Shown one piece after another: positions 1-64,000 of a DNA stretch of 64,000 nt; the stretch's first letter is position 1; each line of letters opens with the position of its first letter. The DNA is from Sulfuriferula plumbiphila (GTDB lineage: Bacteria > Pseudomonadota > Gammaproteobacteria > Burkholderiales > Sulfuriferulaceae), in contig NZ_AP021884.1 in the NCBI RefSeq assembly GCF_009938015.1, forward strand, positions 1,351,501 to 1,415,500, read 5' to 3'. The position numbers and the translations under genes were made by a program. The notes beneath the pieces were generated by a model, which saw only the letters and a program-made list of their open reading frames with translations, did no database searches and was not told the origin of the DNA.

Positions 1-390
1 CCCATCCTGTGCGTGGGAGAGACGCTGGATGAACGTCAGGCGGGTGTTACCGAAACCGTTATCGGGCGCCAGCTGGATGCAGTATTGGCGGTGTCCGGCA
101 TTGGCGGTATGGGGCGCGCAGTGGTGGCATATGAGCCGGTATGGGCGATTGGTACCGGCAAGACAGCCAGCCCGGAGCAGGCGCAGGCCGTGCACGCGTT
201 CATTCGTGACAGGCTGGCCGTGCTGGATAAGGCTGTTGCAGCGGCATTGGTGATTCAATATGGCGGTAGCGTAAAGGCCGCCAATGCGGCAGAATTGTTT
301 TCCCAGCCGGACATTGACGGTGGGTTGATTGGCGGCGCGTCGCTGGTGGCTGATGAGTTCATCGCCATTTGCCGGGCGGCACAAGGCTGA
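1..390 (+). CDS. tpiA: Triosephosphate isomerase, C-terminal part
   Basis: Open at the left window edge, so only the last 129 codons are present. The enzyme interconverts glyceraldehyde-3-phosphate and dihydroxyacetone phosphate in cytosolic glycolysis and gluconeogenesis. The family signature [10 protein letters not shown] is intact, with its catalytic glutamate at nt 133-135. The phosphate-binding segments IQYGGSVK and GGLIGGASL follow, as in full-length enzymes. The reading frame is already coding at base 1 (CVGET motif), so the methionine at 13 is internal. secG follows after only 10 bases, a conserved arrangement in beta- and gammaproteobacteria, suggesting cotranscription. Confidence 0.97.
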
Positions 391-400
391 GGATATCGAT

Positions 401-775
401 TTGGAAACAATTATTTGGGTTTTGCATGTGCTGGCGGCGGTGTCGGTGATCGTGCTGGTGCTGTTGCAGCAGGGCAAGGGCGCGGACATGGGCGCGGCGT
501 TTGGCAGTGGCGCTTCGGGTAGCCTGTTTGGCTCCACCGGTTCGGCCAATTTCCTGAGTCGCGCCACGGCCGTCCTTGCCACCGTTTTTTTCCTGACCAG
601 TCTGGGTTTGACCTATCTCTCGGGTCATCAGACCAAAGCTGTCGGCGTCATGCAAGGTCAGCAAAAAGTACAAGTTCAGCCTGTGGCACCCGCTAGTGTA
701 CCCACGCCAGCCCAGCCTTCAGGTAATGCAGTTCCAGGCAACGCCGGGTCAAAAGCCGGGGAAATTCCCAAGTAA
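401..775 (+). CDS. secG: Protein translocase subunit SecG
   Basis: A 124-residue membrane subunit that stimulates preprotein translocation by SecYEG. It has two hydrophobic segments, residues about 3-22 and 54-74, joined by a glycine- and serine-rich cytoplasmic loop with GKGADMGAAFGSGASGSLFG, the usual SecG signature. A hydrophilic proline/alanine/glutamine-rich C-terminal tail follows. I chose the TTG at 401 because a GAGG-like ribosome site lies just upstream and the first transmembrane segment begins immediately; the longer in-frame extension would run back into tpiA. It is followed by a tRNA gene and then the nuo operon, the standard order in betaproteobacteria. Confidence 0.93.
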   Translation: METIIWVLHVLAAVSVIVLVLLQQGKGADMGAAFGSGASGSLFGSTGSANFLSRATAVLATVFFLTSLGLTYLSGHQTKAVGVMQGQQKVQVQPVAPASVPTPAQPSGNAVPGNAGSKAGEIPK

Positions 776-823
776 TCGGGGGAGTTGCCGTTGGGGCGGA
801 TTATCAATCCGTTCTGTCAATAC

Positions 824-909
824 GCCGACGTGGTGAAATTGGTAGACACGCTATCTTGAGGGGGTAGTGGCGTAAAGCTGTGCGAGTTCGAGTCTCGCCG
901 TCGGCACCA
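824..909 (+). tRNA. tRNA-Leu, anticodon GAG
   Basis: The acceptor stem GCCGACG (824-830) pairs with CGTCGGC (899-905), followed by discriminator A and an encoded CCA. The anticodon stem CTATC/GGTAG encloses the loop TTGAGGG with anticodon GAG at 858-860, which reads CUC and CUU leucine codons. A long variable arm, as expected for a class II leucine tRNA, lies before the T arm with GTTCGAGTC. It sits between secG and nuoA. Confidence 0.96.
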
Positions 910-957
910 TAAATTCAGGTTATGTGGCAATCAGCTGTGATGATCGCATAACTGATT

Positions 958-986
958 GATTGTTTTGCATAAAACAATCTTTTTTT
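958..986 (+). terminator. Rho-independent terminator after tRNA-Leu
   Basis: A perfect 9-base-pair stem, GATTGTTTT (958-966) with AAAACAATC (971-979), closes a GCAT loop and runs straight into seven T residues. The stem is AT-rich but has the classic form. It separates tRNA-Leu transcription from the nuo promoter just downstream. Confidence 0.75.
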
Positions 987-990
987 CAGC

Positions 991-1020
991 TTGACACGAC
1001 GCTTTTCGCGCAACTAAACT
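991..1020 (+). promoter_or_regulatory. Sigma70-type promoter of the nuo operon
   Basis: A perfect TTGACA -35 box (991-996) and a TAAACT -10 box (1015-1020, 4 of 6 consensus) are separated by 18 bases. They lie directly after the terminator and about 55 bases before the nuoA start. The expected start of transcription is near 1027. Confidence 0.6.
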
Positions 1021-1074
1021 GAAACGCTGTGCACGCTTCCGGAGAATGGTTGCGCACGGCTTTGGAGCGGATGC

Positions 1075-1431
1075 ATGCTAGAAAATTATTTTCCTGTTTT
1101 ATTGTTCGTGCTGATTGGTCTCGCCGTGGGCGTAGGGCCGATGGTGCTCGGCTGGCTGCTGGCGCCCAATCACCCGGACAGTGAAAAACTTTCGCCCTAC
1201 GAGTGCGGCTTCGAGGCCTTTGAGGATGCGCGCATGAAATTCGACGTGCGCTATTACCTGGTTGCCATTCTGTTCATCCTGTTCGACCTGGAGATCGCGT
1301 TCCTGTTCCCGTGGGCAATCGTGCTCGAGGAAATCGGCATGTTCGGCTTCCTGGCGATGGCGCTGTTTCTGGGCATCCTGGTGGTGGGCTTTGTGTACGA
1401 GTGGATGAAAGGAGCGCTGGAATGGGAATAG
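1075..1431 (+). CDS. nuoA: NADH-quinone oxidoreductase subunit A
   Basis: A membrane-arm subunit of respiratory complex I; 118 residues, the normal length. Three transmembrane helices are visible (about residues 7-27, 62-83 and 88-110). The conserved [14 protein letters not shown] loop carries the cysteine near the quinone site and is followed by [25 protein letters not shown] site lies about ten bases before the ATG. It is the first gene of an uninterrupted 14-gene nuo operon and its 3' end overlaps nuoB by 10 bases, pointing to translational coupling. Confidence 0.97.
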
Positions 1432-1898
1432 AAGGCGTTTTGGAGAAAGGTTTCGTCACCACCACGGCTGACAAGCTGATTAACTGGACGCGCACCGGTT
1501 CGCTGTGGCCGATGACCTTTGGCCTGGCCTGCTGCGCGGTGGAAATGATGCAGGCGGGTGCATCGCGCTACGACCTGGATCGTTTCGGCATTGTGTTTCG
1601 CCCCAGTCCGCGCCAGTCTGACGTAATGATTGTGGCAGGCACACTGTGCAACAAAATGGCGCCCGCGCTACGCAAGGTGTATGACCAGATGGCCGAGCCG
1701 CGCTGGGTGATTTCCATGGGTTCCTGCGCCAATGGGGGTGGCTACTATCACTATTCCTATTCTGTGGTGCGCGGTTGCGACCGCATCGTACCGGTGGATG
1801 TGTATGTGCCGGGCTGCCCGCCCACCGCCGAAGCGCTGCTCTACGGCATTATCCAGCTGCAAAACAAAATCAAGCGCACCAACACCATCGCGCGTTAA
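1422..1898 (+). CDS. nuoB: NADH-quinone oxidoreductase subunit B
   Basis: The peripheral-arm subunit that binds terminal cluster N2 and passes electrons to quinone; 158 residues. The four N2 ligands are visible as the tandem pair Cys37-Cys38 (LACCAVEMM), Cys102 (GSCANGGG) and Cys132 (VPGCPP). I chose the ATG at 1422, inside the end of nuoA, because AAAGGAG sits just upstream and the protein then matches the family start ([10 protein letters not shown]). An in-frame extension further back only shadows nuoA. Confidence 0.97.
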
Positions 1899-1916
1899 CC
1901 GGTAGAGCGAGAAGCC

Positions 1917-2516
1917 ATGAATCCGTCACTGGAAAGCCTGTCCGTTACCCTGATCACCGCGCTGGGCACCAGGCTTGTCCGGCAACAGGATGCCCTGGGT
2001 GAGCTGACCATCGAAGTGCGCGCGAGTGACCTCAGAGAGGTCATGACGACGCTGCGCGACCATGCCGGCCTGCGCTTTGAGCAATTGATGGACCTGTGCG
2101 GAATGGATTACTCCGCATATGGTGATGGCACCTGGGAAGGCGCGCGTTACGCCGTGGTGTATCACCTGCTCTCCATCAGCAAGAATCGCCGGGTGCGCGT
2201 GCGTGTATTCGCGCCGGAGGATGATTTCCCGGTGGTGCAATCCATGGTGGAGGTGTGGCCTGCCGCCAACTGGTTCGAGCGCGAGGCGTTCGACCTGTTT
2301 GGCATTGTGTTTGACGGTCATCCTGATCTGCGCCGCATTCTGACTGACTATGGTTTCGTCGGCCACCCGTTCCGCAAGGATTTTCCGCTGTCCGGCAATG
2401 TGGAAATGCGCTACGACCCGGAACAGCAGCGCGTGATTTACCAGCCGGTGAGCATAGACCCGCGCGAGGTGACGCCACGCATTGTGCGTGAAGAGAACTA
2501 CGGAGAGCGTGCCTGA
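1917..2516 (+). CDS. nuoC: NADH-quinone oxidoreductase subunit C
   Basis: A 199-residue 30-kDa-type subunit of the complex I connecting arm. The family signature ERETFDLFGI appears as ERDLFG-like [10 protein letters not shown] near residue 120, followed by [24 protein letters not shown]. NuoC is separate from NuoD here, unlike the fused NuoCD of enterobacteria. Its stop overlaps the nuoD start by one base (TGATG), so the two are probably translated together. Confidence 0.97.
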
Positions 2517-3769
2517 TGGCAGAAATCAGAAATTACACGATGAACTTCGGGCCGCAGCACCCGGCAGCCCACGGCGTGCTGCGCCTGGTACTCGAGCTGG
2601 ATGGCGAAGTAATCGAGCGCGCCGATCCGCACATCGGCCTGCTGCACCGTGCCACCGAAAAGCTTGCCGAACACAAGACCTACATGCAGTCGCTGCCGTA
2701 CATGGATCGCCTGGACTACGTGTCCATGATGAGCAATGAGCATGCCTACGTCATGGCCATCGAAAAACTGATGGGCATTACCGTGCCGGAGCGCGCGCAA
2801 TACATCCGCGTGATGTTCGACGAGATCACCCGCATTCTCAACCACCTGCTGTGGCTGGGCGCGCACGCGCTGGATATCGGCGCGATGACCGTGTTCCTGT
2901 ATGCGTTCCGCGAGCGCGAAGACCTGATGGACGTGTACGAGGCGGTGTCCGGCGCACGCATGCATGCCGCCTATTACCGGCCGGGCGGCGTTTACCGCGA
3001 TCTGCCGGACAGTATGCCGCAGTATCAGGCATCCAAGATTCACAATGCCGCCGCGATTCGTGGCATGAACGCCAATCGTCAGGGCTCCATGCTCGATTTC
3101 ATCGAAGACTTCACCCAGCGCTTCCCGACCTATGTAGACGAATACGAAACCCTGCTCACCGACAACCGTATCTGGAAGCAGCGCACCGTCGGCATCGGCG
3201 TGGTGTCTCCGGAGCGCGCGCTGGCACTGGGTTTCAGCGGGCCCATGCTGCGTGGCTCGGGGATTGAGTGGGATCTGCGCAGGAAGCAGCCCTACGAAGT
3301 CTACGACCGCATGGAATTCGACATTCCGGTGGGGGTGAATGGCGACTGCTACGACCGCTATCTGGTGCGCATGGAAGAAATGCGCCAAAGCAACCGTATC
3401 GTCAGGCAATGCGTGGATTGGTTGCGCCGCAATCCCGGCCCGGTCATTACCGACAATCACAAAGTGGCGCCGCCGTCGCGGGTGGACATGAAGCAGAACA
3501 TGGAAGAACTGATCCATCATTTCAAGCTTTTCACCGAAGGCATGCACGTGCCGGCAGGCGAGGCCTATGCGGCGGTTGAGCACCCCAAAGGGGAATTCGG
3601 TATCTATATCGTGTCAGACGGTGCCAACAAGCCCTACCGCCTGAAAATCCGTGCGCCGGGCTACCCGCATCTGGCCGCGCTTGACGAGATGGCGCGCGGT
3701 CATATGATTGCCGACGTGGTTGCCATCATTGGCACGCAAGACATCGTGTTTGGGGAGATTGACCGATAA
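2516..3769 (+). CDS. nuoD: NADH-quinone oxidoreductase subunit D
   Basis: The 49-kDa quinone-site subunit, 417 residues, homologous to the large subunit of NiFe hydrogenases but without nickel ligands. The N-terminal [14 protein letters not shown] and the [16 protein letters not shown] loop, which shape the quinone cavity near cluster N2, are intact, as are GVYRDLPD and the C-terminal FGEIDR. It overlaps nuoC and nuoE by one base each. A 361-codon antisense frame over it is a codon-composition shadow. Confidence 0.97.
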
Positions 3770-4242
3770 TGCTGAGCCCTGATTCCCGCGCCCGGATCGA
3801 CCACGAAATTGCCAAATACCCGGCTGATCAGCGCCAGTCCGCGGTGATGTCGGCGCTGCGCATCGCCCAGGTGGAAAAAGGCTGGCTGTCCACCGAAACC
3901 ATGGACTTTGTCGCCGATTACCTGGGCATGCCGGCCATTGCAGTGTATGAAGTGGCGACTTTCTACAACATGTACAACACGGCCCCTTTGGGCAGGCACA
4001 AGATCACCCTGTGCACCAACATCTCTTGTGCGCTCATGGGGGCCCCGGAGATTGCCGAACACCTGAAAGAGAAGATGGGATGTAGTTTCGGCGAAACCTC
4101 CGAGGACGGCCGCTTTACCCTGAAGGAAGGTGAATGCATGGGTGCCTGCGGCGACGCGCCGCTGTGCATGATCAATAACCACCGCATGGAAGGCTTTCTC
4201 ACACCCGAGAAAGTGGACAGCATCCTCGAAGAGCTGAAATAA
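3769..4242 (+). CDS. nuoE: NADH-quinone oxidoreductase subunit E
   Basis: The 24-kDa thioredoxin-fold subunit of the NADH dehydrogenase module, carrying [2Fe-2S] cluster N1a; 157 residues. The ligand set is complete: CTNISC near residues 82-87 and [10 protein letters not shown] near 122-131. The helical N-terminal bundle ends in [14 protein letters not shown], as usual. The start overlaps the last base of nuoD, and nuoF begins one base after the stop. Confidence 0.97.
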
Positions 4243-4243
4243 C

Positions 4244-5524
4244 ATGGTGATCAAAGGCGGCGAAGTCATATTCAATACGGCACATCTTCCCGAATCGTGG
4301 AAGCTGTCCACCTATGTGGCCAACGGTGGTTATGCGGCATTGCGCAAGATTCTGAGCGAGAAAACTTCTGCCGAGACCATCATTGCCGAGGTCAAAAAAT
4401 CGGCTCTGCGCGGCCGTGGCGGGGCGGGATTCCCGACCGGTCTGAAGTGGAGTTTCATGCCGCGCCATTTCGATGGCGACAAATACCTGGTGTGCAATTC
4501 CGACGAAGGCGAGCCCGGCACCTTCAAGGATCGTGACATCATGCTGTTGAACCCGCACGCGCTGATCGAGGGCATGGCGATCGCCGCCTATACATTGGGC
4601 ACCCGGCGCGGTTACAACTATATCCACGGCGAAATATGGGAAACCTACGAACGCATGGAAGCTGCGGTCGAGGAAGCCAGGGACGCCGGTTTTCTGGGTG
4701 ACAACATCTGCGGCACGGATTTCAGTTTTCACCTGTTCAACCATCATGGCTACGGCGCCTATATCTGCGGCGAGGAAACCGCGCTGCTCGAATCCATCGA
4801 GGGCAAGAAGGGCCAGCCGCGCTTTAAACCGCCGTTCCCGGCGAGTTTCGGCCTGTACGGCAAGCCCACCACGATCAACAACACGGAAACGTTTGCCAGC
4901 ATCCCCTACATCATTCGTGAGGGCGGGCAGAAATTTCTGGAACTGGGCAAGCCCAACAACGGCGGCACCAAGATTTTCTCGGTATCCGGGCACGTCAATC
5001 GTCCCGGCAACTATGAAGTGCCGATGGGGATGCCTTTTGCCGAGCTGCTGGAAATGGCTGGCGGCATTCGTGACGGCCGCACATTCAAGGCCTGCATTCC
5101 CGGTGGTTCTTCTACACCGGTGCTGCCCGCCGAGATCATGATGCAGTGCACCATGGATTACGACTCCATCGCCAAAGCCGGCTCCGCGCTGGGTGCGGGC
5201 TCGGTCATCATCATGGACGAAACGGTGTGCATGGTGAAAGCACTGGAACGGCTGTCCTACTTTTATTTCGAAGAATCCTGCGGCCAGTGCACCCCGTGCC
5301 GCGAGGGTACCGGCTGGCTGTATCGGGTGATTCACCGCATCGAGCACGGCAAGGGCAGGCCGGAAGACCTCGACTTGTTGAGCGACGTCGCCCACAACAT
5401 CGGCGGCCGTACCATCTGCGGTCTGGGGGATGCGGCAGCGATGCCGGTGCAGGCAATGCTCAAACATTACCGCCACGAGTTCGAGCACCATATCGAACAT
5501 GGCAAATGCATGGTTAGCCCTTAG
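4244..5524 (+). CDS. nuoF: NADH-quinone oxidoreductase subunit F
   Basis: The 51-kDa subunit that oxidises NADH with FMN and passes electrons to [4Fe-4S] cluster N3; 426 residues, normal length. The FMN loop [13 protein letters not shown] lies near residues 63-75 and the NADH-binding loop [14 protein letters not shown] follows. The cluster ligands are the C-terminal [12 protein letters not shown] plus the later TICGLG cysteine. It lies between nuoE and nuoG with almost no spacing. Confidence 0.97.
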
Positions 5525-7888
5525 GTGAAGCAGATGCTAGAGATCGAAATTGACGGCAACAAGGTTCAGATGACGGCGGGCGGCACCATAATGGAAGCTG
5601 CTGCACAGATCGGGATTTATATCCCGCATTTCTGCTATCACAAGAAACTCTCCATCGCGGCCAACTGCCGCATGTGCCTGGTGCAGGTGGAAAAAGCCGC
5701 CAAGCCGCTGCCGGCCTGCGCCACGCCGATCACCGACGGGATGAAGGTGTTCACCAAATCCGACTACGCCGTCAAGGCGCAGAAGGGTGTCATGGAATTC
5801 CTGCTGATCAATCACCCGCTGGATTGCCCGATTTGCGACCAGGGCGGTGAATGCAGTTTGCAGGATCTGGCCGTCGGCTACGGCGGCAGCAGTTCGCGCT
5901 ATCAGGAAGTCAAGCGCGTGGTGAAGGAAAAAGACCTGGGCCCGCTGGTTGCCACCGACATGACGCGCTGCATCCACTGCACGCGCTGCGTGCGCTTCGG
6001 CCAGGAAATCGCCGGCATCATGGAGATGGGGCAGGTAGGGCGCGGCGAGCATTCCGAGATCATGCCGTTTATCAACAAGACCATTGATTCCGAACTGTCC
6101 GGCAACATCATCGACCTGTGTCCGGTCGGCGCGCTCACCAGCAAGCCGTTCCGCTATACCGCGCGCAGCTGGGAACTGTCGCGGCGCAAGTCGGTGAGTC
6201 CGCACGACGGTCTGGGCAGCAATCTGATTGTACAAGTCAAGGATGGCCGCGTGATGCGCGTGCTGCCACTGGAAAACGAAGCGGTCAACGAATGCTGGCT
6301 GGCGGACAAGGACCGCTTTTCCTATGAGGGATTGAACTCCGCACAGCGCCTCACCCGTCCGCTGCTCAAGCAGGATGGCAAATGGCTGGAAGTGGACTGG
6401 CAGACCGCACTGGAATATGTCGCCAACGGCCTCAAGCAGATTCGCGCGCAACACGGCGCCGACAGCATCGGCGCGCTGGCTACGCCACACCAGACCGTGG
6501 AAGAGCTCTACCTGCTGCAAAAACTGATGCGCGGGCTGGGTTCCGGTAACGTGGACACCCGTCTGGCGCAGGCCGATTTCAGCCTGGACGCCAGCCTGCA
6601 AGGCGCGCCCTGGCTGGGCATGGCGGTAGCGGATATGGATCAGTTGCAACGTGTTTTGATTGTTGGCAGCACACTGCGCCAGGATCATCCCCTGCTCGCG
6701 CATCGCCTGCGCCAGGCCGTCAAACATGGCGCGCAGCTTAACCTGGTCAATCCGGTGGACGACGATCTGCTGACCAGAATCGCCAACCAGGCGATCGTGC
6801 CTCCGCAAGCCATGGTCAACACCCTGGCGCAAATCGCGCTGGCATTGGCCGAGATCAGACAGACCGGACTGCCCGCAGCCGTCAAAGCCGTGATCGCGGA
6901 CGTCGCGGTCGGTGCAGCCGCGCGCGCCATCGCCGCCAGCCTGGCAGGCAGTGGGCGCTGCGCTGTATTCCTGGGCAATTTGGCGCAGCATCATCCCCAG
7001 TACGCCGAGCTGCATAGCCTGGCTGAAGTCATCGCTGATCTTGCCGAGGCAAATTTCGGTTGTCTGGGCGAGTCGGCCAATAGCGTCGGCGCCTACATTG
7101 CGGGCGCGGTGCCATCCAAGCCTGGTCTGAAGGCGGGCATGCATGCCGCTGCCATGATGACTGCGCCGCGCAAGGCTTATCTGCTGCTGGGTGCGGAACC
7201 GGAACTGGATTGCAATGACCCGGCCGCCGCCATGCGCGCACTGCAGTCTGCGGACATGGTGGTGGCGATGAGCGCCTACAAGCATACCGCACTGGAGTAT
7301 GCCGACGTGCTGTTGCCGATTGCCCCGTTCAGTGAAACCTCGGGCACCTTCATCAGTACCGAAGGTCGCGTGCAGAGTTTCAACGGCACGGTCAGGCCGC
7401 TGGGCGAAACGCGTCCGGCATGGAAGGTATTGCGCGTGCTGGGCACCATGCTGGGAGTGAAAGGCTTCGACTACGATACCAGTGAAGCCGTGCGTCAGGA
7501 TGCGCTGGGCGGCAGCACCCTGGCCGCAGGTGCGCTCAATAACCGCCTGTCCAAACCGGTACTGCAATCGGCCGCGATTGCTGACACATTGACCCGTGTG
7601 GGCGAAGTGCCGATGTACCAGGCCGATGCCATCGTGCGCCGTGCCGCGTCGCTGCATGGCACGCGCGCGGCAGCATTGCCCAATGCGTCCATGCACCCGG
7701 CCTTGCTGGCGCGCCTGGGTCTCGCCGATGGCGCTATGGTGACGGTGCGTCAGGGCGATGCGCGTGCTGTGGTGCGGGCGTTGGCCGATGACCGCCTGCC
7801 CGATCATTGTGTGCGGTTAGCCGCTGCGCACCCGCTGACCGCCACGCTGGGTGCGATGCTGGGTGAAGTCTCCGTGGAGCGTGCATAA
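5525..7888 (+). CDS. nuoG: NADH-quinone oxidoreductase subunit G
   Basis: The 75-kDa subunit, 787 residues. Its N-terminal domain carries the iron-sulfur chain: [15 protein letters not shown] for N1b, [18 protein letters not shown] for N5, and CIHCTRC with a later CPVGAL for N4. The extra cysteine set for cluster N7, present in some bacteria, is not seen. A molybdopterin-enzyme-like domain without cofactor function fills the C-terminal two thirds. The GTG at 5525 directly follows the nuoF stop; the ATG at 5534 is an alternative start. A 756-codon antisense frame opposite this gene has no family features. Confidence 0.96.
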
Positions 7889-7889
7889 C

Positions 7890-8918
7890 ATGGAATTTCT
7901 GCAAAACCTGTTTGGTTTCACCTGGCCGGCAGTGTGGTCGCTGGCCAAGATTATTGCCATTGTCGGCCCATTGATGATTGCGGTGGCCTACCTCACCTAC
8001 GCCGAGCGCAAGGTGATCGGCTACATGCAGGTACGCATCGGCCCCAACCGGGTCGGTTTCAAGGGCTTGCTGCAACCGATTGCCGACGGTCTCAAGCTGA
8101 TGATGAAGGAAATCATCATTCCCAGCGGTTCCAACAAGTTCCTGTTCGTGCTGGCGCCGGTGCTGACCATCGCCCCGGCGCTGGCGGCCTGGGCGGTGAT
8201 ACCGTTCAGCCCTGAGCTGGTGCTGGCCAACGTGGACGCCGGCCTGCTCTATATCATGGCGATCACTTCCATGGGTGTGTACGGCGTGATCATTGCAGGC
8301 TGGGCATCCAATTCCAAATACGCATTCCTCGGCAGTCTGCGTTCGGCCGCGCAGATCGTATCTTACGAAATCGCCATGGGCTTTGCGCTGGTGGGCGTGT
8401 TGATGGCTGCGCAGAGTCTGAACCTGGTCGACATCGTGAAGGGGCAGGCGGGGGGGGTGTTCAGCTGGTACTGGCTGCCGCTGCTGCCGATGTTTATCGT
8501 GTACCTGATCGCCGGTGTGGCGGAAACCAACCGCGCCCCGTTTGACGTGGCCGAAGGCGAATCCGAGATCGTGGCCGGTTTCCACGTGGAATACTCCGGA
8601 ATGGCGTTCGCGGTATTCTTCCTCGCCGAATACGCCAACATGATTCTGATTGCCACGCTCACCGCGCTGATGTTCCTGGGTGGCTGGAATCCGCTGTTTG
8701 ATTTTGCGCCGTTCACCTGGGTACCCGGCTTCGTCTGGCTGATGTTGAAAGTGGGTTTTGTACTGTTCCTGTTCCTGTGGTTCCGCGCCACTTTCCCGCG
8801 CTATCGCTACGACCAGATCATGCGCCTGGGCTGGAAGGTATTCATTCCGGTCACCCTGATCTGGCTGCTGTTCGTGGGTGGCATGATGCAAACCCGTTAC
8901 GGCTACCTGTTCCACTGA
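7890..8918 (+). CDS. nuoH: NADH-quinone oxidoreductase subunit H
   Basis: The membrane subunit that forms the roof of the quinone channel and links the electron-transfer arm to the proton pumps; 342 residues with eight hydrophobic segments. The signature [24 protein letters not shown] lies near residues 30-53, and [27 protein letters not shown] marks the charged loop lining the quinone tunnel. I chose the ATG at 7890, just after the nuoG stop, over an upstream in-frame start inside nuoG. Confidence 0.97.
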
Positions 8919-8941
8919 GCGTGGAATCACGGAGTAATTTG

Positions 8942-9430
8942 ATGAAAGCGATTAAACACTTCTTCTCCAGCATGCTGCTCACCGAGCTGTTGCGCGGCAT
9001 GGCCCTGACCGGGCGGCATCTGTTCGCACGCAAGATCACGGTGCAGTTCCCCGAGGAAAAAACCCCGATGTCGCCGCGCTTCCGCGGCCTGCATGCGCTG
9101 CGCCGCTACCCCAATGGCGAGGAGCGCTGCATCGCCTGCAAACTGTGTGAAGCGGTATGTCCGGCGCTGGCGATTACCATCGAATCGGAACAGCGCGACG
9201 ACGGCACGCGTCGCACCACACGCTACGATATTGATCTGACCAAGTGTATTTTCTGTGGCTTCTGTGAAGAATCCTGCCCGGTGGACTCGATCGTGGAAAC
9301 CCACATCCTCGAATACCACGGCGAGAAACGCGGCGACCTCAATTACACCAAGGAAATGCTGCTTGCCGTGGGTGACAAATATGAAGCGCAAATTGCTGCA
9401 GCGCGTGCCGCAGATGCCAAATACCGTTAG
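8942..9430 (+). CDS. nuoI: NADH-quinone oxidoreductase subunit I
   Basis: The TYKY-type ferredoxin subunit holding clusters N6a and N6b; 162 residues. Two complete 4Fe-4S motifs are present, [12 protein letters not shown] and [12 protein letters not shown]. An amphipathic N-terminal helix anchors it to the membrane arm. The ATG at 8942 is preceded by an ACGGAG site and matches the usual family start. The stop is followed by a 131-base gap holding a palindromic repeat, the largest gap inside the operon. Confidence 0.97.
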
Positions 9431-9433
9431 AAC

Positions 9434-9543
9434 ATGGACCGGATTAACGGGATTTCTTGCAGGACTGACAGGAAAAAATGCGAATCTGACGTGCTCTGTT
9501 GCAGCCCCGTGTTAATCCTGAACAATCCTGTTAATCCTGTCCA
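9434..9543. repeat. Palindromic intergenic element between nuoI and nuoJ
   Basis: The left arm (from 9434) reads TGGACCGGATTAACGGGATT and the right arm (9511-9543) is its inverted, slightly diverged copy ending TTAATCCTGTCCA. Each arm carries a GGATTAAC core followed by weaker CAGGA repeats. The same arms occur at 49771 and 49948 with a different interior. There is no reading frame inside, so this looks like a non-autonomous repeat tolerated inside the operon. Confidence 0.7.
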
Positions 9544-9561
9544 AGAATTAGGTGGATATGC

Positions 9562-10197
9562 ATGAATTTTGAAACCGCAGTTTTTTATTTCTTCTCGGCG
9601 ATATTGCTGTTTGCCGGAGTACGCGTCATCACCGCGCGCAACCCGGTACACGCGGCGCTGTTCCTGGTGCTGGCATTTTTTACCGCAGCCGGCCTGTGGC
9701 TGATGCTGGAGGCGGAGTTCCTCGCCATTACCCTGGTGCTGGTATATGTGGGGGCGGTAATGGTGCTGTTCCTGTTCGTGGTGATGATGCTCGACATCAA
9801 CCTCGACAAGCTGCGCGAAGGCTTCTGGGATTACCTGCCGCTGGCCGCTATCGTAGCGACACTGATGGTATTGGAAATGGCAGTTGTGCTGGGTGGTAAA
9901 CAGTTCGGCCTGAGTGCGGTTCCTGCACCCATTGCCCACGCTGCAAATTACAGCAACACCAAGGAACTGGGTCGCTTGCTCTACACCGATTACGTATACC
10001 CGTTCGAGCTGGCTGCGGTGATTCTGCTGGTGGCGATAGTGGCCGCCATTGCGCTCACCATGCGCCGCCGCAAGCACACCAAATATCAGGATCCGGCACA
10101 GCAGGTGAAAATCAAGCGTGCAGACCGCATTCGCATGGTTTCCATGCCGTCTGAAAAAACCGTACTGGCTGAACCAGTTACGCAACCGGAAAAATAA
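9562..10197 (+). CDS. nuoJ: NADH-quinone oxidoreductase subunit J
   Basis: A membrane-arm subunit, 211 residues, with five transmembrane segments in the first 165 residues and a hydrophilic, lysine- and arginine-rich tail. The conserved third helix ITLVLVYVGAVMVLFLFVVMML, which undergoes the pi-to-alpha transition coupled to pumping, is intact. The ATG at 9562 follows an AGGTGGATATGC site that borders the palindromic repeat; the element therefore abuts the nuoJ ribosome site without removing it. Confidence 0.96.
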   Translation: MNFETAVFYFFSAILLFAGVRVITARNPVHAALFLVLAFFTAAGLWLMLEAEFLAITLVLVYVGAVMVLFLFVVMMLDINLDKLREGFWDYLPLAAIVATLMVLEMAVVLGGKQFGLSAVPAPIAHAANYSNTKELGRLLYTDYVYPFELAAVILLVAIVAAIALTMRRRKHTKYQDPAQQVKIKRADRIRMVSMPSEKTVLAEPVTQPEK

Positions 10198-10242
10198 TTC
10201 GCCAGCGTTATTGCAGGCACCGCAACCATAGGGGGGATACCC

Positions 10243-10548
10243 GTGCTGTCACTTTCACACTACCTGGTGCTGGGCGCGATATTGTTCGCCATCAGCGTGC
10301 TGGGCATATTTCTGAATCGCAAGAACGTCATCATCCTGTTGATGGCGATCGAGCTCATGCTGTTGTCGGTGAACATGAATTTCATCGCCTTCTCGCACTA
10401 TATGGGCGATACCGCCGGGCAGATTTTCGTGTTCTTCATTCTTACCGTGGCAGCGGCGGAATCCGCCATTGGCCTGGCGATTCTGGTGGTGCTGTTCCGC
10501 AACCTGCATACCATCAACGTGGACGATCTGGATCATCTAAAAGGCTAA
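10243..10548 (+). CDS. nuoK: NADH-quinone oxidoreductase subunit K
   Basis: A 101-residue, three-helix antiporter-like subunit homologous to MrpC. The two buried glutamates needed for proton transfer are visible in [11 protein letters not shown] and in the [11 protein letters not shown] helix. The start is GTG at 10243, with a strong AGGGGGGAT ribosome site upstream. It lies 45 bases after nuoJ and 32 before nuoL. Confidence 0.97.
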
Positions 10549-10580
10549 GGGCGCTCAGGCGAACCCGACGGGAACTAACC

Positions 10581-12575
10581 ATGACGGAAATGCAAAAGCT
10601 TTATCTCCTGGTGCCGCTGGCGCCGCTGCTCGGCTCGGTCATTGCCGGCCTGTTCGGCTGGGCTATCGGGCGCACCTTGTCGCACCTGGTGACCATCGCC
10701 GGCGTGGCGGTGGCGTGCTGGGTTTCCTGGATTATCTTCCAGGACGTGCAGGCCGGACACGTATTCAACGGCACTGTCTACACCTGGATGAGCAGCGGCG
10801 ATCTCCGTTTCGAGATCGGGTTTCTGATCGACCCGCTCACCACCATGATGATGCTGGTGGTGAGCTTCGTCTCGCTCATGGTGCACATCTACACCATCGG
10901 CTACATGCGCGACGACCCCGGCTATCAACGCTTCTTCAGCTACATTTCGCTGTTTACTTTCTCCATGCTGATGCTGGTGATGGCCAACAACTTCCTCCAG
11001 CTGTTCTTCGGCTGGGAGGCGGTGGGTCTGGTGTCCTATCTGCTGATTGGCTTCTGGCATACCCGTCCCACGGCGATTTACGCCAACCTGAAAGCGTTTT
11101 TAGTAAACCGCGTGGGTGATTTCGGTTTTCTGCTTGGCATCGGTCTGGTGCTGACCTACTTCGGTACCCTGGATTACGCCTCGGTATTCGCCCAGGCGCC
11201 GGCCATGGCGAGCCACACCATCAGCATCCTGCCGGGACAGGAATGGTCGTTGCTGACGCTGATCTGCATCCTGCTGTTCATCGGTGCGATGGGTAAGTCG
11301 GCGCAGTTTCCGCTGCACGTCTGGCTGCCGGATTCGATGGAAGGCCCCACCCCGATCTCGGCGCTGATTCATGCCGCGACCATGGTGACGGCGGGCATCT
11401 TCATGGTGGCGCGCATGTCACCGCTGTTCGAGCTGTCGCAGACCGCGCTGTCGGTGGTGATGGTGATTGGTGCGATTACCGCGCTGTTCATGGGTTTCCT
11501 TGGCATCATCCAGAACGACATCAAGCGCGTGGTAGCGTATTCCACCTTGTCCCAGCTGGGCTACATGACGGTGGCGCTGGGCGCTTCCGCCTACTCGGTG
11601 GCGGTGTTTCACCTGATGACCCATGCTTTCTTCAAGGCGCTGCTGTTCCTGGCGGCAGGCTCGGTCATCATTGGCATGCACCACGACCAGGATATCCGCA
11701 ACATGGGCGGCCTGCGCAAGTACATGCCGATCACCTGGATCACCTTCCTGGTCGGTTCGCTGGCACTGATCGGCACGCCGTTCCTGTCCGGCTTCTATTC
11801 CAAGGACAGCATCATCGAGGCAGTGTCGCTGTCGCGGCTGCCCGGTTCCGGTTTCGCCTACTTCGCCGTAGTGGCGGGGGTGTTTGTCACCGCCTTCTAT
11901 TCGTTCCGCCTGTATTTCCTGGTGTTCCACGGCAAGGAGCGTTTTCCCCTCCATGAAAGTCACGCGCATGGTCACGATGACCACGGCCATGGTGGCAAGC
12001 CGCACGAATCCTCCTTGGTGGTCACCTTGCCGTTGATCCTGCTGGCGATACCTTCACTGGCAATCGGCTATTTTACGATTGATCCGATGCTGTATGGCGA
12101 CTACTTCAAGAGTGCGATTTTTATCAACAATGACTTGCATCCGGCCATGGCGGAACTCAGGCAGGAGTTCCACGGTGCCGGCGCGATGGCGCTGCATGCA
12201 TTGACTACGCTGCCGTTCTGGCTGGCGTTTTCCGGTGTCGCGCTGTCCTGGTTCTTCTACATGAAACGTCCGGACATCCCTGCCGCGATCAAGGAACGCT
12301 TCAGCCTGATTTACGCAATCCTGGAAAACAAATACGGTTTCGATACGTTCAACGACTGGTTCTTTGCCGGTGGCGCCCGCAAGCTGGGTAACGTTCTGTG
12401 GCGCTACGGTGATGTGAAACTGATCGATGGTTTCTTCGTCAATGGTGCGGCGCGTGTGGTGGGATGGTTCTCCAGGGTGATTCGCAACTTCCAGTCCGGC
12501 TACATCTATCATTACGCTTTTGCCATGATTATTGGCGTGTTTGCGCTGATTACCTGGTTTGTACGCGCAGCCTGA
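10581..12575 (+). CDS. nuoL: NADH-quinone oxidoreductase subunit L
   Basis: The distal antiporter-like proton-pumping subunit, 664 residues with about 16 transmembrane helices and the long C-terminal lateral helix. The family core HVWLPDSMEGPTPISALIHA near residues 247-266 is intact, and the pump lysines and glutamate lie in the expected helices. A histidine-rich cytoplasm- or periplasm-facing loop with HAHGHDDHGHGG (encoded about 11952-12009) interrupts the region before PHESSLVVTLPL. It is followed 40 bases later by nuoM. Confidence 0.97.
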   Translation: MTEMQKLYLLVPLAPLLGSVIAGLFGWAIGRTLSHLVTIAGVAVACWVSWIIFQDVQAGHVFNGTVYTWMSSGDLRFEIGFLIDPLTTMMMLVVSFVSLMVHIYTIGYMRDDPGYQRFFSYISLFTFSMLMLVMANNFLQLFFGWEAVGLVSYLLIGFWHTRPTAIYANLKAFLVNRVGDFGFLLGIGLVLTYFGTLDYASVFAQAPAMASHTISILPGQEWSLLTLICILLFIGAMGKSAQFPLHVWLPDSMEGPTPISALIHAATMVTAGIFMVARMSPLFELSQTALSVVMVIGAITALFMGFLGIIQNDIKRVVAYSTLSQLGYMTVALGASAYSVAVFHLMTHAFFKALLFLAAGSVIIGMHHDQDIRNMGGLRKYMPITWITFLVGSLALIGTPFLSGFYSKDSIIEAVSLSRLPGSGFAYFAVVAGVFVTAFYSFRLYFLVFHGKERFPLHESHAHGHDDHGHGGKPHESSLVVTLPLILLAIPSLAIGYFTIDPMLYGDYFKSAIFINNDLHPAMAELRQEFHGAGAMALHALTTLPFWLAFSGVALSWFFYMKRPDIPAAIKERFSLIYAILENKYGFDTFNDWFFAGGARKLGNVLWRYGDVKLIDGFFVNGAARVVGWFSRVIRNFQSGYIYHYAFAMIIGVFALITWFVRAA

Positions 12576-12615
12576 CGCAACACATGACGAATAAATACAA
12601 GGGAATAGGGAATTT

Positions 12616-14103
12616 ATGCTAGCTGGATACCCACTACTGAGCCTGTCCATCTGGGTGCCGATCATCGCCGGCGTGCTGGTGCTTGCCACGGGATCGGATC
12701 GCAATGCGCCGCTGGCGCGCTGGATTGCCCTGCTGGGTGCCCTGCTTGGCTTCATTGTTACCCTGCCGCTCTACACCCGGTTTGACCCGTTCTCCGCCAG
12801 CATGCAGTTCACCGAGCTGGCGCGCTGGATTCCGGCATTCAATATCCACTATCACCTCGGCGTGGACGGCATAGCCATGCCCTTCGTGCTGCTCAACAGT
12901 TTCACCACGGTGCTGGTGGTGATTGCCGGATGGCAGGTCATCCAGAACAAGACCGCACAATACATGGCAGCCTTCCTCATCATGTCCGGCCTCATCAATG
13001 GGGTGTTTGCGGCGATGGATGCGATGCTGTTCTATGTGTTTTTCGAGGCCATGCTGATTCCCATGTTCCTGGTGATTGGTATTTGGGGCGGGCCAAACCG
13101 CGTGTACGCGGCGGTCAAGTTCTTCCTGTACACCCTGATGGGCTCGCTGTTGATGCTGGTGGCGTTTATCTACCTGTATTTCCAGTCCGGCGGCAGCTTC
13201 GAGATTCTGGATTATCAGCGCCTGCCCATCGGCATGAGCGCGCAGATACTGATCTTCATCGCCTTCTTCCTGTCGTTCGCGGTGAAGGTGCCGATGTGGC
13301 CGGTGCATACCTGGCTGCCGGATGCCCACGTCGAGGCGCCCACCGGCGGTTCGGTGGTGCTGGCGGCAATTACGCTGAAAATCGGCGCTTACGGTTTCCT
13401 GCGCTTCAACCTGCCGATTGCGCCGGACGCCAGCCATTACCTGTCCGGCTTCATCATCACCATTTCGCTGATCGCGGTGGTGTACATCAGCTTTGTTGCA
13501 CTGGCGCAGAGCGACATGAAAAAGCTCATCGCCTATTCTTCCATTTCGCATATGGGTTTCGTCACCCTGGGCTTTTTCATGTTCAATACCCTCGGCATGG
13601 AGGGCGGGCTGGTGCAGATGATCTCGCACGGCTTCATCTCTGCCGCGATGTTCCTGAGCGTAGGCGTGATGTATGATCGCCTGCACTCACGCCAGATCGG
13701 CGACTACGGCGGTCTGGCTAAAAAAATGCCGATGTTTGCGGCGTTCTTCATGCTGTTTGCCATGGCCAATGCCGGCTTGCCCGCCACCAGCGGCTTCATC
13801 GGTGAATTCATGGTCATCATGAGCGCCATCAAGGTCAACTTCTGGTACGCCTTCCTGGCTGCAACCACCCTGGTTCTGGGTGCAGCCTATACATTGTGGA
13901 TGTACAAGCGCGTGGTGTTCGGCAATATCACCAACCCGCACGTGGATGACATGCAGGACATCGGTGCGCGCGAATTCGGCTTCCTTGCCGTACTCGCGGT
14001 GGCGGTGCTGGCAATGGGCGTCTACCCCAAGCCGGTAACCGATGTCATGCATACCTCGGTGAACAACCTGCTCGCCCACGTGGCGCAGAGCAAACTGCCC
14101 TAA
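12616..14103 (+). CDS. nuoM: NADH-quinone oxidoreductase subunit M
   Basis: The second antiporter-like proton-pumping subunit, 495 residues with about 14 transmembrane helices. The conserved VHTWLPDAHVEAPTGGSVVLA segment is present near residues 231-251, along with the pump glutamate in the VFFEAMLIPMF helix. A GGGAA site precedes the ATG at 12616. It is 22 bases from nuoN. Confidence 0.97.
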   Translation: MLAGYPLLSLSIWVPIIAGVLVLATGSDRNAPLARWIALLGALLGFIVTLPLYTRFDPFSASMQFTELARWIPAFNIHYHLGVDGIAMPFVLLNSFTTVLVVIAGWQVIQNKTAQYMAAFLIMSGLINGVFAAMDAMLFYVFFEAMLIPMFLVIGIWGGPNRVYAAVKFFLYTLMGSLLMLVAFIYLYFQSGGSFEILDYQRLPIGMSAQILIFIAFFLSFAVKVPMWPVHTWLPDAHVEAPTGGSVVLAAITLKIGAYGFLRFNLPIAPDASHYLSGFIITISLIAVVYISFVALAQSDMKKLIAYSSISHMGFVTLGFFMFNTLGMEGGLVQMISHGFISAAMFLSVGVMYDRLHSRQIGDYGGLAKKMPMFAAFFMLFAMANAGLPATSGFIGEFMVIMSAIKVNFWYAFLAATTLVLGAAYTLWMYKRVVFGNITNPHVDDMQDIGAREFGFLAVLAVAVLAMGVYPKPVTDVMHTSVNNLLAHVAQSKLP

Positions 14104-14125
14104 GCTGTATTGATAAGGACTACAG

Positions 14126-15571
14126 ATGAATTTTGCCCTCACCGACCTGACGCCGCTGCTGCCGGAAATCTTTCTGCTGGCGGCCGTTTCCTTCATCCTG
14201 ATTTTTGACCTGTTTCTCAGCGATGAACATCGTTACATTACTTATATTCTCAGCCTGTCCACGCTGCTGGGCTGCGGCTGGCTGACTTTTTCCGGTGCGG
14301 GTGGCGGCGTGGTGTATGCCATGCACGGCATGTTTGTCAATGACATGCTGGCCGATGTGCTGAAGCTTATGGTGTATTTCAGCGTTGCGGTGACCATGGT
14401 CTACTCGCGCGAATATATCCGCGTGCGCGGCATGTTCCAGGGCGAGTTCTTCGTGCTGATGCTGTTCGCCACGCTGGGCATGATGGTGATGATCTCCGCC
14501 AGTCATTTCCTTACCCTGTACATGGGACTGGAACTGCTGAGCCTGTCGCTGTATGCGCTGGTGGCGCTGCAGCGCGACTCGGCAGTGGCAGCCGAAGCGG
14601 CAATGAAATACTTTGTGCTGGGTGCACTGGCGTCGGGCATGCTGCTGTACGGCATGTCCATGCTTTATGGCGCCACCGGCAGCCTGGAGATCGCCAAAAT
14701 CGCCGCTGTGTTGCAACAGGGGCTGGGCAACAATACCGTGCTGGTGTTCGGTCTGGTATTCGTGGTGGCGGGACTGGCGTTCAAGCTTGGCGTGGCGCCA
14801 TTCCATATGTGGATTCCGGACGTGTACCACGGTGCGCCCACGGCCATCACGCTGTTTATCGGTACCGCCAGTAAAATTGCCGCACTGGGTTTCGTGTTGC
14901 GTATCCTGGCGCAAGGGCTGCAGTCGCTGTCCCCCGACTGGCAATCCATGCTGGTCATCATGGCGGTATTGTCCATGGCGGTGGGCAATATAACGGCCAT
15001 CGCCCAGACCAATTTCAAGCGCATGCTGGCTTACTCCACCATCTCGCACATGGGCTTTCTGCTGCTCGGCCTGCTGGCCGCCGATATCAACGGCTACACG
15101 TCCGCCATGTTCTACATGATCAGCTACGTGTTCATGGGGCTGGGTTCATTCGGCATGATCCTGCTGCTGTCGCGCAAAGGCTTCGAGGCCGACAAGCTTG
15201 ACGACCTCAAGGGGCTCAATCAGCGTAGCCCATGGTATGCATTCATGCTGCTGCTGATCATGTTCTCGCTGGCCGGCATCCCGCCCACGGTAGGTTTCTA
15301 CGCCAAGTTGTCGGTGCTGCAGGCGGTGATTCATGCCGGTTACACCTGGCTGGCCGTAGTCGCAGTCATTTTCTCGCTGATCGGCGCATTTTATTATTTG
15401 CGCGTGGTCAAACTGATGTATTTTGACAAGCCGCATGACATGACCCCGATCGCACCCCAGGGCGACATGCGCGTATTGATGAGCGCCAACGGGCTGGGTA
15501 TGCTGGTCCTTGGTATTGTGCCGCAGCCGCTGATGGCGCTGTGTGCTTATGCTATAGGTAAATCGCTATGA
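14126..15571 (+). CDS. nuoN: NADH-quinone oxidoreductase subunit N
   Basis: The third antiporter-like subunit, 481 residues with about 14 transmembrane helices. The core segment [21 protein letters not shown] matches the family motif. The lysine of FKLGVAPF and the glutamate of [16 protein letters not shown] sit in the expected channel positions. An AAGGA site precedes the ATG. Its stop overlaps the next gene by four bases (ATGA). Confidence 0.97.
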
Positions 15572-15861
15572 ATGCCCCTGTTATTGCCTTGCTGCTGACC
15601 GCACTGGTCGCCGCCAATCTGCCGTTTTTGCTGGAGCGCATCTTTTTCGTCATTGCCCCCAGGGATAGTCACAAAGCGCTGGGCTGGCGCGCGCTGGAAC
15701 TGCTCGTGCTGTACTTTCTGGTGGGTGGCGTGGGTTTCCTGCTGCAGCGCAAGATTGGCCCCGTGCAACACCAGAACTGGGAGTTTTATGCGGTTACCGC
15801 CTGTCTGTTTCTGGTAATGGCCTATCCCGGATTTGTATACCGTTATTTGTGGCGGCGTTAG
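15568..15861 (+). CDS. DUF2818 family membrane protein at the end of the nuo operon
   Basis: A 97-residue protein with three hydrophobic segments (about residues 4-28, 43-60 and 71-90). It matches the DUF2818 family, which in betaproteobacteria regularly follows nuoN. No reaction is known. The ATGA overlap with nuoN makes coexpression with complex I very likely, so an assembly or accessory role is a reasonable inference, but no motif proves it. Confidence 0.85.
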
Positions 15862-15967
15862 CAGAACCAGGGAGCGCCTGAATACTCAGGCAGGGTTGTT
15901 GCTACAGTAATACCATTACTGGCCGTTACTTGGTGTTACATCAATAAGCAGATAATAAAGGAGCGCT

Positions 15968-17671
15968 ATGGCCAGGCCGGAAAAAGTTCGCCTGGGTGAA
16001 CTTTTGGTTCAGCAAAAGCTGCTTTCTGAAGAACAGCTCCAGTTGGCATTAAGCGAGCAGAAACGCAGCGGGCGCAAGCTAGGGCGTTTTTTTGTCGAAA
16101 ATGGCTTTGTCACGGAAGAGCAGATTTCCGGCGCACTGGCCAAGCAACTCAACATCCCCTACATCGATCTCAAGTATTACAACTTCAATCCCGATACGGT
16201 GCGCCTGTTGCCGGAAACCCAGGCGCGCCGCTTCCGTGCCATAGCACTGGAGGATCGCGGCAGCGCGCTGTTGCTCGGCCTGGCCGACCCCACCGACCTG
16301 TTCGCTTACGACGAGATCGCCCGTTCCGTGAAAAGGAATATCGAGCTCGCCGTGGTGAACGAGGGCGAACTGCTGCAGACCATCGACCGCATTTACCGCA
16401 AGACTGAAGAGATAACCGATTTTGCCCGCGAGCTGGAACAGGATCTGGGCGACACCTATGTGGATTTTGGCGCGCTGGGGGCGACGGCTGGGCTTGAGGA
16501 AGCGCCGGTAGTCAAACTCCTGCAGTCGGTATTCGATGATGCGACGCAGGTGCGGGCATCCGATATCCACATCGAGCCGCAGGAAGGGCGCCTGCAAATC
16601 CGCTTCCGCATCGACGGCGTGCTGCATCTGCAGACCGAATCCGACATCAAGATTGCCTCGGCCCTGGCGCTGCGCCTCAAGTTGATGTCGGGTCTGGATA
16701 TCTCGGAAAAACGCCTGCCCCAGGACGGGCGCTTCGCCATCAAGGTCAAGCAGCAGCAGATCGACGTGCGTATCTCCACCATGCCCACCCAGTACGGCGA
16801 GTCGGTGGTGATGCGCTTGTTGAACCAGAGCGGCACGACGCTCAAGCTGGATTCAATCGGCATGCCGCCCGGCATGCTGGAAAGATTTCGCGCCATCCTG
16901 CGCCGCCCGAACGGGCTGGTGCTGGTGACCGGCCCGACCGGGAGCGGTAAAACCACCACCCTGTATGGCGCGCTGGCCGAACTGAATACGCTGGAAAGAA
17001 AACTGATTACCGTTGAGGACCCGGTTGAATATCGCCTGCCCGGCATCAACCAGGTGCAGGTCAACGACAAAATCGAACTGACGTTTGCGCGGGTGCTGCG
17101 TTCTGCGTTGCGCCAGGACCCGGATGTGGTGCTGGTAGGCGAGATGCGCGACCAGGACACTGCCCAGATCGGCATGCGCGCAGCCATGACCGGCCACCTG
17201 GTATTGTCCACCCTGCATACCAACGACGCGGCAAGCACACCCGTGCGTTTGCTGGATATGGGCGTGCCGCGCTACATGGTGGCCACCTCCTTGCAGGTCG
17301 TGCTGGCCCAGCGTCTGGTGCGGCTCATTTGCGCGAACTGCACCGAGCCCTATGAGTTAAAAGCCACTGAGCATGAATGGTTGAAAGCCGAGTTGGGGGA
17401 TACCGTTGACACGCGCCGTTATTTGCATGGGCGCGGCTGCGTGCATTGCAACGGCACCGGCTACCGCGGCCGCACAGGCGTATACGAAATGCTGGAAATG
17501 ACAGAAGCTCTGGCGGATGCCGCCAACCATCACGAACCGGCGCACTTCATGAAAGCGGCTCACGCACAAATGGCCGGACAGACGCTGCGCAGGCATGCCG
17601 TAGTGCTGGCTGCCGCGGGAAAAACCACGGTGGCTGAAGCGATGCGCATCAGCAATCAGTTCGAGGACTAG
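15968..17671 (+). CDS. mshE: MSHA pilus extension ATPase MshE
   Basis: A 567-residue cytoplasmic GspE/PilB-family ATPase that powers pilus assembly. The N-terminal MshEN domain shows two consecutive copies of the c-di-GMP motif, RLGELL..L...L..Q from residue 8 and KLGRFF..I...L..Q from residue 37, separated by five residues as in Vibrio MshE. Walker A GPTGSGKTTT lies near residue 322 and the Walker B region DPDVVLVGEMRD near 384. A C-terminal tetracysteine zinc knuckle, CANC and CVHC, follows. AAAGGAG precedes the ATG. It heads the pilus locus, and its usual partner mshG lies beyond an inserted four-helix-bundle gene. Confidence 0.93.
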   Translation: MARPEKVRLGELLVQQKLLSEEQLQLALSEQKRSGRKLGRFFVENGFVTEEQISGALAKQLNIPYIDLKYYNFNPDTVRLLPETQARRFRAIALEDRGSALLLGLADPTDLFAYDEIARSVKRNIELAVVNEGELLQTIDRIYRKTEEITDFARELEQDLGDTYVDFGALGATAGLEEAPVVKLLQSVFDDATQVRASDIHIEPQEGRLQIRFRIDGVLHLQTESDIKIASALALRLKLMSGLDISEKRLPQDGRFAIKVKQQQIDVRISTMPTQYGESVVMRLLNQSGTTLKLDSIGMPPGMLERFRAILRRPNGLVLVTGPTGSGKTTTLYGALAELNTLERKLITVEDPVEYRLPGINQVQVNDKIELTFARVLRSALRQDPDVVLVGEMRDQDTAQIGMRAAMTGHLVLSTLHTNDAASTPVRLLDMGVPRYMVATSLQVVLAQRLVRLICANCTEPYELKATEHEWLKAELGDTVDTRRYLHGRGCVHCNGTGYRGRTGVYEMLEMTEALADAANHHEPAHFMKAAHAQMAGQTLRRHAVVLAAAGKTTVAEAMRISNQFED

Positions 17672-17685
17672 GGGGAAGGAAATCA

Positions 17686-17743
17686 AAAGGCGAAAGGCGA
17701 AAGGCGAAAGGCAAAAATTAAAAGCTAAAGGCATAAGGCAAAA
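17686..17743. repeat. Left heptamer arm of the four-helix-bundle cassette
   Basis: Degenerate tandem copies of GGCGAAA / GGCAAAA run up to the start of the next gene. Bases 17701-17718 match the reverse complement of 18148-18165 at 17 of 18 positions, so the two arrays form terminal inverted repeats around the gene at 17745. Confidence 0.7.
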
Positions 17744-17744
17744 A

Positions 17745-18122
17745 ATGGCGGTGAAACGTGATCTGGATGAACGATTGTTAGTGTATGGAGCAACCATCAT
17801 CAAACTGGTCGAATCTTTGCCGTCTACTATTGCCGGCAGACGGATTGGGGATCAACTGTTGCGCAGCGGCACGTCCGTTGGCACAAATTTTGAGGAAGCC
17901 CAAGGTGCGGAATCGAAGAATGATTTCGCTCATAAATTACAGATCGCCCTGAAAGAGCTGCGCGAATCCAACTATTGGCTGCGCTTGTTGGCCAAAACCG
18001 AGATGCTCCCTCAAGAGACGCTAGTGGTGGTCATAGGCGAATCGGCTCAACTAAAAGCGATACTTTCAAAATCAGTAGCCACTGTCAAAGGCACAGCAAA
18101 AACCAAAGGGATTGAAAAATGA
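17745..18122 (+). CDS. Four-helix-bundle protein (S23/IVS family), inserted between mshE and mshG
   Basis: A 125-residue, fully helical protein of the TIGR02436 family, first known as the protein encoded in 23S rRNA intervening sequences and related in fold to the Avd protein of diversity-generating systems. The core RSGTSVGTNFEEAQGAESKNDFAHK and the RESNYWLRLLAKT segment are typical. Its function is not established; the fold binds nucleic acid in related proteins. Inverted heptamer repeats flank it on both sides and it splits the normally adjacent mshE and mshG, so the unit looks like an inserted cassette. Lysine-rich, lower-GC codon use differs from its neighbours. Confidence 0.85.
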   Translation: MAVKRDLDERLLVYGATIIKLVESLPSTIAGRRIGDQLLRSGTSVGTNFEEAQGAESKNDFAHKLQIALKELRESNYWLRLLAKTEMLPQETLVVVIGESAQLKAILSKSVATVKGTAKTKGIEK

Positions 18123-18147
18123 AAAATGATAGTCAATTACCCGCCCC

Positions 18148-18165
18148 ATTTTTGCCTTTTGCCTT
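18148..18165. repeat. Right heptamer arm of the four-helix-bundle cassette
   Basis: ATTTTTGCCTTTTGCCTT is the inverted counterpart of 17701-17718. It lies 14 bases before the mshG ATG, where a ribosome site would be expected, and no clear one is visible. Confidence 0.7.
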
Positions 18166-18179
18166 GCGGGTTTCATAGC

Positions 18180-19409
18180 ATGCCTTTCTTCGCCTACAAA
18201 GCCCGCAATGCCCACGGTGAACTGGTGCAAGGGGTGCTCGAAAGCCCCGACAGCGGTGCCGTAGCGGAGCAGCTTTTCAACACCGGCATCACCCCGATTG
18301 AAATCGCGCCGACCAAAAAACCGGCATTGGGCGGCGAAGGCGGCTGGTGGGCGCGGTTGACCGAAGAAAAGATCCGCTCCATTGATGTACAGCTGTTCAG
18401 CCGGCAGCTCTACACCCTGCTCAAGGCCGGCGTGCCGATCATGCGCGGGCTGGCAGGTTTGCAGGAATCCGCCATCAACAAATCGTTTGGGCGTGTGCTG
18501 GGCGATATCCGCGAATCGCTGGACTCTGGCCGTGAGCTTTCCGCAGCCATGCGTCGTCATCCCGAAGTTTTTTCTGCTTTCTACCTGAGCATGGTGCGTG
18601 TCGGGGAAATGACCGGGCGCCTGGAAGATATCTTCCTGCGCCTGTTTGATCATCTCGAATTCGAGCGCCTGATGCGCGAACGGGTACATACAGCCATGCG
18701 TTACCCGATGTTCGTGGTGATTGCCATGGCGGTGGCCATCACGGTGATCAACCTGTTTGTGATCCCGGCGTTTGCCAAAGTGTATGCGGGATTCAATGCC
18801 GAACTGCCGCTCATGACGCAGATACTCATCGGTTTCTCCAATTTCATGGTCAGGTTCTGGCCGCTTATGCTGGCATTGGTCGTCGGTGCCGGATTTGCGT
18901 TCAGGATTTATATCGCCACCGCCGCCGGCAGGTACCGCTGGGACAAGCTCAAGCTGCGCTTCCCGATCGTGGGCAAGATCGTATTGAAAGGCGCGCTGGC
19001 ACGTTTCGCGCGCAGCTTCGCGCTGGCCAGCAAGAGTGGGGTACCCATCGTACAGGGCCTGAATGTGGTGGCACAAACGGTGGACAATGCCTACATTGCC
19101 AGCCGCATCACGCAAATGCGCGATGGCATTGAGCGCGGCGAAAGCATCCTGCGCACTGCCGTGACGGCGGGCGTGTTTACGCCGGTGGTGTTGCAGATGG
19201 TTGCGGTGGGCGAGGAAACCGGCGAGCTCGACAGCCTGATGGACGAGATTGCCGAAATGTATGAGCGCGAAGTGGATTACGAACTCAAAACGCTGTCGTC
19301 GCAAATCGAGCCCATCCTGATTGTTGGCCTGGGCATCATCGTTCTGGTCCTTGCCCTGGGCGTATTCCTGCCGATCTGGGACCTCGGCAAGGTCGCGTTG
19401 CACAAATGA
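18180..19409 (+). CDS. mshG: MSHA pilus inner-membrane platform protein MshG
   Basis: A 409-residue GspF/PilC-family protein that forms the inner-membrane platform on which the MshE ATPase acts. It has the typical start PFFAYKARNAHGELVQG, two T2SSF repeats (about 70-190 and 270-390) and three transmembrane segments near residues 172-195, 218-242 and 378-402. I chose the ATG at 18180 because it matches the family start, although the ribosome site is poor. An in-frame ATG at 18126 would add residues read out of the heptamer repeat (FCLLP). Its end overlaps the next gene by four bases. Confidence 0.92.
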   Translation: MPFFAYKARNAHGELVQGVLESPDSGAVAEQLFNTGITPIEIAPTKKPALGGEGGWWARLTEEKIRSIDVQLFSRQLYTLLKAGVPIMRGLAGLQESAINKSFGRVLGDIRESLDSGRELSAAMRRHPEVFSAFYLSMVRVGEMTGRLEDIFLRLFDHLEFERLMRERVHTAMRYPMFVVIAMAVAITVINLFVIPAFAKVYAGFNAELPLMTQILIGFSNFMVRFWPLMLALVVGAGFAFRIYIATAAGRYRWDKLKLRFPIVGKIVLKGALARFARSFALASKSGVPIVQGLNVVAQTVDNAYIASRITQMRDGIERGESILRTAVTAGVFTPVVLQMVAVGEETGELDSLMDEIAEMYEREVDYELKTLSSQIEPILIVGLGIIVLVLALGVFLPIWDLGKVALHK

Positions 19410-19963
19410 AATATGCACGGGGTGGCAAATTCTGCCGCCTGACGTCAGTTATTCTGGATAGGGGAAGGCGGGTCGGCTTCACCCGGTTCGAGCTGGTGGG
19501 GATCATTTTCATAGCCAGTGTGCTGTCAGTCCTGCTGTACGACCAATTTCTGCGCTACCAGGCACTGGCTGAACAGGCTGTCATGGAAATGACCGTCATC
19601 AACATGCGCAGCGGCCTGCGGCTGCGCGTGGCAGAGCTGATGATGCAGGACAGGACCGATGAAATCGGCAGTCTGCTGCATGAAAACCCCATAACATGGC
19701 TGGCGGCGCCGCCTCCCAACTACATTGGGCAATTGGCCCACCCGGAACAGCACGCGATCCCCGCGAACAGCTGGTATTTCGATAGCGGACGCCATGAACT
19801 GGTTTATCGGTTGCGCCGCGACAAGCTATTCGAAGCGGGCCCGGCGCGGGAAAAAGCGCTGCGCTTCCGCGTCACTGCAGTGCACCATCCGCAGCAAACA
19901 GGGGAGGGTGGCGCACGCAAAGTGGAAGGTGTGGCCCTGACCATGATCACTCGGCATGATTGA
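19406..19963 (+). CDS. mshF: Minor pilin-like protein, MshF position
   Basis: A 185-residue exported protein with a prepilin-like leader of about 24 residues followed by GFTRFELVGIIFIASVLSVL. The glycine at the cleavage site and the glutamate five residues on fit prepilin peptidase processing, though the sequence after the cleavage is atypical. The soluble part has no recognisable domain. The name rests on position, between mshG and the pilins, and on the general form of MshF; sequence similarity to Vibrio MshF is weak by eye. The ATG overlaps the mshG stop. Confidence 0.6.
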   Translation: MKYARGGKFCRLTSVILDRGRRVGFTRFELVGIIFIASVLSVLLYDQFLRYQALAEQAVMEMTVINMRSGLRLRVAELMMQDRTDEIGSLLHENPITWLAAPPPNYIGQLAHPEQHAIPANSWYFDSGRHELVYRLRRDKLFEAGPAREKALRFRVTAVHHPQQTGEGGARKVEGVALTMITRHD

Positions 19964-20047
19964 TGCTGGGCGGTGGCATGGTTTGTGCTATATGCGGAAC
20001 ACAGAATTTACCGCGCTTTTCAATGGCGGGACATGGAGGAGTGGAAA

Positions 20048-20545
20048 ATGAGCAGAAGTCATCACGGTTTTACCTTGATCGAACTTGTCGTCGTCATCGC
20101 TATCATCGGGATTCTGGCGGCAACCGCCTTGCCGCGCTACATCAATATGCAGTCCCAGGCACGAGCGGCCAAGGCACAGGCGATTTTCGGATCAATCAGA
20201 TCGGCGGCCGCACTGGCGCGCGCCAATTGCATGGTGGATCTGGCGGGGCTTGTTGCATCTCCTACCTGCACCACCACGGGTGGAACAACCAACATGGACG
20301 GTACTGCCATTGCCATGGTTAACCAGTACCCGGCGGCAACTGCGACGGGTATTATTGCTGCGGCGCAACTGGATGCGACTAATGATGCGGTAGCCATCAC
20401 TCCGGGCGCGACTGCGACCGACCCGATATTGATCGACATCGACGGAGGCACTTCGCCGAACTGCCGGATTTCTTATACCGCTGCAACCACCTCGAGCACC
20501 GGTCTGGTTGCGCCGCAAATCACGCTCTCGCGTACAGGTTGTTAA
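20048..20545 (+). CDS. mshB: MSHA-type pilin (MshB/MshA family)
   Basis: A 165-residue type IV prepilin. The short basic leader MSRSHHG precedes [24 protein letters not shown], with the +5 glutamate needed for assembly. Four cysteines in the globular part (ANCMVDL, SPTCTTT, SPNCRIS and the C-terminal cysteine) could form two disulfides. I chose the ATG at 20048 because GGAGG lies eight bases upstream; earlier in-frame starts would add a non-leader extension. It is the first of two pilins, matching the mshB-mshA order. Confidence 0.8.
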   Translation: MSRSHHGFTLIELVVVIAIIGILAATALPRYINMQSQARAAKAQAIFGSIRSAAALARANCMVDLAGLVASPTCTTTGGTTNMDGTAIAMVNQYPAATATGIIAAAQLDATNDAVAITPGATATDPILIDIDGGTSPNCRISYTAATTSSTGLVAPQITLSRTGC

Positions 20546-20648
20546 CAATATGTTGTGAGTGAATGCACGGGCATGTTTATTGCGGTATGCCCTGGTAAAA
20601 CTGGTTTTTTAATGAGTGGTTGGTTTTCTTATTAGTCAGGAGATAATA

Positions 20649-21044
20649 ATGCGCAAAGTACAAGCAGGTTTTACCTTGATCGAGCTGGTGGTGGTGATCG
20701 TGATTCTGGGGATTCTGGCAGCGGTGGCGCTCCCTAAATTTATCGACCTTACCGGCGACGCCTCGAACTCAGCAGTGCAAGGTGTGGCAGGGGCGCTTGC
20801 GTCTGCTTCCGCCATCAATTATGCGGCGAGGAAAGCCAATATTAATAACGGCATCGCCGTAACAGACTGTGGAAGTACCGGGGGAACCAATGGGACAGGC
20901 GCATTGCTGCAAGGCGGATTGCCCACAGGTTATACCGTAACTGCTGCTCCCATTGCCGCAGATACGACGGTTAGCTGTGTGGTAACTCTTACCTCGGGTG
21001 CAAACACCTACACTGCGAAGGCACCCGTCATCGGAATTTTGTAA
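20649..21044 (+). CDS. mshA: MSHA-type pilin, probable major pilin
   Basis: A 131-residue type IV prepilin with leader MRKVQAG and mature start [27 protein letters not shown]. The PKFIDL ending of the helix is characteristic of MshA. Two cysteines (TDCGS and VSCVV) bracket the C-terminal region, as in MshA. AGTCAGGAG provides a strong ribosome site for the ATG at 20649. It has its own 103-base upstream gap and is followed by a repeat rather than directly by a gene, consistent with high separate expression. Confidence 0.82.
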
Positions 21045-21053
21045 AAGCACGCG

Positions 21054-21152
21054 TAGGGCGCAATAGCGCAGCGTATTGCGCCGCATGGGTGTCGATGCAA
21101 ATGCCGTAACCAAAGCACTGGCGCATTATGCCCTTCGGGCTAATGCGCCCTA
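21054..21152. repeat. Double-hairpin intergenic repeat downstream of mshA
   Basis: Two hairpins face each other: GGCGCAATA...TATTGCGCC near 21057-21082 and GGCGCATTA...TAATGCGCC near 21120-21149. The whole element begins TAGGGCGC and ends GCGCCCTA, an overall inverted repeat. It resembles REP-type elements common between proteobacterial genes and may stabilise the pilin mRNA or terminate transcription. Confidence 0.7.
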
Positions 21153-21212
21153 GCATTGTTAGCTGGTCGAAGCTTTCTCTGGGACAGGCAGCTATGGGAT
21201 TTATGGGCTGAT

Positions 21213-21713
21213 ATGCTGATGCAACTTGAACCATTGCCCCGGCAAACCGGCCTCCGTACAACCATGCCACAGCCCGCCGGCTTCACTCTCGTTGAACTGA
21301 TCGTGGTAATGATCATCATCGGCATACTCGCCGTTGCTGCCATTCCCCGTTTTTTCGATCGTCAGACTTTTGACAGCCGCGGGTTCAATGATGAGGCGCT
21401 GGCCGCATTGCGCTATGCCCAGAAAGCCGCGATCGCCCAGCGCCGCACGGTGTGCGTGGGCTTCAGTCCAACCAGCATTACCCTCACCATGGCTGCGCTC
21501 GCCGGCTCGTCAAGCTGCGATATCAATCTGGCAGGCCCGACCGGCACCAGCCCTTTTCAGGTCTCGGCACCCACAGGAGTGTCGTTTACCGGCACCCCGA
21601 TCCCGTTCCAGTTCAATGCGCTCGGCCAGGCCAGCAGCGGCCAAACCATGCAGGTGACCGGGGCGACAGGCAGCATCACGGTCGAGCAGGACACCGGTTA
21701 TGTGCATCCCTAG
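21213..21713 (+). CDS. mshC: MSHA minor pilin MshC
   Basis: A 166-residue minor prepilin. The processing region QPAGFTLVELIVVMIIIGILAVAAIPRFFD is typical, followed by a GspH-like globular domain with RRTVCVGFSPTSITL. The start is uncertain: ATG 21213 gives a 23-residue leader, ATG 21264 a five-residue one, and neither has a strong ribosome site. It overlaps mshD by 14 bases, as MSHA minor pilin genes usually do. Confidence 0.82.
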   Translation: MLMQLEPLPRQTGLRTTMPQPAGFTLVELIVVMIIIGILAVAAIPRFFDRQTFDSRGFNDEALAALRYAQKAAIAQRRTVCVGFSPTSITLTMAALAGSSSCDINLAGPTGTSPFQVSAPTGVSFTGTPIPFQFNALGQASSGQTMQVTGATGSITVEQDTGYVHP

Positions 21714-22266
21714 CCGATACCGCCAGGCCGGCATTTCCCTGGTTGAACTGGTGATGTTCATCGTCATCGTCGGCGTCGCGGTCGCGGGCGTGCTGTCGGT
21801 GATGAACGTCACTACCCGGCACAGCGCCGACCCCATGCTGCGCAAGCAGGCGCTGGCCATTGCCGAATCGCTGCTGGAAGAGATTGAGTTGCAGCCCTTC
21901 ACCTATTGCGATCCGGATGATGCGAATGCGGCGAGCGCGACAGGCGCATTCGTGGGCGTGAACGGATGCGCTGCCACTGTTGAGGCGCTCGGGCCGGAAA
22001 CCGGCGAAACCCGTTACGCCTCGCCGCAATTCGACAATGTGAATGACTACAGCGGATTCTCGATGTCGCCCATCGTGGATATTACCAATAGCCCGCTTGC
22101 CGGGCTCGGTGCATACACCGCTTCGGTCAGCATCACCCAGGCAGGCGCGCGCTTTTCCTTGCCTGCTGCAGAGGTGCTGCAAATCGACGTGCGGGTGATC
22201 TCCGGCGACACCGACATCACCCTCACCGGCTACCGTTTCCGCTATGCGCCGAATGCGGTGCCCTGA
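21700..22266 (+). CDS. mshD: MSHA minor pilin MshD
   Basis: A 188-residue minor prepilin. A basic leader ending RYRQAG precedes ISLVELVMFIVIVGVAVAGVLSVMN, with the +5 glutamate. KQALAIAESLLEEIELQPF, near residues 48-66, is the signature that follows the pilin helix in MshD. Two cysteines, in TYCDPDD and NGCAATV, are present as in homologues. The ATG at 21700 lies inside the end of mshC. Confidence 0.88.
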   Translation: MCIPSRYRQAGISLVELVMFIVIVGVAVAGVLSVMNVTTRHSADPMLRKQALAIAESLLEEIELQPFTYCDPDDANAASATGAFVGVNGCAATVEALGPETGETRYASPQFDNVNDYSGFSMSPIVDITNSPLAGLGAYTASVSITQAGARFSLPAAEVLQIDVRVISGDTDITLTGYRFRYAPNAVP

Positions 22267-22282
22267 TGAAATATCGACGGTC

Positions 22283-23086
22283 ATGATAAAATTTCAGCGC
22301 GGATTCACCCTGATCGAGGCGATTATCGTGATCACCCTCACCGGCATCATCGCCGGCATGGTGGCGGTGTTCATCCGCGCGCCGGTGCAGGGCTATTTCG
22401 ACTCGGCACGGCGCGCCGAACTGACCGACACCGCGGATACCGCAGTACGCCGCATCTCCCGCGACTTGCATCTGGCGTTGCCGAACAGCGTGCGCGTGAC
22501 CCAGGCTGGTGCCGCATATTATCTCGAGTTTTTGCAAACCAGTGGGGGCGGACGTTATCGAGCCGCGGTGGATAATAGCGGGGGTGGAAATATTCTGGAT
22601 TTCACCCAGCCTACTTCCACCTTCGATGTACTGGGCCCACCTGTCTCGACTGTGGCAGGCGCAAAGAACCTGGTCGTAGTGTATAACCTGGGCGTACCGG
22701 GCGCGGACGCTTATCAGGGTGACAACACCAGCCCGATTAGCGGAATTGCCGGCAACACGGTCACGATCAGTTCCTGGCTGTTCCCGTTTGCTTCCCCCGC
22801 CAACCGCTTTCAGATTGTTTCCTATCCGGTTACCTACGTCTGTGACCCGGGTGCGCAGACGCTTACACGTTTCTGGAATTATCCTGTCCAGGCCGGTCAG
22901 CCCACCAGCTTTGCCGCCGGCACGCCAAGCGCGCTGTTGGCCAGGAATGTAACTGGCTGCTCTTTTTCTTACGATACGCAGGTGATCACCCAGCGTGCGG
23001 GCCTGGTATCGGCCTGGCTGCAGATCACCCAAAGCGGCGAAAGTGTGAGTTTGTATCACGAGGTGCATGTCAGCAATGTGCCCTGA
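22283..23086 (+). CDS. mshO: MSHA minor pilin MshO
   Basis: A 267-residue prepilin-like protein. The leader MIKFQRG precedes FTLIEAIIVITLTGIIAGMVAVFI. The conserved RRAELTDTADTAVRRISRDLHLALPNSVRV block characterises the MshO/PulJ-like family. I chose the ATG at 22283 because it gives a normal short leader; the longer frame begins inside mshD. It overlaps mshP at its 3' end. Confidence 0.88.
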   Translation: MIKFQRGFTLIEAIIVITLTGIIAGMVAVFIRAPVQGYFDSARRAELTDTADTAVRRISRDLHLALPNSVRVTQAGAAYYLEFLQTSGGGRYRAAVDNSGGGNILDFTQPTSTFDVLGPPVSTVAGAKNLVVVYNLGVPGADAYQGDNTSPISGIAGNTVTISSWLFPFASPANRFQIVSYPVTYVCDPGAQTLTRFWNYPVQAGQPTSFAAGTPSALLARNVTGCSFSYDTQVITQRAGLVSAWLQITQSGESVSLYHEVHVSNVP

Positions 23087-23516
23087 CTGGAATAAGCCAA
23101 TAACCATCTGCAATGCCGGATGCCCAGCCCAGCGTGGTTTTGCCATCGTGGCCGCGATCTTCCTGGTAGTCGTGCTGGCCGCCTTGGGCGCGTTCATGCT
23201 GACTTTCTCGACAGTGCAGCACATTACCTCGGCACAGGATATACAAGGCGCGAGAGCCTACCAGGCGGCACGCACCGGTATCGAATGGGGCGCCTATCAG
23301 GCGTTGCGCAACTCAAGTTGCACGCCCAGCACGTCGTTAACGCCAGGAGGCACGCAGGCCGGCTTTGGCGTCACGGTTCAGTGCACCCGATTTGGCCCCT
23401 ATACGGAAGGCGGCAGCACGCTGCTCATGTACCAGATCACTTCAACCGCAAGCCAGGGTACGCTGGGCAGCGCCACCTATGTGGAACGGCAATTGCAGGC
23501 GACGGTGGGGAAATGA
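23067..23516 (+). CDS. mshP: MSHA biogenesis protein MshP
   Basis: A 149-residue PilX/GspK-like membrane protein. QRGFAIVAAIFLVVVLAALGAFML near residues 22-45 is the single hydrophobic helix; it lacks the +5 glutamate, as is common for this pseudopilin type. QGARAYQAARTGIEWGAYQAL is the family signature after the helix. Starts at 23067 or 23076 are both possible, inside the end of mshO. Confidence 0.85.
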   Translation: MSAMCPDWNKPITICNAGCPAQRGFAIVAAIFLVVVLAALGAFMLTFSTVQHITSAQDIQGARAYQAARTGIEWGAYQALRNSSCTPSTSLTPGGTQAGFGVTVQCTRFGPYTEGGSTLLMYQITSTASQGTLGSATYVERQLQATVGK

Positions 23517-23535
23517 GCGAAAGCGATTACCACAA

Positions 23536-26103
23536 ATGAAACGGCAAGTAAGCATGCTGTTTGTATGGCTCGGCCTCTGCCTGGCCGGCACGCACCCGTC
23601 CGCCCTGCTGGCAGCAAGTTACGTCAGCATTCCCACAACCTTTGTCTGGATCAGCCCCGCAGGGCACACCGACGCCGGCTGGTCGAACGGGAGCCAGTGC
23701 TCCCGGGCGTTCTACGGCGCGGCTGTGGACGACGACATCACTGCCCAGATTCCGCTCGGCTTCACCTTCAATTTCGGCGGTACCAATTACACATCCGTGC
23801 AGATCATGTCCAACGGGCGCCTACAATTCAACAACGGCTACTGTGGCTACGGCACGCAAAGCGTCGGGCCGCCGCGCACCTATCCCTATCCCTATCCGGA
23901 CAACAATCTGGTGCGAACCATGAAGGTGTACGGGGCGGACCTGGATCCCCTGCCCACGGACAGCAGCGGGGGGGGCACCACGACCTGCAGCCTGCCGGGT
24001 TGCCGCGTGACCTATGCATCGCTCGGGGCCGCACCGAACCGGTATTTCGTGGTGACATGGAGCAATGTGCCGGAATGGGGGGCTGTCGGCAGCTACTTCA
24101 ATCTGCAGGCAATCCTTTACGAAAATGGGGCGTTCGTCTACCAGTTTGGCCCCAGCAACAATCCTTCCCGGGGCATGGCACAGATCGGATGGGAGCTGTC
24201 CAGAGCGGACTATGGCCTGGTCCAATACGCGAGCATTGGGGCCCTGGCGGGGACCGCGGTCAAGTTCACCCGGTTTGCGGCCGGTACCCTGGGTCTTTTC
24301 AACGCATTCGATTCCAATACGCCGCCCGGCTCCGTTGCGGGTGTGATCCAGACCAAGATAGCCGGTCAGCCCTTCAATCTGGATATCGTGGCACTCAGGA
24401 ACAATGGCACTCTGGACACGAACTACACGGGAGCCGTCCAGGTCGAACTGGTGGACGCCTCGAGCGGTGGAGCGTGCACCGGCCTGCCGTCGATCCTGTC
24501 CCTGGGCACGTTCACCTTTCAGAAAAGAAACAATGGGCGCCTGACCGTACCCAATATCCAGTTCAACGATGCGCGTGCCAATCTCCGGGTGCGGATCAGT
24601 GAATCCAATGGCAATGGCAATGGCAACAACACAAGTGTCGCCTGTTCCACCGACAACTTCGCCCTGCGCCCGGCCTACTTCCTTGTGACAGCTACCGATA
24701 CCGACTGGCAAACGCCCGGAACTGGCCGGGTGCTTAACAATACAGCGGTCTCGGGAGGTGTGGTGCACAAGGCGGGCCAGTCGTTCAGTGTGACGGCGAG
24801 CGCCGTCAACGCTGCGGGTGCCATCACGACGGGCTACCAGAATTCGACCCCGACGCTCACGGCCACGACAGTGCTACTGCCCAGCGGCGGCACGCTGGGT
24901 ACGCTGTCGGGGGGCGCCTGGAACGTCGCCAGCGGAGTGGCTGTCAGCAACAGCGCTGCGTATAGCGAAGCAGGCGCCGTTTCCATGCAAATGACGGATG
25001 CGGTTTTTGCTGCAGTGGACGCGATGGACGGCACGCCACCTTGCCAACTGACCATCGGCGATCAGTGTGACTCAAGCAACAATCCCGTTCCCTGGGTACC
25101 GGCTACGGCGGTCGGTCGCTTCGTGCCCGATCATTTCAGCGTGACGGCGAGCAATACGCCGGCATTCAAGACCTTCAACGACTCTGCCTGCAGCTCGCGT
25201 TCCTTTACTTATATCGGTCAGGGCTTTGGTTATGCCACCGCGCCGCAGGCGCTGATTACTGCCCAAAACGCTGCCGGAGCCACCACGCAGAATTATCGTG
25301 GCGCCCTGTGGCGGCCCGTGCCTGCATTTGCGTACAGCAGCCCTTCAGGGACACTGGATACCGGCCTGGCGACTACGCCGACCGTGGTATCCAACAATGA
25401 CGGCACCGGCAGCGAAAATGTCAACAGCACCGATCTGCTGGCTTATACGCGCAACCCGGCTACGCCCCAGGCCGCTTTCAATGCCAATATTTCTTTGAAC
25501 CTGAGCGTTACCGATCCCAGCGAGGCGGGTGTGGCTGGAAACGGCACCATCAATACATCGGCGCCAGCGCAATTCAACGGCACGGGCAGCGGCATTGCCT
25601 TCGATTCCGGCAACGCATTCCGTTATGGCAGGCTCAAGCTGGGCAATGCGTTCGGTTCTGAAGCGCTGGATTTACCGATACCCATCGAAGCGCAATACTG
25701 GAACGGCACGGTTTTTGTTACCAACGATTTGGACAGTTGCACTTCCCTGAATGCGGGCAATATCGCTCTCGGCAATTACAGGAAGGGGCTGAACGCAACC
25801 AATATGGGGACGAGTCATATCAGTATCGGCGGTGCATTTGTTAACGGTAAAGGCAGTCTGAAACTGACCAGGCCATCGCCAGCTGCGCTGGGTAGCGTGG
25901 ACCTTGCCATTAATCTCGGCTCGGGCCTGGGAAGCATCGATCAGTCCTGCCCGGCATGGACAACAACGAGCAACGGGGCGGGCATGGCTTACCTGCGCGG
26001 CAAATGGTGTGGTGCCAATTACGACCGTGACCCAAAGGCGCGCGTGACTTTCGGAATTTATAAAAATGCAAATGATTTCATCTATATGCGCGAGATGTAT
26101 TAA
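23536..26103 (+). CDS. mshQ: Large MSHA surface protein MshQ
   Basis: An 855-residue exported protein with a cleavable signal peptide (MKRQVSMLFVWLGLCLAG..ALLAAS). The N-terminal 270 residues form a beta-rich domain with repeated tyrosine and asparagine motifs (SNGRLQFNNGYCGYG, PYPYPDNN). The C-terminal half is a DUF6701-type region ending ARVTFGIYKNANDFIYMREMY, typical of MshQ. It probably sits at the pilus tip or cell surface and is the last gene of the first msh block. I chose the ATG at 23536; the longer frame overlaps mshP. A polymorphic adhesin-like role is inferred. Confidence 0.82.
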   Translation: MKRQVSMLFVWLGLCLAGTHPSALLAASYVSIPTTFVWISPAGHTDAGWSNGSQCSRAFYGAAVDDDITAQIPLGFTFNFGGTNYTSVQIMSNGRLQFNNGYCGYGTQSVGPPRTYPYPYPDNNLVRTMKVYGADLDPLPTDSSGGGTTTCSLPGCRVTYASLGAAPNRYFVVTWSNVPEWGAVGSYFNLQAILYENGAFVYQFGPSNNPSRGMAQIGWELSRADYGLVQYASIGALAGTAVKFTRFAAGTLGLFNAFDSNTPPGSVAGVIQTKIAGQPFNLDIVALRNNGTLDTNYTGAVQVELVDASSGGACTGLPSILSLGTFTFQKRNNGRLTVPNIQFNDARANLRVRISESNGNGNGNNTSVACSTDNFALRPAYFLVTATDTDWQTPGTGRVLNNTAVSGGVVHKAGQSFSVTASAVNAAGAITTGYQNSTPTLTATTVLLPSGGTLGTLSGGAWNVASGVAVSNSAAYSEAGAVSMQMTDAVFAAVDAMDGTPPCQLTIGDQCDSSNNPVPWVPATAVGRFVPDHFSVTASNTPAFKTFNDSACSSRSFTYIGQGFGYATAPQALITAQNAAGATTQNYRGALWRPVPAFAYSSPSGTLDTGLATTPTVVSNNDGTGSENVNSTDLLAYTRNPATPQAAFNANISLNLSVTDPSEAGVAGNGTINTSAPAQFNGTGSGIAFDSGNAFRYGRLKLGNAFGSEALDLPIPIEAQYWNGTVFVTNDLDSCTSLNAGNIALGNYRKGLNATNMGTSHISIGGAFVNGKGSLKLTRPSPAALGSVDLAINLGSGLGSIDQSCPAWTTTSNGAGMAYLRGKWCGANYDRDPKARVTFGIYKNANDFIYMREMY

Positions 26104-26110
26104 GCACCAG

Positions 26111-26140
26111 ACGGCATTTTAATCACGGAAAACGCCGTTT
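26111..26140 (+). terminator. Possible terminator after mshQ
   Basis: ACGGCATTTT (26111-26120) pairs with AAAACGCCGT (26129-26138) except for one A-C mismatch, with an 8-base loop and a short T run. It lies eight bases after the mshQ stop and before the mshI block, so it probably divides the locus into two transcription units. Confidence 0.4.
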
Positions 26141-26198
26141 AAACCAAAGGGTGATTTTAAAGACCAGCCGGGTTTCAATACAGGAAAGCAAAAGTCGA

Positions 26199-26227
26199 TT
26201 GACAACAATGGCTTATTGTTTTAGTTT
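26199..26227 (+). promoter_or_regulatory. Possible promoter of the mshI block
   Basis: A perfect TTGACA (26199-26204) is followed 17 bases later by TAGTTT (3 of 6 matches), within an AT-rich 140-base gap upstream of mshI. The -10 box is weak, so this is tentative. Confidence 0.3.
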
Positions 26228-26243
26228 CAAGTGGATTTTTTAG

Positions 26244-27206
26244 ATGGCTGTGGGCATGAGTTTATTCCCGAAAACAAAAAAAACCGCCGGCTGGTTGTCC
26301 ATCAATATTCAGGAGGATGGCGTTTACATGGCGCATGTTGCGCCTATGCCAGCAGCCCGGCCCCAGGTGGGGCTGACCGCTTTTTACCCTGCCGATAAAA
26401 CGCAGACCGCCGTCACACTGGAAAAGCTTGCCAAGGAATTGCACACGGATCGTTATGAGTGCACCAACTTGCTTAATCCTGGCGAGTATCAGCTGTTGTC
26501 CGTGGAGGCGCCGAACGTACCGCAGGACGAGCTTAAAACGGCTATCCGCTGGCGCCTGAAGGACATGCTGGATTTTCACATCGATGATGCGACCATCGAT
26601 GTGCTGGATATTCCGGGGGATAAAAACATACCCGAGCGCAAGGGTTCCATGTATGCGGTGGCGGCACACGAGCAATTCATCAAGCAGCGCCAGACGCTAT
26701 TCGAGCAAGTCAAGATTCCGTTGAGCGTCATCGATATCCCGGAAATGGCGCAGCGCAATATTTCAGCCCTGCTGGAGCCGGAAGATCGCGGTTTGGCATT
26801 GCTTTCCTTTGACAGCACAGGCGGGTTGCTCACCATCACTTTTGCCGGCGAGTTGTATCTGTCGCGGCGCTTTGAGGTGACCCTGGCGCAATTACTGCAA
26901 ACCGATATTGATCAGAAAAACGCGTGTTACGACAGAACCACACTCGAACTGCAACGCTCGTTCGATCATTTTGAACGGCAGTTCCGGTTCATTGCGGTCT
27001 CCAAACTGATGCTTGCGCCTTTGGGCGATGGCGGTTCCGGTTTGCAGGAATATCTGGCGGCGAACTTGTACATGCCGGTAGAAACATTGAATCTGGAGGC
27101 GGTGCTGGATATTTCCAAAGTGCCGGAACTGCAGCAGCTCCAACAGCAGCAGCTTTATTTCATGGTGCTGGGGGCGGCGCTGCGCCAGGAGGTAAAGGCT
27201 CTGTGA
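26244..27206 (+). CDS. mshI: MSHA biogenesis protein MshI (PilM-like)
   Basis: A 320-residue cytoplasmic protein with the actin-like PilM/GspL fold that forms the cytoplasmic ring of the pilus alignment complex. The DELKTAIRWRLKDMLDFHIDDATIDVLDIPG segment near residues 93-123 is the family signature. There is no transmembrane segment, so membrane attachment is expected through the PilN-like product of the next gene. The two genes overlap by four bases. Confidence 0.85.
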   Translation: MAVGMSLFPKTKKTAGWLSINIQEDGVYMAHVAPMPAARPQVGLTAFYPADKTQTAVTLEKLAKELHTDRYECTNLLNPGEYQLLSVEAPNVPQDELKTAIRWRLKDMLDFHIDDATIDVLDIPGDKNIPERKGSMYAVAAHEQFIKQRQTLFEQVKIPLSVIDIPEMAQRNISALLEPEDRGLALLSFDSTGGLLTITFAGELYLSRRFEVTLAQLLQTDIDQKNACYDRTTLELQRSFDHFERQFRFIAVSKLMLAPLGDGGSGLQEYLAANLYMPVETLNLEAVLDISKVPELQQLQQQQLYFMVLGAALRQEVKAL

Positions 27207-27841
27207 GTCAGCAGATCAACCTTTACAATCCGCTGTTCCGCAGGCAGAAGAAATATTTCTCGACCGTGACCATGCTGCAGGCGCTTGGTCTCACCCTGCT
27301 GGGTTCACTGCTGGTTTACGGCTATGCCTGGTATCGCACCTCGGAACTGGAACAGCGGTCTTTGCAGACCGCAGAATCCTACCAGGCCACGCAGGTGCGG
27401 CTGGCGCAGGCAACAGCCGCGTTTGGTCCACGCCAACCCAGCAAATTGCTGCAAGACGAGATCGTGCGGACGGACGGCCAAGTCAAGGCACGCCGTCAGA
27501 TTATTGACCTGCTGGGCAAAGGGGAATTGGGCAATACCCAGGGATTTTCGGAATATCTGCGTGCGCTTTCGCGGCAGACGCTGGGCGGATTGTGGATCAC
27601 CGGTTTCCATGTATCGGGCACGGGCAGCGACATGGCGATCAATGGCCGAACCCTGCAGCCGGAACTGGTGCCCGTCTTCATCAATCGACTGAAAAAGGAA
27701 CCGGTGCTGGCAGGCAAGACATTCAGCATGCTGGAAATGAGCCTGCCAGAGGCCGGAAAAGCGGCGGATGGAAAACCGGCGCCTCCCCCTCCGTATATCG
27801 AGTTCAGCCTGCGCAAGATGCAAGTGGAGTCTGCCAAATGA
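27203..27841 (+). CDS. PilN-like MSHA biogenesis protein (MshI2 type)
   Basis: A 212-residue bitopic membrane protein. QQINLYNP near the N-terminus is the PilN motif that docks into PilM-like proteins, here MshI. One transmembrane helix (about residues 24-42) leads to a periplasmic coiled coil and a ferredoxin-like domain. The start is GTG at 27203, overlapping the mshI stop (GTGA). It precedes mshJ with another four-base overlap. Confidence 0.82.
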   Translation: MSQQINLYNPLFRRQKKYFSTVTMLQALGLTLLGSLLVYGYAWYRTSELEQRSLQTAESYQATQVRLAQATAAFGPRQPSKLLQDEIVRTDGQVKARRQIIDLLGKGELGNTQGFSEYLRALSRQTLGGLWITGFHVSGTGSDMAINGRTLQPELVPVFINRLKKEPVLAGKTFSMLEMSLPEAGKAADGKPAPPPPYIEFSLRKMQVESAK

Positions 27842-28554
27842 GCGCATGGAAAACACAATGGCAACGCCTGGCCGATCGCGTCGATGCGATGAGCTTGCGC
27901 GAACGCGCCCTGATTTTTCTCGCAGTCGCGATGGTGCTGATCGTGCTGGTGAATACCGTACTCATCGATCCTTTGCTGGTGCGCCACAAAAAACTGCAGC
28001 AACAGATCGCGCAGACACAGGAAAAAACCAGCGCGATGCAGACCCGAATCCAGACGCTGGTGAAGACCTGGAACGTCGATCCGGATATTGCCCTGCGCGC
28101 ACGGCTGGCGCAGTTGCGGGAACAATCCGAGCAAACCGGCAAAATACTCGAAGACATACAAAGCGGGCTGGTGCCCCCGCAGCGGATGCCGGCGTTGCTG
28201 GAAGATATTTTGCGGCACAACCGCTCATTGCGTCTGGTGGTATTGAAAACACTGCCGGTAAAGGTTCTGGGCGAGCCTGAAACTACCGCGGCCGGCAAGA
28301 CAGCAGGCCAGGCAGACAAACCCGCCCCGGCGCAGAAGCCCGCAACGCCGGGAAGTATTGTATACAAACACGGTGTCGAGATTACGGTGGAAGGCAGCTA
28401 TCTGGACCTATTGCGCTATCTGACGGAGATCGAGTCCCTGCCGTGGCACATGTTCTGGGGCAAGGCAGATCTGGATGTGGAGAAATACCCCAAGGTGGCG
28501 CTTACCTTGCGGTTGTATACCTTGAGCCTGGACAAGGCATGGTTGGCGATATGA
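27838..28554 (+). CDS. mshJ: MSHA biogenesis protein MshJ (PilO/GspM-like)
   Basis: A 238-residue inner-membrane protein: a cytoplasmic SLRERALIF segment, one transmembrane helix (about residues 24-42), a periplasmic coiled coil and a C-terminal domain with GVEITVEGSYLDLLRYLTEIE. It completes the PilN/PilO-like alignment complex. I chose the ATG at 27838, in an ATGA overlap with the preceding gene; the longer frame is a shadow. Its own stop overlaps the mshK ATG in the same way. Confidence 0.85.
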   Translation: MSAWKTQWQRLADRVDAMSLRERALIFLAVAMVLIVLVNTVLIDPLLVRHKKLQQQIAQTQEKTSAMQTRIQTLVKTWNVDPDIALRARLAQLREQSEQTGKILEDIQSGLVPPQRMPALLEDILRHNRSLRLVVLKTLPVKVLGEPETTAAGKTAGQADKPAPAQKPATPGSIVYKHGVEITVEGSYLDLLRYLTEIESLPWHMFWGKADLDVEKYPKVALTLRLYTLSLDKAWLAI

Positions 28555-28985
28555 TTACGCTAAATAAAAAGGCAAAAGGCAAAAGGCAAAAGGGGGACGA
28601 AGAACGCCAACGCTGCGCCGCCCGTTGCCTTCCCGTTTTTGCCTTTTGCCTTTTGCCTTTTGCCTGTCTCTTCGCGCCTTCGGCTTGCGCTGTCGATGCC
28701 CTGCAGGATCCGACGCGTCCGCCGGCTGATCTGTCGCAAGGGAATGCTGGAGCGCTTGTGCCAAGCGGCCCCCAGTTGCAGTCAGTGCGAATTTCCGCAC
28801 GCCAGCGCTCGGCCATTATCAGTGGCCAGCGCGTCAAAGTGGGCGATAAGCTTGGCGACGCCAGGGTGGTCATGATTACCGAAAACGAAGTGGTGCTGAA
28901 GGGTGGCAGCGGTTTGCAGACATTGAAACTTTTCCCCGATGTAGGCAAGCGCATCATCCTGCGCAGCCAGCACCCTGAATACTGA
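28551..28985 (+). CDS. mshK: MSHA biogenesis protein MshK, with a repeat-derived signal peptide
   Basis: A 144-residue exported protein of the GspC/PilP type that links the inner-membrane complex to the MshL secretin. The mature part begins near VDALQDPTRPP, a conserved start for this family, and ends with a beta domain (GQRVKVGDKLGDARVVMI). The start at 28551 is fixed by its ATGA overlap with mshJ. Residues about 6-40 are read through an inverted GGCAAAA/TTTTGCC array: the first arm gives KKAKGKRQKG and the second FAFCLLPFACLF, so a basic n-region and hydrophobic core come from the repeat. The C-terminal domain looks normal. Confidence 0.8.
   Translation: MITLNKKAKGKRQKGDEERQRCAARCLPVFAFCLLPFACLFAPSACAVDALQDPTRPPADLSQGNAGALVPSGPQLQSVRISARQRSAIISGQRVKVGDKLGDARVVMITENEVVLKGGSGLQTLKLFPDVGKRIILRSQHPEY
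28567..28665. repeat. Inverted GGCAAAA heptamer element inside mshK
   Basis: The left arm (28567-28592) has three GGCAAAA units and the right arm (28636-28665) three to four TTTTGCC units. They pair over about 24 bases around a 45-base interior. The element lies wholly within the mshK reading frame. Seven bases times three make 21, so the frame stays open and each 21 bases give the same seven residues (FAFCLLP). Confidence 0.85.
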
Positions 28986-29013
28986 TCGTCCCGGCAGGAA
29001 AAAAGGTAGAAAC

Positions 29014-30795
29014 ATGCAAAAACGAATTTTTACCAGGCAACTGTGGGCCAGCCGTGAAATCCTGACTGCGGCCTGGATTATGCCAGCCTTGCTGGGATTG
29101 GTGACGCTGGCTCTGGCCGGGTGTGCAACCCAGGAAGCGCGGGATAAAACCACCTACAACCAGATCAATGCCGAGCTCGACAAGGCCGCTGCAGCGCAGG
29201 TGAAACCGGCACAGCCAGGCGCTGTTGATGCTGCGCTCCTGCCGCCGCTCAAAATCGAGATGCCCAAGCTTGGCAAACCACCCGAGCAGCGCTTTGATCT
29301 GGTGGTCAACAATGCACCGGCCAATCAGGTATTCCTGGGCATCGTCTCGGGCACACGCTACAGCATGCTGGTACACCCGGAGGTAAGCGGCACGATTTCG
29401 GTCAACCTCAAGAATGTCACCGTATTCGAAGCGCTGGACGCAATCCGCGAACTCTATGGCTACGATTACAAGGTGGACGGTACGCGCATTTTCATCCAGC
29501 CGCTCACCATGCAGACGCGGGTGTTCAGGCTCAACTATATCAGCGGCCAGCGCAAAGGCACCTCCGACATCCGGGTGACCTCCGGCTCGGTGAGCGACTC
29601 ACCGACCACCGGCACGATTACACCCGGCGCAACCACCACCACCTCGGGTGGTTCCAGTGGCCGCGCCTTCGAAACCAGTAAAATTACCACCACCACAGAA
29701 ACCGATTTCTGGAGTGAGCTGAAAAGCTCGCTGACATCGATCATCGGCGACAAGGATGGTCGCACGGTCGTGGTGAGTCCGCAGTCTGGCGTGGTGTTGA
29801 TACGGGCGCTGCCCAACGAAATACGGCAGGTGGAACATTACCTGAAAGCCACACAGCTATCGGTAGACCGCCAGGTCATGCTGGAAGCCAAAATCATTGA
29901 AGTACAACTCAATGATGGCTATCAGTCGGGCATCAACTGGGCGGCGTTTAACCGCAACGGGCAAAACCGGTTTTCGCTTGGCGCCGATGCCAACAGCTTC
30001 GCGCTGCCGGGCGGTGCCCCGGTTGCCGGAAGTACGCTGGGCAGCGTGTTTGGTGCAGCGTTACCGAAAGCTGCCGCGACATCGGCGGGTATGCTGAACA
30101 TTGCCGCGCAGGCCGATAATTTTGCCGCGCTGATTTCCTTCCTGAATACCCAGGGTACGGTACATGTATTGTCGAGTCCCCGCATCGCCACCCTGAATAA
30201 CCAGATGGCGGTGCTCAAGGTCGGGACGGATGAATTCTTCGTCACCAATGTGAGTTCGACCACGGTCACCGGCACTGCAACCACGTCCACCCCGAACGTC
30301 ACGCTGCGGCCTTTTTTTTCGGGGATCGCACTCGACGTGATGCCGCAAATTTCCGACGACGGCCAGATCACCTTGCACGTCCACCCGTCGGTGAGCCAGG
30401 TTTCCGAGAAAGACAAAACGATCGATCTGGGTGGCACCTTAGGCAAGATGAATCTTCCGCTCGCGTCGAGCACGGTGTCCGAGACGGACAGCGTCGTGCG
30501 CGTGCAGGACGGCAGTATCGTCGCCATTGGCGGGCTGATGCAGCAATCCATGACGGATGACCGCTCCGGCGTACCTGTCGCCGGAGATGTACCGCTGTTC
30601 GGTGCGCTGTTTCGCCATACCAACCGCGCCAGCCAAAAGCGCGAGCTGGTGATTTTATTGAAAACAACCATCGTGCGGGGCAGTGGCGACTGGTCCCAGG
30701 ATGTTTTGAACAGCCGCGAACGCATCCAGAAAATGCAGCGTGACGGCTCGGATGGTGATGCGTCGGATACAGGGAACTCCGCAGGTCGGCCGTGA
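29014..30795 (+). CDS. mshL: MSHA outer-membrane secretin MshL
   Basis: A 593-residue lipoprotein-type secretin. The signal peptide ends LALAGC, with the lipidation cysteine near residue 37. Periplasmic N domains follow (secretin-TonB-like FDLVVNNAPANQVFLGI...SGTISVNLKNVTVFEALDAI). The C-terminal secretin domain contains VLSSPRIATLNNQMAVLKVG near residue 390 and DGSIVAIGGLMQQSMTDDRSGVPVAGDVPLFGALFR near 500, the typical gate and lip signatures. It forms the pilus pore with mshK upstream and mshM overlapping downstream. Confidence 0.93.
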   Translation: MQKRIFTRQLWASREILTAAWIMPALLGLVTLALAGCATQEARDKTTYNQINAELDKAAAAQVKPAQPGAVDAALLPPLKIEMPKLGKPPEQRFDLVVNNAPANQVFLGIVSGTRYSMLVHPEVSGTISVNLKNVTVFEALDAIRELYGYDYKVDGTRIFIQPLTMQTRVFRLNYISGQRKGTSDIRVTSGSVSDSPTTGTITPGATTTTSGGSSGRAFETSKITTTTETDFWSELKSSLTSIIGDKDGRTVVVSPQSGVVLIRALPNEIRQVEHYLKATQLSVDRQVMLEAKIIEVQLNDGYQSGINWAAFNRNGQNRFSLGADANSFALPGGAPVAGSTLGSVFGAALPKAAATSAGMLNIAAQADNFAALISFLNTQGTVHVLSSPRIATLNNQMAVLKVGTDEFFVTNVSSTTVTGTATTSTPNVTLRPFFSGIALDVMPQISDDGQITLHVHPSVSQVSEKDKTIDLGGTLGKMNLPLASSTVSETDSVVRVQDGSIVAIGGLMQQSMTDDRSGVPVAGDVPLFGALFRHTNRASQKRELVILLKTTIVRGSGDWSQDVLNSRERIQKMQRDGSDGDASDTGNSAGRP

Positions 30796-31769
30796 CCATG
30801 TACCTTGCCCATTTCGGCCTGCGTGAAGCGCCTTTCGGGATCACCCCGGACACCAGCTTTTTTTTCGCCTGCGCCGATTACCAGGAGGCGCTCAATACCC
30901 TGCTGGTCGCGGTCAGGAATGGCGAGGGCTTCATCAAGATCACCGGTGAGGTGGGAACAGGCAAGACCCTGCTTTGCCGCCAGTTCCTGGCAAGTGTCAA
31001 CAAGGAGCGCAGCGCCGTCGCAGCCTCAGGCACCGAACCGAACCAGGCGCCGGCCGCCGCCACGCCGAGTGGCACCACCCAGCGCTTCGTCACCGCCTAT
31101 ATCCCCAATCCCTACCTCACACCGCATACCTTGCTTCTGGCCCTCGCGGATGAGCTAGGCGTGGTTCTGGAACAGGATGTCGACCAGCATCATTTGCTCA
31201 AGTCGCTGACCGCTGCCTTGCTGGATTTCGCCCGACAGGATAAACAGGTCGTGCTGTGTCTCGATGAAGCCCAGGCGATGCCGCTGGAAAGCCTGGAGGC
31301 GATGCGCCTGCTGACCAACCTGGAAACGGAGAAACGCAAGCTGCTGCAGATCGTGCTGTTCGGACAACCGGAACTCAACCAGAAATTGCAGCAGAATTCA
31401 ATTCGCCAGCTGAATCAGCGCATCACCTTTCATCATCATCTTGGCCCGCTGCGGCGCGACGACATGGATTATTATCTTTCACACCGCCTCAATGTGGCGG
31501 GATTCCAGGGCGGGCGCCTGTTCAGTCGGCGCGCGGTAAGACAACTCTATGCGGCGAGCGGCGGGATTCCGCGCCTGGTGAATATCCTGGCGCATAAGGC
31601 CTTGATGCTGACCTATGGTGAGGGCAGGCAGCAGGTGAGGGCGCGTCATGTGCGCGCCGCCAGAAAAGATACCGTGGCTGCCAAAAACAGTCTGTGGCGC
31701 TGGTGGGTAATGGCGGCTGCGCTGCTGCTGATTGCCGGCAGCACATTGGGATGGGTGGTGTTGCGATGA
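30792..31769 (+). CDS. mshM: MSHA ExeA-like ATPase MshM
   Basis: A 325-residue AAA ATPase of the ExeA/GspA type. Walker A GEVGTGKTLLCRQFL lies near residues 52-66 and Walker B VVLCLDEAQAM near 150-160. A hydrophobic segment near the C-terminus (about 301-322) anchors it in the inner membrane. The start is GTG 30792, overlapping the mshL stop, or ATG 30798, which gives the usual family start YLAHFGLREAPF. In related systems this ATPase helps secretin assembly through peptidoglycan. Confidence 0.88.
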   Translation: MTMYLAHFGLREAPFGITPDTSFFFACADYQEALNTLLVAVRNGEGFIKITGEVGTGKTLLCRQFLASVNKERSAVAASGTEPNQAPAAATPSGTTQRFVTAYIPNPYLTPHTLLLALADELGVVLEQDVDQHHLLKSLTAALLDFARQDKQVVLCLDEAQAMPLESLEAMRLLTNLETEKRKLLQIVLFGQPELNQKLQQNSIRQLNQRITFHHHLGPLRRDDMDYYLSHRLNVAGFQGGRLFSRRAVRQLYAASGGIPRLVNILAHKALMLTYGEGRQQVRARHVRAARKDTVAAKNSLWRWWVMAAALLLIAGSTLGWVVLR

Positions 31770-32971
31770 GCGTGATCAATCAAATGCTGCAGGACCTGGA
31801 AAATCGCCACTCCGCAACAGGCGCGGATGCATCCTTGTCCGCGCAGGTCAAGGCGGTGCCGAAACGCAGCCGGGTACATCCCGCATGGCGGGCAGTGCTG
31901 GCGCTGGTCCTGGTGGCAGGCATGCTGGCCTGGCTGCTGCGGCCGATTCCCAAAGTGGCGGACGCGCCGCCGCCCGGAACGATAGCGGACGCGCCAGTAA
32001 CGCAGGCGAAGTCTTCCAGGGATACGCAGCATCTGCCGCCAGCGTCCGTGCCTGCTCCCCCTACTCAGCCCTTTCAACTTGACTCTCAAGCCAGGGCAGC
32101 GCCGCAGCCGGCAGCTACTCAAATGCTCACGCCGGAACGCAGGCAATTACCGGAACAGCAGGCTGTATTGCCGCCCACGGCAGCGGCCAGGCTCGACCCA
32201 GGCAAACAGCAGCTGGCTCCGGTCAATGCTGCATCATCCCGGTCCCGTGCAGATTCAGGAAAACCAAATCCTGCAGCACAAACACAACAGGATACCTTGC
32301 CGGACGGCCAGGCAGGCTCAGGAGTGCGTGCAGTGCCGGGATCGATGGCAGTCACCAGGCAGATAAAAGAAATTACCCCGCAGCAGCGGGCTGAAAACGA
32401 ATACGGCAAGGCGGTGGCCCTGTTGCAGCAAGGGCGGGTGACAGAGGCGAGCGAGTTGCTCGGTAACGTGCTTCAGCTCGACCCCGGCAATACGGCAGCG
32501 CGGCAGACCCTGGTGGGGTTGCTGGTGGCAGGCAGGCGCTATGGCGAAGCCGAACGCAGTTTGCAAGACGGCCTGAAGCTTGACCCCAGTCAAACCGGGC
32601 TGGCCATGATACTGGCGCGTCTGCAAGTAGAGCAGGGCGACACCCGGAGTGGTCTGAAAACCCTGCAGCACAGCCTGCCCTATGCTGCAGAACGCCCTGA
32701 CTATCAGGCTTTCCTGGCGGCGCTGCTGCAGCGCGCGGGGCGCCACAAGGAAGCCATCGAGCATTATTTGCAGGCGCTACGCCAAGTTCCCGGATCAGGC
32801 GTCTGGCTGATGGGGCTGGGTATCTCGCTGCAAGCAGAAAACCGCCTGGCAGAAGCGCAGGAAGCATACACCCGGGCCAGGGCAAGCAATACGCTGAGCC
32901 CTGACTTGCAGGCGTATGTGGAGCAGCAACTGAAGCAATTAAAGCAACACTCAATTGGTGATGATCTGTGA
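31766..32971 (+). CDS. mshN: MSHA TPR protein MshN
   Basis: A 401-residue bitopic protein. SVINQMLQDLENR at the N-terminus is the MshN signature. A transmembrane helix (about residues 33-55) leads to a proline-, alanine- and glutamine-rich linker of about 150 residues and then at least four tetratricopeptide repeats in the C-terminal 190 residues (EYGKAVALLQQGRVTEASELL and following). It overlaps mshM by four bases and is the last gene of the pilus locus. Confidence 0.88.
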   Translation: MSVINQMLQDLENRHSATGADASLSAQVKAVPKRSRVHPAWRAVLALVLVAGMLAWLLRPIPKVADAPPPGTIADAPVTQAKSSRDTQHLPPASVPAPPTQPFQLDSQARAAPQPAATQMLTPERRQLPEQQAVLPPTAAARLDPGKQQLAPVNAASSRSRADSGKPNPAAQTQQDTLPDGQAGSGVRAVPGSMAVTRQIKEITPQQRAENEYGKAVALLQQGRVTEASELLGNVLQLDPGNTAARQTLVGLLVAGRRYGEAERSLQDGLKLDPSQTGLAMILARLQVEQGDTRSGLKTLQHSLPYAAERPDYQAFLAALLQRAGRHKEAIEHYLQALRQVPGSGVWLMGLGISLQAENRLAEAQEAYTRARASNTLSPDLQAYVEQQLKQLKQHSIGDDL

Positions 32972-33150
32972 TTTTGTGCCTTATGCGCTTCGCGCTCCGG
33001 CTGCGGGTTACCTCTCGGTGGCTTCTGGGTGTGGGGGCATGTTGCGCCGGATACCGCAAATCCACGACGTGCGGTACCTTGACGTGTGAGGTATTGGCTA
33101 TCGGTCATCACAGCCAGACTTGAGTCTTCTGCCTACCAACGCCGTGCTAG

Positions 33151-33156
33151 TATAAT
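33151..33156 (+). promoter_or_regulatory. Perfect -10 box upstream of the ClC gene
   Basis: A TATAAT hexamer lies 40 bases before the ClC start in an otherwise geneless 224-base gap after mshN. No good -35 box is found at the right distance, so promoter function is tentative. Confidence 0.35.
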
Positions 33157-33195
33157 GCGTATCCGGATCCGCACCACTTTCCTCATCCACCATCC

Positions 33196-34512
33196 ATGTT
33201 GCTGCACCATCGCCTTGCCGTTGTGCTTCGCCTGACCCGCCGCAAACTGCGGCAGCTGTGGCTGAACTATGGGTTTTTTTGGCTGGGTGCTATATTGGTA
33301 GGTTTGCTGGCGGTACTGTTTGCCCAGTGGAGTAATGACGCGCAGGCACAGTTCAGCCGCTGGATCGCCGGACGCGCATGGCTGGCGTTGTTGATTACAC
33401 CGGCGTTGACGGCAGCGTGCGTTTGGCTGACAAGAAAATATTTCGGGGGCAGTGAAGGCAGTGGCATTCCCCAGGTGATTGCAGCGCTTCATGCGCCGGA
33501 TCGTCGCCAACTTATACCGCAGCTGTTCGGGCTGCGCATCATCATCGGCAAGATCGGGATTGGCCTGCTGGGCCTACTCGGTGGCCTGACCATCGGCCGT
33601 GAAGGGCCGACAGTGCATGTTGGCGCCTCAGCAATGTATGAGATGCGGCGCTTTTATCCGCGCCCCAGCGCGCGGCTGGAGCGAAACCTGCTTTTGGCTG
33701 GCGCCGCCGCTGGCCTGTCCGGCGCTTTCAACACCCCGCTGGCAGGCATTGTATTCGCGATCGAGGAGATCACCCGCAGTTTCGAGACGCGCACCAACGG
33801 CACGTTGATCACCGCGATTGTGTTCTCCGGCCTGGTGTCGCTGGCACTGGCGGGAAATTATCTGTATTTCGGCCAGATCAGCGCGCCAGATATGTTTCCC
33901 ATGTCCTTCGCGGTACCGGTAGTGATCGCCGCAGTGCTGTGCGGCGTGGCTGGCGGGGTGTTCAATCTTCTGCTGCTGAAGCAAACCCGCTGGATTCCGC
34001 AAAAACTGCGCGCTATTCAGGCAACCCAACCGCTATGGTGGGGTGCCGGCCTCGGGCTGGCGATCGCGCTGCTCGGCCTGGCTAGCGGCGGCGAGACTTG
34101 GGGCAGTGGTTACGATCAGGCGCGCGCGCTGCTGCTCAATCAGCAACACACAGTTGGCCTGCTCTATCCATTCACCAAAATGCTGGCAATGGTGCTGTCG
34201 TACATCACCGGCATTCCGGGTGGGTTGTTCTCCCCCTCGTTATCTATCGGTGCAGGCTTCGGACATGTGATGTCGGCGATTTTTTCCGGCACCTCGCCCT
34301 CGGCATTGGTGGCGATCTGTATGGTGGGCTATCTGGCTGCGGTGACGCAATCTCCGCTGACCTCGTTCATCATCGTGATGGAAATGATCAATGGCGGTGG
34401 CCTGGTGATCCCGCTGATGGCTACCGCGCTGATCAGTAGCCGCGTTGCCAATTTGTTCACCCCGCCGCTGTATGAGGCGCTGGCGCATCAGAAATATTTT
34501 GCACACACGTAG
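33196..34512 (+). CDS. ClC-type chloride/proton antiporter
   Basis: A 438-residue membrane protein of the ClC family with about 16 helical segments. The three selectivity signatures are intact: GSEGSGIPQ near residue 90, GREGPTVHVG near 134 and GIPGGLFSPSLSIGAG near 338. The gating glutamate is the E of GREGP. A second glutamate is present in FAIEEITRSF, where proton-coupled exchangers have theirs, and the ion-contact tyrosine lies in PPLYEAL. These predict a proton-coupled exchanger rather than a channel. No CBS domains are present. Cellular role, perhaps acid resistance, is inferred. Confidence 0.92.
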   Translation: MLLHHRLAVVLRLTRRKLRQLWLNYGFFWLGAILVGLLAVLFAQWSNDAQAQFSRWIAGRAWLALLITPALTAACVWLTRKYFGGSEGSGIPQVIAALHAPDRRQLIPQLFGLRIIIGKIGIGLLGLLGGLTIGREGPTVHVGASAMYEMRRFYPRPSARLERNLLLAGAAAGLSGAFNTPLAGIVFAIEEITRSFETRTNGTLITAIVFSGLVSLALAGNYLYFGQISAPDMFPMSFAVPVVIAAVLCGVAGGVFNLLLLKQTRWIPQKLRAIQATQPLWWGAGLGLAIALLGLASGGETWGSGYDQARALLLNQQHTVGLLYPFTKMLAMVLSYITGIPGGLFSPSLSIGAGFGHVMSAIFSGTSPSALVAICMVGYLAAVTQSPLTSFIIVMEMINGGGLVIPLMATALISSRVANLFTPPLYEALAHQKYFAHT

Positions 34513-34531
34513 CAGCATAGAGCCACGTCAT

Positions 34532-34663
34532 GTCATGGAAATGATCGACAATCAGGACCGGATGGTATCCTTGATGGGCGCTGCTCTCATCACCAACTCG
34601 GTTTCTCGATTAGTTTCCTCCGCGCCTTTGTATAAGGCGTTTGGCAAAGAATTTCGTTACTAA
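34532..34663 (+). pseudogene. C-terminal fragment of a second ClC gene
   Basis: This stretch reads VMEMIDNQDRMVSLMGAALI followed by a PLYKAFGKEF motif. It aligns with the last 40 residues of the intact ClC just upstream (VMEMINGGG..LMATALI..PPLYEAL) at roughly 35-40% identity by eye. It has no upstream half and no own start. The DNA has diverged from the intact copy, so it is the remnant of a paralogue rather than a recent duplication. Confidence 0.6.
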
Positions 34664-34881
34664 CTCATCGCGCAAACCGGAACAGCAGACAGGCACGCAG
34701 GTTTGATGCAGCCGTACATGGTTGAAATATGGCCGTCAATAATCAGACCGTACGGCGTGGGTTCGAGATCAAGGGCAAGCTCAGATGAAAGCGTTTTGAT
34801 AGAGCGGATCTTTGGGTCACCGCATCCGCAATCGTATGGCGATCAAGCTCTTGAAGAAAACGGCCACGCGCTTCGCCCAAT
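34664..34881. other. Geneless stretch between two gene remnants
   Basis: About 220 bases with short open frames in several phases but no ribosome site, no family motif and no clear hairpin. I see nothing to annotate beyond its position between a ClC fragment and a globin-like fragment, which suggests a region undergoing gene loss. Confidence 0.5.
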
Positions 34882-35043
34882 ATGGATTTGAGCGCACAGA
34901 CCGGCGTGATCGCACAGTTGCTGGTTGTTTTAGTGGTGGAAAATCTGGCGGCGACGCTGCAGGAACTCAATGTGCCGGAGCAGCATATCGCGGAGGTCGC
35001 AGCGCTTTGCGAAACCACGCGCAACGACATTCTCGGAAAATAA
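34882..35043 (+). pseudogene. Probable C-terminal remnant of a group 1 truncated haemoglobin
   Basis: A 53-codon frame whose last 36 residues, starting VVENLAATLQELNVPEQHIA and ending TTRNDILGK, resemble the final helices of group 1 truncated globins. The haem-binding E and F helices are absent and the first 15 residues do not fit the family. It ends 21 bases before a flavin/iron-sulfur reductase gene, a pairing seen in intact globin loci. The assignment rests on my recognition of the C-terminal pattern only. Confidence 0.42.
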
Positions 35044-35064
35044 TTCAGTTTCAGGAGGTACGCC

Positions 35065-36039
35065 ATGCCCAACCTGTCTTTCAACGGCAATACCTATCAC
35101 TGTGCTGAAAATCAGTCGGTACTCGATGCGCTGACTGGGCATGGCGTATCCATCCCATCCTCGTGTCGCAGCGGCATATGCCAGACCTGTTTGATGCGGT
35201 CTGTAACTGGCAATGCGCCGGCTGATTCGCAAAATGGATTGAAGGAAACGCTGAAGGCGCAGCATTATTTTCTTGCCTGCAGCTGCCACCCCCGGGAAGA
35301 CATGGAAATTACCCTGCCGGATGCAGGCGTCGCACGCATCCAGGCGACCGTGCACAGCATTGAACCGCTCAACCACGAAATCATCTGCGTGGGACTGCAT
35401 TGTGAAAATCCGCTCGACTACCGGGCGGGGCAGTTCATCAATCTGTTCAAGGATGCGACACTGGGACGCAGTTACTCGCTGGCCAGCGTTCCGGCGCGCG
35501 ACCCGCATCTCAAATTGCATATCCGCAAGGTGCCCGACGGCCGGGTGAGCAGCTGGGCCCATCACAAGCTCAAACCAGGCGATGTCGTCGAGATCAGCTC
35601 AGCCGTAGGCAATTGCTTTTATGTGCCAGGCAACCCGCAACAGCCCATCCTGCTGATTGGAACCGGGTCTGGGCTTGCCCCGCTGTATGGCATTGCCCGC
35701 GATGCGCTTGAGCAGGGCCACACCGGGCCGATCAGGCTCTACCACGGCAGCAGAAATCCGCAAGGGCTGTATCTGGTGGACGAACTGCGCGCACTGGCAG
35801 AGCGCCACGACAATTTCAGCTACACTCCCTGTATTTCCGGTGACGCAATACCCGGGGACGCTTATGCCCCTGGTCGTGCCCTCGATGTGGCGCTGGCGGA
35901 CATCGGAAAACTGGCGGGATGGCGGGTGTTTCTATGCGGCAACCCCGAGATGGTAAAAACAGGCAGGAAGAAGACGTTTTTGACAGGTGCCGCCATGAAA
36001 GACATTTATGCCGATGCCTTTACGCTGGCTGCGGCTTAA
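35065..36039 (+). CDS. Ferredoxin-fused flavin NAD(P)H reductase
   Basis: A 324-residue cytosolic oxidoreductase with three parts. A plant-type [2Fe-2S] domain (residues 1-90) has ligands in SSCRSGICQTC and a later cysteine in FLACSC. An FAD-binding domain follows with RSYSLASVP near residue 133, then an NAD(P)-binding domain with GTGSGLAPLYGIARDAL near 199 and CGNPEMV near 292. Such proteins donate electrons to oxygenases or globins. A CAGGAGG site precedes the ATG. No oxygenase is adjacent, but a globin remnant lies directly upstream. Confidence 0.88.
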   Translation: MPNLSFNGNTYHCAENQSVLDALTGHGVSIPSSCRSGICQTCLMRSVTGNAPADSQNGLKETLKAQHYFLACSCHPREDMEITLPDAGVARIQATVHSIEPLNHEIICVGLHCENPLDYRAGQFINLFKDATLGRSYSLASVPARDPHLKLHIRKVPDGRVSSWAHHKLKPGDVVEISSAVGNCFYVPGNPQQPILLIGTGSGLAPLYGIARDALEQGHTGPIRLYHGSRNPQGLYLVDELRALAERHDNFSYTPCISGDAIPGDAYAPGRALDVALADIGKLAGWRVFLCGNPEMVKTGRKKTFLTGAAMKDIYADAFTLAAA

Positions 36040-36060
36040 TTCGAATACATTGGACACAGC

Positions 36061-36390
36061 ATGAAGAAATCCAGCTCGTGTTGCATTACCAACCTCAAAT
36101 CGATCTGAAATCAGGCCGTGTGATAGGTGCGGAAGCATTGCTGCGTTGGCACCGACCTGCGGGAGGCATGACGCTTCCCGCAGAATTTATCCCATTGGCT
36201 GCAGAAACCGGTCTAATCGGGCCCATCGACGAATGGGTGCCGAGCATCGCCTGCCTGGCATGCGCGTGGCCGTTAACCTGTCCGCAAAACAATTCATGCA
36301 ACAAGATCTGGTGCAGATTGTCGAGCAAACCCTTAATGTCGCGGGACTTGAAGCATACTACCTGGATTGGAAATTACCGAAAGCAGCCTC
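36061..36390 (+). pseudogene. Decayed EAL-domain (c-di-GMP phosphodiesterase) gene
   Basis: Three consecutive EAL-domain segments lie in three different frames. LVLHYQPQIDLKSGRVIGAE to FIPLAAETGLIGPIDEWV (36070-36237) is in one, RVAVNLSAKQFMQQDLVQIV (about 36260-36360) in the next, and LEITES (36367-36384) in the third. The start, the GGDEF or sensor part and the second half of the EAL barrel, including DDFGTG, are missing. At least two frameshifts and both truncations make it a clear pseudogene. Confidence 0.8.
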
Positions 36391-36451
36391 CCGCGATCTG
36401 GTGTTGCTCATGCAGCGTCTCCAGACGCGGCAGTGGCAGGTGCACTCCGGT

Positions 36452-37021
36452 CTATTCGCCGGACGATGGGTTCAGGAGTGGCGCTTCTTGTGGCGGGTAA
36501 GTGATGGTCGTGCCGGTCACCTTGGCAAAAGGCGTCAAGGTGTGCACCTGGCGGCGCGCCTCATTGATGATTTCCTCGGCGCGGATGCCGTGTACTACTA
36601 GCGCATCGGCAATCAGCGAACGATGGCAGCGCCACGGCACGGCCTCGGCGCACATCAACGCAATTCGCTGTTTACTTGCCAGTTCAATGAGGCTTGTCAG
36701 ATTCTTCGCAAATTCAGGAGTCTGCATGTAGTCGGCATAACCACGAAACGATGCGTTTCGCCAGCCCTTGTTCGGTGACGTCGAATCGGTATGGCGGAAG
36801 CCTCCCAGGCCAGCAACGTGGGTATAGCCGATCCCGGCCGTCAGCAGCGCGTCCGGCAATGTCTCGCGGTTGAACTGCGGGTTATGGCGTGAACGCGGCA
36901 CGGTACGCACGTCAAGAAGGCTGGTCACCGAGTGGGCCTTGAGCAGCGCAATAAACGCTTCCAGAGACCGCGTTGAATGGCCTACGGTCAAAACGACAGA
37001 ACGGGTGTCCTGATTCGTCAT
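36452..37021 (-). CDS. DUF488 family protein
   Basis: A 189-residue cytosolic protein. The family signatures TVGHSTRSLEAFIALLKAH near the N-terminus, DVRTVPRSRHNPQFN near residues 37-51, and ALMCAEAVPWRCHRSLIADAL near 122-142 are all present. The CxE...CHR motif is the conserved core. The function of DUF488 is unknown; a nucleic-acid or metal-related role has been suggested in general terms. It lies three bases after a uracil-DNA-glycosylase-like gene on the same strand, so the two probably form a unit. Confidence 0.85.
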   Translation of the reverse strand: MTNQDTRSVVLTVGHSTRSLEAFIALLKAHSVTSLLDVRTVPRSRHNPQFNRETLPDALLTAGIGYTHVAGLGGFRHTDSTSPNKGWRNASFRGYADYMQTPEFAKNLTSLIELASKQRIALMCAEAVPWRCHRSLIADALVVHGIRAEEIINEARRQVHTLTPFAKVTGTTITYPPQEAPLLNPSSGE

Positions 37022-37024
37022 GAT

Positions 37025-37711
37025 TTAACTTGGCGTGGTCAGGGTTTCGACTCGTGCGCGCAGCACCGCTACGAGTTGCTGCTCAAACCAGGGATGGCGC
37101 TTGAGCCATGGCTGATTGCGTGGCGATGGGTGAGGCAACGGAAGGTATTGTGGAGCATATTCCCGCCAGTTTTTGACCGTTTCAGCCAATGTCGATTTGC
37201 GGCGAGGTCCGAGAAAGTGGCGTTGTGCGTATTGACCGATAAGCAAGGTCAACTTGATCTGCGGCAACTGGGCCAGCAACTGGTCGAGCCACAGTGTTGC
37301 GCATTCACGGCGCGGCGGCATATCGCCGTGAGTGCCTCGTCCCGGATAGCAATAGCCCATGGGAATGATTGCGATGCGCGAAGCATCGTAAAAGACGTCC
37401 TTGTCCACACCCATCCACGCGCGCAGGCGTTTCCCGCTCGGGTCGTCCCAGGGAATGCCGGTTGTGTGCACGCGTACGCCGGGCGCCTGCCCCACAATCA
37501 GGATGCGGGCCGTGTTCCCGGCATGCAGCACAGGACGTGGGCCGAGCGGCAGATGCGCCTCGCACGCACGGCAATCGCGCACTGCAGCCAGCAGCGCTTC
37601 GAGGGTGGGATAAGCTGTTCCAGGCACAATAATTTTACTCTCTCTTGCAGATCGAGCCGGCCGGCGTGGAGGCGGATAAGGTATATGTCGATCATGCGCT
37701 TCTTTACGCAC
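37025..37711 (-). CDS. Uracil-DNA glycosylase-like protein
   Basis: A protein of up to 228 residues of the uracil-DNA-glycosylase fold superfamily. CRACEAHLPLGPRPVL near residues 47-62 is followed by ILIVGQAPGVRVHTTGIPWDDPSGKRLRAW, the catalytic-loop region. LLIGQYAQRHFL and LPLPHPSPRN, the conserved histidine loop, complete the fold. There is no full four-cysteine cluster set. The first 28 residues look unlike the family, so GTG at 37627 is the more likely start. Its exact base specificity cannot be read from sequence. Confidence 0.78.
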   Translation of the reverse strand: MRKEAHDRHIPYPPPRRPARSARESKIIVPGTAYPTLEALLAAVRDCRACEAHLPLGPRPVLHAGNTARILIVGQAPGVRVHTTGIPWDDPSGKRLRAWMGVDKDVFYDASRIAIIPMGYCYPGRGTHGDMPPRRECATLWLDQLLAQLPQIKLTLLIGQYAQRHFLGPRRKSTLAETVKNWREYAPQYLPLPHPSPRNQPWLKRHPWFEQQLVAVLRARVETLTTPS

Positions 37712-37851
37712 CCGTCACAAGCGGAGTGCCGACGATCACTCGAAACATTCGCATGGTACTGAAAGCGGTGCTAATCCAATGCAATAAAAGGAAAACCAGG
37801 CCGTGAGGAAGCGGCGGCGAAGGTGGTACAATTTTTGAATCTTTTTTCTGT

Positions 37852-38490
37852 CTATCTGCCCGGCTGCGCCTGGTCGAAGAATGCTGTCATGCTCGCAATT
37901 TCTTCGTCGGTAAATGGGTTTTGCAGCGTAGTCAGGTGCACGCCATGGATGCCGCCGAGCATGCGGGCGACAAATTCGTCCCGTGGCATGATCGCAGCCA
38001 TGGAGAAAAGATCAGGGGCCGGATTGGGCTGAGTCCGGTCGGGGTTCTGATGGCAGCCTATGCACAGGCTCTGATAAATCGACCGGCCGGTACGCAAACG
38101 CGCAGGGGTTGCTGTCAGGGGTGAAAAACCGGACATGTCCAATGGCAGGCTCGATTTGAGTTGACCAAGCCGCAGTGCGAATGCCCGGATGTTCTTGGTG
38201 GCAAACAGGACGCGCAAGCCGGCGACTTGTTTCCTTAACCCAGGCTGCGGCTGCTGGCCTTCCTGAACGGCGTAGCGCGCCAGCATCCCCAGTGTTCCGA
38301 GACTGCTGCGGATACGTTGCCGTAAGCCCTGACGCCGTAGCGGCGGCGTCGCGGGATCGATCAGGATTCTGGTGTCGCCATGCAACACAGCGATCTCCAC
38401 CCGCAAGCGCCGCTCATGCTCCCCGCTCGCCCATACAGGCGGGGCCGTGGCGAGCAATACCAGCGCGACCAGGATGCGCCCTATTGACAC
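37852..38490 (-). CDS. Exported monohaem cytochrome c
   Basis: A 212-residue protein with a signal peptide ending VWASG and a single haem c motif, CIGCH, near residue 142. The region before it is helical and rich in arginine and leucine, with no recognised domain. Methionines in LFSMAAIMPRDEF could be the second haem ligand. The last part, NPFTDEEIASMTAFF, matches class I cytochrome c C-terminal helices. The start is GTG at 38490. It is the last gene of the putative sulfur operon and probably takes electrons from a periplasmic oxidation step; that is inference. Confidence 0.8.
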   Translation of the reverse strand: MSIGRILVALVLLATAPPVWASGEHERRLRVEIAVLHGDTRILIDPATPPLRRQGLRQRIRSSLGTLGMLARYAVQEGQQPQPGLRKQVAGLRVLFATKNIRAFALRLGQLKSSLPLDMSGFSPLTATPARLRTGRSIYQSLCIGCHQNPDRTQPNPAPDLFSMAAIMPRDEFVARMLGGIHGVHLTTLQNPFTDEEIASMTAFFDQAQPGR

Positions 38491-38496
38491 AGGATT

Positions 38497-39429
38497 TTAT
38501 TCCACCTTGATTTTCTGCTCTATGGGCGCCTTCGGATCTGCGCTCCACTCGGCCATCGAACCGTCGTATACCCTGGCCAGCTTATTGCCGAGCAGCTCGC
38601 TGGAAACGAACCAGCCGAGTGAAGCCCAGTGGCCGGTATTGCAGAAATTGATTTCTTCTCCCTTGAGAGGGATGCCGGCATCCTTGTACAGTTTTTCCAG
38701 CTCGGCCACGCTGCGGAATTTGCCGCCGTTATTGTCGGTGAGCCAGCTCTCCGGCAGATTCTTTGCGCCTGGAATGGTGCCGTTGCGCTTCACCGTGGCG
38801 GGTGTCCGGTTTACCCCCAGGTACTGGTCGCTGGGACGGTTGTCGACAAGCAGGATGCCCTGTTTCCTGGCTTTTTCCACGTCTGCCTCGGTGGGATACA
38901 TGTCCTTGCGGAATTTCGCCACGAAGGTTTTCGGCTTGGGCTGGTTCATGCCGGTTTCAATCTTGTTGGCCTTATCCGCAGTGTAAGCGGCGTAGCCGCC
39001 ATTCAGGATGGAAACGTCGTCATGCCCGAGCACCTTGAGCGTCCAGTAAACGCGGGTGGCGCTGCCCATGTCCAGGGCGTTGCTGCCCGCCGAATAGATC
39101 ACCACGTGGGTGTTGCCGTCGATGCCCAGGCTGCCGATGAGTTTCTCAATCTGCGGAAGCGGCGGCAGCATGCCGGGGATATTGTTCACCTTGGCGCGCC
39201 AGCCATCTTTCATGTAGTCGCTATACACGGCGCAGGGAATATGGCCGCGTAGATAATCCATCTTGGAGTGGCCGTCAAGTTCGTTGCGGATATCCAGGAC
39301 CACGACGCCGGCCCTGCAGGAGTTCTGCTTGACCCAGTTGGTGTCCACGAGCGGGCCATCGGTCGCGGCGAATGCGGCTGCACTGGCGGTGGCCAGCCAA
39401 ACAACAGTCAAAAGCAAAATCCGTTTCAT
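38497..39429 (-). CDS. Periplasmic tandem-rhodanese sulfurtransferase
   Basis: A 310-residue exported protein with a signal peptide ending AAFAATDG and two rhodanese domains. The first (about 25-140) has no cysteine in its active loop (IYSAGSNALDMGSA). The second has INFCNTGHWASLGW near residue 270, with the catalytic cysteine. This arrangement is usual for thiosulfate:cyanide sulfurtransferases. AGGAGGAGAAATC gives an excellent ribosome site for the ATG at 39429; a longer frame runs into the small gene upstream. It should carry sulfane sulfur in the periplasm. Confidence 0.9.
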   Translation of the reverse strand: MKRILLLTVVWLATASAAAFAATDGPLVDTNWVKQNSCRAGVVVLDIRNELDGHSKMDYLRGHIPCAVYSDYMKDGWRAKVNNIPGMLPPLPQIEKLIGSLGIDGNTHVVIYSAGSNALDMGSATRVYWTLKVLGHDDVSILNGGYAAYTADKANKIETGMNQPKPKTFVAKFRKDMYPTEADVEKARKQGILLVDNRPSDQYLGVNRTPATVKRNGTIPGAKNLPESWLTDNNGGKFRSVAELEKLYKDAGIPLKGEEINFCNTGHWASLGWFVSSELLGNKLARVYDGSMAEWSADPKAPIEQKIKVE

Positions 39430-39445
39430 GATTTCTCCTCCTTGG

Positions 39446-39640
39446 TTAAACGACGATGATCCGGCCGGCCTCGAGCAGGCGCAGTAGCGCCTGATCCCAA
39501 TCGCGGTCGCTATTGCCCGTGTGCGCGGCGTCAAAGCGCCACACGCGCTGGGTTTTCTGCAAATGCTCGATGGCTTTATCCAGTGTTTCCCGATCGGGAA
39601 AAATCGCTGTATCCAGCACCACCACATCCATTCCATTCAT
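39446..39640 (-). CDS. Small unknown protein in the sulfur operon
   Basis: A 64-residue soluble protein with an alternating beta-alpha pattern (DVVVLDTAIF, then a charged helix with ETLDKAIEHLQ, then GRIIVV). No cysteine and no signal peptide are present. I do not recognise a family. It lies between a small DsrE-region gene and the rhodanese gene with 13- and 16-base gaps, so it is probably cotranscribed with them. Confidence 0.6.
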   Translation of the reverse strand: MNGMDVVVLDTAIFPDRETLDKAIEHLQKTQRVWRFDAAHTGNSDRDWDQALLRLLEAGRIIVV

Positions 39641-39653
39641 TTTTGCACCATCA

Positions 39654-39932
39654 TCAAAAACTCATTATGCAATCGGCTTCCAGCATGGCTTCAGCCAGCG
39701 CAGCACTATCCAGCCAGGGAAGTTGCTCCTCGGCTATCGTAGTTTCCGGAGCAATATCGGCCAACTCCAGCAGGTCAAACTGCTCAGCATTTTCCGGCGT
39801 GTCTGCCACCGGAGCATTCATGAACACCAGGCGTACCCGATGGCCGAAAATCGTCAAGCCAGCGGCTACCCGCATAGCCTCCGCGTGATCACGCCGCCCG
39901 AGAAGCAGGATTGTCTTGATGGGTCCGGTCAT
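39654..39932 (-). CDS. Small protein, possibly DsrE/TusD-like
   Basis: A 92-residue cytosolic protein. KTILLLGRRDHAEAMRVAAGLTIFGHRVRLVFMN resembles the first beta-alpha-beta unit of DsrE/TusD-like folds, and the C-terminal LAEAMLEADCIMSF ends in a strand. The only cysteine is near the end, not at the position used in TusD or DsrE, so sulfur-carrying activity is doubtful. I chose the ATG at 39932; the longer frame runs into the next gene. It lies eight bases after the DsrE-like gene. Confidence 0.55.
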   Translation of the reverse strand: MTGPIKTILLLGRRDHAEAMRVAAGLTIFGHRVRLVFMNAPVADTPENAEQFDLLELADIAPETTIAEEQLPWLDSAALAEAMLEADCIMSF

Positions 39933-39940
39933 TTTTCGCC

Positions 39941-40231
39941 TCAAATTGTGACGACCCTGGCCGCGCTTGCGAGCAGGGCGCTGTGGCTGGTTTGGCTGCC
40001 GAGTTCCACGGGACAGCTTTCCCCCGCCATGAAGCGTTGCCACGAGTGCTCGCAGGCGAGTGCTGGCTTTGCCGCGTCCATCAGGCTTCGAATGCTGCTG
40101 TCGGCAAGCAGCCGAACGCCATCATTGGTGAAAAAACAGCCCCACATGATTCCTTTTCTGATGCAGGCATGTGCGAGCGGCGCCAGAATTTCGCCTCCCT
40201 GGTCGGTTGATATCACGAACAGCATTTCCAA
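39941..40231 (-). CDS. DsrE-like small protein
   Basis: A 96-residue cytosolic protein. MLFVISTDQGGEILAPLAHA opens a Rossmann-like unit and GCFFTNDGVRLL matches the DsrE/TusC pattern. A cysteine in GESCPVELG sits near the position of the active cysteine in DsrE-type sulfur carriers, followed by a helix and a final strand. The TTG at 40231 is supported by AAGGAG seven bases upstream; the ATG at 40225 is an alternative. Transfer of sulfur with the nearby TusA-like protein is inferred. Confidence 0.6.
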   Translation of the reverse strand: MEMLFVISTDQGGEILAPLAHACIRKGIMWGCFFTNDGVRLLADSSIRSLMDAAKPALACEHSWQRFMAGESCPVELGSQTSHSALLASAARVVTI

Positions 40232-41206
40232 CTAGCTTCTCCTTTTTCCCAAGTAGAAAAATCCTGCTGAAAACGCGGCCAGCATAAAGATACCGCCAAG
40301 CACCAGCACAATTTGACCAGGCTTCGCCTGCTCTGCTGGTCGCTTCGCAGGCGCGCCGGCCAGCACAGGATCCGGATAAGTAACGGAGTCCATCGGCAAC
40401 GCCGGGTGGTTCGCCCAATCCACCCAGCCGTCTGGGAAAACCCGCGCATCCACGCCCGCGCCAGCCCGCAGCAAGGTAAAGTAGGCAACCGATTCGAATG
40501 GGTCGTCAGCGTATACGACCAATCCATCCCGCAACGGCAGCTGCCAGGCTCCCTGGGCCAGTTGCCCGCGCGCCTTGGGAATCGGCAAGGATTGCGCTCC
40601 CGGCAGATGGCCGCCGCGCAGGGCCCGAATCCGTTCTCCCCAGTACTCGTCCTCGCTGCGCCCATCCAGCAATAGCGGTGGATGGGTTGCCGCCAATGCT
40701 TGCGCCAGCTCGTTGCGCAGTACGATGCGGTCTTCGCGCACGACACCCTGGTAAATTGGGTTGCGCGTCATCCCGCGGCCCGTGCCCTGTCCCATTTGGG
40801 TCTGTTCCAGACCCGCTCTCCGGGCGACGGGGATGGAGAGAATCGACACTTTCTCCTGGCCGCACAGATACAGCATGCCCGCCACGAAATCACGCTCGGT
40901 AGGATCATCACCGACTACCAGTACATGCGCTTTCTCCGACAATCCGGCGGTTCCCAAAAGCCAATAGATTTCGCGAAAGCTCGCGAGGCGTCCGTGCGGG
41001 CCAAGAAAATCGGCAGCGGGAAGGCAGTGGGCGCCGCGCACGGTGTAACGCAGGCAGGCGTTCTCAGCGCGCGCGTCCACTACTGTCACACTGCCGATCA
41101 GATTCGACGCATGATCGGTGTAGCCGAACGCAGCGTCTGAAGCCTGACTACTCCCGGTCTGCGCCATCCACAGCATGGCGAAAAGGATCGGGAAACATTT
41201 ACGCAT
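40232..41206 (-). CDS. Exported, membrane-anchored rhodanese-like protein without catalytic cysteines
   Basis: A 324-residue protein with a signal peptide ending SQASDA, two rhodanese-like domains (about 30-140 and 155-275) and a C-terminal transmembrane helix (IVLVLGGIFMLAAFSAGFFYL). In both active loops the expected cysteine is an aspartate: VVGDDPTERD in the first and VVYADDPFESV in the second. It therefore should not act as a sulfurtransferase and may bind a ligand or partner instead. It lies between a small membrane-protein gene and the DsrE-like gene, with almost no spacing. Confidence 0.8.
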   Translation of the reverse strand: MRKCFPILFAMLWMAQTGSSQASDAAFGYTDHASNLIGSVTVVDARAENACLRYTVRGAHCLPAADFLGPHGRLASFREIYWLLGTAGLSEKAHVLVVGDDPTERDFVAGMLYLCGQEKVSILSIPVARRAGLEQTQMGQGTGRGMTRNPIYQGVVREDRIVLRNELAQALAATHPPLLLDGRSEDEYWGERIRALRGGHLPGAQSLPIPKARGQLAQGAWQLPLRDGLVVYADDPFESVAYFTLLRAGAGVDARVFPDGWVDWANHPALPMDSVTYPDPVLAGAPAKRPAEQAKPGQIVLVLGGIFMLAAFSAGFFYLGKRRS

Positions 41207-41217
41207 GGCCAGCTATT

Positions 41218-41490
41218 TCAACATCCGCCAAACCGGTGCTGACCATCGTCTGCTGCGGCAGTACCTTTCGGCGCAGGTGGATGTTCGATGTAATAGCCGA
41301 CCAGGTCGGTGACCGATACCGTCCCATAGGCACTGCCTAAATTGACGTCCTGCATGCTTTCCATGGGCTGGGGAATGCGTGATTTTGCCAGCACGTCGGA
41401 TGTTACAGCAGCGTAGCGGTACAGCAGCGCCGCCAGCCCGAAGCCGATAGCCAGGGCCACCAGCCAAAAAATCAAAATTTCTTTCTTCAT
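41218..41490 (-). CDS. Small membrane protein, 90 residues
   Basis: One N-terminal transmembrane helix (about residues 5-26) is followed by an exported tail of about 60 residues. The tail contains NLGSAYGTVSVTDLVGYYIE and a proline-rich end, and the protein terminates in a cysteine (RFGGC). The VTDLVGYYIEHPP pattern recalls LNMLVRHYQ in the 72-residue protein two genes upstream, so the two may be related. I do not recognise a family. It is positioned as a subunit of a membrane complex with the neighbouring small proteins. Confidence 0.65.
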   Translation of the reverse strand: MKKEILIFWLVALAIGFGLAALLYRYAAVTSDVLAKSRIPQPMESMQDVNLGSAYGTVSVTDLVGYYIEHPPAPKGTAAADDGQHRFGGC

Positions 41491-41501
41491 CGCGAGCGCC
41501 C

Positions 41502-41594
41502 TCAGAAAACGTCCTTGGCAAGGCAGACATAGGTGATATAGAAAGCCACCACAAACATGACGATCTGCAGAATGGTTGCAAAATCCAGTGTCAT
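41502..41594 (-). CDS. 30-residue membrane microprotein
   Basis: ATG at 41594 to TGA at 41502 encodes a 30-residue peptide that is almost one transmembrane helix (MTLDFATILQIVMFVVAFYI, then TYVCLAKDVF). Its ATG overlaps the stop of the preceding gene (ATGA), the same coupling seen elsewhere in the operon. GGGAAAGGACAAATC, at the end of the preceding gene, is a strong ribosome site. It is probably a small helper subunit of the membrane complex formed here. Confidence 0.6.
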   Translation of the reverse strand: MTLDFATILQIVMFVVAFYITYVCLAKDVF

Positions 41595-41809
41595 GATTTG
41601 TCCTTTCCCTGGTAATGCCTGACCAGCATGTTCAAATCCAGTGCCTTGCCATCGGCGGGATTGATGACCGGGGGGGTGAAGTAGGGCACCCCTTGCCGGG
41701 TAGCCTGAAGATAGGCCGGGTGTTCCATGAAGATGTATGCCAGGCCACCTACTGTCACGGCAGCCGACAGTACCGAAAACACCACCATTTGCAATTTTGC
41801 GAAGCGCAT
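41591..41809 (-). CDS. Small membrane protein, 72 residues
   Basis: One transmembrane helix (about residues 8-28) followed by an exported tail with GVPYFTPPVINPADGKALDLNMLVRHYQ. I chose the ATG at 41809, supported by GAGGAAACGGCG, over a longer frame overlapping tusA. No family is recognised. Its stop overlaps the start of the 30-residue gene. It resembles the 90-residue product in layout. Confidence 0.7.
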   Translation of the reverse strand: MRFAKLQMVVFSVLSAAVTVGGLAYIFMEHPAYLQATRQGVPYFTPPVINPADGKALDLNMLVRHYQGKDKS

Positions 41810-41819
41810 CGCCGTTTCC

Positions 41820-42128
41820 TCAATCTTTACGCACATAGACATGCCAGCAACGGTCCGCCCTGACGGTGGCAAGGTGCGAGCTACGCAGATCTTTCATCAT
41901 GGGTGGAATGGCTTCCATGGAAGTGGCGTTGTCAATCAGGACCTCAAAGGCGTCACCCGGAACCGCCGTGGAGAGCGCCTTTTTCGTCATCAACTGGGGA
42001 CGCGGGCAGGAGTCGCCCAGACAGTTGATCTGCTGTTTGATGACAAGCCTGGTGCCGTCCGGCAACACCGCCTGCGTCGATTGTCCTGCGCCATGTGCTG
42101 GCTCGGTTTTTTTGCTGAAAAGTCCCAT
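41820..42128 (-). CDS. TusA/SirA-family sulfur carrier protein
   Basis: A 102-residue cytosolic protein. NCLGDSCPRPQLMTKKAL near residues 35-52 carries the CPxP motif whose first cysteine holds persulfide sulfur in TusA. An N-terminal extension of about 25 residues (GLFSKKTEPAHGAGQ) is longer than in E. coli TusA. The fold continues with GDAFEVLIDNATSMEAIPPMM. It follows two YeeE/YedE half-transporter genes, the usual association of TusA with sulfur import. Confidence 0.88.
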   Translation of the reverse strand: MGLFSKKTEPAHGAGQSTQAVLPDGTRLVIKQQINCLGDSCPRPQLMTKKALSTAVPGDAFEVLIDNATSMEAIPPMMKDLRSSHLATVRADRCWHVYVRKD

Positions 42129-42158
42129 CGTTTGCTCCTTAATGTTTTTACAATTCCG

Positions 42159-42857
42159 TTATGCCGGCTGGACAGACTCCGCCCTCGCCGCCATGGCACC
42201 TTGCACGGCAGGCTCTACGGGTGCCTCGGCCCAGGCGTCACAGGCTGCTGATTCGATGGCCGCGGCTTCTGGCTCGGGCACCTCCGCACGCTCCCGCTTC
42301 AGGATCGCACGGTAGATGCCGAACAGGACCAGCGTCTGTAACGCGCCAAATACGATTGCCGGGATACCGGTCTTGCTCTGCAGCGTTGCCGCATTGGCGA
42401 AACCGAACTGCAGCCCCGCAAGATTAGGGGTGCCGGTCATGGTCTGCGGCGCGGGCGGCCAGAAGTCGAAGGACCAGAACAGTGAAAACAGGAACATGCC
42501 GATAAAGGTGAACAGCAGCGCCCAGATCGCGCCGATGTTTCCCTCTCCCGCCTTGACCCAGGTGGACACCGTACATGCACCGGCCAGCACCATGCCAAGG
42601 CCAAACAGAAACAGTCCGATGAAGGTGTTCAAGCCGACATCGAAATACATGGGCTTGCCCGCGCCGATGGTGATGAAGGCGGTAAATCCCAGCGTCATGA
42701 TCATCATCGCCACCAGCATGGCTTTGGTATTGCGATAGGTCTTGAACAGCATGGCATCGCGCAGGGCCGCCACGTTGCAGTAGCGCGAGCGCTGCACCAG
42801 CAGTCCCACGGTGGTGCCAAAGATAAACGCCGTCAGGCATTCTGCCAAAGGTGTCAT
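42159..42857 (-). CDS. YeeE/YedE-type transporter half
   Basis: A 232-residue membrane protein with about five helices. The YeeE/YedE motif QRSRYCNVAALRDAM occurs near residues 22-36 and LAGACTVSTW near 91-100; the cysteines match those used for thiosulfate relay in the TsuA/YeeE family. A glutamate- and alanine-rich cytoplasmic tail of about 45 residues follows the last helix. It pairs with the adjacent gene, which encodes the other half, so together they correspond to one full-length transporter. Confidence 0.87.
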   Translation of the reverse strand: MTPLAECLTAFIFGTTVGLLVQRSRYCNVAALRDAMLFKTYRNTKAMLVAMMIMTLGFTAFITIGAGKPMYFDVGLNTFIGLFLFGLGMVLAGACTVSTWVKAGEGNIGAIWALLFTFIGMFLFSLFWSFDFWPPAPQTMTGTPNLAGLQFGFANAATLQSKTGIPAIVFGALQTLVLFGIYRAILKRERAEVPEPEAAAIESAACDAWAEAPVEPAVQGAMAARAESVQPA

Positions 42858-42858
42858 T

Positions 42859-43350
42859 TCATCCCTCCAGATTTTTCTTGTAAATCCAGGTGCCGACCCA
42901 GGTGCCGGCCAGAATGCCGCTCACCGCCAGGTAACCGCCCAGGTTCATCTCCGGCGTAAGCCCGAAAAATGTGCTCACATTGCACACGAAGGCAAGCCTG
43001 ATGCCGATCCCCATGAGCAGCCCGCCGATGGTGATCATTACCCATTCCGTCAGGCGGTGCGGCATGCGCCAGCAGAACTCCTTGCTGAGGACTGCGCCCA
43101 CAAAGGCGCCAAACACCATTCCCAGACTGATGTAAATCTTCCAGTAGTAGGGGTCTGGCGGGAATGCCACGTTCCAGAACGGGATACGATCGATGGCGCC
43201 GCCCATGAAGAATTTGGCGATAAGCCCGGTCATCATGGTTTCGCCGCCGCCGACAGTCCATGCGCCGACAACCAGAAACAGAAATATGTCGAGCACGGCG
43301 ATGATCGCCAGCGCCGCAACAGGATTAAGGGTTTTTTTGAATAGCTCCAT
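42859..43350 (-). CDS. YeeE/YedE-type transporter half, first gene of the sigma54 operon
   Basis: A 163-residue membrane protein with four to five helices. LLMGIGIRLAFVCNVSTFFG near residues 115-135 is the YeeE/YedE repeat with its conserved cysteine; a second cysteine lies in KEFCWRMPHR. I chose the ATG at 43350 because GGAG is seven bases upstream; an ATG at 43362 would add four residues. It is the first gene downstream of the sigma54 promoter, with a predicted leader of about 45 bases, and ends one base before the second half gene. Confidence 0.86.
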   Translation of the reverse strand: MELFKKTLNPVAALAIIAVLDIFLFLVVGAWTVGGGETMMTGLIAKFFMGGAIDRIPFWNVAFPPDPYYWKIYISLGMVFGAFVGAVLSKEFCWRMPHRLTEWVMITIGGLLMGIGIRLAFVCNVSTFFGLTPEMNLGGYLAVSGILAGTWVGTWIYKKNLEG

Positions 43351-43406
43351 CCGGCTCTCCATTAGGTCTTATGGTCACGCTATTGGAAGCGTGTTGATAT
43401 ACCATA

Positions 43407-43422
43407 AGCAATGGTTATGCCA
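43407..43422 (-). promoter_or_regulatory. Sigma54 (-24/-12) promoter of the sulfur operon
   Basis: On the minus strand the sequence is TGGCATAACCATTGCT. This is the -24/-12 consensus TGGCAY-N5-TTGCW, with ten bases between the GG and GC dinucleotides. It faces the YeeE/YedE gene that starts at 43350, giving a predicted transcription start near 43396. The adjacent upstream gene encodes an NtrC-type activator, which is what this promoter type requires. Confidence 0.82.
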
Positions 43423-43461
43423 TGAACATATTATTTATTATATTCAATATGTTGATGTGAA

Positions 43462-43480
43462 TGCACAGAAAAAATGTGCA
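43462..43480. promoter_or_regulatory. Palindromic site upstream of the sigma54 promoter
   Basis: A perfect inverted repeat, TGCACA then seven A/G bases then TGTGCA, lies 40-58 bases upstream of the -24 element, between the promoter and the activator gene. Its half-sites equal those of NtrC-type enhancers, with two extra bases of spacing. It is the best candidate for the activator's binding site. Confidence 0.6.
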
Positions 43481-43511
43481 GTAATGTGATTTAAAATGCT
43501 ACAGGGATGGG

Positions 43512-44861
43512 TCAGAATTGGGCAGGGGATAAAAGATTCATTTCTTCCAGTTTTCTGCGCAACGTCGAGCGGCTGATGCCCAAAACGCGGGCGGCGGCAA
43601 CCTGGTTGCCGTGATTTTCGGCCAATATGCGCCGGATGTGTTCGGCTTCCGTCTGGGCCAGGGTTTTGTTCTTCTCCGCTGTATCCAGCGCATTCGGTTT
43701 CATCGACAGCGAGATTTCGTGCGCTTCCAGAACCGGTCCGCCGTGGAGCGCAAAACTGCGCTCCACGACATTTTTTAATTCCCGAACATTGCCCGGCCAA
43801 TCGTACTCGACCAGTTTTTGCCGGGCGGCCGGACTCAGATTGAGATCGTTACGCCCCAGCTGTTTGCGCTCCAGGCCAAGGAAGTGATCGATCAGCGGCA
43901 GAATGTCTTCGCGTCTTTCCCGCAGCGGGGGGATATGGATGGGGAGCACGTTCAGGCGGAACAGCAGATCGCGGCGGAAGCTTCCCTGGTTCGCCATTTC
44001 CTCCAGATCGCAGTTGGTCGCCGCGATGATGCGCACGTTTACCTTGATCGGGGTTTCACTGCCGACCGGGCGCACCTCTCCCTCCTGCAGGGCACGCAGC
44101 AGTTTTGCCTGGAGGCGCGGGCTGACGTCGCCGATCTCATCCAGAAAAAGCGTGCCGCCATGCGCTTGCTGAAACAGCCCCTTGCGGTTCGAAGTGGCGC
44201 TGGTAAACGAGCCCTTGATGTGACCGAACAGTTCTGAATCCAGCAACTCTTCCGGCAATGTGCAGCAATTGATCGCGACCAAGGGACCGTGGCTGCGGGC
44301 GCTGACGCTATGGATGACGTTCGCCAGAACTTCTTTGCCGGTGCCCGTTTCTCCGGTGATCAGCACAGGCAGGTCGCGGTCCCGGATGCGTTCGACGATT
44401 TGCCGAATCTCCACCATGCGTGGACTGCGTGCGGCGATATGGCCGAATTTGCCACGTCCGGACAATTCCCCGCGCAAACGGGTGACTTCCTCGCTCAGGG
44501 ATTTTTTCTCCAGCACTTTGCGCACCCGCAACAACAACTCGTCCGGGTTGATCGGCTTGGTGAGGTAATCGTAGGCACCCAGACGCATGGCTTCTACCGC
44601 GGTTTCGATGGAAGCGTAGGCGGTCATCATGATGCTCTCCGCCGCGTAACCGGTCTCCTTCAGGTAGGTTAGCAGGTCCAGGCCGCTTTCCTCCCCGATA
44701 CGCATGTCGGTGATCACCAGATCCACGATATGCTTGTCCAGGCAGGCTTTGGCAGCTGCCAGATTGCTTGCCTCCAGGGCCAGATGCTGGTCCGTCTTCA
44801 GCAGCAGTCCGAGTGTTTTGCGGATGGAAAACTCGTCGTCCACGATCAGTATGGTCGCCAT
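43512..44861 (-). CDS. NtrC-family sigma54-dependent response regulator
   Basis: A 449-residue activator. The receiver domain has Asp8, Asp9, the phosphorylation site Asp52 and Lys102. The AAA domain has Walker A GETGTGKE (170-177) and GGTLFLDEIGDVSP as Walker B. The sigma54-contacting loop is GSFTSA (217-222) rather than GAFTGA. A Fis-type helix-turn-helix ends the protein (GNQVAAARVLGISRSTLRRK). It starts two bases after the kinase gene and lies directly upstream of the sigma54 promoter it presumably controls. Confidence 0.92.
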   Translation of the reverse strand: MATILIVDDEFSIRKTLGLLLKTDQHLALEASNLAAAKACLDKHIVDLVITDMRIGEESGLDLLTYLKETGYAAESIMMTAYASIETAVEAMRLGAYDYLTKPINPDELLLRVRKVLEKKSLSEEVTRLRGELSGRGKFGHIAARSPRMVEIRQIVERIRDRDLPVLITGETGTGKEVLANVIHSVSARSHGPLVAINCCTLPEELLDSELFGHIKGSFTSATSNRKGLFQQAHGGTLFLDEIGDVSPRLQAKLLRALQEGEVRPVGSETPIKVNVRIIAATNCDLEEMANQGSFRRDLLFRLNVLPIHIPPLRERREDILPLIDHFLGLERKQLGRNDLNLSPAARQKLVEYDWPGNVRELKNVVERSFALHGGPVLEAHEISLSMKPNALDTAEKNKTLAQTEAEHIRRILAENHGNQVAAARVLGISRSTLRRKLEEMNLLSPAQF

Positions 44862-44863
44862 GG

Positions 44864-46324
44864 TTAGCTCACGCCGTTCAATTGAAAACTGACTTCGGTG
44901 CCGGCACCCTGCTTGCTGACGATGTCAAGCTGAGTGTCATGCTGCACCAGGATACGTTGCACGATGGCGAGGCCCAGGCCGGTGCCGCCCTTGCGGCTGG
45001 AGACGAAGGGCTTGGTGACTTTTTCCAGGAACTGCGGCGCGATGCCACAGCCGGTGTCCGCAATGCTCACCATTATTTTCTCTCCGTCGCGTCGCGTCCG
45101 TACCGACAGTTCGCCGCCTTCGGGCATGGATTGCAGCGCGTTCAGCATGAGATTCCACAATACCTGGCGCATCTGGTCGCGATCGAAAACCGCTGTTTGC
45201 GCATCCGGCGCACAGCTAACGGTAAGATGCAGATGCTTTCCCGTCCGATGATCCTGATACAGCATGTTGGCGATTTCCTCGATTAGCCCTTTCAGGTCGG
45301 CGCGTGTCGGCTCCGATTCGCGAATTTTGGCGAAATCCAGGAAATCGCCAAGGATGCGGCTCAAACGCCCGGATTCGTTGTTCAGGATGGAGATCACCTG
45401 GGTGCGCTCTTCCCGGTTCAAGGCGTCGCCACCCAGCAGGTTGACCGAATTGATAATCGCGGATAGCGGATTGCGTATTTCATGGGCAATGGTAGCCGAC
45501 ATTTCGCCCACGCAAGCGAGCCGTTCCGCCTGGGTGCGCCGTTCGTGCTCCTGGGCGGCATCTTCCGAGGCACGCTTGAGCGAAGCCACCATGTTATTGA
45601 AAGCAATGGCCAGCATGCCCGCCTCGTCCTGTGAATTGGCGGGAACCCTCACGTCAAGGTCGCCCCGGCTGATCTTGCGCGCAGCCTCCATCATGTTGTG
45701 CAGCCCGCGCGTGGTGAGCAGGGAAAGCGCCCATGCGGCAGCGCTACCCACTATCAGTGCCGCGAGAATGAAAAACAAGCCCTCGCGCCAGGTTCTGGCC
45801 AAGGCGGAGTCCATGCGGACGGTGGACAGTCCGAGCGTAACGGTGCCGACTGTCTGGCCGGCAATACGAATCCGCTCTTGCAGATCGAGGATATGGTCAC
45901 CTGCTGCCAGCGGGAACTGCTCCGGTTTGGCGACCAGCAATGGCAGTTCTTTACCCAGCCGTTCCGGATGGGTAGTCCCCAGCACGCGCCCGCGTGAGTC
46001 CAAAATTTCGCAATACACCACATCGGGCTGGCTTTTGACCCGCTGAATGATTTCCGCGAGCGCCCCGAGATCCTCGGTGAGCAGGGCATTGGTGGATGCC
46101 ACTGCGGTCAGGGCAACCAGGGAACGTCCGCGACTGTATAGCTCGGCCTGGATTCTGTCCGACTGCTCCTGTACCGCGTCGGCGACGAATACGCCCATCA
46201 GCACGACATGTACCAGCGCTACCGAAAGCATCAGGCGGAAACGCAGGGTATGGGTGAATCCGGTGGTTGTTTTCGCAGTTCTGGCAGGCGCGATGGAGGG
46301 ATGACCGGATTCGGGCACGCTCAT
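44864..46324 (-). CDS. Membrane sensor histidine kinase
   Basis: A 486-residue kinase. Two transmembrane helices (about residues 31-50 and 183-205) bracket a periplasmic domain of about 130 residues. A HAMP domain follows, then HisKA with the phospho-acceptor His281 in HEIRNPL, then an ATPase domain with NLMLNALQSM, ADTGCGIAP and GGTGLGLAI. Its ATG overlaps the stop of the PhnD-like gene (ATGA), so the binding protein probably feeds ligand information to this sensor. The response regulator is next. Confidence 0.92.
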   Translation of the reverse strand: MSVPESGHPSIAPARTAKTTTGFTHTLRFRLMLSVALVHVVLMGVFVADAVQEQSDRIQAELYSRGRSLVALTAVASTNALLTEDLGALAEIIQRVKSQPDVVYCEILDSRGRVLGTTHPERLGKELPLLVAKPEQFPLAAGDHILDLQERIRIAGQTVGTVTLGLSTVRMDSALARTWREGLFFILAALIVGSAAAWALSLLTTRGLHNMMEAARKISRGDLDVRVPANSQDEAGMLAIAFNNMVASLKRASEDAAQEHERRTQAERLACVGEMSATIAHEIRNPLSAIINSVNLLGGDALNREERTQVISILNNESGRLSRILGDFLDFAKIRESEPTRADLKGLIEEIANMLYQDHRTGKHLHLTVSCAPDAQTAVFDRDQMRQVLWNLMLNALQSMPEGGELSVRTRRDGEKIMVSIADTGCGIAPQFLEKVTKPFVSSRKGGTGLGLAIVQRILVQHDTQLDIVSKQGAGTEVSFQLNGVS

Positions 46325-47193
46325 TTACCCACCTTGGCATACTCGCTATCGTCGGCGAGCACGAAGCCCTGGGGAAGTTCCATGCCGCGAAGAATCCGCC
46401 GACCGTCCGGCGTGCTGCTTAGATCTACCAGAACCTCGGCAACCGTTTTCGCGTCATGCGCGGGCATGTCGCCGCGCACGGCAATCGGCATCTGCGGCTG
46501 CGGCGGGGTCTCGGCGACGATCCGCAGCGCTTGCTGGACGTCTTTCGGCATGGAACGCAGGGAAGGCTTCCAGGTGCCGGCGATATCCACCAGCCCGGAA
46601 TACAATGCCATCAGCACGGAGTCTTGAGAACCGAAATATTTCACCTTGAAATCCTTGTCTACCATGATGCCCAGGGTTTCCAGGTAACGTCGCGTCATCA
46701 CGGTCGCCGCGAAAGCGCCGGGGTCGGGAAAACCCAGACGCAGTCCCGGTGGCAGACGATGCGCGGCAAGTTCGGTGATGCTGCTGTCACGGCGCACCAC
46801 CAGGATGCCGGTGAAGGGTTCCCCCGCTATTTTGGCCACAACGTGATAGCCGGATTTTTGCGCTTCGGCGAAAAGCATGGGGTTGAGGTACACAATGTCG
46901 TATTCCCGCTGTGCGACGCGTTGCATAAAAACAGAAAAACTCGGAGCGGTTACAAATTGCACCGGGCGGTGCAGGCGATCTCCCAGCACCTTGGCCAGCG
47001 GCAGGAACATGGATGCCAGCTTGTTCGGGCTTTGCAGGGGCAGCACGCCGAAGCGGTAAGGAGGTAAGTCAGGTGGCTGGGCGTGGGCAACGAAGGAAGG
47101 CAGACATGCACCCGCGAGCATCAAAAAGACTGCCACGCACGTAACCCGTGCTATCCGGCTGCGGGTTTCTGAGCAGAACAAGCGCCATCTCAT
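46321..47193 (-). CDS. PhnD-type periplasmic substrate-binding protein linked to a sensor kinase
   Basis: A 290-residue exported protein of the phosphate/phosphite/phosphonate-binding family. A signal peptide ending FVAHAQ precedes PYRFGVLPLQSPNKLASMFLPLAKVLGDRL. The family signatures REYDIVYLNPMLFAEAQK and GEPFTGILVVRRDS follow, then FPDPGAFAATVMTRRYL. No ABC transporter genes are nearby. Overlap with a histidine kinase gene suggests a sensory role. The genomic context points to a sulfur oxyanion rather than phosphonate as ligand, which is inference. Confidence 0.85.
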   Translation of the reverse strand: MRWRLFCSETRSRIARVTCVAVFLMLAGACLPSFVAHAQPPDLPPYRFGVLPLQSPNKLASMFLPLAKVLGDRLHRPVQFVTAPSFSVFMQRVAQREYDIVYLNPMLFAEAQKSGYHVVAKIAGEPFTGILVVRRDSSITELAAHRLPPGLRLGFPDPGAFAATVMTRRYLETLGIMVDKDFKVKYFGSQDSVLMALYSGLVDIAGTWKPSLRSMPKDVQQALRIVAETPPQPQMPIAVRGDMPAHDAKTVAEVLVDLSSTPDGRRILRGMELPQGFVLADDSEYAKVGK

Positions 47194-47232
47194 AAGTCGC
47201 CGTATGGTAGCAGGCTCGGCCCCTGCGCCTCA

Positions 47233-47261
47233 AATATAAGCGACGCGGTTTGTTCTGGAAA
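47233..47261 (-). promoter_or_regulatory. Promoter of the binding-protein/kinase/regulator operon
   Basis: On the minus strand, TTTCCA (47256-47261, 4 of 6) and TATATT (47233-47238, 5 of 6) are 17 bases apart. The predicted start, near 47226, is about 33 bases before the PhnD-like ATG. The -35 box touches the first unit of the heptamer array at 47262. Confidence 0.5.
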
Positions 47262-47344
47262 GGCAAAAGGCAAAAGGCAAAAGGCAAAAGGCAAAAGGCA
47301 AAAGGCAAAAATCAAGCCCAGTGAAAGGTCTTAAATTTTGCCTT
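47262..47344. repeat. GGCAAAA heptamer array, seven units
   Basis: Seven perfect GGCAAAA units occupy 47262-47310. A single inverted remnant unit, ATTTTGCCTT, lies at 47335-47344. It separates the sensor operon from the reductase gene downstream. The minus strand reads FAFCLLP repeats but no gene is supported there. Confidence 0.9.
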
Positions 47345-47360
47345 CTTGTTTCCCTTCCGC

Positions 47361-48107
47361 TCAGGTGTGCTGGATGACGAAGGCGGCTTCCACGCTGAAA
47401 TTGCCTATGCCCCGGTGATTGGTCATGGTCCAGCCGGTGTCGCGCAGGTGCGCAGTCATCTGGCGATTCATATCGGGATTGCCGCAGATCAGTACGCGAT
47501 CCTGCTGCGGATCGGCCTGTGGCAGATCGAGTTCCTTGAACAGCTCACCGGAGATGAACAGGTCCGAGCAGCGGCCGCTGCGCGCGAAAGGCTCGCGCGT
47601 CACGGTCGGCACATAGCGCAGTTTGTCGCCCGCACTGCTTTCCAGTTCATCCCGATAGGCCAGTTCGGCCACGTTGCGCACGGTGTGTACCAGAATGACT
47701 TTTTCGTAGGCATGGTAAGTGGCCGGATCGCGGATCATGCTCATGAAGGGTGCCAGGCCGGTACCGGTGGCCAGCAGATAGAGATTGCGCCCGGGCAACA
47801 CATGCGCCAGCGTCAGCGAACCGGTGGTCTTGCTGTTTACCCAGACCGAATCGCCAGGCTGCACCTTGGCCAGGCGGCTGGTCAGCGGACCATCCGGCAC
47901 ATGGATGCTGAGAAATTCCAGATGGTCGTCATCCCGGGTTGAGACAATGGAATAGGCGCGCGCGATGAGCTTGCCTTCCTGTTTAAGGCCAATGGTCACG
48001 AACTCGCCGTTGGCGAACGCAAAGTCGGCCGGGCGCGTGAGCGTCAGGCTGAAGGTTCGATCCGACCAGGGCCGCACCGCGGTAACCGTTTGCTCCGAGT
48101 AAGGCAT
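47361..48107 (-). CDS. fpr: Ferredoxin--NADP reductase
   Basis: A 248-residue single-domain-pair FAD flavoprotein moving electrons between NADP(H) and ferredoxin or flavodoxin. RAYSIVST near residue 49 binds FAD, LLATGTGLAPFMSMIRD near 109-125 binds NADP, and ICGNPDMNRQM follows. The C-terminal NFSVEAAFVIQHT matches the subclass I bacterial Fpr tail. I chose the ATG at 48107 because GGAGAG is well spaced; a TTG two codons upstream is possible. It stands alone between the heptamer array and a methyltransferase gene. Confidence 0.9.
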   Translation of the reverse strand: MPYSEQTVTAVRPWSDRTFSLTLTRPADFAFANGEFVTIGLKQEGKLIARAYSIVSTRDDDHLEFLSIHVPDGPLTSRLAKVQPGDSVWVNSKTTGSLTLAHVLPGRNLYLLATGTGLAPFMSMIRDPATYHAYEKVILVHTVRNVAELAYRDELESSAGDKLRYVPTVTREPFARSGRCSDLFISGELFKELDLPQADPQQDRVLICGNPDMNRQMTAHLRDTGWTMTNHRGIGNFSVEAAFVIQHT

Positions 48108-48274
48108 ATGCAACTCTCCAGAATTTGATTACAAGGCGGGCACAAACACCCGGCCAATATATTATTGACCATCGTTTTTGCCTGTGGTTCTTGCCATTTT
48201 ACGACATGCGCACCGGGCAGTGTGAAAGCGCTGTTCACCTCAGTGGTAGGAGCGGCAGTATTCCGGCGTACCCC

Positions 48275-48901
48275 TTATGGTTTCCGCCACACGCTTGCCA
48301 GCCAGGGCTGCTCTGCCTGCGGCAAACCGCTTGGGCGGTAATAGTGGGTCAGCTCAATAAAACCGGCATCCGACATATACCGCTGCCAGGTCTGCAGATC
48401 GTAATAAGCGCCGTAACGCCCGCCGTTCCAGCCTTCCGTGTTATTGCCGCGCGGGTTCGAGCTGAACAATACGCCGCGCGGTTTCAGCGTCGCGTGCAAT
48501 TGCAGCAGCACGGAAGGCAATTCCTGGCTGGGAACGTGAAACAGCACGGCATTGGCAAACACCCCATCGAAGTGATGATGCGGCAAGTCCAGCTTCAGAA
48601 AATCCTGCAGCCATATTTCACAGCCGCTATGCGCACGCGCCATTTCTGCAAACTGCGCGGCGCCGTCCAGACCTACCGCGCGGTGGCCAAGTTCGGCAAA
48701 CACCTTGAGATCGCGTCCCGGCCCGCAGCCAAAATCAAGCAAGGTATAGGGCGGCTCGCCCTCGAGATATTGCAGCAGGGCGGCGATGTTCTGACTCACA
48801 TCATGATGGCGTGTCCCTTCCCAGAAATCCCCGCATCGCTGGTTATAGTGCTGCAGCGTGAGTTTGGAGATTTTTTCCAGATCCTGCGGGCTAAGTTTCA
48901 T
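48275..48901 (-). CDS. SAM-dependent methyltransferase
   Basis: A 208-residue class I methyltransferase. LLDFGCGPGRDLKVFAELGHRAVGLDGA near residues 54-81 is the SAM-binding motif I/II region, and FDGVFANAVLFHVP contains the post-II motif. No substrate-specific domain can be identified. A related methyltransferase-like fold is often found fused to or near ovothiol enzymes, but nothing ties this copy to that locus. It runs toward the reductase gene with about 170 bases between. Confidence 0.8.
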   Translation of the reverse strand: MKLSPQDLEKISKLTLQHYNQRCGDFWEGTRHHDVSQNIAALLQYLEGEPPYTLLDFGCGPGRDLKVFAELGHRAVGLDGAAQFAEMARAHSGCEIWLQDFLKLDLPHHHFDGVFANAVLFHVPSQELPSVLLQLHATLKPRGVLFSSNPRGNNTEGWNGGRYGAYYDLQTWQRYMSDAGFIELTHYYRPSGLPQAEQPWLASVWRKP

Positions 48902-48944
48902 GCTGATTATTTCCGGATAGACAGGCCTGGATTGCCGCCAATCA

Positions 48945-49751
48945 TTACCACTTCACCACATGCACGTGATTCAGCGAGCGTCCCAGGAAGCGTTCGCCGA
49001 TGGTCTGGAATTTTACCGGCACATCGGTGACATAAAACTCGTAGCGTGGCAGGGTGGGGTCGGTGTTGGTCAGGCCTTGTTCCGCCAATAAGGCGGCAGT
49101 GCGTGCGGCCATGGCTTCGGCGGAGTCCACCAGTTTCACGTCTTTACCCATCACGTTCTGCAACAGCGGCTTGAGCAGCGGGTAGTGGGTGCAGCCCAGC
49201 ACCAGCGTATCGATGTGTTCCGCCAGCACCGGTTTGAGGTATTCCTGTGCGGTGAGACGGGTGACTTCGTGGTCGAGCCAGCCTTCTTCCACCAGCGGCA
49301 CGAACAGCGGGCAGGCCTGGGAGTAGATGCGCGCGTCGGATGCCATGACCTGAATGGCACGGGCGTAGGCGTTGCTGTTGACGGTGGTGGGGGTGCCGAT
49401 GACGCCGATCTGGCGGGTTCGGGTGGCCTCCACGGCGGCGATGGCCCCGGCTTCGATCACATCCAGTACCGGTACCGGGGATAAGTCGCGCACCACCTGG
49501 GCGGCGACGGCGGCCATGGTGTTGCAGGCGATGATGAGCACCTTGACCTGTTTTTCCAGCAAAAACTCGGCGATCTGGGTGGTGTAGTGGGCGATGGTTT
49601 CCACCGATTTGACGCCATAGGGCACGCGTGCGGTATCGCCGAAGTAGACGATGTTCTCGAACGGCAGGCGCTCCATCAGGGCGCGTACCACGGTGAGCCC
49701 GCCGATGCCGGAGTCGAATACGCCAATGGGCTGTTTGGGATCGATTTTCAT
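48945..49751 (-). CDS. murI: Glutamate racemase
   Basis: A 268-residue cytosolic enzyme making D-glutamate for peptidoglycan. FDSGIGGLTVVRAL near residues 12-25 is the family start. The two catalytic cysteines lie in IIACNTMAA (about 75) and LGCTHYPLL (about 185). Both halves of the pseudo-symmetric fold are complete. The repeat element at 49771 begins 20 bases upstream of its ATG. Confidence 0.95.
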   Translation of the reverse strand: MKIDPKQPIGVFDSGIGGLTVVRALMERLPFENIVYFGDTARVPYGVKSVETIAHYTTQIAEFLLEKQVKVLIIACNTMAAVAAQVVRDLSPVPVLDVIEAGAIAAVEATRTRQIGVIGTPTTVNSNAYARAIQVMASDARIYSQACPLFVPLVEEGWLDHEVTRLTAQEYLKPVLAEHIDTLVLGCTHYPLLKPLLQNVMGKDVKLVDSAEAMAARTAALLAEQGLTNTDPTLPRYEFYVTDVPVKFQTIGERFLGRSLNHVHVVKW

Positions 49752-49770
49752 GGTGATGATGGGGAAATGA

Positions 49771-49934
49771 TGGACCGGATTAACAGGATTTCTCAGGGTT
49801 GACAGGATAAAACAATAAACATTGATTTTTCGCCGAGCCTCCGTTCTGTAAGCGACTGGCTGGCCAAGTTTTCAATATGCCTACATGACTACAGCTGCCT
49901 CTTGGAAACATCCCGTAAATCCTGAGAAATCTTG

Positions 49935-49948
<14 letters not shown>
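49771..49948. repeat. Palindromic intergenic element between murI and queG
   Basis: The left arm TGGACCGGATTAACAGGATT (49771-49790) continues TCTCAGGG. It is inverted at 49915-49948 as GTAAATCCTGAGAAATCTTG then TTAATCCTGTCCA. The arms match those at 9434-9543, but the roughly 120-base interior differs. On the minus strand the arm supplies the last codons and the stop of queG. Confidence 0.75.
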
Positions 49949-51017
<1,069 letters not shown>

Positions 51018-51026
<9 letters not shown>

Positions 51027-51515
51027 CCCGCCGATGATACCCTGCCGCAGCTGACACTACACCTGCCAGATGAGGCTGCAACCCTTGCCCTGGGCGCAGA
51101 CATGGCGCGGATACTGGTGCCTGGCCTGGTGTTTTATCTTGACGGCAACCTGGGTGCGGGCAAAACCACGCTCGTCCGGGGCATCATGCGCGGGCTCGGA
51201 TACGAGGGAAAAGTCAAGAGCCCGACCTATACTTTGGTTGAGCTTTATGCTATTTCTAGGTTAAATTTATATCACTTTGATTTATATCGCTTCGCCGATC
51301 CAATAGAATGGGAAGAAGCGGGGTTCAGAGAATATTTCAATGCACACAGCATTTGCCTGGTGGAGTGGCCTGAAAAAGCCGGAGACTGGCTCCCCAGGCC
51401 GGATATGCGGGTGCTGCTGAGAATGCGGGATGGTGGTAGAACAGCCGAACTGAAGGCGGAAACGGAGGCGGGCAAGCGATGGTTAAGTCAACTGCGAGAC
51501 ACAATACATCCATAA
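51018..51515 (+). CDS. tsaE: tRNA threonylcarbamoyladenosine protein TsaE
   Basis: A 165-residue P-loop ATPase needed for t6A37 modification of tRNA together with TsaB, TsaC and TsaD. FYLDGNLGAGKTTLVRGIMRGL near residues 38-60 holds Walker A; VKSPTYTLVELY and YHFDLYRFADPIEWEEAGFREYF follow as in the family. A stretch near 51255-51290 is unusually AT-rich for this window. It overlaps the start of the amidase gene by 37 bases, as in many proteobacteria. Confidence 0.93.
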
Positions 51516-52774
51516 CCAGTTGGGTATTGCTGGCGGCGCTGCTGTTTGCGCCGATACTGGGCTGGGCCGCCAATGCGGTCGATGCGGTGCGCTACTGGCC
51601 GTCTGCCGACTACAGCCGGCTCACGCTGGAATCGTCCAGGCCGATCAGCTACAAGCTATTCACGCTGAGCAATCCGGAGCGCCTGGTGATTGATCTGGAA
51701 GATGTGGAACCCTCGCCCGCATTGCAGGATCTGGCTGGAAAAATCGGCGCAGACGACCCGTGGATCGCCGGCTTGCGCGCGGGGGTCAACCGCCCTGGCG
51801 TGATGCGCCTGGTGCTGGATCTGCGCGGCGAGGTGAAGCCCAATGTATTCAGCCTCAAACCCGCAGGTGAGTATGGTAATCGGCTGGTGCTGGATGTTTA
51901 CCCGGCCAACGCGCAATTACCCGGTGCCAACAGTTCTCCCGCGGAGCCGCTTGCGGAAGCCCCGGTCAGGCCCGGGATTTCCGCACCGGCTAACGATTCG
52001 CGGAAGGAAGAGAAATCAGCCGGTACGCGTGACAAAAAGCCGCAATTCCAGATCACGCGCCTGATTACCGTGATGATTGACCCCGGCCATGGTGGCATCG
52101 ATCCCGGTGCGCATGGTGCCAATGGCACCAACGAAAAGGATGTCACCCTGGCCATAGCCAAACGCGTCAAGGCCAGGATCGACGCCATACCGAACATGCG
52201 AGCCGTGCTTACCCGCAATGGTGACTATTTCATTCCGCTGGGCGAGCGCGTGGACAAAGCGCGCCAAATCAATGCCGACCTGTTCGTATCCATCCACGCC
52301 GACGCATTTGTCAACCGGGATGCACGCGGTTCCAGCGTGTTTACCCTGTCCGAGCATGGCGCCACCAGCGCCGCTGCGCGCTGGCTGGCGAAGAACGAAA
52401 ACGACGCCGATCTGGTGGGTGGGGTGAACGTGGGGGTGAAAGACAAAAACCTGGCGCGCACTTTGATTGACCTGTCGCAAACGGCAACCAACGACGACAG
52501 CCGCCGTCTCGGGCGTGCGGTGCTGACTGAGCTGTCCGACATCAACCACCTGCACAGAGGCCGGGTCGAGCAGGCGGGTTTTGCCGTGCTCAAGGCACCG
52601 GATATCCCGTCCATCCTGGTGGAAACCGCGTTTATTTCCAACCCAGAGGAAGAGCGGCGCCTGACTGACGACGCGTATCAGGACAAAATGGCAACGGCCA
52701 TCGTGGATGGCATCCAGCGCTTTTTCGCTACCAATCCGGCCACCATCCGCGCCAAGCTGGCGGTGAATTCCTGA
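51479..52774 (+). CDS. amiC: N-acetylmuramoyl-L-alanine amidase (AmiC/AmiB type)
   Basis: A 431-residue periplasmic amidase splitting daughter-cell peptidoglycan. A signal sequence ending LGWAANA leads to an AMIN domain (about 30-140), which directs it to the septum. A linker follows, then an Amidase_3 catalytic domain from about 195. Zinc ligands are visible in IDPGHGGIDPGA, VSIHADAF and LVETAFISNPEEE. Whether the correct name is amiB or amiC cannot be settled by eye. It sits between tsaE and mutL, the standard order. Confidence 0.9.
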   Translation: MVKSTARHNTSITSWVLLAALLFAPILGWAANAVDAVRYWPSADYSRLTLESSRPISYKLFTLSNPERLVIDLEDVEPSPALQDLAGKIGADDPWIAGLRAGVNRPGVMRLVLDLRGEVKPNVFSLKPAGEYGNRLVLDVYPANAQLPGANSSPAEPLAEAPVRPGISAPANDSRKEEKSAGTRDKKPQFQITRLITVMIDPGHGGIDPGAHGANGTNEKDVTLAIAKRVKARIDAIPNMRAVLTRNGDYFIPLGERVDKARQINADLFVSIHADAFVNRDARGSSVFTLSEHGATSAAARWLAKNENDADLVGGVNVGVKDKNLARTLIDLSQTATNDDSRRLGRAVLTELSDINHLHRGRVEQAGFAVLKAPDIPSILVETAFISNPEEERRLTDDAYQDKMATAIVDGIQRFFATNPATIRAKLAVNS

Positions 52775-52781
52775 TTTTTTC

Positions 52782-52810
52782 ATACCCGGCCGGGCTGGCC
52801 AGCCGGGTAT
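52782..52810. terminator. GC-rich hairpin between the amidase gene and mutL
   Basis: A perfect 9-base stem, ATACCCGGC (52782-52790) with GCCGGGTAT (52802-52810), is separated by an 11-base loop. No T run follows on the plus strand, so factor-independent termination is uncertain. The 3' arm merges into a TATAAT hexamer (52808-52813) that could serve as a -10 box for mutL. Confidence 0.45.
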
Positions 52811-52837
52811 AATTGGGCGTCAACTTCTGGATAGCCC

Positions 52838-54607
52838 ATGTCCGTCATACAGCTCCTCCCCGATTTGCTGATCAGCCAGATTGCCGCTGGCGAGGTGGTC
52901 GAACGCCCGGCGTCGGCGTTGAAAGAACTGCTGGAAAATAGCCTGGATGCGGGTGCGACCGAGATTCGCGTGCAGCTGGAGCAGGGTGGCATCAAGCTCA
53001 TGCGCGTGGCGGATAACGGTGCTGGCATTGCTTCGGCGCAATTGCAGATTGCCCTGGCGCGCCACGCCACCAGCAAGATAGCCAGCCTGGAGGACCTGGA
53101 GCGTGTTGCCAGTCTGGGGTTTCGCGGCGAAGCGCTGGCCAGCATCGCAGCGGTGGGACGGGTGCGCCTGGCGAGCCGGGCGGTTGGCGCCGACCATGCC
53201 CACCAGGTACTAGCGGACGGCGGCCGGCCCGGGGAACCTCAGCCCACGGCCCTGGCCGCGGGCACCACCATTGAAGTGCGCGACCTGTACTTCAACACCC
53301 CGGCACGGCGCAAATTTCTCAAATCCGAGGCCACCGAATACGGCCATAGCGAGGAAGCATTTCGGCGCATTGCGCTGGCGCGGCCGGATGTGGCATTCAG
53401 CCTGCAGCACAATGGCCGTGCCCAGCATCACCTGCGCAGCGAGGACGCGCGTCGCCGCATCGGTGCGTTGCTGGGTGATGAATTCGCTGCCTGCGCGCTG
53501 GAGATAGACGAATCTGCTGCCGGGCTGCGCCTCACCGGCATGAGTGCGCTGCCCGCTTATTCGCGCGCCAGTCGCGATGCCCAGTATTTTTTTGTGAATG
53601 GCCGTTTCGTGCGCGACAAGCTCATCGCCCACGCGCTGCGTCAGGCCTACCGCGACGTGCTGCACCACGATCGCCACCCGGCGTATTGCCTGTTTTTTGA
53701 CCTCGACCCGGCGCTGGTGGACGTGAACGTGCATCCGGCCAAGATCGAGGTGCGCTTCCGCGACGGCCGCGCCGTGCACCAGTTTCTCTACCACGCACTG
53801 AACAAGGCGCTGGCCGGGCGCGGTGGCGAGAACCCGGCGGCGCAGGCGCAACTGGCCCGCCCCGAGCCTGCCAGCCATGCCGCGCGTCCGGTGTTTTCCT
53901 CTGGCGCGCCTTATCAGGCGCCGATGCCGCTGGGCGTGGCGCAGCCGGCAACTTTTTACGACCTGATGATGCGCGATCTGCCGCTGCCCCAAACCGCTGC
54001 CGCGCAGGTGGAAGAAACGGCCGCCCACCCGCTGGGCTACGCCATCGCCCAGTTGCACGGCGTGTATATCCTCGCCCAGAATTCAGCCGGCCTGGTGCTG
54101 GTGGACATGCATGCCGCGCACGAACGCGTGGTGTACGAGAAGCTCAAGACCGCACTCGACCAAAAAGCGGTGGCGAGCCAGCCGTTGCTGATCCCCGCCG
54201 CCTTCCAGGCCGATGCGCTGGACGTGGCGGCTGCCGAACAGCACGCGGCAGCCCTGCATGAAATCGGCTTCGAGATCGCACCGCTGTCTCCCACCAGTCT
54301 CGCGGTACGCGCCGTGCCGCGGTTGCTGCAAAACGCCGACCCCGCGCAACTCGCCCGCGATGTGCTGCGCGAATTGCGCGAATGGGGCGCCAGCCGCGTG
54401 CTCACCGAACGCCGCAACGAGCTGCTTGGCACGCTCGCCTGTCACGGTGCGGTGCGCGCCAACCGGCAATTAAGCATTACCGAAATGAACGCGCTGTTGC
54501 GCGAAATGGAAACTACCGAGCGCGCCAACCAGTGCAATCATGGCCGGCCCACCTGGTTTCAGATCAGTCTGGCGGAACTGGACAAAATGTTCATGCGCGG
54601 AAAATAG
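52838..54607 (+). CDS. mutL: DNA mismatch repair protein MutL
   Basis: A 589-residue GHKL ATPase that links mismatch recognition to strand removal. The ATPase motifs ELLENSLDAGAT, RVADNGAGI and SLGFRGEALASI lie in the first 110 residues. The C-terminal domain carries DMHAAHERVVYE (423-434), which fits the endonuclease motif DQHA-x2-E-x4-E apart from Q to M, together with LACHGAVRA and CNHGRPT. These predict a nicking MutL, as expected where MutH is absent. Confidence 0.95.
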   Translation: MSVIQLLPDLLISQIAAGEVVERPASALKELLENSLDAGATEIRVQLEQGGIKLMRVADNGAGIASAQLQIALARHATSKIASLEDLERVASLGFRGEALASIAAVGRVRLASRAVGADHAHQVLADGGRPGEPQPTALAAGTTIEVRDLYFNTPARRKFLKSEATEYGHSEEAFRRIALARPDVAFSLQHNGRAQHHLRSEDARRRIGALLGDEFAACALEIDESAAGLRLTGMSALPAYSRASRDAQYFFVNGRFVRDKLIAHALRQAYRDVLHHDRHPAYCLFFDLDPALVDVNVHPAKIEVRFRDGRAVHQFLYHALNKALAGRGGENPAAQAQLARPEPASHAARPVFSSGAPYQAPMPLGVAQPATFYDLMMRDLPLPQTAAAQVEETAAHPLGYAIAQLHGVYILAQNSAGLVLVDMHAAHERVVYEKLKTALDQKAVASQPLLIPAAFQADALDVAAAEQHAAALHEIGFEIAPLSPTSLAVRAVPRLLQNADPAQLARDVLRELREWGASRVLTERRNELLGTLACHGAVRANRQLSITEMNALLREMETTERANQCNHGRPTWFQISLAELDKMFMRGK

Positions 54608-54616
54608 GAGATAGCA

Positions 54617-55441
54617 ATGTCGGAACGCAATGAAATCAACAACATGGCCCTGTTCTGCGATTTCGAGAACATCGCGCTCGGGGTGCGCGACGCCAAGTAC
54701 GCCCAGTTCGACATCAAGAAGGTGCTGGAACGCCTGCTGCTCAAGGGCAGCATCGTGGTCAAGAAAGCCTATTGCGACTGGGATCGCTACAAGGAATTCA
54801 AGGCGCCGATGCACGAGGCGGCGTTCGAGCTGATCGAGATTCCGCACGTGCGCCAGTCCGGCAAAAACTCCGCCGACATCCGCATGGTGGTCGACGCGCT
54901 GGACCTCTGCTACACCAAGTCGCATGTGGATAGCTTCGTCATCATCAGCGGCGATTCGGATTTCTCGCCGCTGGTGTCCAAGCTGCGCGAGAACAACAAG
55001 CTGGTGATCGGCGTGGGGGTCAAGAACTCCACCTCCGACCTGCTCATTGCCAACTGCGACGAATTCATTTTCTACGACGATCTGGTGCGCGAACAGGAAG
55101 CGCAGAAGAAACGTGCGGTGCGGAAAACCCCCGACAAATCCGCCAACGACACGGCAAAGAAACCCTCGCCACGGAGCGAAAACGACAAGCAGCAGGAAGC
55201 GTTCGACCTCGTGGTCGAAACCGTCGAAGCCCTGCTGGCCGAGCGCGGCGAGGAAGAAAAAATGTGGGCCTCGATGGTCAAGCAGACCATGAAGCGGCGC
55301 AAACCCGACTTCAACGAGTCCTATTACGGTTACCGCACTTTCAGCGATCTGCTGGAAGACGCACAGCAACACAAGTTGCTCGCGCTGACCCGTGCCGAGA
55401 AGGGGGGCTACATTGTGCGGTTGCCGGGATCCGATAAGTAA
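54617..55441 (+). CDS. NYN-domain nuclease-like protein with OST-HTH domain
   Basis: A 274-residue cytosolic protein. The PIN-like NYN domain (residues 10-160) has the acidic residues of FCDFENIA, GKNSADIRMVVDALDL and ISGDSDFSPLV, which usually coordinate metal for RNA cleavage. A charged lysine-rich linker is followed by an OST-HTH/LOTUS-type domain (about 195-270) with YYGYRTFSDLLEDAQ, a fold that binds RNA. Together they suggest an RNA-processing or RNA-silencing role. It lies nine bases after mutL and may share its transcript. Confidence 0.85.
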   Translation: MSERNEINNMALFCDFENIALGVRDAKYAQFDIKKVLERLLLKGSIVVKKAYCDWDRYKEFKAPMHEAAFELIEIPHVRQSGKNSADIRMVVDALDLCYTKSHVDSFVIISGDSDFSPLVSKLRENNKLVIGVGVKNSTSDLLIANCDEFIFYDDLVREQEAQKKRAVRKTPDKSANDTAKKPSPRSENDKQQEAFDLVVETVEALLAERGEEEKMWASMVKQTMKRRKPDFNESYYGYRTFSDLLEDAQQHKLLALTRAEKGGYIVRLPGSDK

Positions 55442-55488
55442 GGCCCCGCACAGCGTAGGTAAGCGAAAATACCAGCCCCCGGTGTCCC

Positions 55489-57222
55489 TTACATAACGTT
55501 TGATCCCAATGGTTGAATTTCTCGTATGCCATGTTCTTCCTGGGGCAATGGATTGATGAGACGGATACGATCGAGTTGCAGTGTCTCGCTATTAACCGTT
55601 TTGGCGGGCAGCGTTTCCACGTAGCGTTTCACCACATCGGTACCATCCAGAATGCTACCGTCCTGGTCCTTCAGCACAACAATGTTTTTAGCCGGGACGC
55701 GATTGATCAGATTAGGCACCAGATCGTAATAAAAACCGCCAACCGTGTAACTGGCGTTAGGATCCAGGGGTTTGCCATTAACCCGGATATTACTGACACG
55801 ATTTCCCTGTGCCGCCCGTGGATCAAAATCGGCAGTCAGGCCGCTATAACCCGCCGTCCAACCATTGACCCATTCGCTTGTACGCCCTTGTTCACCTTGA
55901 GGTTTTCCTTCCAGAGTCCTCTTGATTTGTGCACCGGTCAATTCGCCTTTGGCGATTTGCGGGCCAATCGGCATGAAGTGATAGAGATCCTCCATTTTGA
56001 TGGGTCCCTTTGCTATGGTAGTGCCATAACGAAACCCGGTAATCCCCCCCAATTGAGCGCCGGTCATGACGCGGAAAGCATCCGTCAGGAAATCATGTGA
56101 ACTCCCTTCGATCACCCCAGGCATGGCCTCATCGCTGAAATTACTGCGGTACAACGGGATTTCCGTCTGACCGATGACTGTGTCGATAGGGTAGCGCAGA
56201 CGAGCTCCACTTATGGGGTTTTTAATCTCCCCGGCACGGAACTGGGGTCCAGCAACATAGGGTTGACGCACCGATTTGACCAGTGCTGCTATGCCCCGAT
56301 CTTCCTTGATCCGATCGGTGATGCGGTGAGAAATATATTTATTGCTGACCACCTTGCCCTTGACTACACGCACACCAAGTTCACCGATTACCTGACCGTC
56401 CATGCCTTGCTCGACGACCAGCGTGCCGTACTTGGACACAATAGGTTTGGGCGTAATTTCATGCTTATCAGAGGACAGAATAATGTCAACACCCGGAATC
56501 CGATTGGCCAGCGTCAGATTGCCATGCAACCCCAGTTCGGAGATGGCAACCACCAGATCGACATCCTGCTCCCGCAACAGTTTTGCGTATTTCTCATACT
56601 CGGCCTCGCCATTGGTGAATTTCAGACCCCTGGTGATATTCGGATCGCCGGCCTGTGGTCCGCGGTCGCTGGTAAAACCAATGATCCCGACGCGCAGACC
56701 ATTAATCGTCTTGATGATGTATGGAGCGGCAATATTTTGTCCGGTACGGGCTTCGGCGCCGGGGTAGTTATCGTAATAGAGATTGGAAATAATCGGGTGC
56801 CAGTTGGCTTTGGCTTGCTGGCCCGCGAAATAATCGATGAATTTATTCGCGCCGTATACATAGTCCCAATTGCCCGGTGCATACGCATCAATATGAAAGG
56901 CGTTCAAAACTTTAATCATGGCTTCGCCCTGGGTGAACAAAGCTTCAGCGCCGCCATGTAAGGTATCCCCCGTATTCACCAGCAAGGTTTGGTCGGGCTT
57001 GGCACGGCGGATATCTTTGATCAGCGTGTAAATGCGTGCCACACCGCCCTCACTTTGACCATTGCCATCGCTACGCACATTCGGGTGCGGAATCAAGTGA
57101 CCATGCAGGTCGCCCATATGAATAAACGTTACTTCCCCAGTTCCGGTACCGGCTTGCGCCTCCGCCAGTGCGGAAAAAGCCAGGCACAAACTGGCAACAA
57201 GGTGAATTTTTTTGAATCTCAT
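55489..57222 (-). CDS. SoxB/5'-nucleotidase-family metallophosphatase
   Basis: A 577-residue exported protein. A signal peptide ending LAEAQAG precedes a calcineurin-like domain with HMGDLHGHLIPH, NTGDTLHGGAEA and APGNWDYVYG, followed by a 5'-nucleotidase C-terminal domain (about 350-540). The GNWDYVYG motif departs from the GNHDFD of 5'-nucleotidases and resembles the GHWEFTYG-type motif of SoxB thiosulfohydrolase. No soxXYZA genes are nearby, so I do not name it soxB. It may act on a phosphate ester or a thiosulfonate in the periplasm. Confidence 0.8.
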   Translation of the reverse strand: MRFKKIHLVASLCLAFSALAEAQAGTGTGEVTFIHMGDLHGHLIPHPNVRSDGNGQSEGGVARIYTLIKDIRRAKPDQTLLVNTGDTLHGGAEALFTQGEAMIKVLNAFHIDAYAPGNWDYVYGANKFIDYFAGQQAKANWHPIISNLYYDNYPGAEARTGQNIAAPYIIKTINGLRVGIIGFTSDRGPQAGDPNITRGLKFTNGEAEYEKYAKLLREQDVDLVVAISELGLHGNLTLANRIPGVDIILSSDKHEITPKPIVSKYGTLVVEQGMDGQVIGELGVRVVKGKVVSNKYISHRITDRIKEDRGIAALVKSVRQPYVAGPQFRAGEIKNPISGARLRYPIDTVIGQTEIPLYRSNFSDEAMPGVIEGSSHDFLTDAFRVMTGAQLGGITGFRYGTTIAKGPIKMEDLYHFMPIGPQIAKGELTGAQIKRTLEGKPQGEQGRTSEWVNGWTAGYSGLTADFDPRAAQGNRVSNIRVNGKPLDPNASYTVGGFYYDLVPNLINRVPAKNIVVLKDQDGSILDGTDVVKRYVETLPAKTVNSETLQLDRIRLINPLPQEEHGIREIQPLGSNVM

Positions 57223-57317
57223 GTCTACCCTTTATATATTTGAATTTGATATCTGCGATGCAGACAACACCTGGCGGGGTTGGCAAAGCGGCCGAGCGTC
57301 TATCCTATACCGTGGAA

Positions 57318-57339
57318 ATTATCATTAATATTCGAATAT
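57318..57339. promoter_or_regulatory. Possible operator: Fur-like half plus palindrome
   Basis: ATTATCATTA (57318-57327) is the reverse complement of TAATGATAAT, the core of the Fur box. It abuts ATATTCGAATAT (57328-57339), a perfect 12-base palindrome. The site is 96-117 bases upstream of the SoxB-like start. Binding is conjecture. Confidence 0.35.
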
Positions 57340-57573
57340 AATTTAATAAATAATCGAAAAAATGGATCATTCATGAGCGCGCTTATTAGTAAGCACCTGC
57401 ATTATTTCTGAGCCGTCGTCAAAGCGTCGCCTAAACATCATGCAGCTCTTTACGTTGAATCGAAGATGGAAGTTCAACGTTTTTCACATCAAAATCCGCT
57501 TTTTTACCCTACCCCATATCAGTTTCGCGTCAAACATGCTCAGATCCGCAAATCAACGTAAATTCCGGCACTC

Positions 57574-57582
57574 TGTTAGAAT
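57574..57582 (+). promoter_or_regulatory. Extended -10 promoter of rhlE
   Basis: TGTTAGAAT combines an extended TGN with a TAGAAT -10 box (5 of 6). A weak -35-like TCAACG lies 18 bases upstream. Transcription would start near 57589, giving a leader of about 115 bases. Confidence 0.45.
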
Positions 57583-57705
57583 GCACGCCTGCGGCATTTG
57601 CTCCAGTCCCTATACCGCAGCCTATCCGGCTTTCAAACCCCATCCGCCTGCCCAAGACTGGCGCTGCAAGCGCAGCGACAGGCCGATCTGTTTCTTAGGA
57701 AATTT

Positions 57706-59046
57706 ATGTCATTCGCATCCCTCGGCTTGTCCGAAGAAATCGTCCGTGCTGTTACCGAGCGCGGCTATACCGAGCCTACCCCAATACAGTTGCAGGCCGT
57801 TCCTGCCGTGCTATCCGGCGGTGATCTGCTGGCTGGCGCGCAGACCGGTACCGGCAAGACCGCCGGTTTTGTTTTGCCTATCCTGCATCGCCTCTCCGAC
57901 AAGGCCGTCAAAGGCCCGTCCGAAGGCCGGCCGCCGATTCGTGCGCTGATCCTCACCCCCACCCGCGAGCTGGCGGCACAGGTGGAAGAAAGCGTGCGTG
58001 AGTACGGCAAATATCTGAAGCTGAACTCGATGATGATGTTCGGCGGCGTCAACATCAACCCGCAAATCCAGAAGCTGCGCAGCCGTGTGGATATCCTGGT
58101 GGCGACGCCGGGGCGCCTGCTTGACCATGCGCAACAGCAGACGGTGGATTTGTCCAGGGTCGAAATTCTGGTGCTGGACGAAGCCGACCGCATGCTGGAC
58201 ATGGGCTTTATCCGCGACATCAAGAAAATCATGGCGTTGATCCCCAGGCAGCGCCAGACGCTGTTGTTTTCCGCGACCTTCTCGGACGAAATCAAGACGT
58301 TGGCAGACAGCCTGTTGAACAACCCGGCGATGATCGAAGTGGCGCGCCGCAACGCGACTGCCGAGCTGATTTCGCAAAAAGTCTACGCGGTGGATCGCGA
58401 GCGCAAGCGCGAACTGCTCACCCATCTCATCAAGGAACACAACTGGTTCCAGGTGCTGGTATTTACCCGTACCAAGCATGCTGCCAATCGACTGGCGGAG
58501 CAGCTCGGCAAGGACGGCATTCCCGCCATGGCGATCCACGGCAACAAGAGCCAGGCGGCGCGTACGCGTGCGCTGAAGGAATTCAAGGACGGCAGCCTGC
58601 AGGTGCTGGTCGCGACCGACATCGCCGCGCGCGGCATCGATATCAGCGAACTGCCGCACGTGGTCAACTTCGAGCTGCCCAATGTGGCCGAGGATTATGT
58701 ACACCGCATCGGCCGTACCGGCCGCGCGGGCAGCGAAGGCGAAGCGCTGTCGCTGGTCTGTGTGGACGAACACAAACTGCTGGCGGATATTGCCAGGCTT
58801 ACCAAACGTGATTTAACTGCCGAGATTTTGCCAGGCTTCGAACCCGACGCACGCATCAAGCCGGAGCCGATACTCAATGGCAGCCAGCGCGGCAACCAGC
58901 CGCGTGGCGGCGGACAGGGCAGGACACGCGCACCGGGCAGGCCCGCTGGTCAACCGGGGAGCCGACCTGCCGGGAGTAGCGGCGGCGGTGCAAAACCCGC
59001 CGCGCGTGCGCCTGCGCTGCACCGCACGGGCGGACGCAATCGCTGA
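57706..59046 (+). CDS. rhlE: DEAD-box RNA helicase RhlE
   Basis: A 446-residue ATP-dependent RNA helicase. The Q motif region [14 protein letters not shown], motif I AQTGTGKT, motif [12 protein letters not shown], motif III SATF and motif [12 protein letters not shown] are all intact. The C-terminal tail after residue 380 is glycine-, arginine- and proline-rich ([21 protein letters not shown]), a basic RNA-binding extension. I chose the ATG at 57706, after AGGAAATTT; the longer frame lacks family similarity. Such helicases help ribosome assembly and RNA decay. Confidence 0.93.
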
Positions 59047-59164
59047 ATGAGGCCAAGGCGGCCGAGAGCCGCAACAGTCCCGAAGACCGGCCTGCGGTTT
59101 TAGGGACAGGAATCAGGCAGACCGGTAATCATCCTGCGCCCACAGGGATGCAAGATGATTACGC

Positions 59165-59193
59165 CGCCATCGCGCCAGACAGCGGTGATGGCG
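59165..59193. terminator. Hairpin between convergent rhlE and a small membrane-protein gene
   Basis: CGCCATC (59165-59171) pairs with GATGGCG (59187-59193) around a 15-base loop. It directly follows the stop of the minus-strand gene at 59194. There is no T run, so termination activity is uncertain. Confidence 0.35.
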
Positions 59194-59406
59194 CTACTTG
59201 CGTACGATCAGCAGGAGCACCCCAGCGGCTATTGCCCCCACTCCTGCCCAGACCGGGATATTGACCGTTTCCTTGTTCTTGACCGAAAGCTCGAGCGGAC
59301 CCAGTTTGACCTCTTGCGTCTCCTTGGTGTAGCTGAAACTGCCATATGCCAGCCCCAGGACACCAGCCACAATTAACACGATCGCCATTATTCTTGCTGC
59401 GTTCAT
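59194..59406 (-). CDS. Small two-helix membrane protein
   Basis: A 70-residue protein. A first transmembrane helix (about residues 4-22) is followed by a short charged loop with SYTKETQEVKLGPLELSVKN and a second helix (about 49-67). I chose the ATG at 59406, preceded by AGGGGATAATT; a longer frame starting at 59442 lacks such a site. It resembles small membrane proteins found with stress-response genes, consistent with the yqj-like cluster upstream, but I cannot name a function. Confidence 0.75.
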   Translation of the reverse strand: MNAARIMAIVLIVAGVLGLAYGSFSYTKETQEVKLGPLELSVKNKETVNIPVWAGVGAIAAGVLLLIVRK

Positions 59407-59518
59407 AATTATCCCCTGAATAAGAAAATTCACTGGATTCACTGCCTGGTTGTGATCTTGTCATTCCCGCACACTTGATCCGCAAACCCAATCGACAGAA
59501 TTACCCGTTTTTTTTTGT

Positions 59519-59797
59519 TCATTTCCTGCGCAATCTACGCACCAGCTGCCATGCCAGCCAGCCGCGGCGCAGCCATTTTCCAGAACCATATTGGCGCAAT
59601 GCGACAAACAGGGTGGTTGCGCCAGCCAATAGCAATGGGTTGCGTCGCACAAAACGAATCGCTTCCACGCCGCGATCTACCAGCGCCAGCGGAGCACGCA
59701 GGCGTTCGATGCGCCGTCCAAGCTGGGCGCGCTGACTCGCTGCCAGTGCCTGCAGATGACGGCGCCGTTGCGCTAGCGGGTCGAGGTTAGGCTTCAT
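59519..59797 (-). CDS. YqjK-like protein
   Basis: A 92-residue, very arginine-rich protein with one short hydrophobic segment (PLLLAGATTLFVAL, about residues 54-67) and a basic tail. It overlaps the holin-like (YqjE) gene by four bases. Position and composition match YqjK of the yqjDEK stress cluster. The role is not known; association with the membrane is likely. Confidence 0.65.
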   Translation of the reverse strand: MKPNLDPLAQRRRHLQALAASQRAQLGRRIERLRAPLALVDRGVEAIRFVRRNPLLLAGATTLFVALRQYGSGKWLRRGWLAWQLVRRLRRK

Positions 59798-60186
59798 CTG
59801 CGCGGTGGCAGTTGTGCGCTGTCCTGGTAGAGTTCGGCCAGGGTTGCCGCAAACAGTCTGGGCTTGGTGCGCAGCTTATGCAGCGCCATCCAGGATGCTG
59901 AAAGCCCTCCGACCAAAAACAGCCCGGTGAATCCAGCCAGAACCAGCAAGCGGTGCGTGTCCCAGAACGCCACGACAATCAGCAAAACCGCAAGAATGAC
60001 CCCTACGCCGATGCAGAACAACGCTACCAGCATCAGTATCAACAGGATTGCCAGACGCTCGCGTTCTTCTTCCAGGTCAGTGGAGAGCAACTCCAGACGC
60101 GTATAGACGATGGCAATCAGCGTGCCCGTGAGGGCCTTCAGCGAATCGAGCAGTCCTTTGCTGGCAGGATTGTTTTCCGCTGTCAT
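59794..60186 (-). CDS. YqjE-type membrane protein (phage-holin-like fold)
   Basis: A 130-residue protein with two adjacent transmembrane helices (about residues 46-74 and 79-101) and an amphipathic N-terminal helix with TRLELLSTDLEEERERL. This is the pattern of the holin superfamily 6 / YqjE family. No phage genes are nearby, so it is a stationary-phase or osmotic-stress membrane protein rather than a lysis holin. It follows the DUF883 gene by six bases. Confidence 0.8.
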   Translation of the reverse strand: MTAENNPASKGLLDSLKALTGTLIAIVYTRLELLSTDLEEERERLAILLILMLVALFCIGVGVILAVLLIVVAFWDTHRLLVLAGFTGLFLVGGLSASWMALHKLRTKPRLFAATLAELYQDSAQLPPRR

Positions 60187-60192
60187 TGCTGT

Positions 60193-60528
60193 TTAGCGGC
60201 GACCAACCAACAGCCCGACTACCAAACCCACGCCGGCGGCAACGCCCACCGCTCTCCATGGGTTTTCATGTACATAATCATCGGTGGCACGCGCTGCCGC
60301 CCGGGTTCTTTCCATTAACGCATCCTGAGCCTCGGCTATCTTGGCTTTGGCGATGGCGAGTGATGCTTCGGCTTTGGTACGTGCCGCAGCCAGTGCCTCA
60401 CCCCCTTGATTGGCTGTGACTTTGAGCAAGGCCTCGGCATCGGCAATCACCACCTTGAAATCAGAAATCAGCTGATCTTTGGTGATGTCGGTAAGATCTG
60501 TTTCTGTGCCCACTCTATTTGTATTCAA
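60193..60528 (-). CDS. DUF883 family (YqjD/ElaB-like) protein
   Basis: A protein of about 111 residues. A coiled coil with LISDFKVVIADAEALLKVTA and ERTRAAARATDDYVHENPWRAVG is followed by a C-terminal membrane helix with glycine repeats (VGVAAGVGLVVGLLVGRR). YqjD and ElaB of this family bind ribosomes and anchor them to the membrane in stationary phase. I prefer TTG at 60528, which has GGAG at the right spacing; an ATG at 60591 would add 21 atypical residues. It heads the yqj-like cluster. Confidence 0.8.
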   Translation of the reverse strand: MNTNRVGTETDLTDITKDQLISDFKVVIADAEALLKVTANQGGEALAAARTKAEASLAIAKAKIAEAQDALMERTRAAARATDDYVHENPWRAVGVAAGVGLVVGLLVGRR

Positions 60529-60681
60529 GATTGTTTCTCCATCAAGTTTAATAAAATGCGTGTATCGCGTTTTTAATACCAAGGCACCCATGGTAGTGAT
60601 AACGGCTATCCGCTAATGTCCGGACTACCCGCTTATACTTTAGACCGAGTCGGGATGTATGCCTAGGATTAAAGGATTATT

Positions 60682-61191
60682 TTGCTGCGAGCCTTGTCTG
60701 CCGTGCTCTGGCAAGCTACCTTTACGCACTCACATAACGAGATAATACATTTGGATCAAATGCACTGCAGCCTGTTTGCACGTAGCCCGCGCCTGGATGG
60801 CTGCGATCCGGAACGCATGCGCGCGGAAATCCGCGACTATTTTCACACCACTTTCGACCGTTACGAGCAACTGTTCGAGACGCTCGCCTGCGAAGAAGCG
60901 TATTACAAAAAACCCATCCCGTTGCGCCATCCACTGATTTTTTATCTTGGCCATAGCGCCACATTTTTCATCAACAAGTTGTTGCTGGTAGGGCTAATCA
61001 GCGTGCGCATCCATCCCCAATTCGAGTCTCTATTCTCGGTAGGCGTGGACGAGATGAGTTGGGATGATCTCTCCGACACGCACTATGACTGGCCGCGCGT
61101 AGCTGAGTTGCGCGACTACCGTGACCAGGTGCGCGCTGGTGGACCGGGTGATAGCCGGCGCCCCGCTGACCCTGCCAATCGACTGGGATAA
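60682..61191 (+). pseudogene. ovoA: 5-histidylcysteine sulfoxide synthase OvoA, N-terminal part (frameshifted)
   Basis: The first 150 codons match OvoA: REIRDYFHTTF-like EIRDYFHTTFDRYEQLFETLA, HPLIFYLGHSATFFINKLLL with one iron-ligand histidine, then VGVDEMSWDDLSDTHYDWP. After YRDQVRA the frame departs from the family. The same protein continues in the next frame from LVDRVIAG. A shift of one base near 61119-61137 therefore splits the gene. The start may be TTG at 60682 (AAAGGA upstream) or ATG at 60760. Whether the shift is real or a sequencing error cannot be decided here. Confidence 0.8.
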
Positions 61192-62863
61192 CCCGTGGTG
61201 GGCAATCGTGATGGGCATTGAACACGAGCGCATCCATCTGGAGACTTCTTCGGTGCTGATTCGCCAGCACGCGCTGGCCTATGTCCAGCCTCATGCTGCG
61301 TGGGGGGCGTGCAAACTATCCGGCGCACCGCCGTGCAACGTGCTGGTGCCGGTTGCCGCCGGTGCGGTGCGCCTGGGCAAGGAAAAAGCGGACCCGCACT
61401 ACGGCTGGGACAACGAATACGGCCTGCGCGAGGTTGCGGTGAGCGAATTCCAGGCCAGCCAGTACCTGGTCAGCAATCGCGAGTTTCTGGGATTTGTCGA
61501 AGCGGGCGGCTACCAGGCGGACGCCTGGTGGGAAGAAGAAGGATGCGGCTGGAAAAATTTCAGTCAGGCGCAGCATCCCGGTTTCTGGCGCGTTGATGGC
61601 TGCGCCTGGCGCCTGCGTTTGATGACCGAAGTGGTGCCCATGCCCTGGCCAGCGGAAGTCAACTACCACGAAGCCAAGGCATTCTGTAACTGGAAATCCC
61701 GGCAAACCGGCCAGCCCGTGCGCCTGCCCACCGAGGACGAATGGTATCGCCTGTATGATGTGGCCGGCGTGGCAGAAGTACCGCGAGATCAGGCCGCCAG
61801 CGCCAATTTGCACCTTGAGCACTGGGCATCCGCCTGCCCGGTCACGACTTATCGCCACGGCGATTTGTTTGATGTGGTCGGCAACGTCTGGCAATGGACC
61901 GAACCCCCCATCTATCCGTTGGAAGGATTTGAAGTCCACCCGGTTTATGACGACTTCACCACGCCCACCTTTGATGGCCGCCACCACCTCATCAAGGGCG
62001 GCTCGTGGATCAGCTGTGGCAATGAGTCGCTGCGCAGCGCGCGCTATGCCTTTCGCCGCCACTTCTTCCAGCATGCCGGGTTCCGTTATGTGGTGAGTAA
62101 TGCGCCTGCCAGCACGCCGAATGTGTTCTATGAGAGCGACAAGCAGCTCTCCGAATACGCCGAATTCCACTATGGCGATGAATATTACGGTGTGCCCAAT
62201 TTTCCCACGACGCTGGCGCAGATCGCCATCCGTGCAATGGGTGACAAACCTGCCCGCACGGCGCTTGATCTGGGCTGCGCGACCGGGCGTGCCACGTTCG
62301 AGCTGGCACGGCATTTTGAGCATGTCACCGGGGTGGATTTTTCGGCGCGTTTTATCCATCTCGGCGTGCAGTTGGCCGAGCAGGGCAGCATGCGCTACAC
62401 CCTGGTGGACGAAGGCGAACTGCTATCGTACAAAACCCGGCGCCTCGCTGACCTGGGGCTGGCCGGATTGCGCGGCAAAGTGGCGTTTCTGCAGGGTGAT
62501 GCGTGCAATCTCAACCCCATCCTCAGCGGTTTTGATTTCATCCTTGCCGCCAACCTGATTGACCGCCTGTACAGCCCGGCCAAATTCCTCGCCAGCGTGC
62601 ATGAGCGCCTCAACCTGGGCGGGGTCCTCATGCTGACCTCGCCCTACACCTGGCTGGAACAGCACACCCGGCGCGCGGATTGGGTGGGCGGCTACAAAAA
62701 AGACGGCGAGAATTTCACCACCCTGGACGGCCTGCAAGCCCTGCTGGGCAAGCATTTCCGCCTGCTGCAAACGCCCCAGGATGTGCCTTTCGTGATCCGC
62801 GAAACGCGTCGCAAATTCCAGCATACCCTGGCTGAAGTCACCCTGTGGGAACGCATAGGGTGA
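61121..62863 (+). CDS. ovoA: OvoA, catalytic and methyltransferase part (second frame)
   Basis: The downstream 580-codon frame carries the rest of OvoA. GIEHERIHLETSSVLIRQ contains iron-ligand histidines. A formylglycine-enzyme-like domain follows, with VGNVWQWTEPP and KGGSWISCGNESLRSARYAFR. The C-terminal methyltransferase domain has ALDLGCATGRATFELA near residue 385, which would N-methylate the thiohistidine. Intact OvoA joins cysteine to histidine with oxygen in ovothiol synthesis. The stop overlaps the next gene (GTGA). The first residues of this frame are shared with the frame above. Confidence 0.88.
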   Translation: MTRCALVDRVIAGAPLTLPIDWDNPWWAIVMGIEHERIHLETSSVLIRQHALAYVQPHAAWGACKLSGAPPCNVLVPVAAGAVRLGKEKADPHYGWDNEYGLREVAVSEFQASQYLVSNREFLGFVEAGGYQADAWWEEEGCGWKNFSQAQHPGFWRVDGCAWRLRLMTEVVPMPWPAEVNYHEAKAFCNWKSRQTGQPVRLPTEDEWYRLYDVAGVAEVPRDQAASANLHLEHWASACPVTTYRHGDLFDVVGNVWQWTEPPIYPLEGFEVHPVYDDFTTPTFDGRHHLIKGGSWISCGNESLRSARYAFRRHFFQHAGFRYVVSNAPASTPNVFYESDKQLSEYAEFHYGDEYYGVPNFPTTLAQIAIRAMGDKPARTALDLGCATGRATFELARHFEHVTGVDFSARFIHLGVQLAEQGSMRYTLVDEGELLSYKTRRLADLGLAGLRGKVAFLQGDACNLNPILSGFDFILAANLIDRLYSPAKFLASVHERLNLGGVLMLTSPYTWLEQHTRRADWVGGYKKDGENFTTLDGLQALLGKHFRLLQTPQDVPFVIRETRRKFQHTLAEVTLWERIG

Positions 62864-64000
62864 GTTTCGACTTCGACCAGACCATCCCGCGCGAAGGCAC
62901 CGCCAGCGTCAAACACGATGGTCGCACTGCGTATTTCGGCACGGCAGACGTGACCCCGTTGTGGGTGGCGGATATGGATTTCGCCGCCCCCCCGGCAGTC
63001 ACCGCAGCGCTGGTCGCGCGCGCCGCGCATCCGATCTATGGCTATACGCGCTATCCGGACAGTCTCTACGACGCGCTGATCGCCTGGATGCAGCAGCGCC
63101 ATGGCTGGTCAGTCAAGCGCGAATGGATAATCATGTGCCCCGGCGTGGTGCCGTCGCTGCACGCTGCGGTAATGGCCTTTGCCCGGGCGGGAGAGGGCGT
63201 CATCGTGCAGCCGCCGGTGTATTTCCCGTTTTTTTCCGCGGTGACCAGCAGTGCACGACGCCTCATTGAAAATCCCCTGCGCCTGACTGATGGCCGTTAC
63301 CAGATCGACTTCGGGCACCTCGAGCACTGTGCTGCCAGCGGCGCCAAACTCCTGCTGCTATGCTCGCCGCACAATCCGGTGGGGCGGGTGTGGCAGCACG
63401 ACGAACTTGTCGAGATATTGCGCATCGCGCGCCGGCACAAGCTGGTGGTGCTATCCGATGAAATTCACGCCGATCTTGTCTATCCCGGCCAGCACCACAC
63501 CGTGCTGGCCACCCTGGCGGACGAGGCCGACAGCCTGATCACCGCCGTTGCGCCCAGCAAGAGCTTCAATATTCCCGGTCTCGGGCTGTCCTGCCTCATC
63601 ATCCCCGACCCGGAACTGCGCGCCGCGACCGGCGAAGTGTTCGCCAGCCAGCATGTCAGCGCCAGCAACCCGTTCAGCATCGTCGCATTTGAAGCTGCCT
63701 ATCGTGACGGCGGCGCCTGGCTCGATGCGCTGATGGCCTATCTGCAGGGAACGCGCGATTTTGTACTCTACTATGCGCGCCAGCATCTACCCGGCATCCG
63801 GCCGATTGCGCCCGAGGGCACTTATCTTGTCTGGCTAGACTGCCGCGACATGCAGCTGAGTGACCCGGCGCTGCGTGATTTTTTTATTCACCAAGCCGGG
63901 CTGGGCATGAACCCGGGCACTGTTTTCGGCACGGGTGGCAGCGGTTTCATGCGCCTGAATCTGGCCTCGCCACGGCACATTATTGCTGCCGCACTGGCAC
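62860..64000 (+). CDS. MalY/PatB-type PLP-dependent C-S lyase, possible OvoB (partial)
   Basis: A GTG-started frame with 380 codons in the window and no stop before the right edge. It is a fold-type I aminotransferase of the MalY/PatB group: PLWVADMDFAAPPAV near residue 29, HPIYGYTRYP, LLLLCSPHNPVGRVW near 165, VVLSDEIHADLVYPG near 193 and APSKSFNIPGLG with the PLP lysine near 228. Its start overlaps the ovoA stop. The ovothiol pathway needs a PLP sulfoxide lyase, OvoB, to cleave the histidylcysteine sulfoxide, so this gene is the natural candidate. A general cystathionine beta-lyase is the alternative. Confidence 0.85.
   Translation, partial: MSFDFDQTIPREGTASVKHDGRTAYFGTADVTPLWVADMDFAAPPAVTAALVARAAHPIYGYTRYPDSLYDALIAWMQQRHGWSVKREWIIMCPGVVPSLHAAVMAFARAGEGVIVQPPVYFPFFSAVTSSARRLIENPLRLTDGRYQIDFGHLEHCAASGAKLLLLCSPHNPVGRVWQHDELVEILRIARRHKLVVLSDEIHADLVYPGQHHTVLATLADEADSLITAVAPSKSFNIPGLGLSCLIIPDPELRAATGEVFASQHVSASNPFSIVAFEAAYRDGGAWLDALMAYLQGTRDFVLYYARQHLPGIRPIAPEGTYLVWLDCRDMQLSDPALRDFFIHQAGLGMNPGTVFGTGGSGFMRLNLASPRHIIAAALA

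Follow-up and report, generated by a model that had tools for sequence, protein, structure and literature searches.

The window, a stretch of 64,000 nucleotides within the single-contig 3.45-Mb genome of Sulfuriferula plumbiphila (contig NZ_AP021884.1, positions 1,351,501 to 1,415,500), carries a sulfur-relay operon that is likely, as judged by sequence comparison, to be controlled through sigma54 by an AioX-AioS-AioR-type three-component system. The original prediction had claimed that a sigma54 promoter drives the yeeE operon next to a gene for an NtrC-type activator, and the comparison of related loci supported this claim. It had overlooked the periplasmic binding protein, which makes the system a three-component one, as well as a probable activator-binding element and a probable alternative regulator of the RHH_4 family.

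The three genes of the module are encoded on the minus strand. The sensor component (X) is a PhnD-like periplasmic binding protein (46321..47193; PF12974, E 1.7e-51). It is followed by a histidine kinase (component S, 44864..46324), in which Pfam recognized a periplasmic-type sCache domain together with HAMP, HisKA and HATPase domains, and by an NtrC-type regulator (component R, 43512..44861) with a receiver domain, an AAA+ sigma54-activator domain and a Fis-type HTH, likewise assigned by Pfam. The Walker A (GETGTGK) and LDEI motifs of the regulator are intact. Its sigma54-contact loop reads GSFTSA, not GAFTGA, in the window and in seven close orthologs, and the other module loci that were read have GAFTGA, GAFTSA, GAYTGA or GSYTGA. 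This non-canonical contact loop leaves some doubt on sigma54 activation in this lineage. The genome contains one strong rpoN match (217.9 bits) and two weak ones, and 18 matches to sigma54-activator domains, 14 of which are strong (>200 bits). When 369 genomes of the class were searched, a regulator ortholog (E <= 1e-115) was present in 8 and a close YeeE1 (66% or more) in 11, and all 8 genomes with the regulator belonged to these 11. Upstream of the binding-protein gene, where autoregulation would be expected to act, 16 loci gave sigma54-like matches that were weak throughout. The closest paralogous regulator in the genome (42%) is located beside what appears by eye to be a formate dehydrogenase operon. 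A regulator with 51% identity in genome G323 had no clear target.

The regulator ORF ends at 43512 and the first ATG of yeeE1 is at 43362 on the same strand, leaving a gap of about 150 bases. Within this gap, pattern, matrix and comparison point to a sigma54 -24/-12 promoter, TGGCATAACCATTGCT, on the minus strand at 43422-43407 (43407..43422). Its GG and GC are ten bases apart and its core is TGGC-N7-TTGC, which confirmed the near-perfect site with correct GG-10-GC spacing claimed at the outset. The claimed distance of 45 bases to the first YeeE gene holds for the ORF starting at 43362; read by eye, a start at the second ATG (43350), which follows a GGAG, is more likely. From the usual sigma54 spacing, transcription would be expected to start at about 43396. 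The strict consensus TGGCAYRNNNNTTGCW had one exact match in the 64 kb, namely the TGGCATAACCATTGCT site, while the looser set with up to two mismatches was at chance level in the window (49 found vs 50.4 expected). In the whole genome, the strict pattern occurred 20 times vs 2 for the pattern read backwards. This excess taken alone is suggestive, and the main evidence for the site is comparative. Some of the 19 further strict matches lie near activator genes (e.g. 2261446, 2263310, 2266480 and 2409179). With a position matrix whose weights are approximate and not fitted to these data, TGGCATAACCATTGCT was the top-scoring site of the window at 16.0, followed by a runner-up at 15.4, and none of 400 shuffles of the upstream region that holds it equalled its score. 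As a further reference, 0.37, 1.0 and 3.4% of 3000 random 312-base stretches from 80 related loci reached scores of 15.8, 13.5 and 11, respectively.

The conservation of the promoter was examined in 81 loci, comprising the window and the best 80 of 128 confirmed relatives from a YeeE1 scan of genome contigs. The 80 loci are titled as alpha-, beta- and gammaproteobacteria and SAR324, and the operon order is kept in most of them; the operon is widespread among Proteobacteria. One locus titled Rhizobium (L061) groups with Thiobacillus on the tree, so its label is doubtful. The matrix was run on the 300 bases upstream of yeeE1, and some loci have little upstream sequence (430 bases in L064, 501 in L088 and 649 in L094). 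The module lies directly upstream in 17 of the 80 loci and in the window, 18 in all. In L133 it follows the cytochrome gene on the downstream side; this locus was counted as module-positive to give 19 positive and 62 negative loci. The contig of L066 starts within the kinase gene, so that its kinase and regulator are visible and the binding protein was not seen. All 18 loci with the upstream module have an exact TGGC-N7-TTGC located 26-54 bases before the first codon of yeeE1, with scores of 11.6-18.3, and the rearranged L133 retains a site scoring 13.55. The flanks of these sites are variable, with a mean majority-base fraction of 0.48 (the core columns being fixed by the search pattern). Only three of the 62 module-negative loci reached a score of 11 (L108 and L110 with 15.9 each, L126 with 11.0). 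All three are RHH_4 loci and close relatives of each other, with nearly identical sequence at 97-98 bases.

Predictions fixed beforehand were then compared with further genomes. They held for G323, G394, G144 and G268 and failed for G216; only G323 and G144 are new loci, and G394, G268, G115 and G214 match L071, L066, L065 and L070. The sites of G323 and G144, which have regulator orthologs, scored 17.2 and 15.8. G216 has a regulator ortholog (59%, module downstream), but the 300 bases before yeeE1 contain no site (best score 2.96). A weaker site (11.9) was found there after the fact, 1376 bases upstream, before a porin-like gene. The prediction of RHH_4 and no sigma54 site failed in all three of G185, G267 and G327. 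These genomes have no ortholog of the regulator and possess strong sites (15.8 at 46 bases, 14.9 at 148 bases and 16.5 at 169 bases, respectively), which means that such sites also occur where this activator is missing. In the stretches read, none of the three showed RHH_4, and the 14-kb regions of G267 and G327 (loci L175 and L177) also yielded no activator gene. In G185, genes for a PhnD-type binding protein, a kinase and an NtrC-type regulator that are not orthologous to those of the window lie beyond the operon on the other strand (L176:10578-14001, -). Their identities to the corresponding proteins of the window are 26, 23 and 38%, and the locus may represent another, separate instance of this control logic. 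G037 has RHH_4 (87%) and no site (2.0).

The original prediction had made conservation of the -24/-12 element upstream of orthologous operons a test of its claim. The element was indeed conserved where an orthologous activator module is present, in 21 of 22 loci, but this did not extend to loci without the module, of which 6 of 66 have a site. In a quick tree built from both YeeE proteins, the module label switches three times, which gives two to three independent pairs. The module arose about once on this tree, and these pairs are too few for a formal test. The strength of the comparison is that a short promoter core is kept between variable flanks among loci whose regulators are as little as about 60% identical, and not that the module was gained repeatedly. 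This comparison suggests that the sigma54 site of the window is functional.

A probable activator-binding element lies between the regulator gene and the promoter. It is an imperfect inverted repeat at 43486..43517, composed of TTCTGACCCA (43517-43508, minus strand) and CTGTAGCATTTTAAATCAC (43504-43486, minus strand), and its TTCTGACCCA half overlaps the regulator stop codon. A 19-base motif was learned from six other, gammaproteobacterial loci and tested on the module-positive loci held out from the training. The window scored 16.9, which none of 200 shuffles reached. The 14 held-out loci, which do not form an independent set (L100 nearly duplicates the training locus L103, and there are several closely related betaproteobacterial loci), all scored 11.9-28.3, values reached by at most 1.5% of 200 shuffles. 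In the 62 module-negative loci the best score was 11.6 and the median 3.4. Counted from the first codon of yeeE1, the match is at -134 to -146 in 11 loci; L133 and L134 have it at -197, and L066 has it at -296. It abuts or overlaps the regulator stop codon in most loci, and L071 has it some 60 bases beyond the stop. Moreover, in most betaproteobacterial loci the better half is on the opposite strand, as expected of an inverted repeat. L133 is informative because the element is present there without a regulator gene at that place.

In several loci the first columns of the motif coincide with the regulator stop codon. Because four columns of the motif hold this codon in the training loci, the test was repeated in a stricter form with 15 columns, the stop-codon columns being dropped and G144 being added to give 15 held-out loci. 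Fourteen of the 15 exceeded all 62 negatives (best 10.6), 14 had their best match in the equivalent place, and 13 did both; the best strict match of L062 is elsewhere. The copy in the window was weak in this test, with a score of 10.4 that was reached by 17 of 200 shuffles and is just under the best negative, and this slightly lowered our confidence in the regulatory architecture. The element was absent upstream of yeeE1 in G185, G267 and G327 (2.9-3.3) and in G037, the four together ranging over 2.9-4.5, and none was found near yeeE1 in G216 (2.6). The latter has an element-like match (11.4) at -1487, about 110 bases above its weaker sigma54 site before the porin-like gene, which was noticed post hoc. 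In the genome, the window-type element is exact only here, and with up to three mismatches there was one other match vs three for a reversed control. These results point to 43486-43517 as the probable activator site, where the regulator would bind. Two other candidates were rejected. L056, a locus with a 99% identical YeeE1, lacks the palindrome TGCACA-N7-TGTGCA that lies a short way before the promoter (about 43457-43475), and a hand-weighted dyad model separated the loci poorly (18-24 in module-positive vs 15-19 in negative loci), with many scores within the shuffle range.

Other explanations of the promoter were weighed against these data. It is very unlikely that the -24/-12 match arose by chance and that transcription of the operon comes from a sigma70 promoter or simply continues from the regulator gene. 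The chance frequency of the loose matches in the window is in line with such an accident. Read-through would fit the placement of regulator and operon on one strand with about 150 bases between them, and a search of 43300-43700 revealed no terminator-like site on the minus strand. However, a chance match is at odds with the presence of the site in 21 of 22 module-positive loci including the rearranged L133, and the interval 43300-43700 has no sigma70-like site on the minus strand (one on the plus strand, 0.7 expected). It also seems improbable that the sigma54 promoter is served by another activator, for example a global NtrC, while the adjacent module serves other genes. The element is situated between the adjacent regulator and the promoter, tracks that regulator in the held-out loci and is missing upstream of yeeE1 in G185, G267 and G327, all of which argues against a foreign activator. 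So do the single exact copy of the element in the genome, with one match at three mismatches vs three for the reversed control, and the restriction of regulator orthologs to operon-bearing genomes (8 of 8). What favors another activator is that G267 and G327 have the site with no activator gene detected in their 14-kb regions, that the genome has 14 strong activator domains, and that the element of the window is weak in the stricter test.

The contact loop raises a further explanation, to which we give hardly any weight. The regulator with its GSFTSA loop could have drifted from sigma54 activation and now act as a repressor or a sigma70 regulator, with the -24/-12 site left as a relic. The loop indeed departs from GAFTGA in the window and the seven close orthologs, but the promoter core is intact in the same eight loci, distant orthologs keep GAFTGA or near forms in the same arrangement, and neither the Walker A nor the LDEI motif has decayed. 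Control of the operon by the adjacent module through sigma54 remains the preferred reading.

The operon runs on the minus strand in the order yeeE1, yeeE2, tusA, smA, smB, rhd1, the DsrE-like gene, a small protein gene, rhd2 and a cytochrome c gene, ten genes in total. yeeE1 (42859..43362, start probably 43350) encodes the C-terminal half of a YeeE-type sulfur transporter (PmpA-like; PF04143 positions 171-310), and its C127 is kept in all 81 loci. yeeE2 (42159..42857) encodes the N-terminal half (PmpB-like; PF04143 positions 1-185), with C27 and C95 each kept in 79 of 79 loci. The TusA-type sulfur carrier (41820..42128; PF01206, E 2.8e-14) has its C41 kept in 77 of 77. smA (41591..41821), a small conserved protein aligned from 68 loci including the window, and smB (41218..41490) had no match in Pfam or NCBIfam. 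SmB has one N-terminal hydrophobic stretch, as seen by eye, and a C-terminal cysteine (FGGC). Cysteine is the last residue in all 69 loci in which the gene was detected (FGGC in 51, FQGC in 12); smB was undetected in 12 of the 81 loci, some of them at contig ends. SoxY bears a cysteine on a C-terminal arm, and by analogy SmB is possibly a membrane-tethered sulfur-carrying arm.

Rhd1 (40232..41206; PF00581, E 1.1e-8) is rhodanese-like, with a signal sequence and a C-terminal membrane helix recognized by eye, and its C51 and C61 are kept in 68 of 68 loci. The DsrE-like small protein (39941..40231) had no Pfam match itself; its orthologs match PF02635 with E-values of 8.7e-4 and 0.022, both under the cut-off, and its C60 is kept in 69 of 69 loci. 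It is followed by a second small conserved protein of unknown family (39654..39932), which had no Pfam match and whose reading frame is kept across loci. Rhd2 (38497..39429) is a two-domain rhodanese (PF00581, two stretches) with a signal sequence seen by eye, and its C264 is kept in 62 of 62 loci. The last gene encodes a cytochrome c (37852..38490; PF13442, E 3.3e-5, under its cut-off), in which both CxxC cysteines of the haem site are kept in 61 of 61 loci. A plausible model, as opposed to a result, is a relay in which sulfur passes from the periplasmic rhodaneses and SmB by way of the split YeeE to TusA. At 35919-36601 on the plus strand, frames resembling pieces of an EAL domain occur in different frames by eye, possibly a decayed gene.

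Loci without the module mostly have a gene for another probable regulator. A divergent RHH_4 gene (PF13467) was found within 600 bases of yeeE1 in 52 of the 62 module-negative loci; two of the remaining loci have RHH_4 elsewhere and eight have none. RHH_4 occurred in 0 of the 19 module-positive loci, and none was found in the genome of the window. RHH_4 is a probable alternative regulator of the yeeE-type sulfur genes, and its family and position suggest that it would repress the operon. On the operon tree, L058 and L064 are nested among module-positive relatives and have RHH_4 and no promoter, a pattern which suggests that the module was replaced by RHH_4. An RHH_4 gene is also present at L193:1092-1388 (-).

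The binding protein was further compared with proteins of known structure. By sequence, its PDB relatives are ArrX (the best match, E 2e-11), HtxB, PtxB, PhnD and AioX. Its predicted structure had a pLDDT of 85.7, and among the 50 matches listed in a fold search with this model, ArrX had the top TM-score (TMt 0.81) and PtxB came first by E-value. The structure prediction and the fold search confirm the binding-protein fold only. According to PMC5908839, the AioX pocket consists of Tyr88, Cys106, Tyr131, Ser161, Ser163, His192 and Asp210. At these positions, as mapped via the alignment with ArrX and the spacing of residues, the protein of the window carries Phe85, Asn103, Phe126, Ala159, Ala161, Gln189 and Trp207. 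None of the seven pocket residues is retained, and the replacements are invariant in 15 orthologs. Moreover, there is no cysteine after the signal region. By its sequence, the protein appears AioX-like in role and is a different sensor, not an AioX.

As to the ligand, the same paper reports that arsenite was the only one of the tested anions to be bound by AioX and ArxX; thiosulfate and tetrathionate were among those not bound (PMC5908839). For the PhnD-like domain of TtrS, PMC5408782 proposes tetrathionate as the ligand, and looking for domains of this kind led to ThsS, a thiosulfate sensor. A weak TtrS match was also obtained here, with an E-value of 7.5e-4 that falls far short of its cut-off. 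Our best guess, slightly more likely than not, is a reduced sulfur anion, because PhnD-like domains are the likely sensors of TtrS and ThsS and the target is a sulfur operon. The ligand would most probably be thiosulfate or a polythionate.

From the gene content, the promoter, its conservation and its co-occurrence with the module, we infer the following scheme of ligand sensing, phosphorelay, activator binding, looping and direction of sulfur flow. The PhnD-like protein (47193-46321) would bind a reduced sulfur anion and engage the periplasmic domain of the kinase, which would then phosphorylate the NtrC-type regulator. The regulator would assemble on the inverted repeat (43517-43486), which lies some 110 bases ahead of the predicted start, loop to sigma54-RNA polymerase at 43422-43407 and remodel it by ATP hydrolysis, whereupon the operon from yeeE1 to the cytochrome gene would be transcribed. 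Sulfane sulfur would pass from the periplasmic rhodaneses and the Cys-tipped SmB into the split YeeE channel, with TusA and the DsrE-like protein as the next acceptors. The cell would probably turn on the sulfur relay only on sensing an external sulfur compound. More tentatively, we propose as a whole that an AioXSR-type sensor with a new pocket reads a periplasmic reduced sulfur anion and acts through sigma54 on a widespread relay operon with a SoxY-like, Cys-tipped SmB, and that elsewhere the module has been swapped for a divergent RHH_4, so that two unrelated controls, one kinase-gated and one probably a direct repressor, would serve the same operon.

Several known systems resemble parts of this arrangement. 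AioXSR and ArxXSR for arsenite and ArrXSR for arsenate likewise have the genes for a PhnD-family periplasmic sensor, a kinase and a regulator together. The passages of PMC5908839 describe for Aio and Arx a regulator with an AAA+ domain and a target with an RpoN promoter and an upstream regulator site. Here, too, an RpoN promoter with an upstream regulator site precedes the target, although the regulator site of the window itself scores weakly once the stop-codon columns are dropped, and the target is the yeeE sulfur operon, not an arsenic oxidase or reductase. In Acidithiobacillus caldus, TspS-TspR is, according to the passages of PMC6335251, a sigma54-dependent kinase/regulator system of the sox-II cluster with thiosulfate as the potential signal. 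It shares with the window a sigma54-type kinase/regulator pair beside sulfur-oxidation genes, but its target is a sox cluster, and no sox family was found among the Pfam matches of the window operon proteins. The original prediction had likewise set this gene set apart from the Acidithiobacillus sox genes under sigma54 two-component control. The TspR element TGTCCCAAATGGGACA had no match beyond chance in the window (one with two mismatches, at 40788 inside rhd1; 0.57 expected).

ThsS/ThsR (thiosulfate) and TtrS/TtrR (tetrathionate) also have a PhnD-like PF12974 domain as the likely sensor, as described in the passages of PMC5408782. In ThsS and TtrS, however, this domain is part of the kinase, whereas the window has a separate protein and an NtrC-type regulator. 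TtrR-type regulators are not known to be sigma54 activators. PmpA and PmpB resemble the window pair in being two half-length YeeE-family proteins, C- and N-terminal halves with a conserved cysteine each, in the available text of PMC11582611. They have about 130 residues, while the window halves are longer (163-167 and 232) and belong to a ten-gene sulfur operon. The thiocyanate dehydrogenase operon of Thioalkalivibrio thiocyanoxidans adjoins genes for a kinase and a sigma54 Fis-family regulator, again a sulfur-compound oxidation operon next to such a pair; its kinase has a GAF domain, its enzymes are other ones, and YeeE and TusA are unnamed in the passages of PMC5744179.

Taken together, the locus would be an XSR/sigma54 system of the sort described for arsenic metabolism, connected here to a sulfur operon. 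In the parts seen of the open-access literature on YeeE operons, sigma54 control and XSR sensors, we found no description of this operon with this regulation. The sensing of external sulfur by the regulators of sulfur oxidisers is called poorly understood in PMC11582611. Here, one locus brings together a sensor, an activator, a probable binding site, a promoter and a target, and Sulfuriferula multivorans TTN (L062) has the same arrangement. A thiosulfate- or polythionate-binding protein, if the proposed ligand is true, would be a useful biosensor part. Furthermore, the control systems swapped on one operon would make regulator replacement directly comparable.
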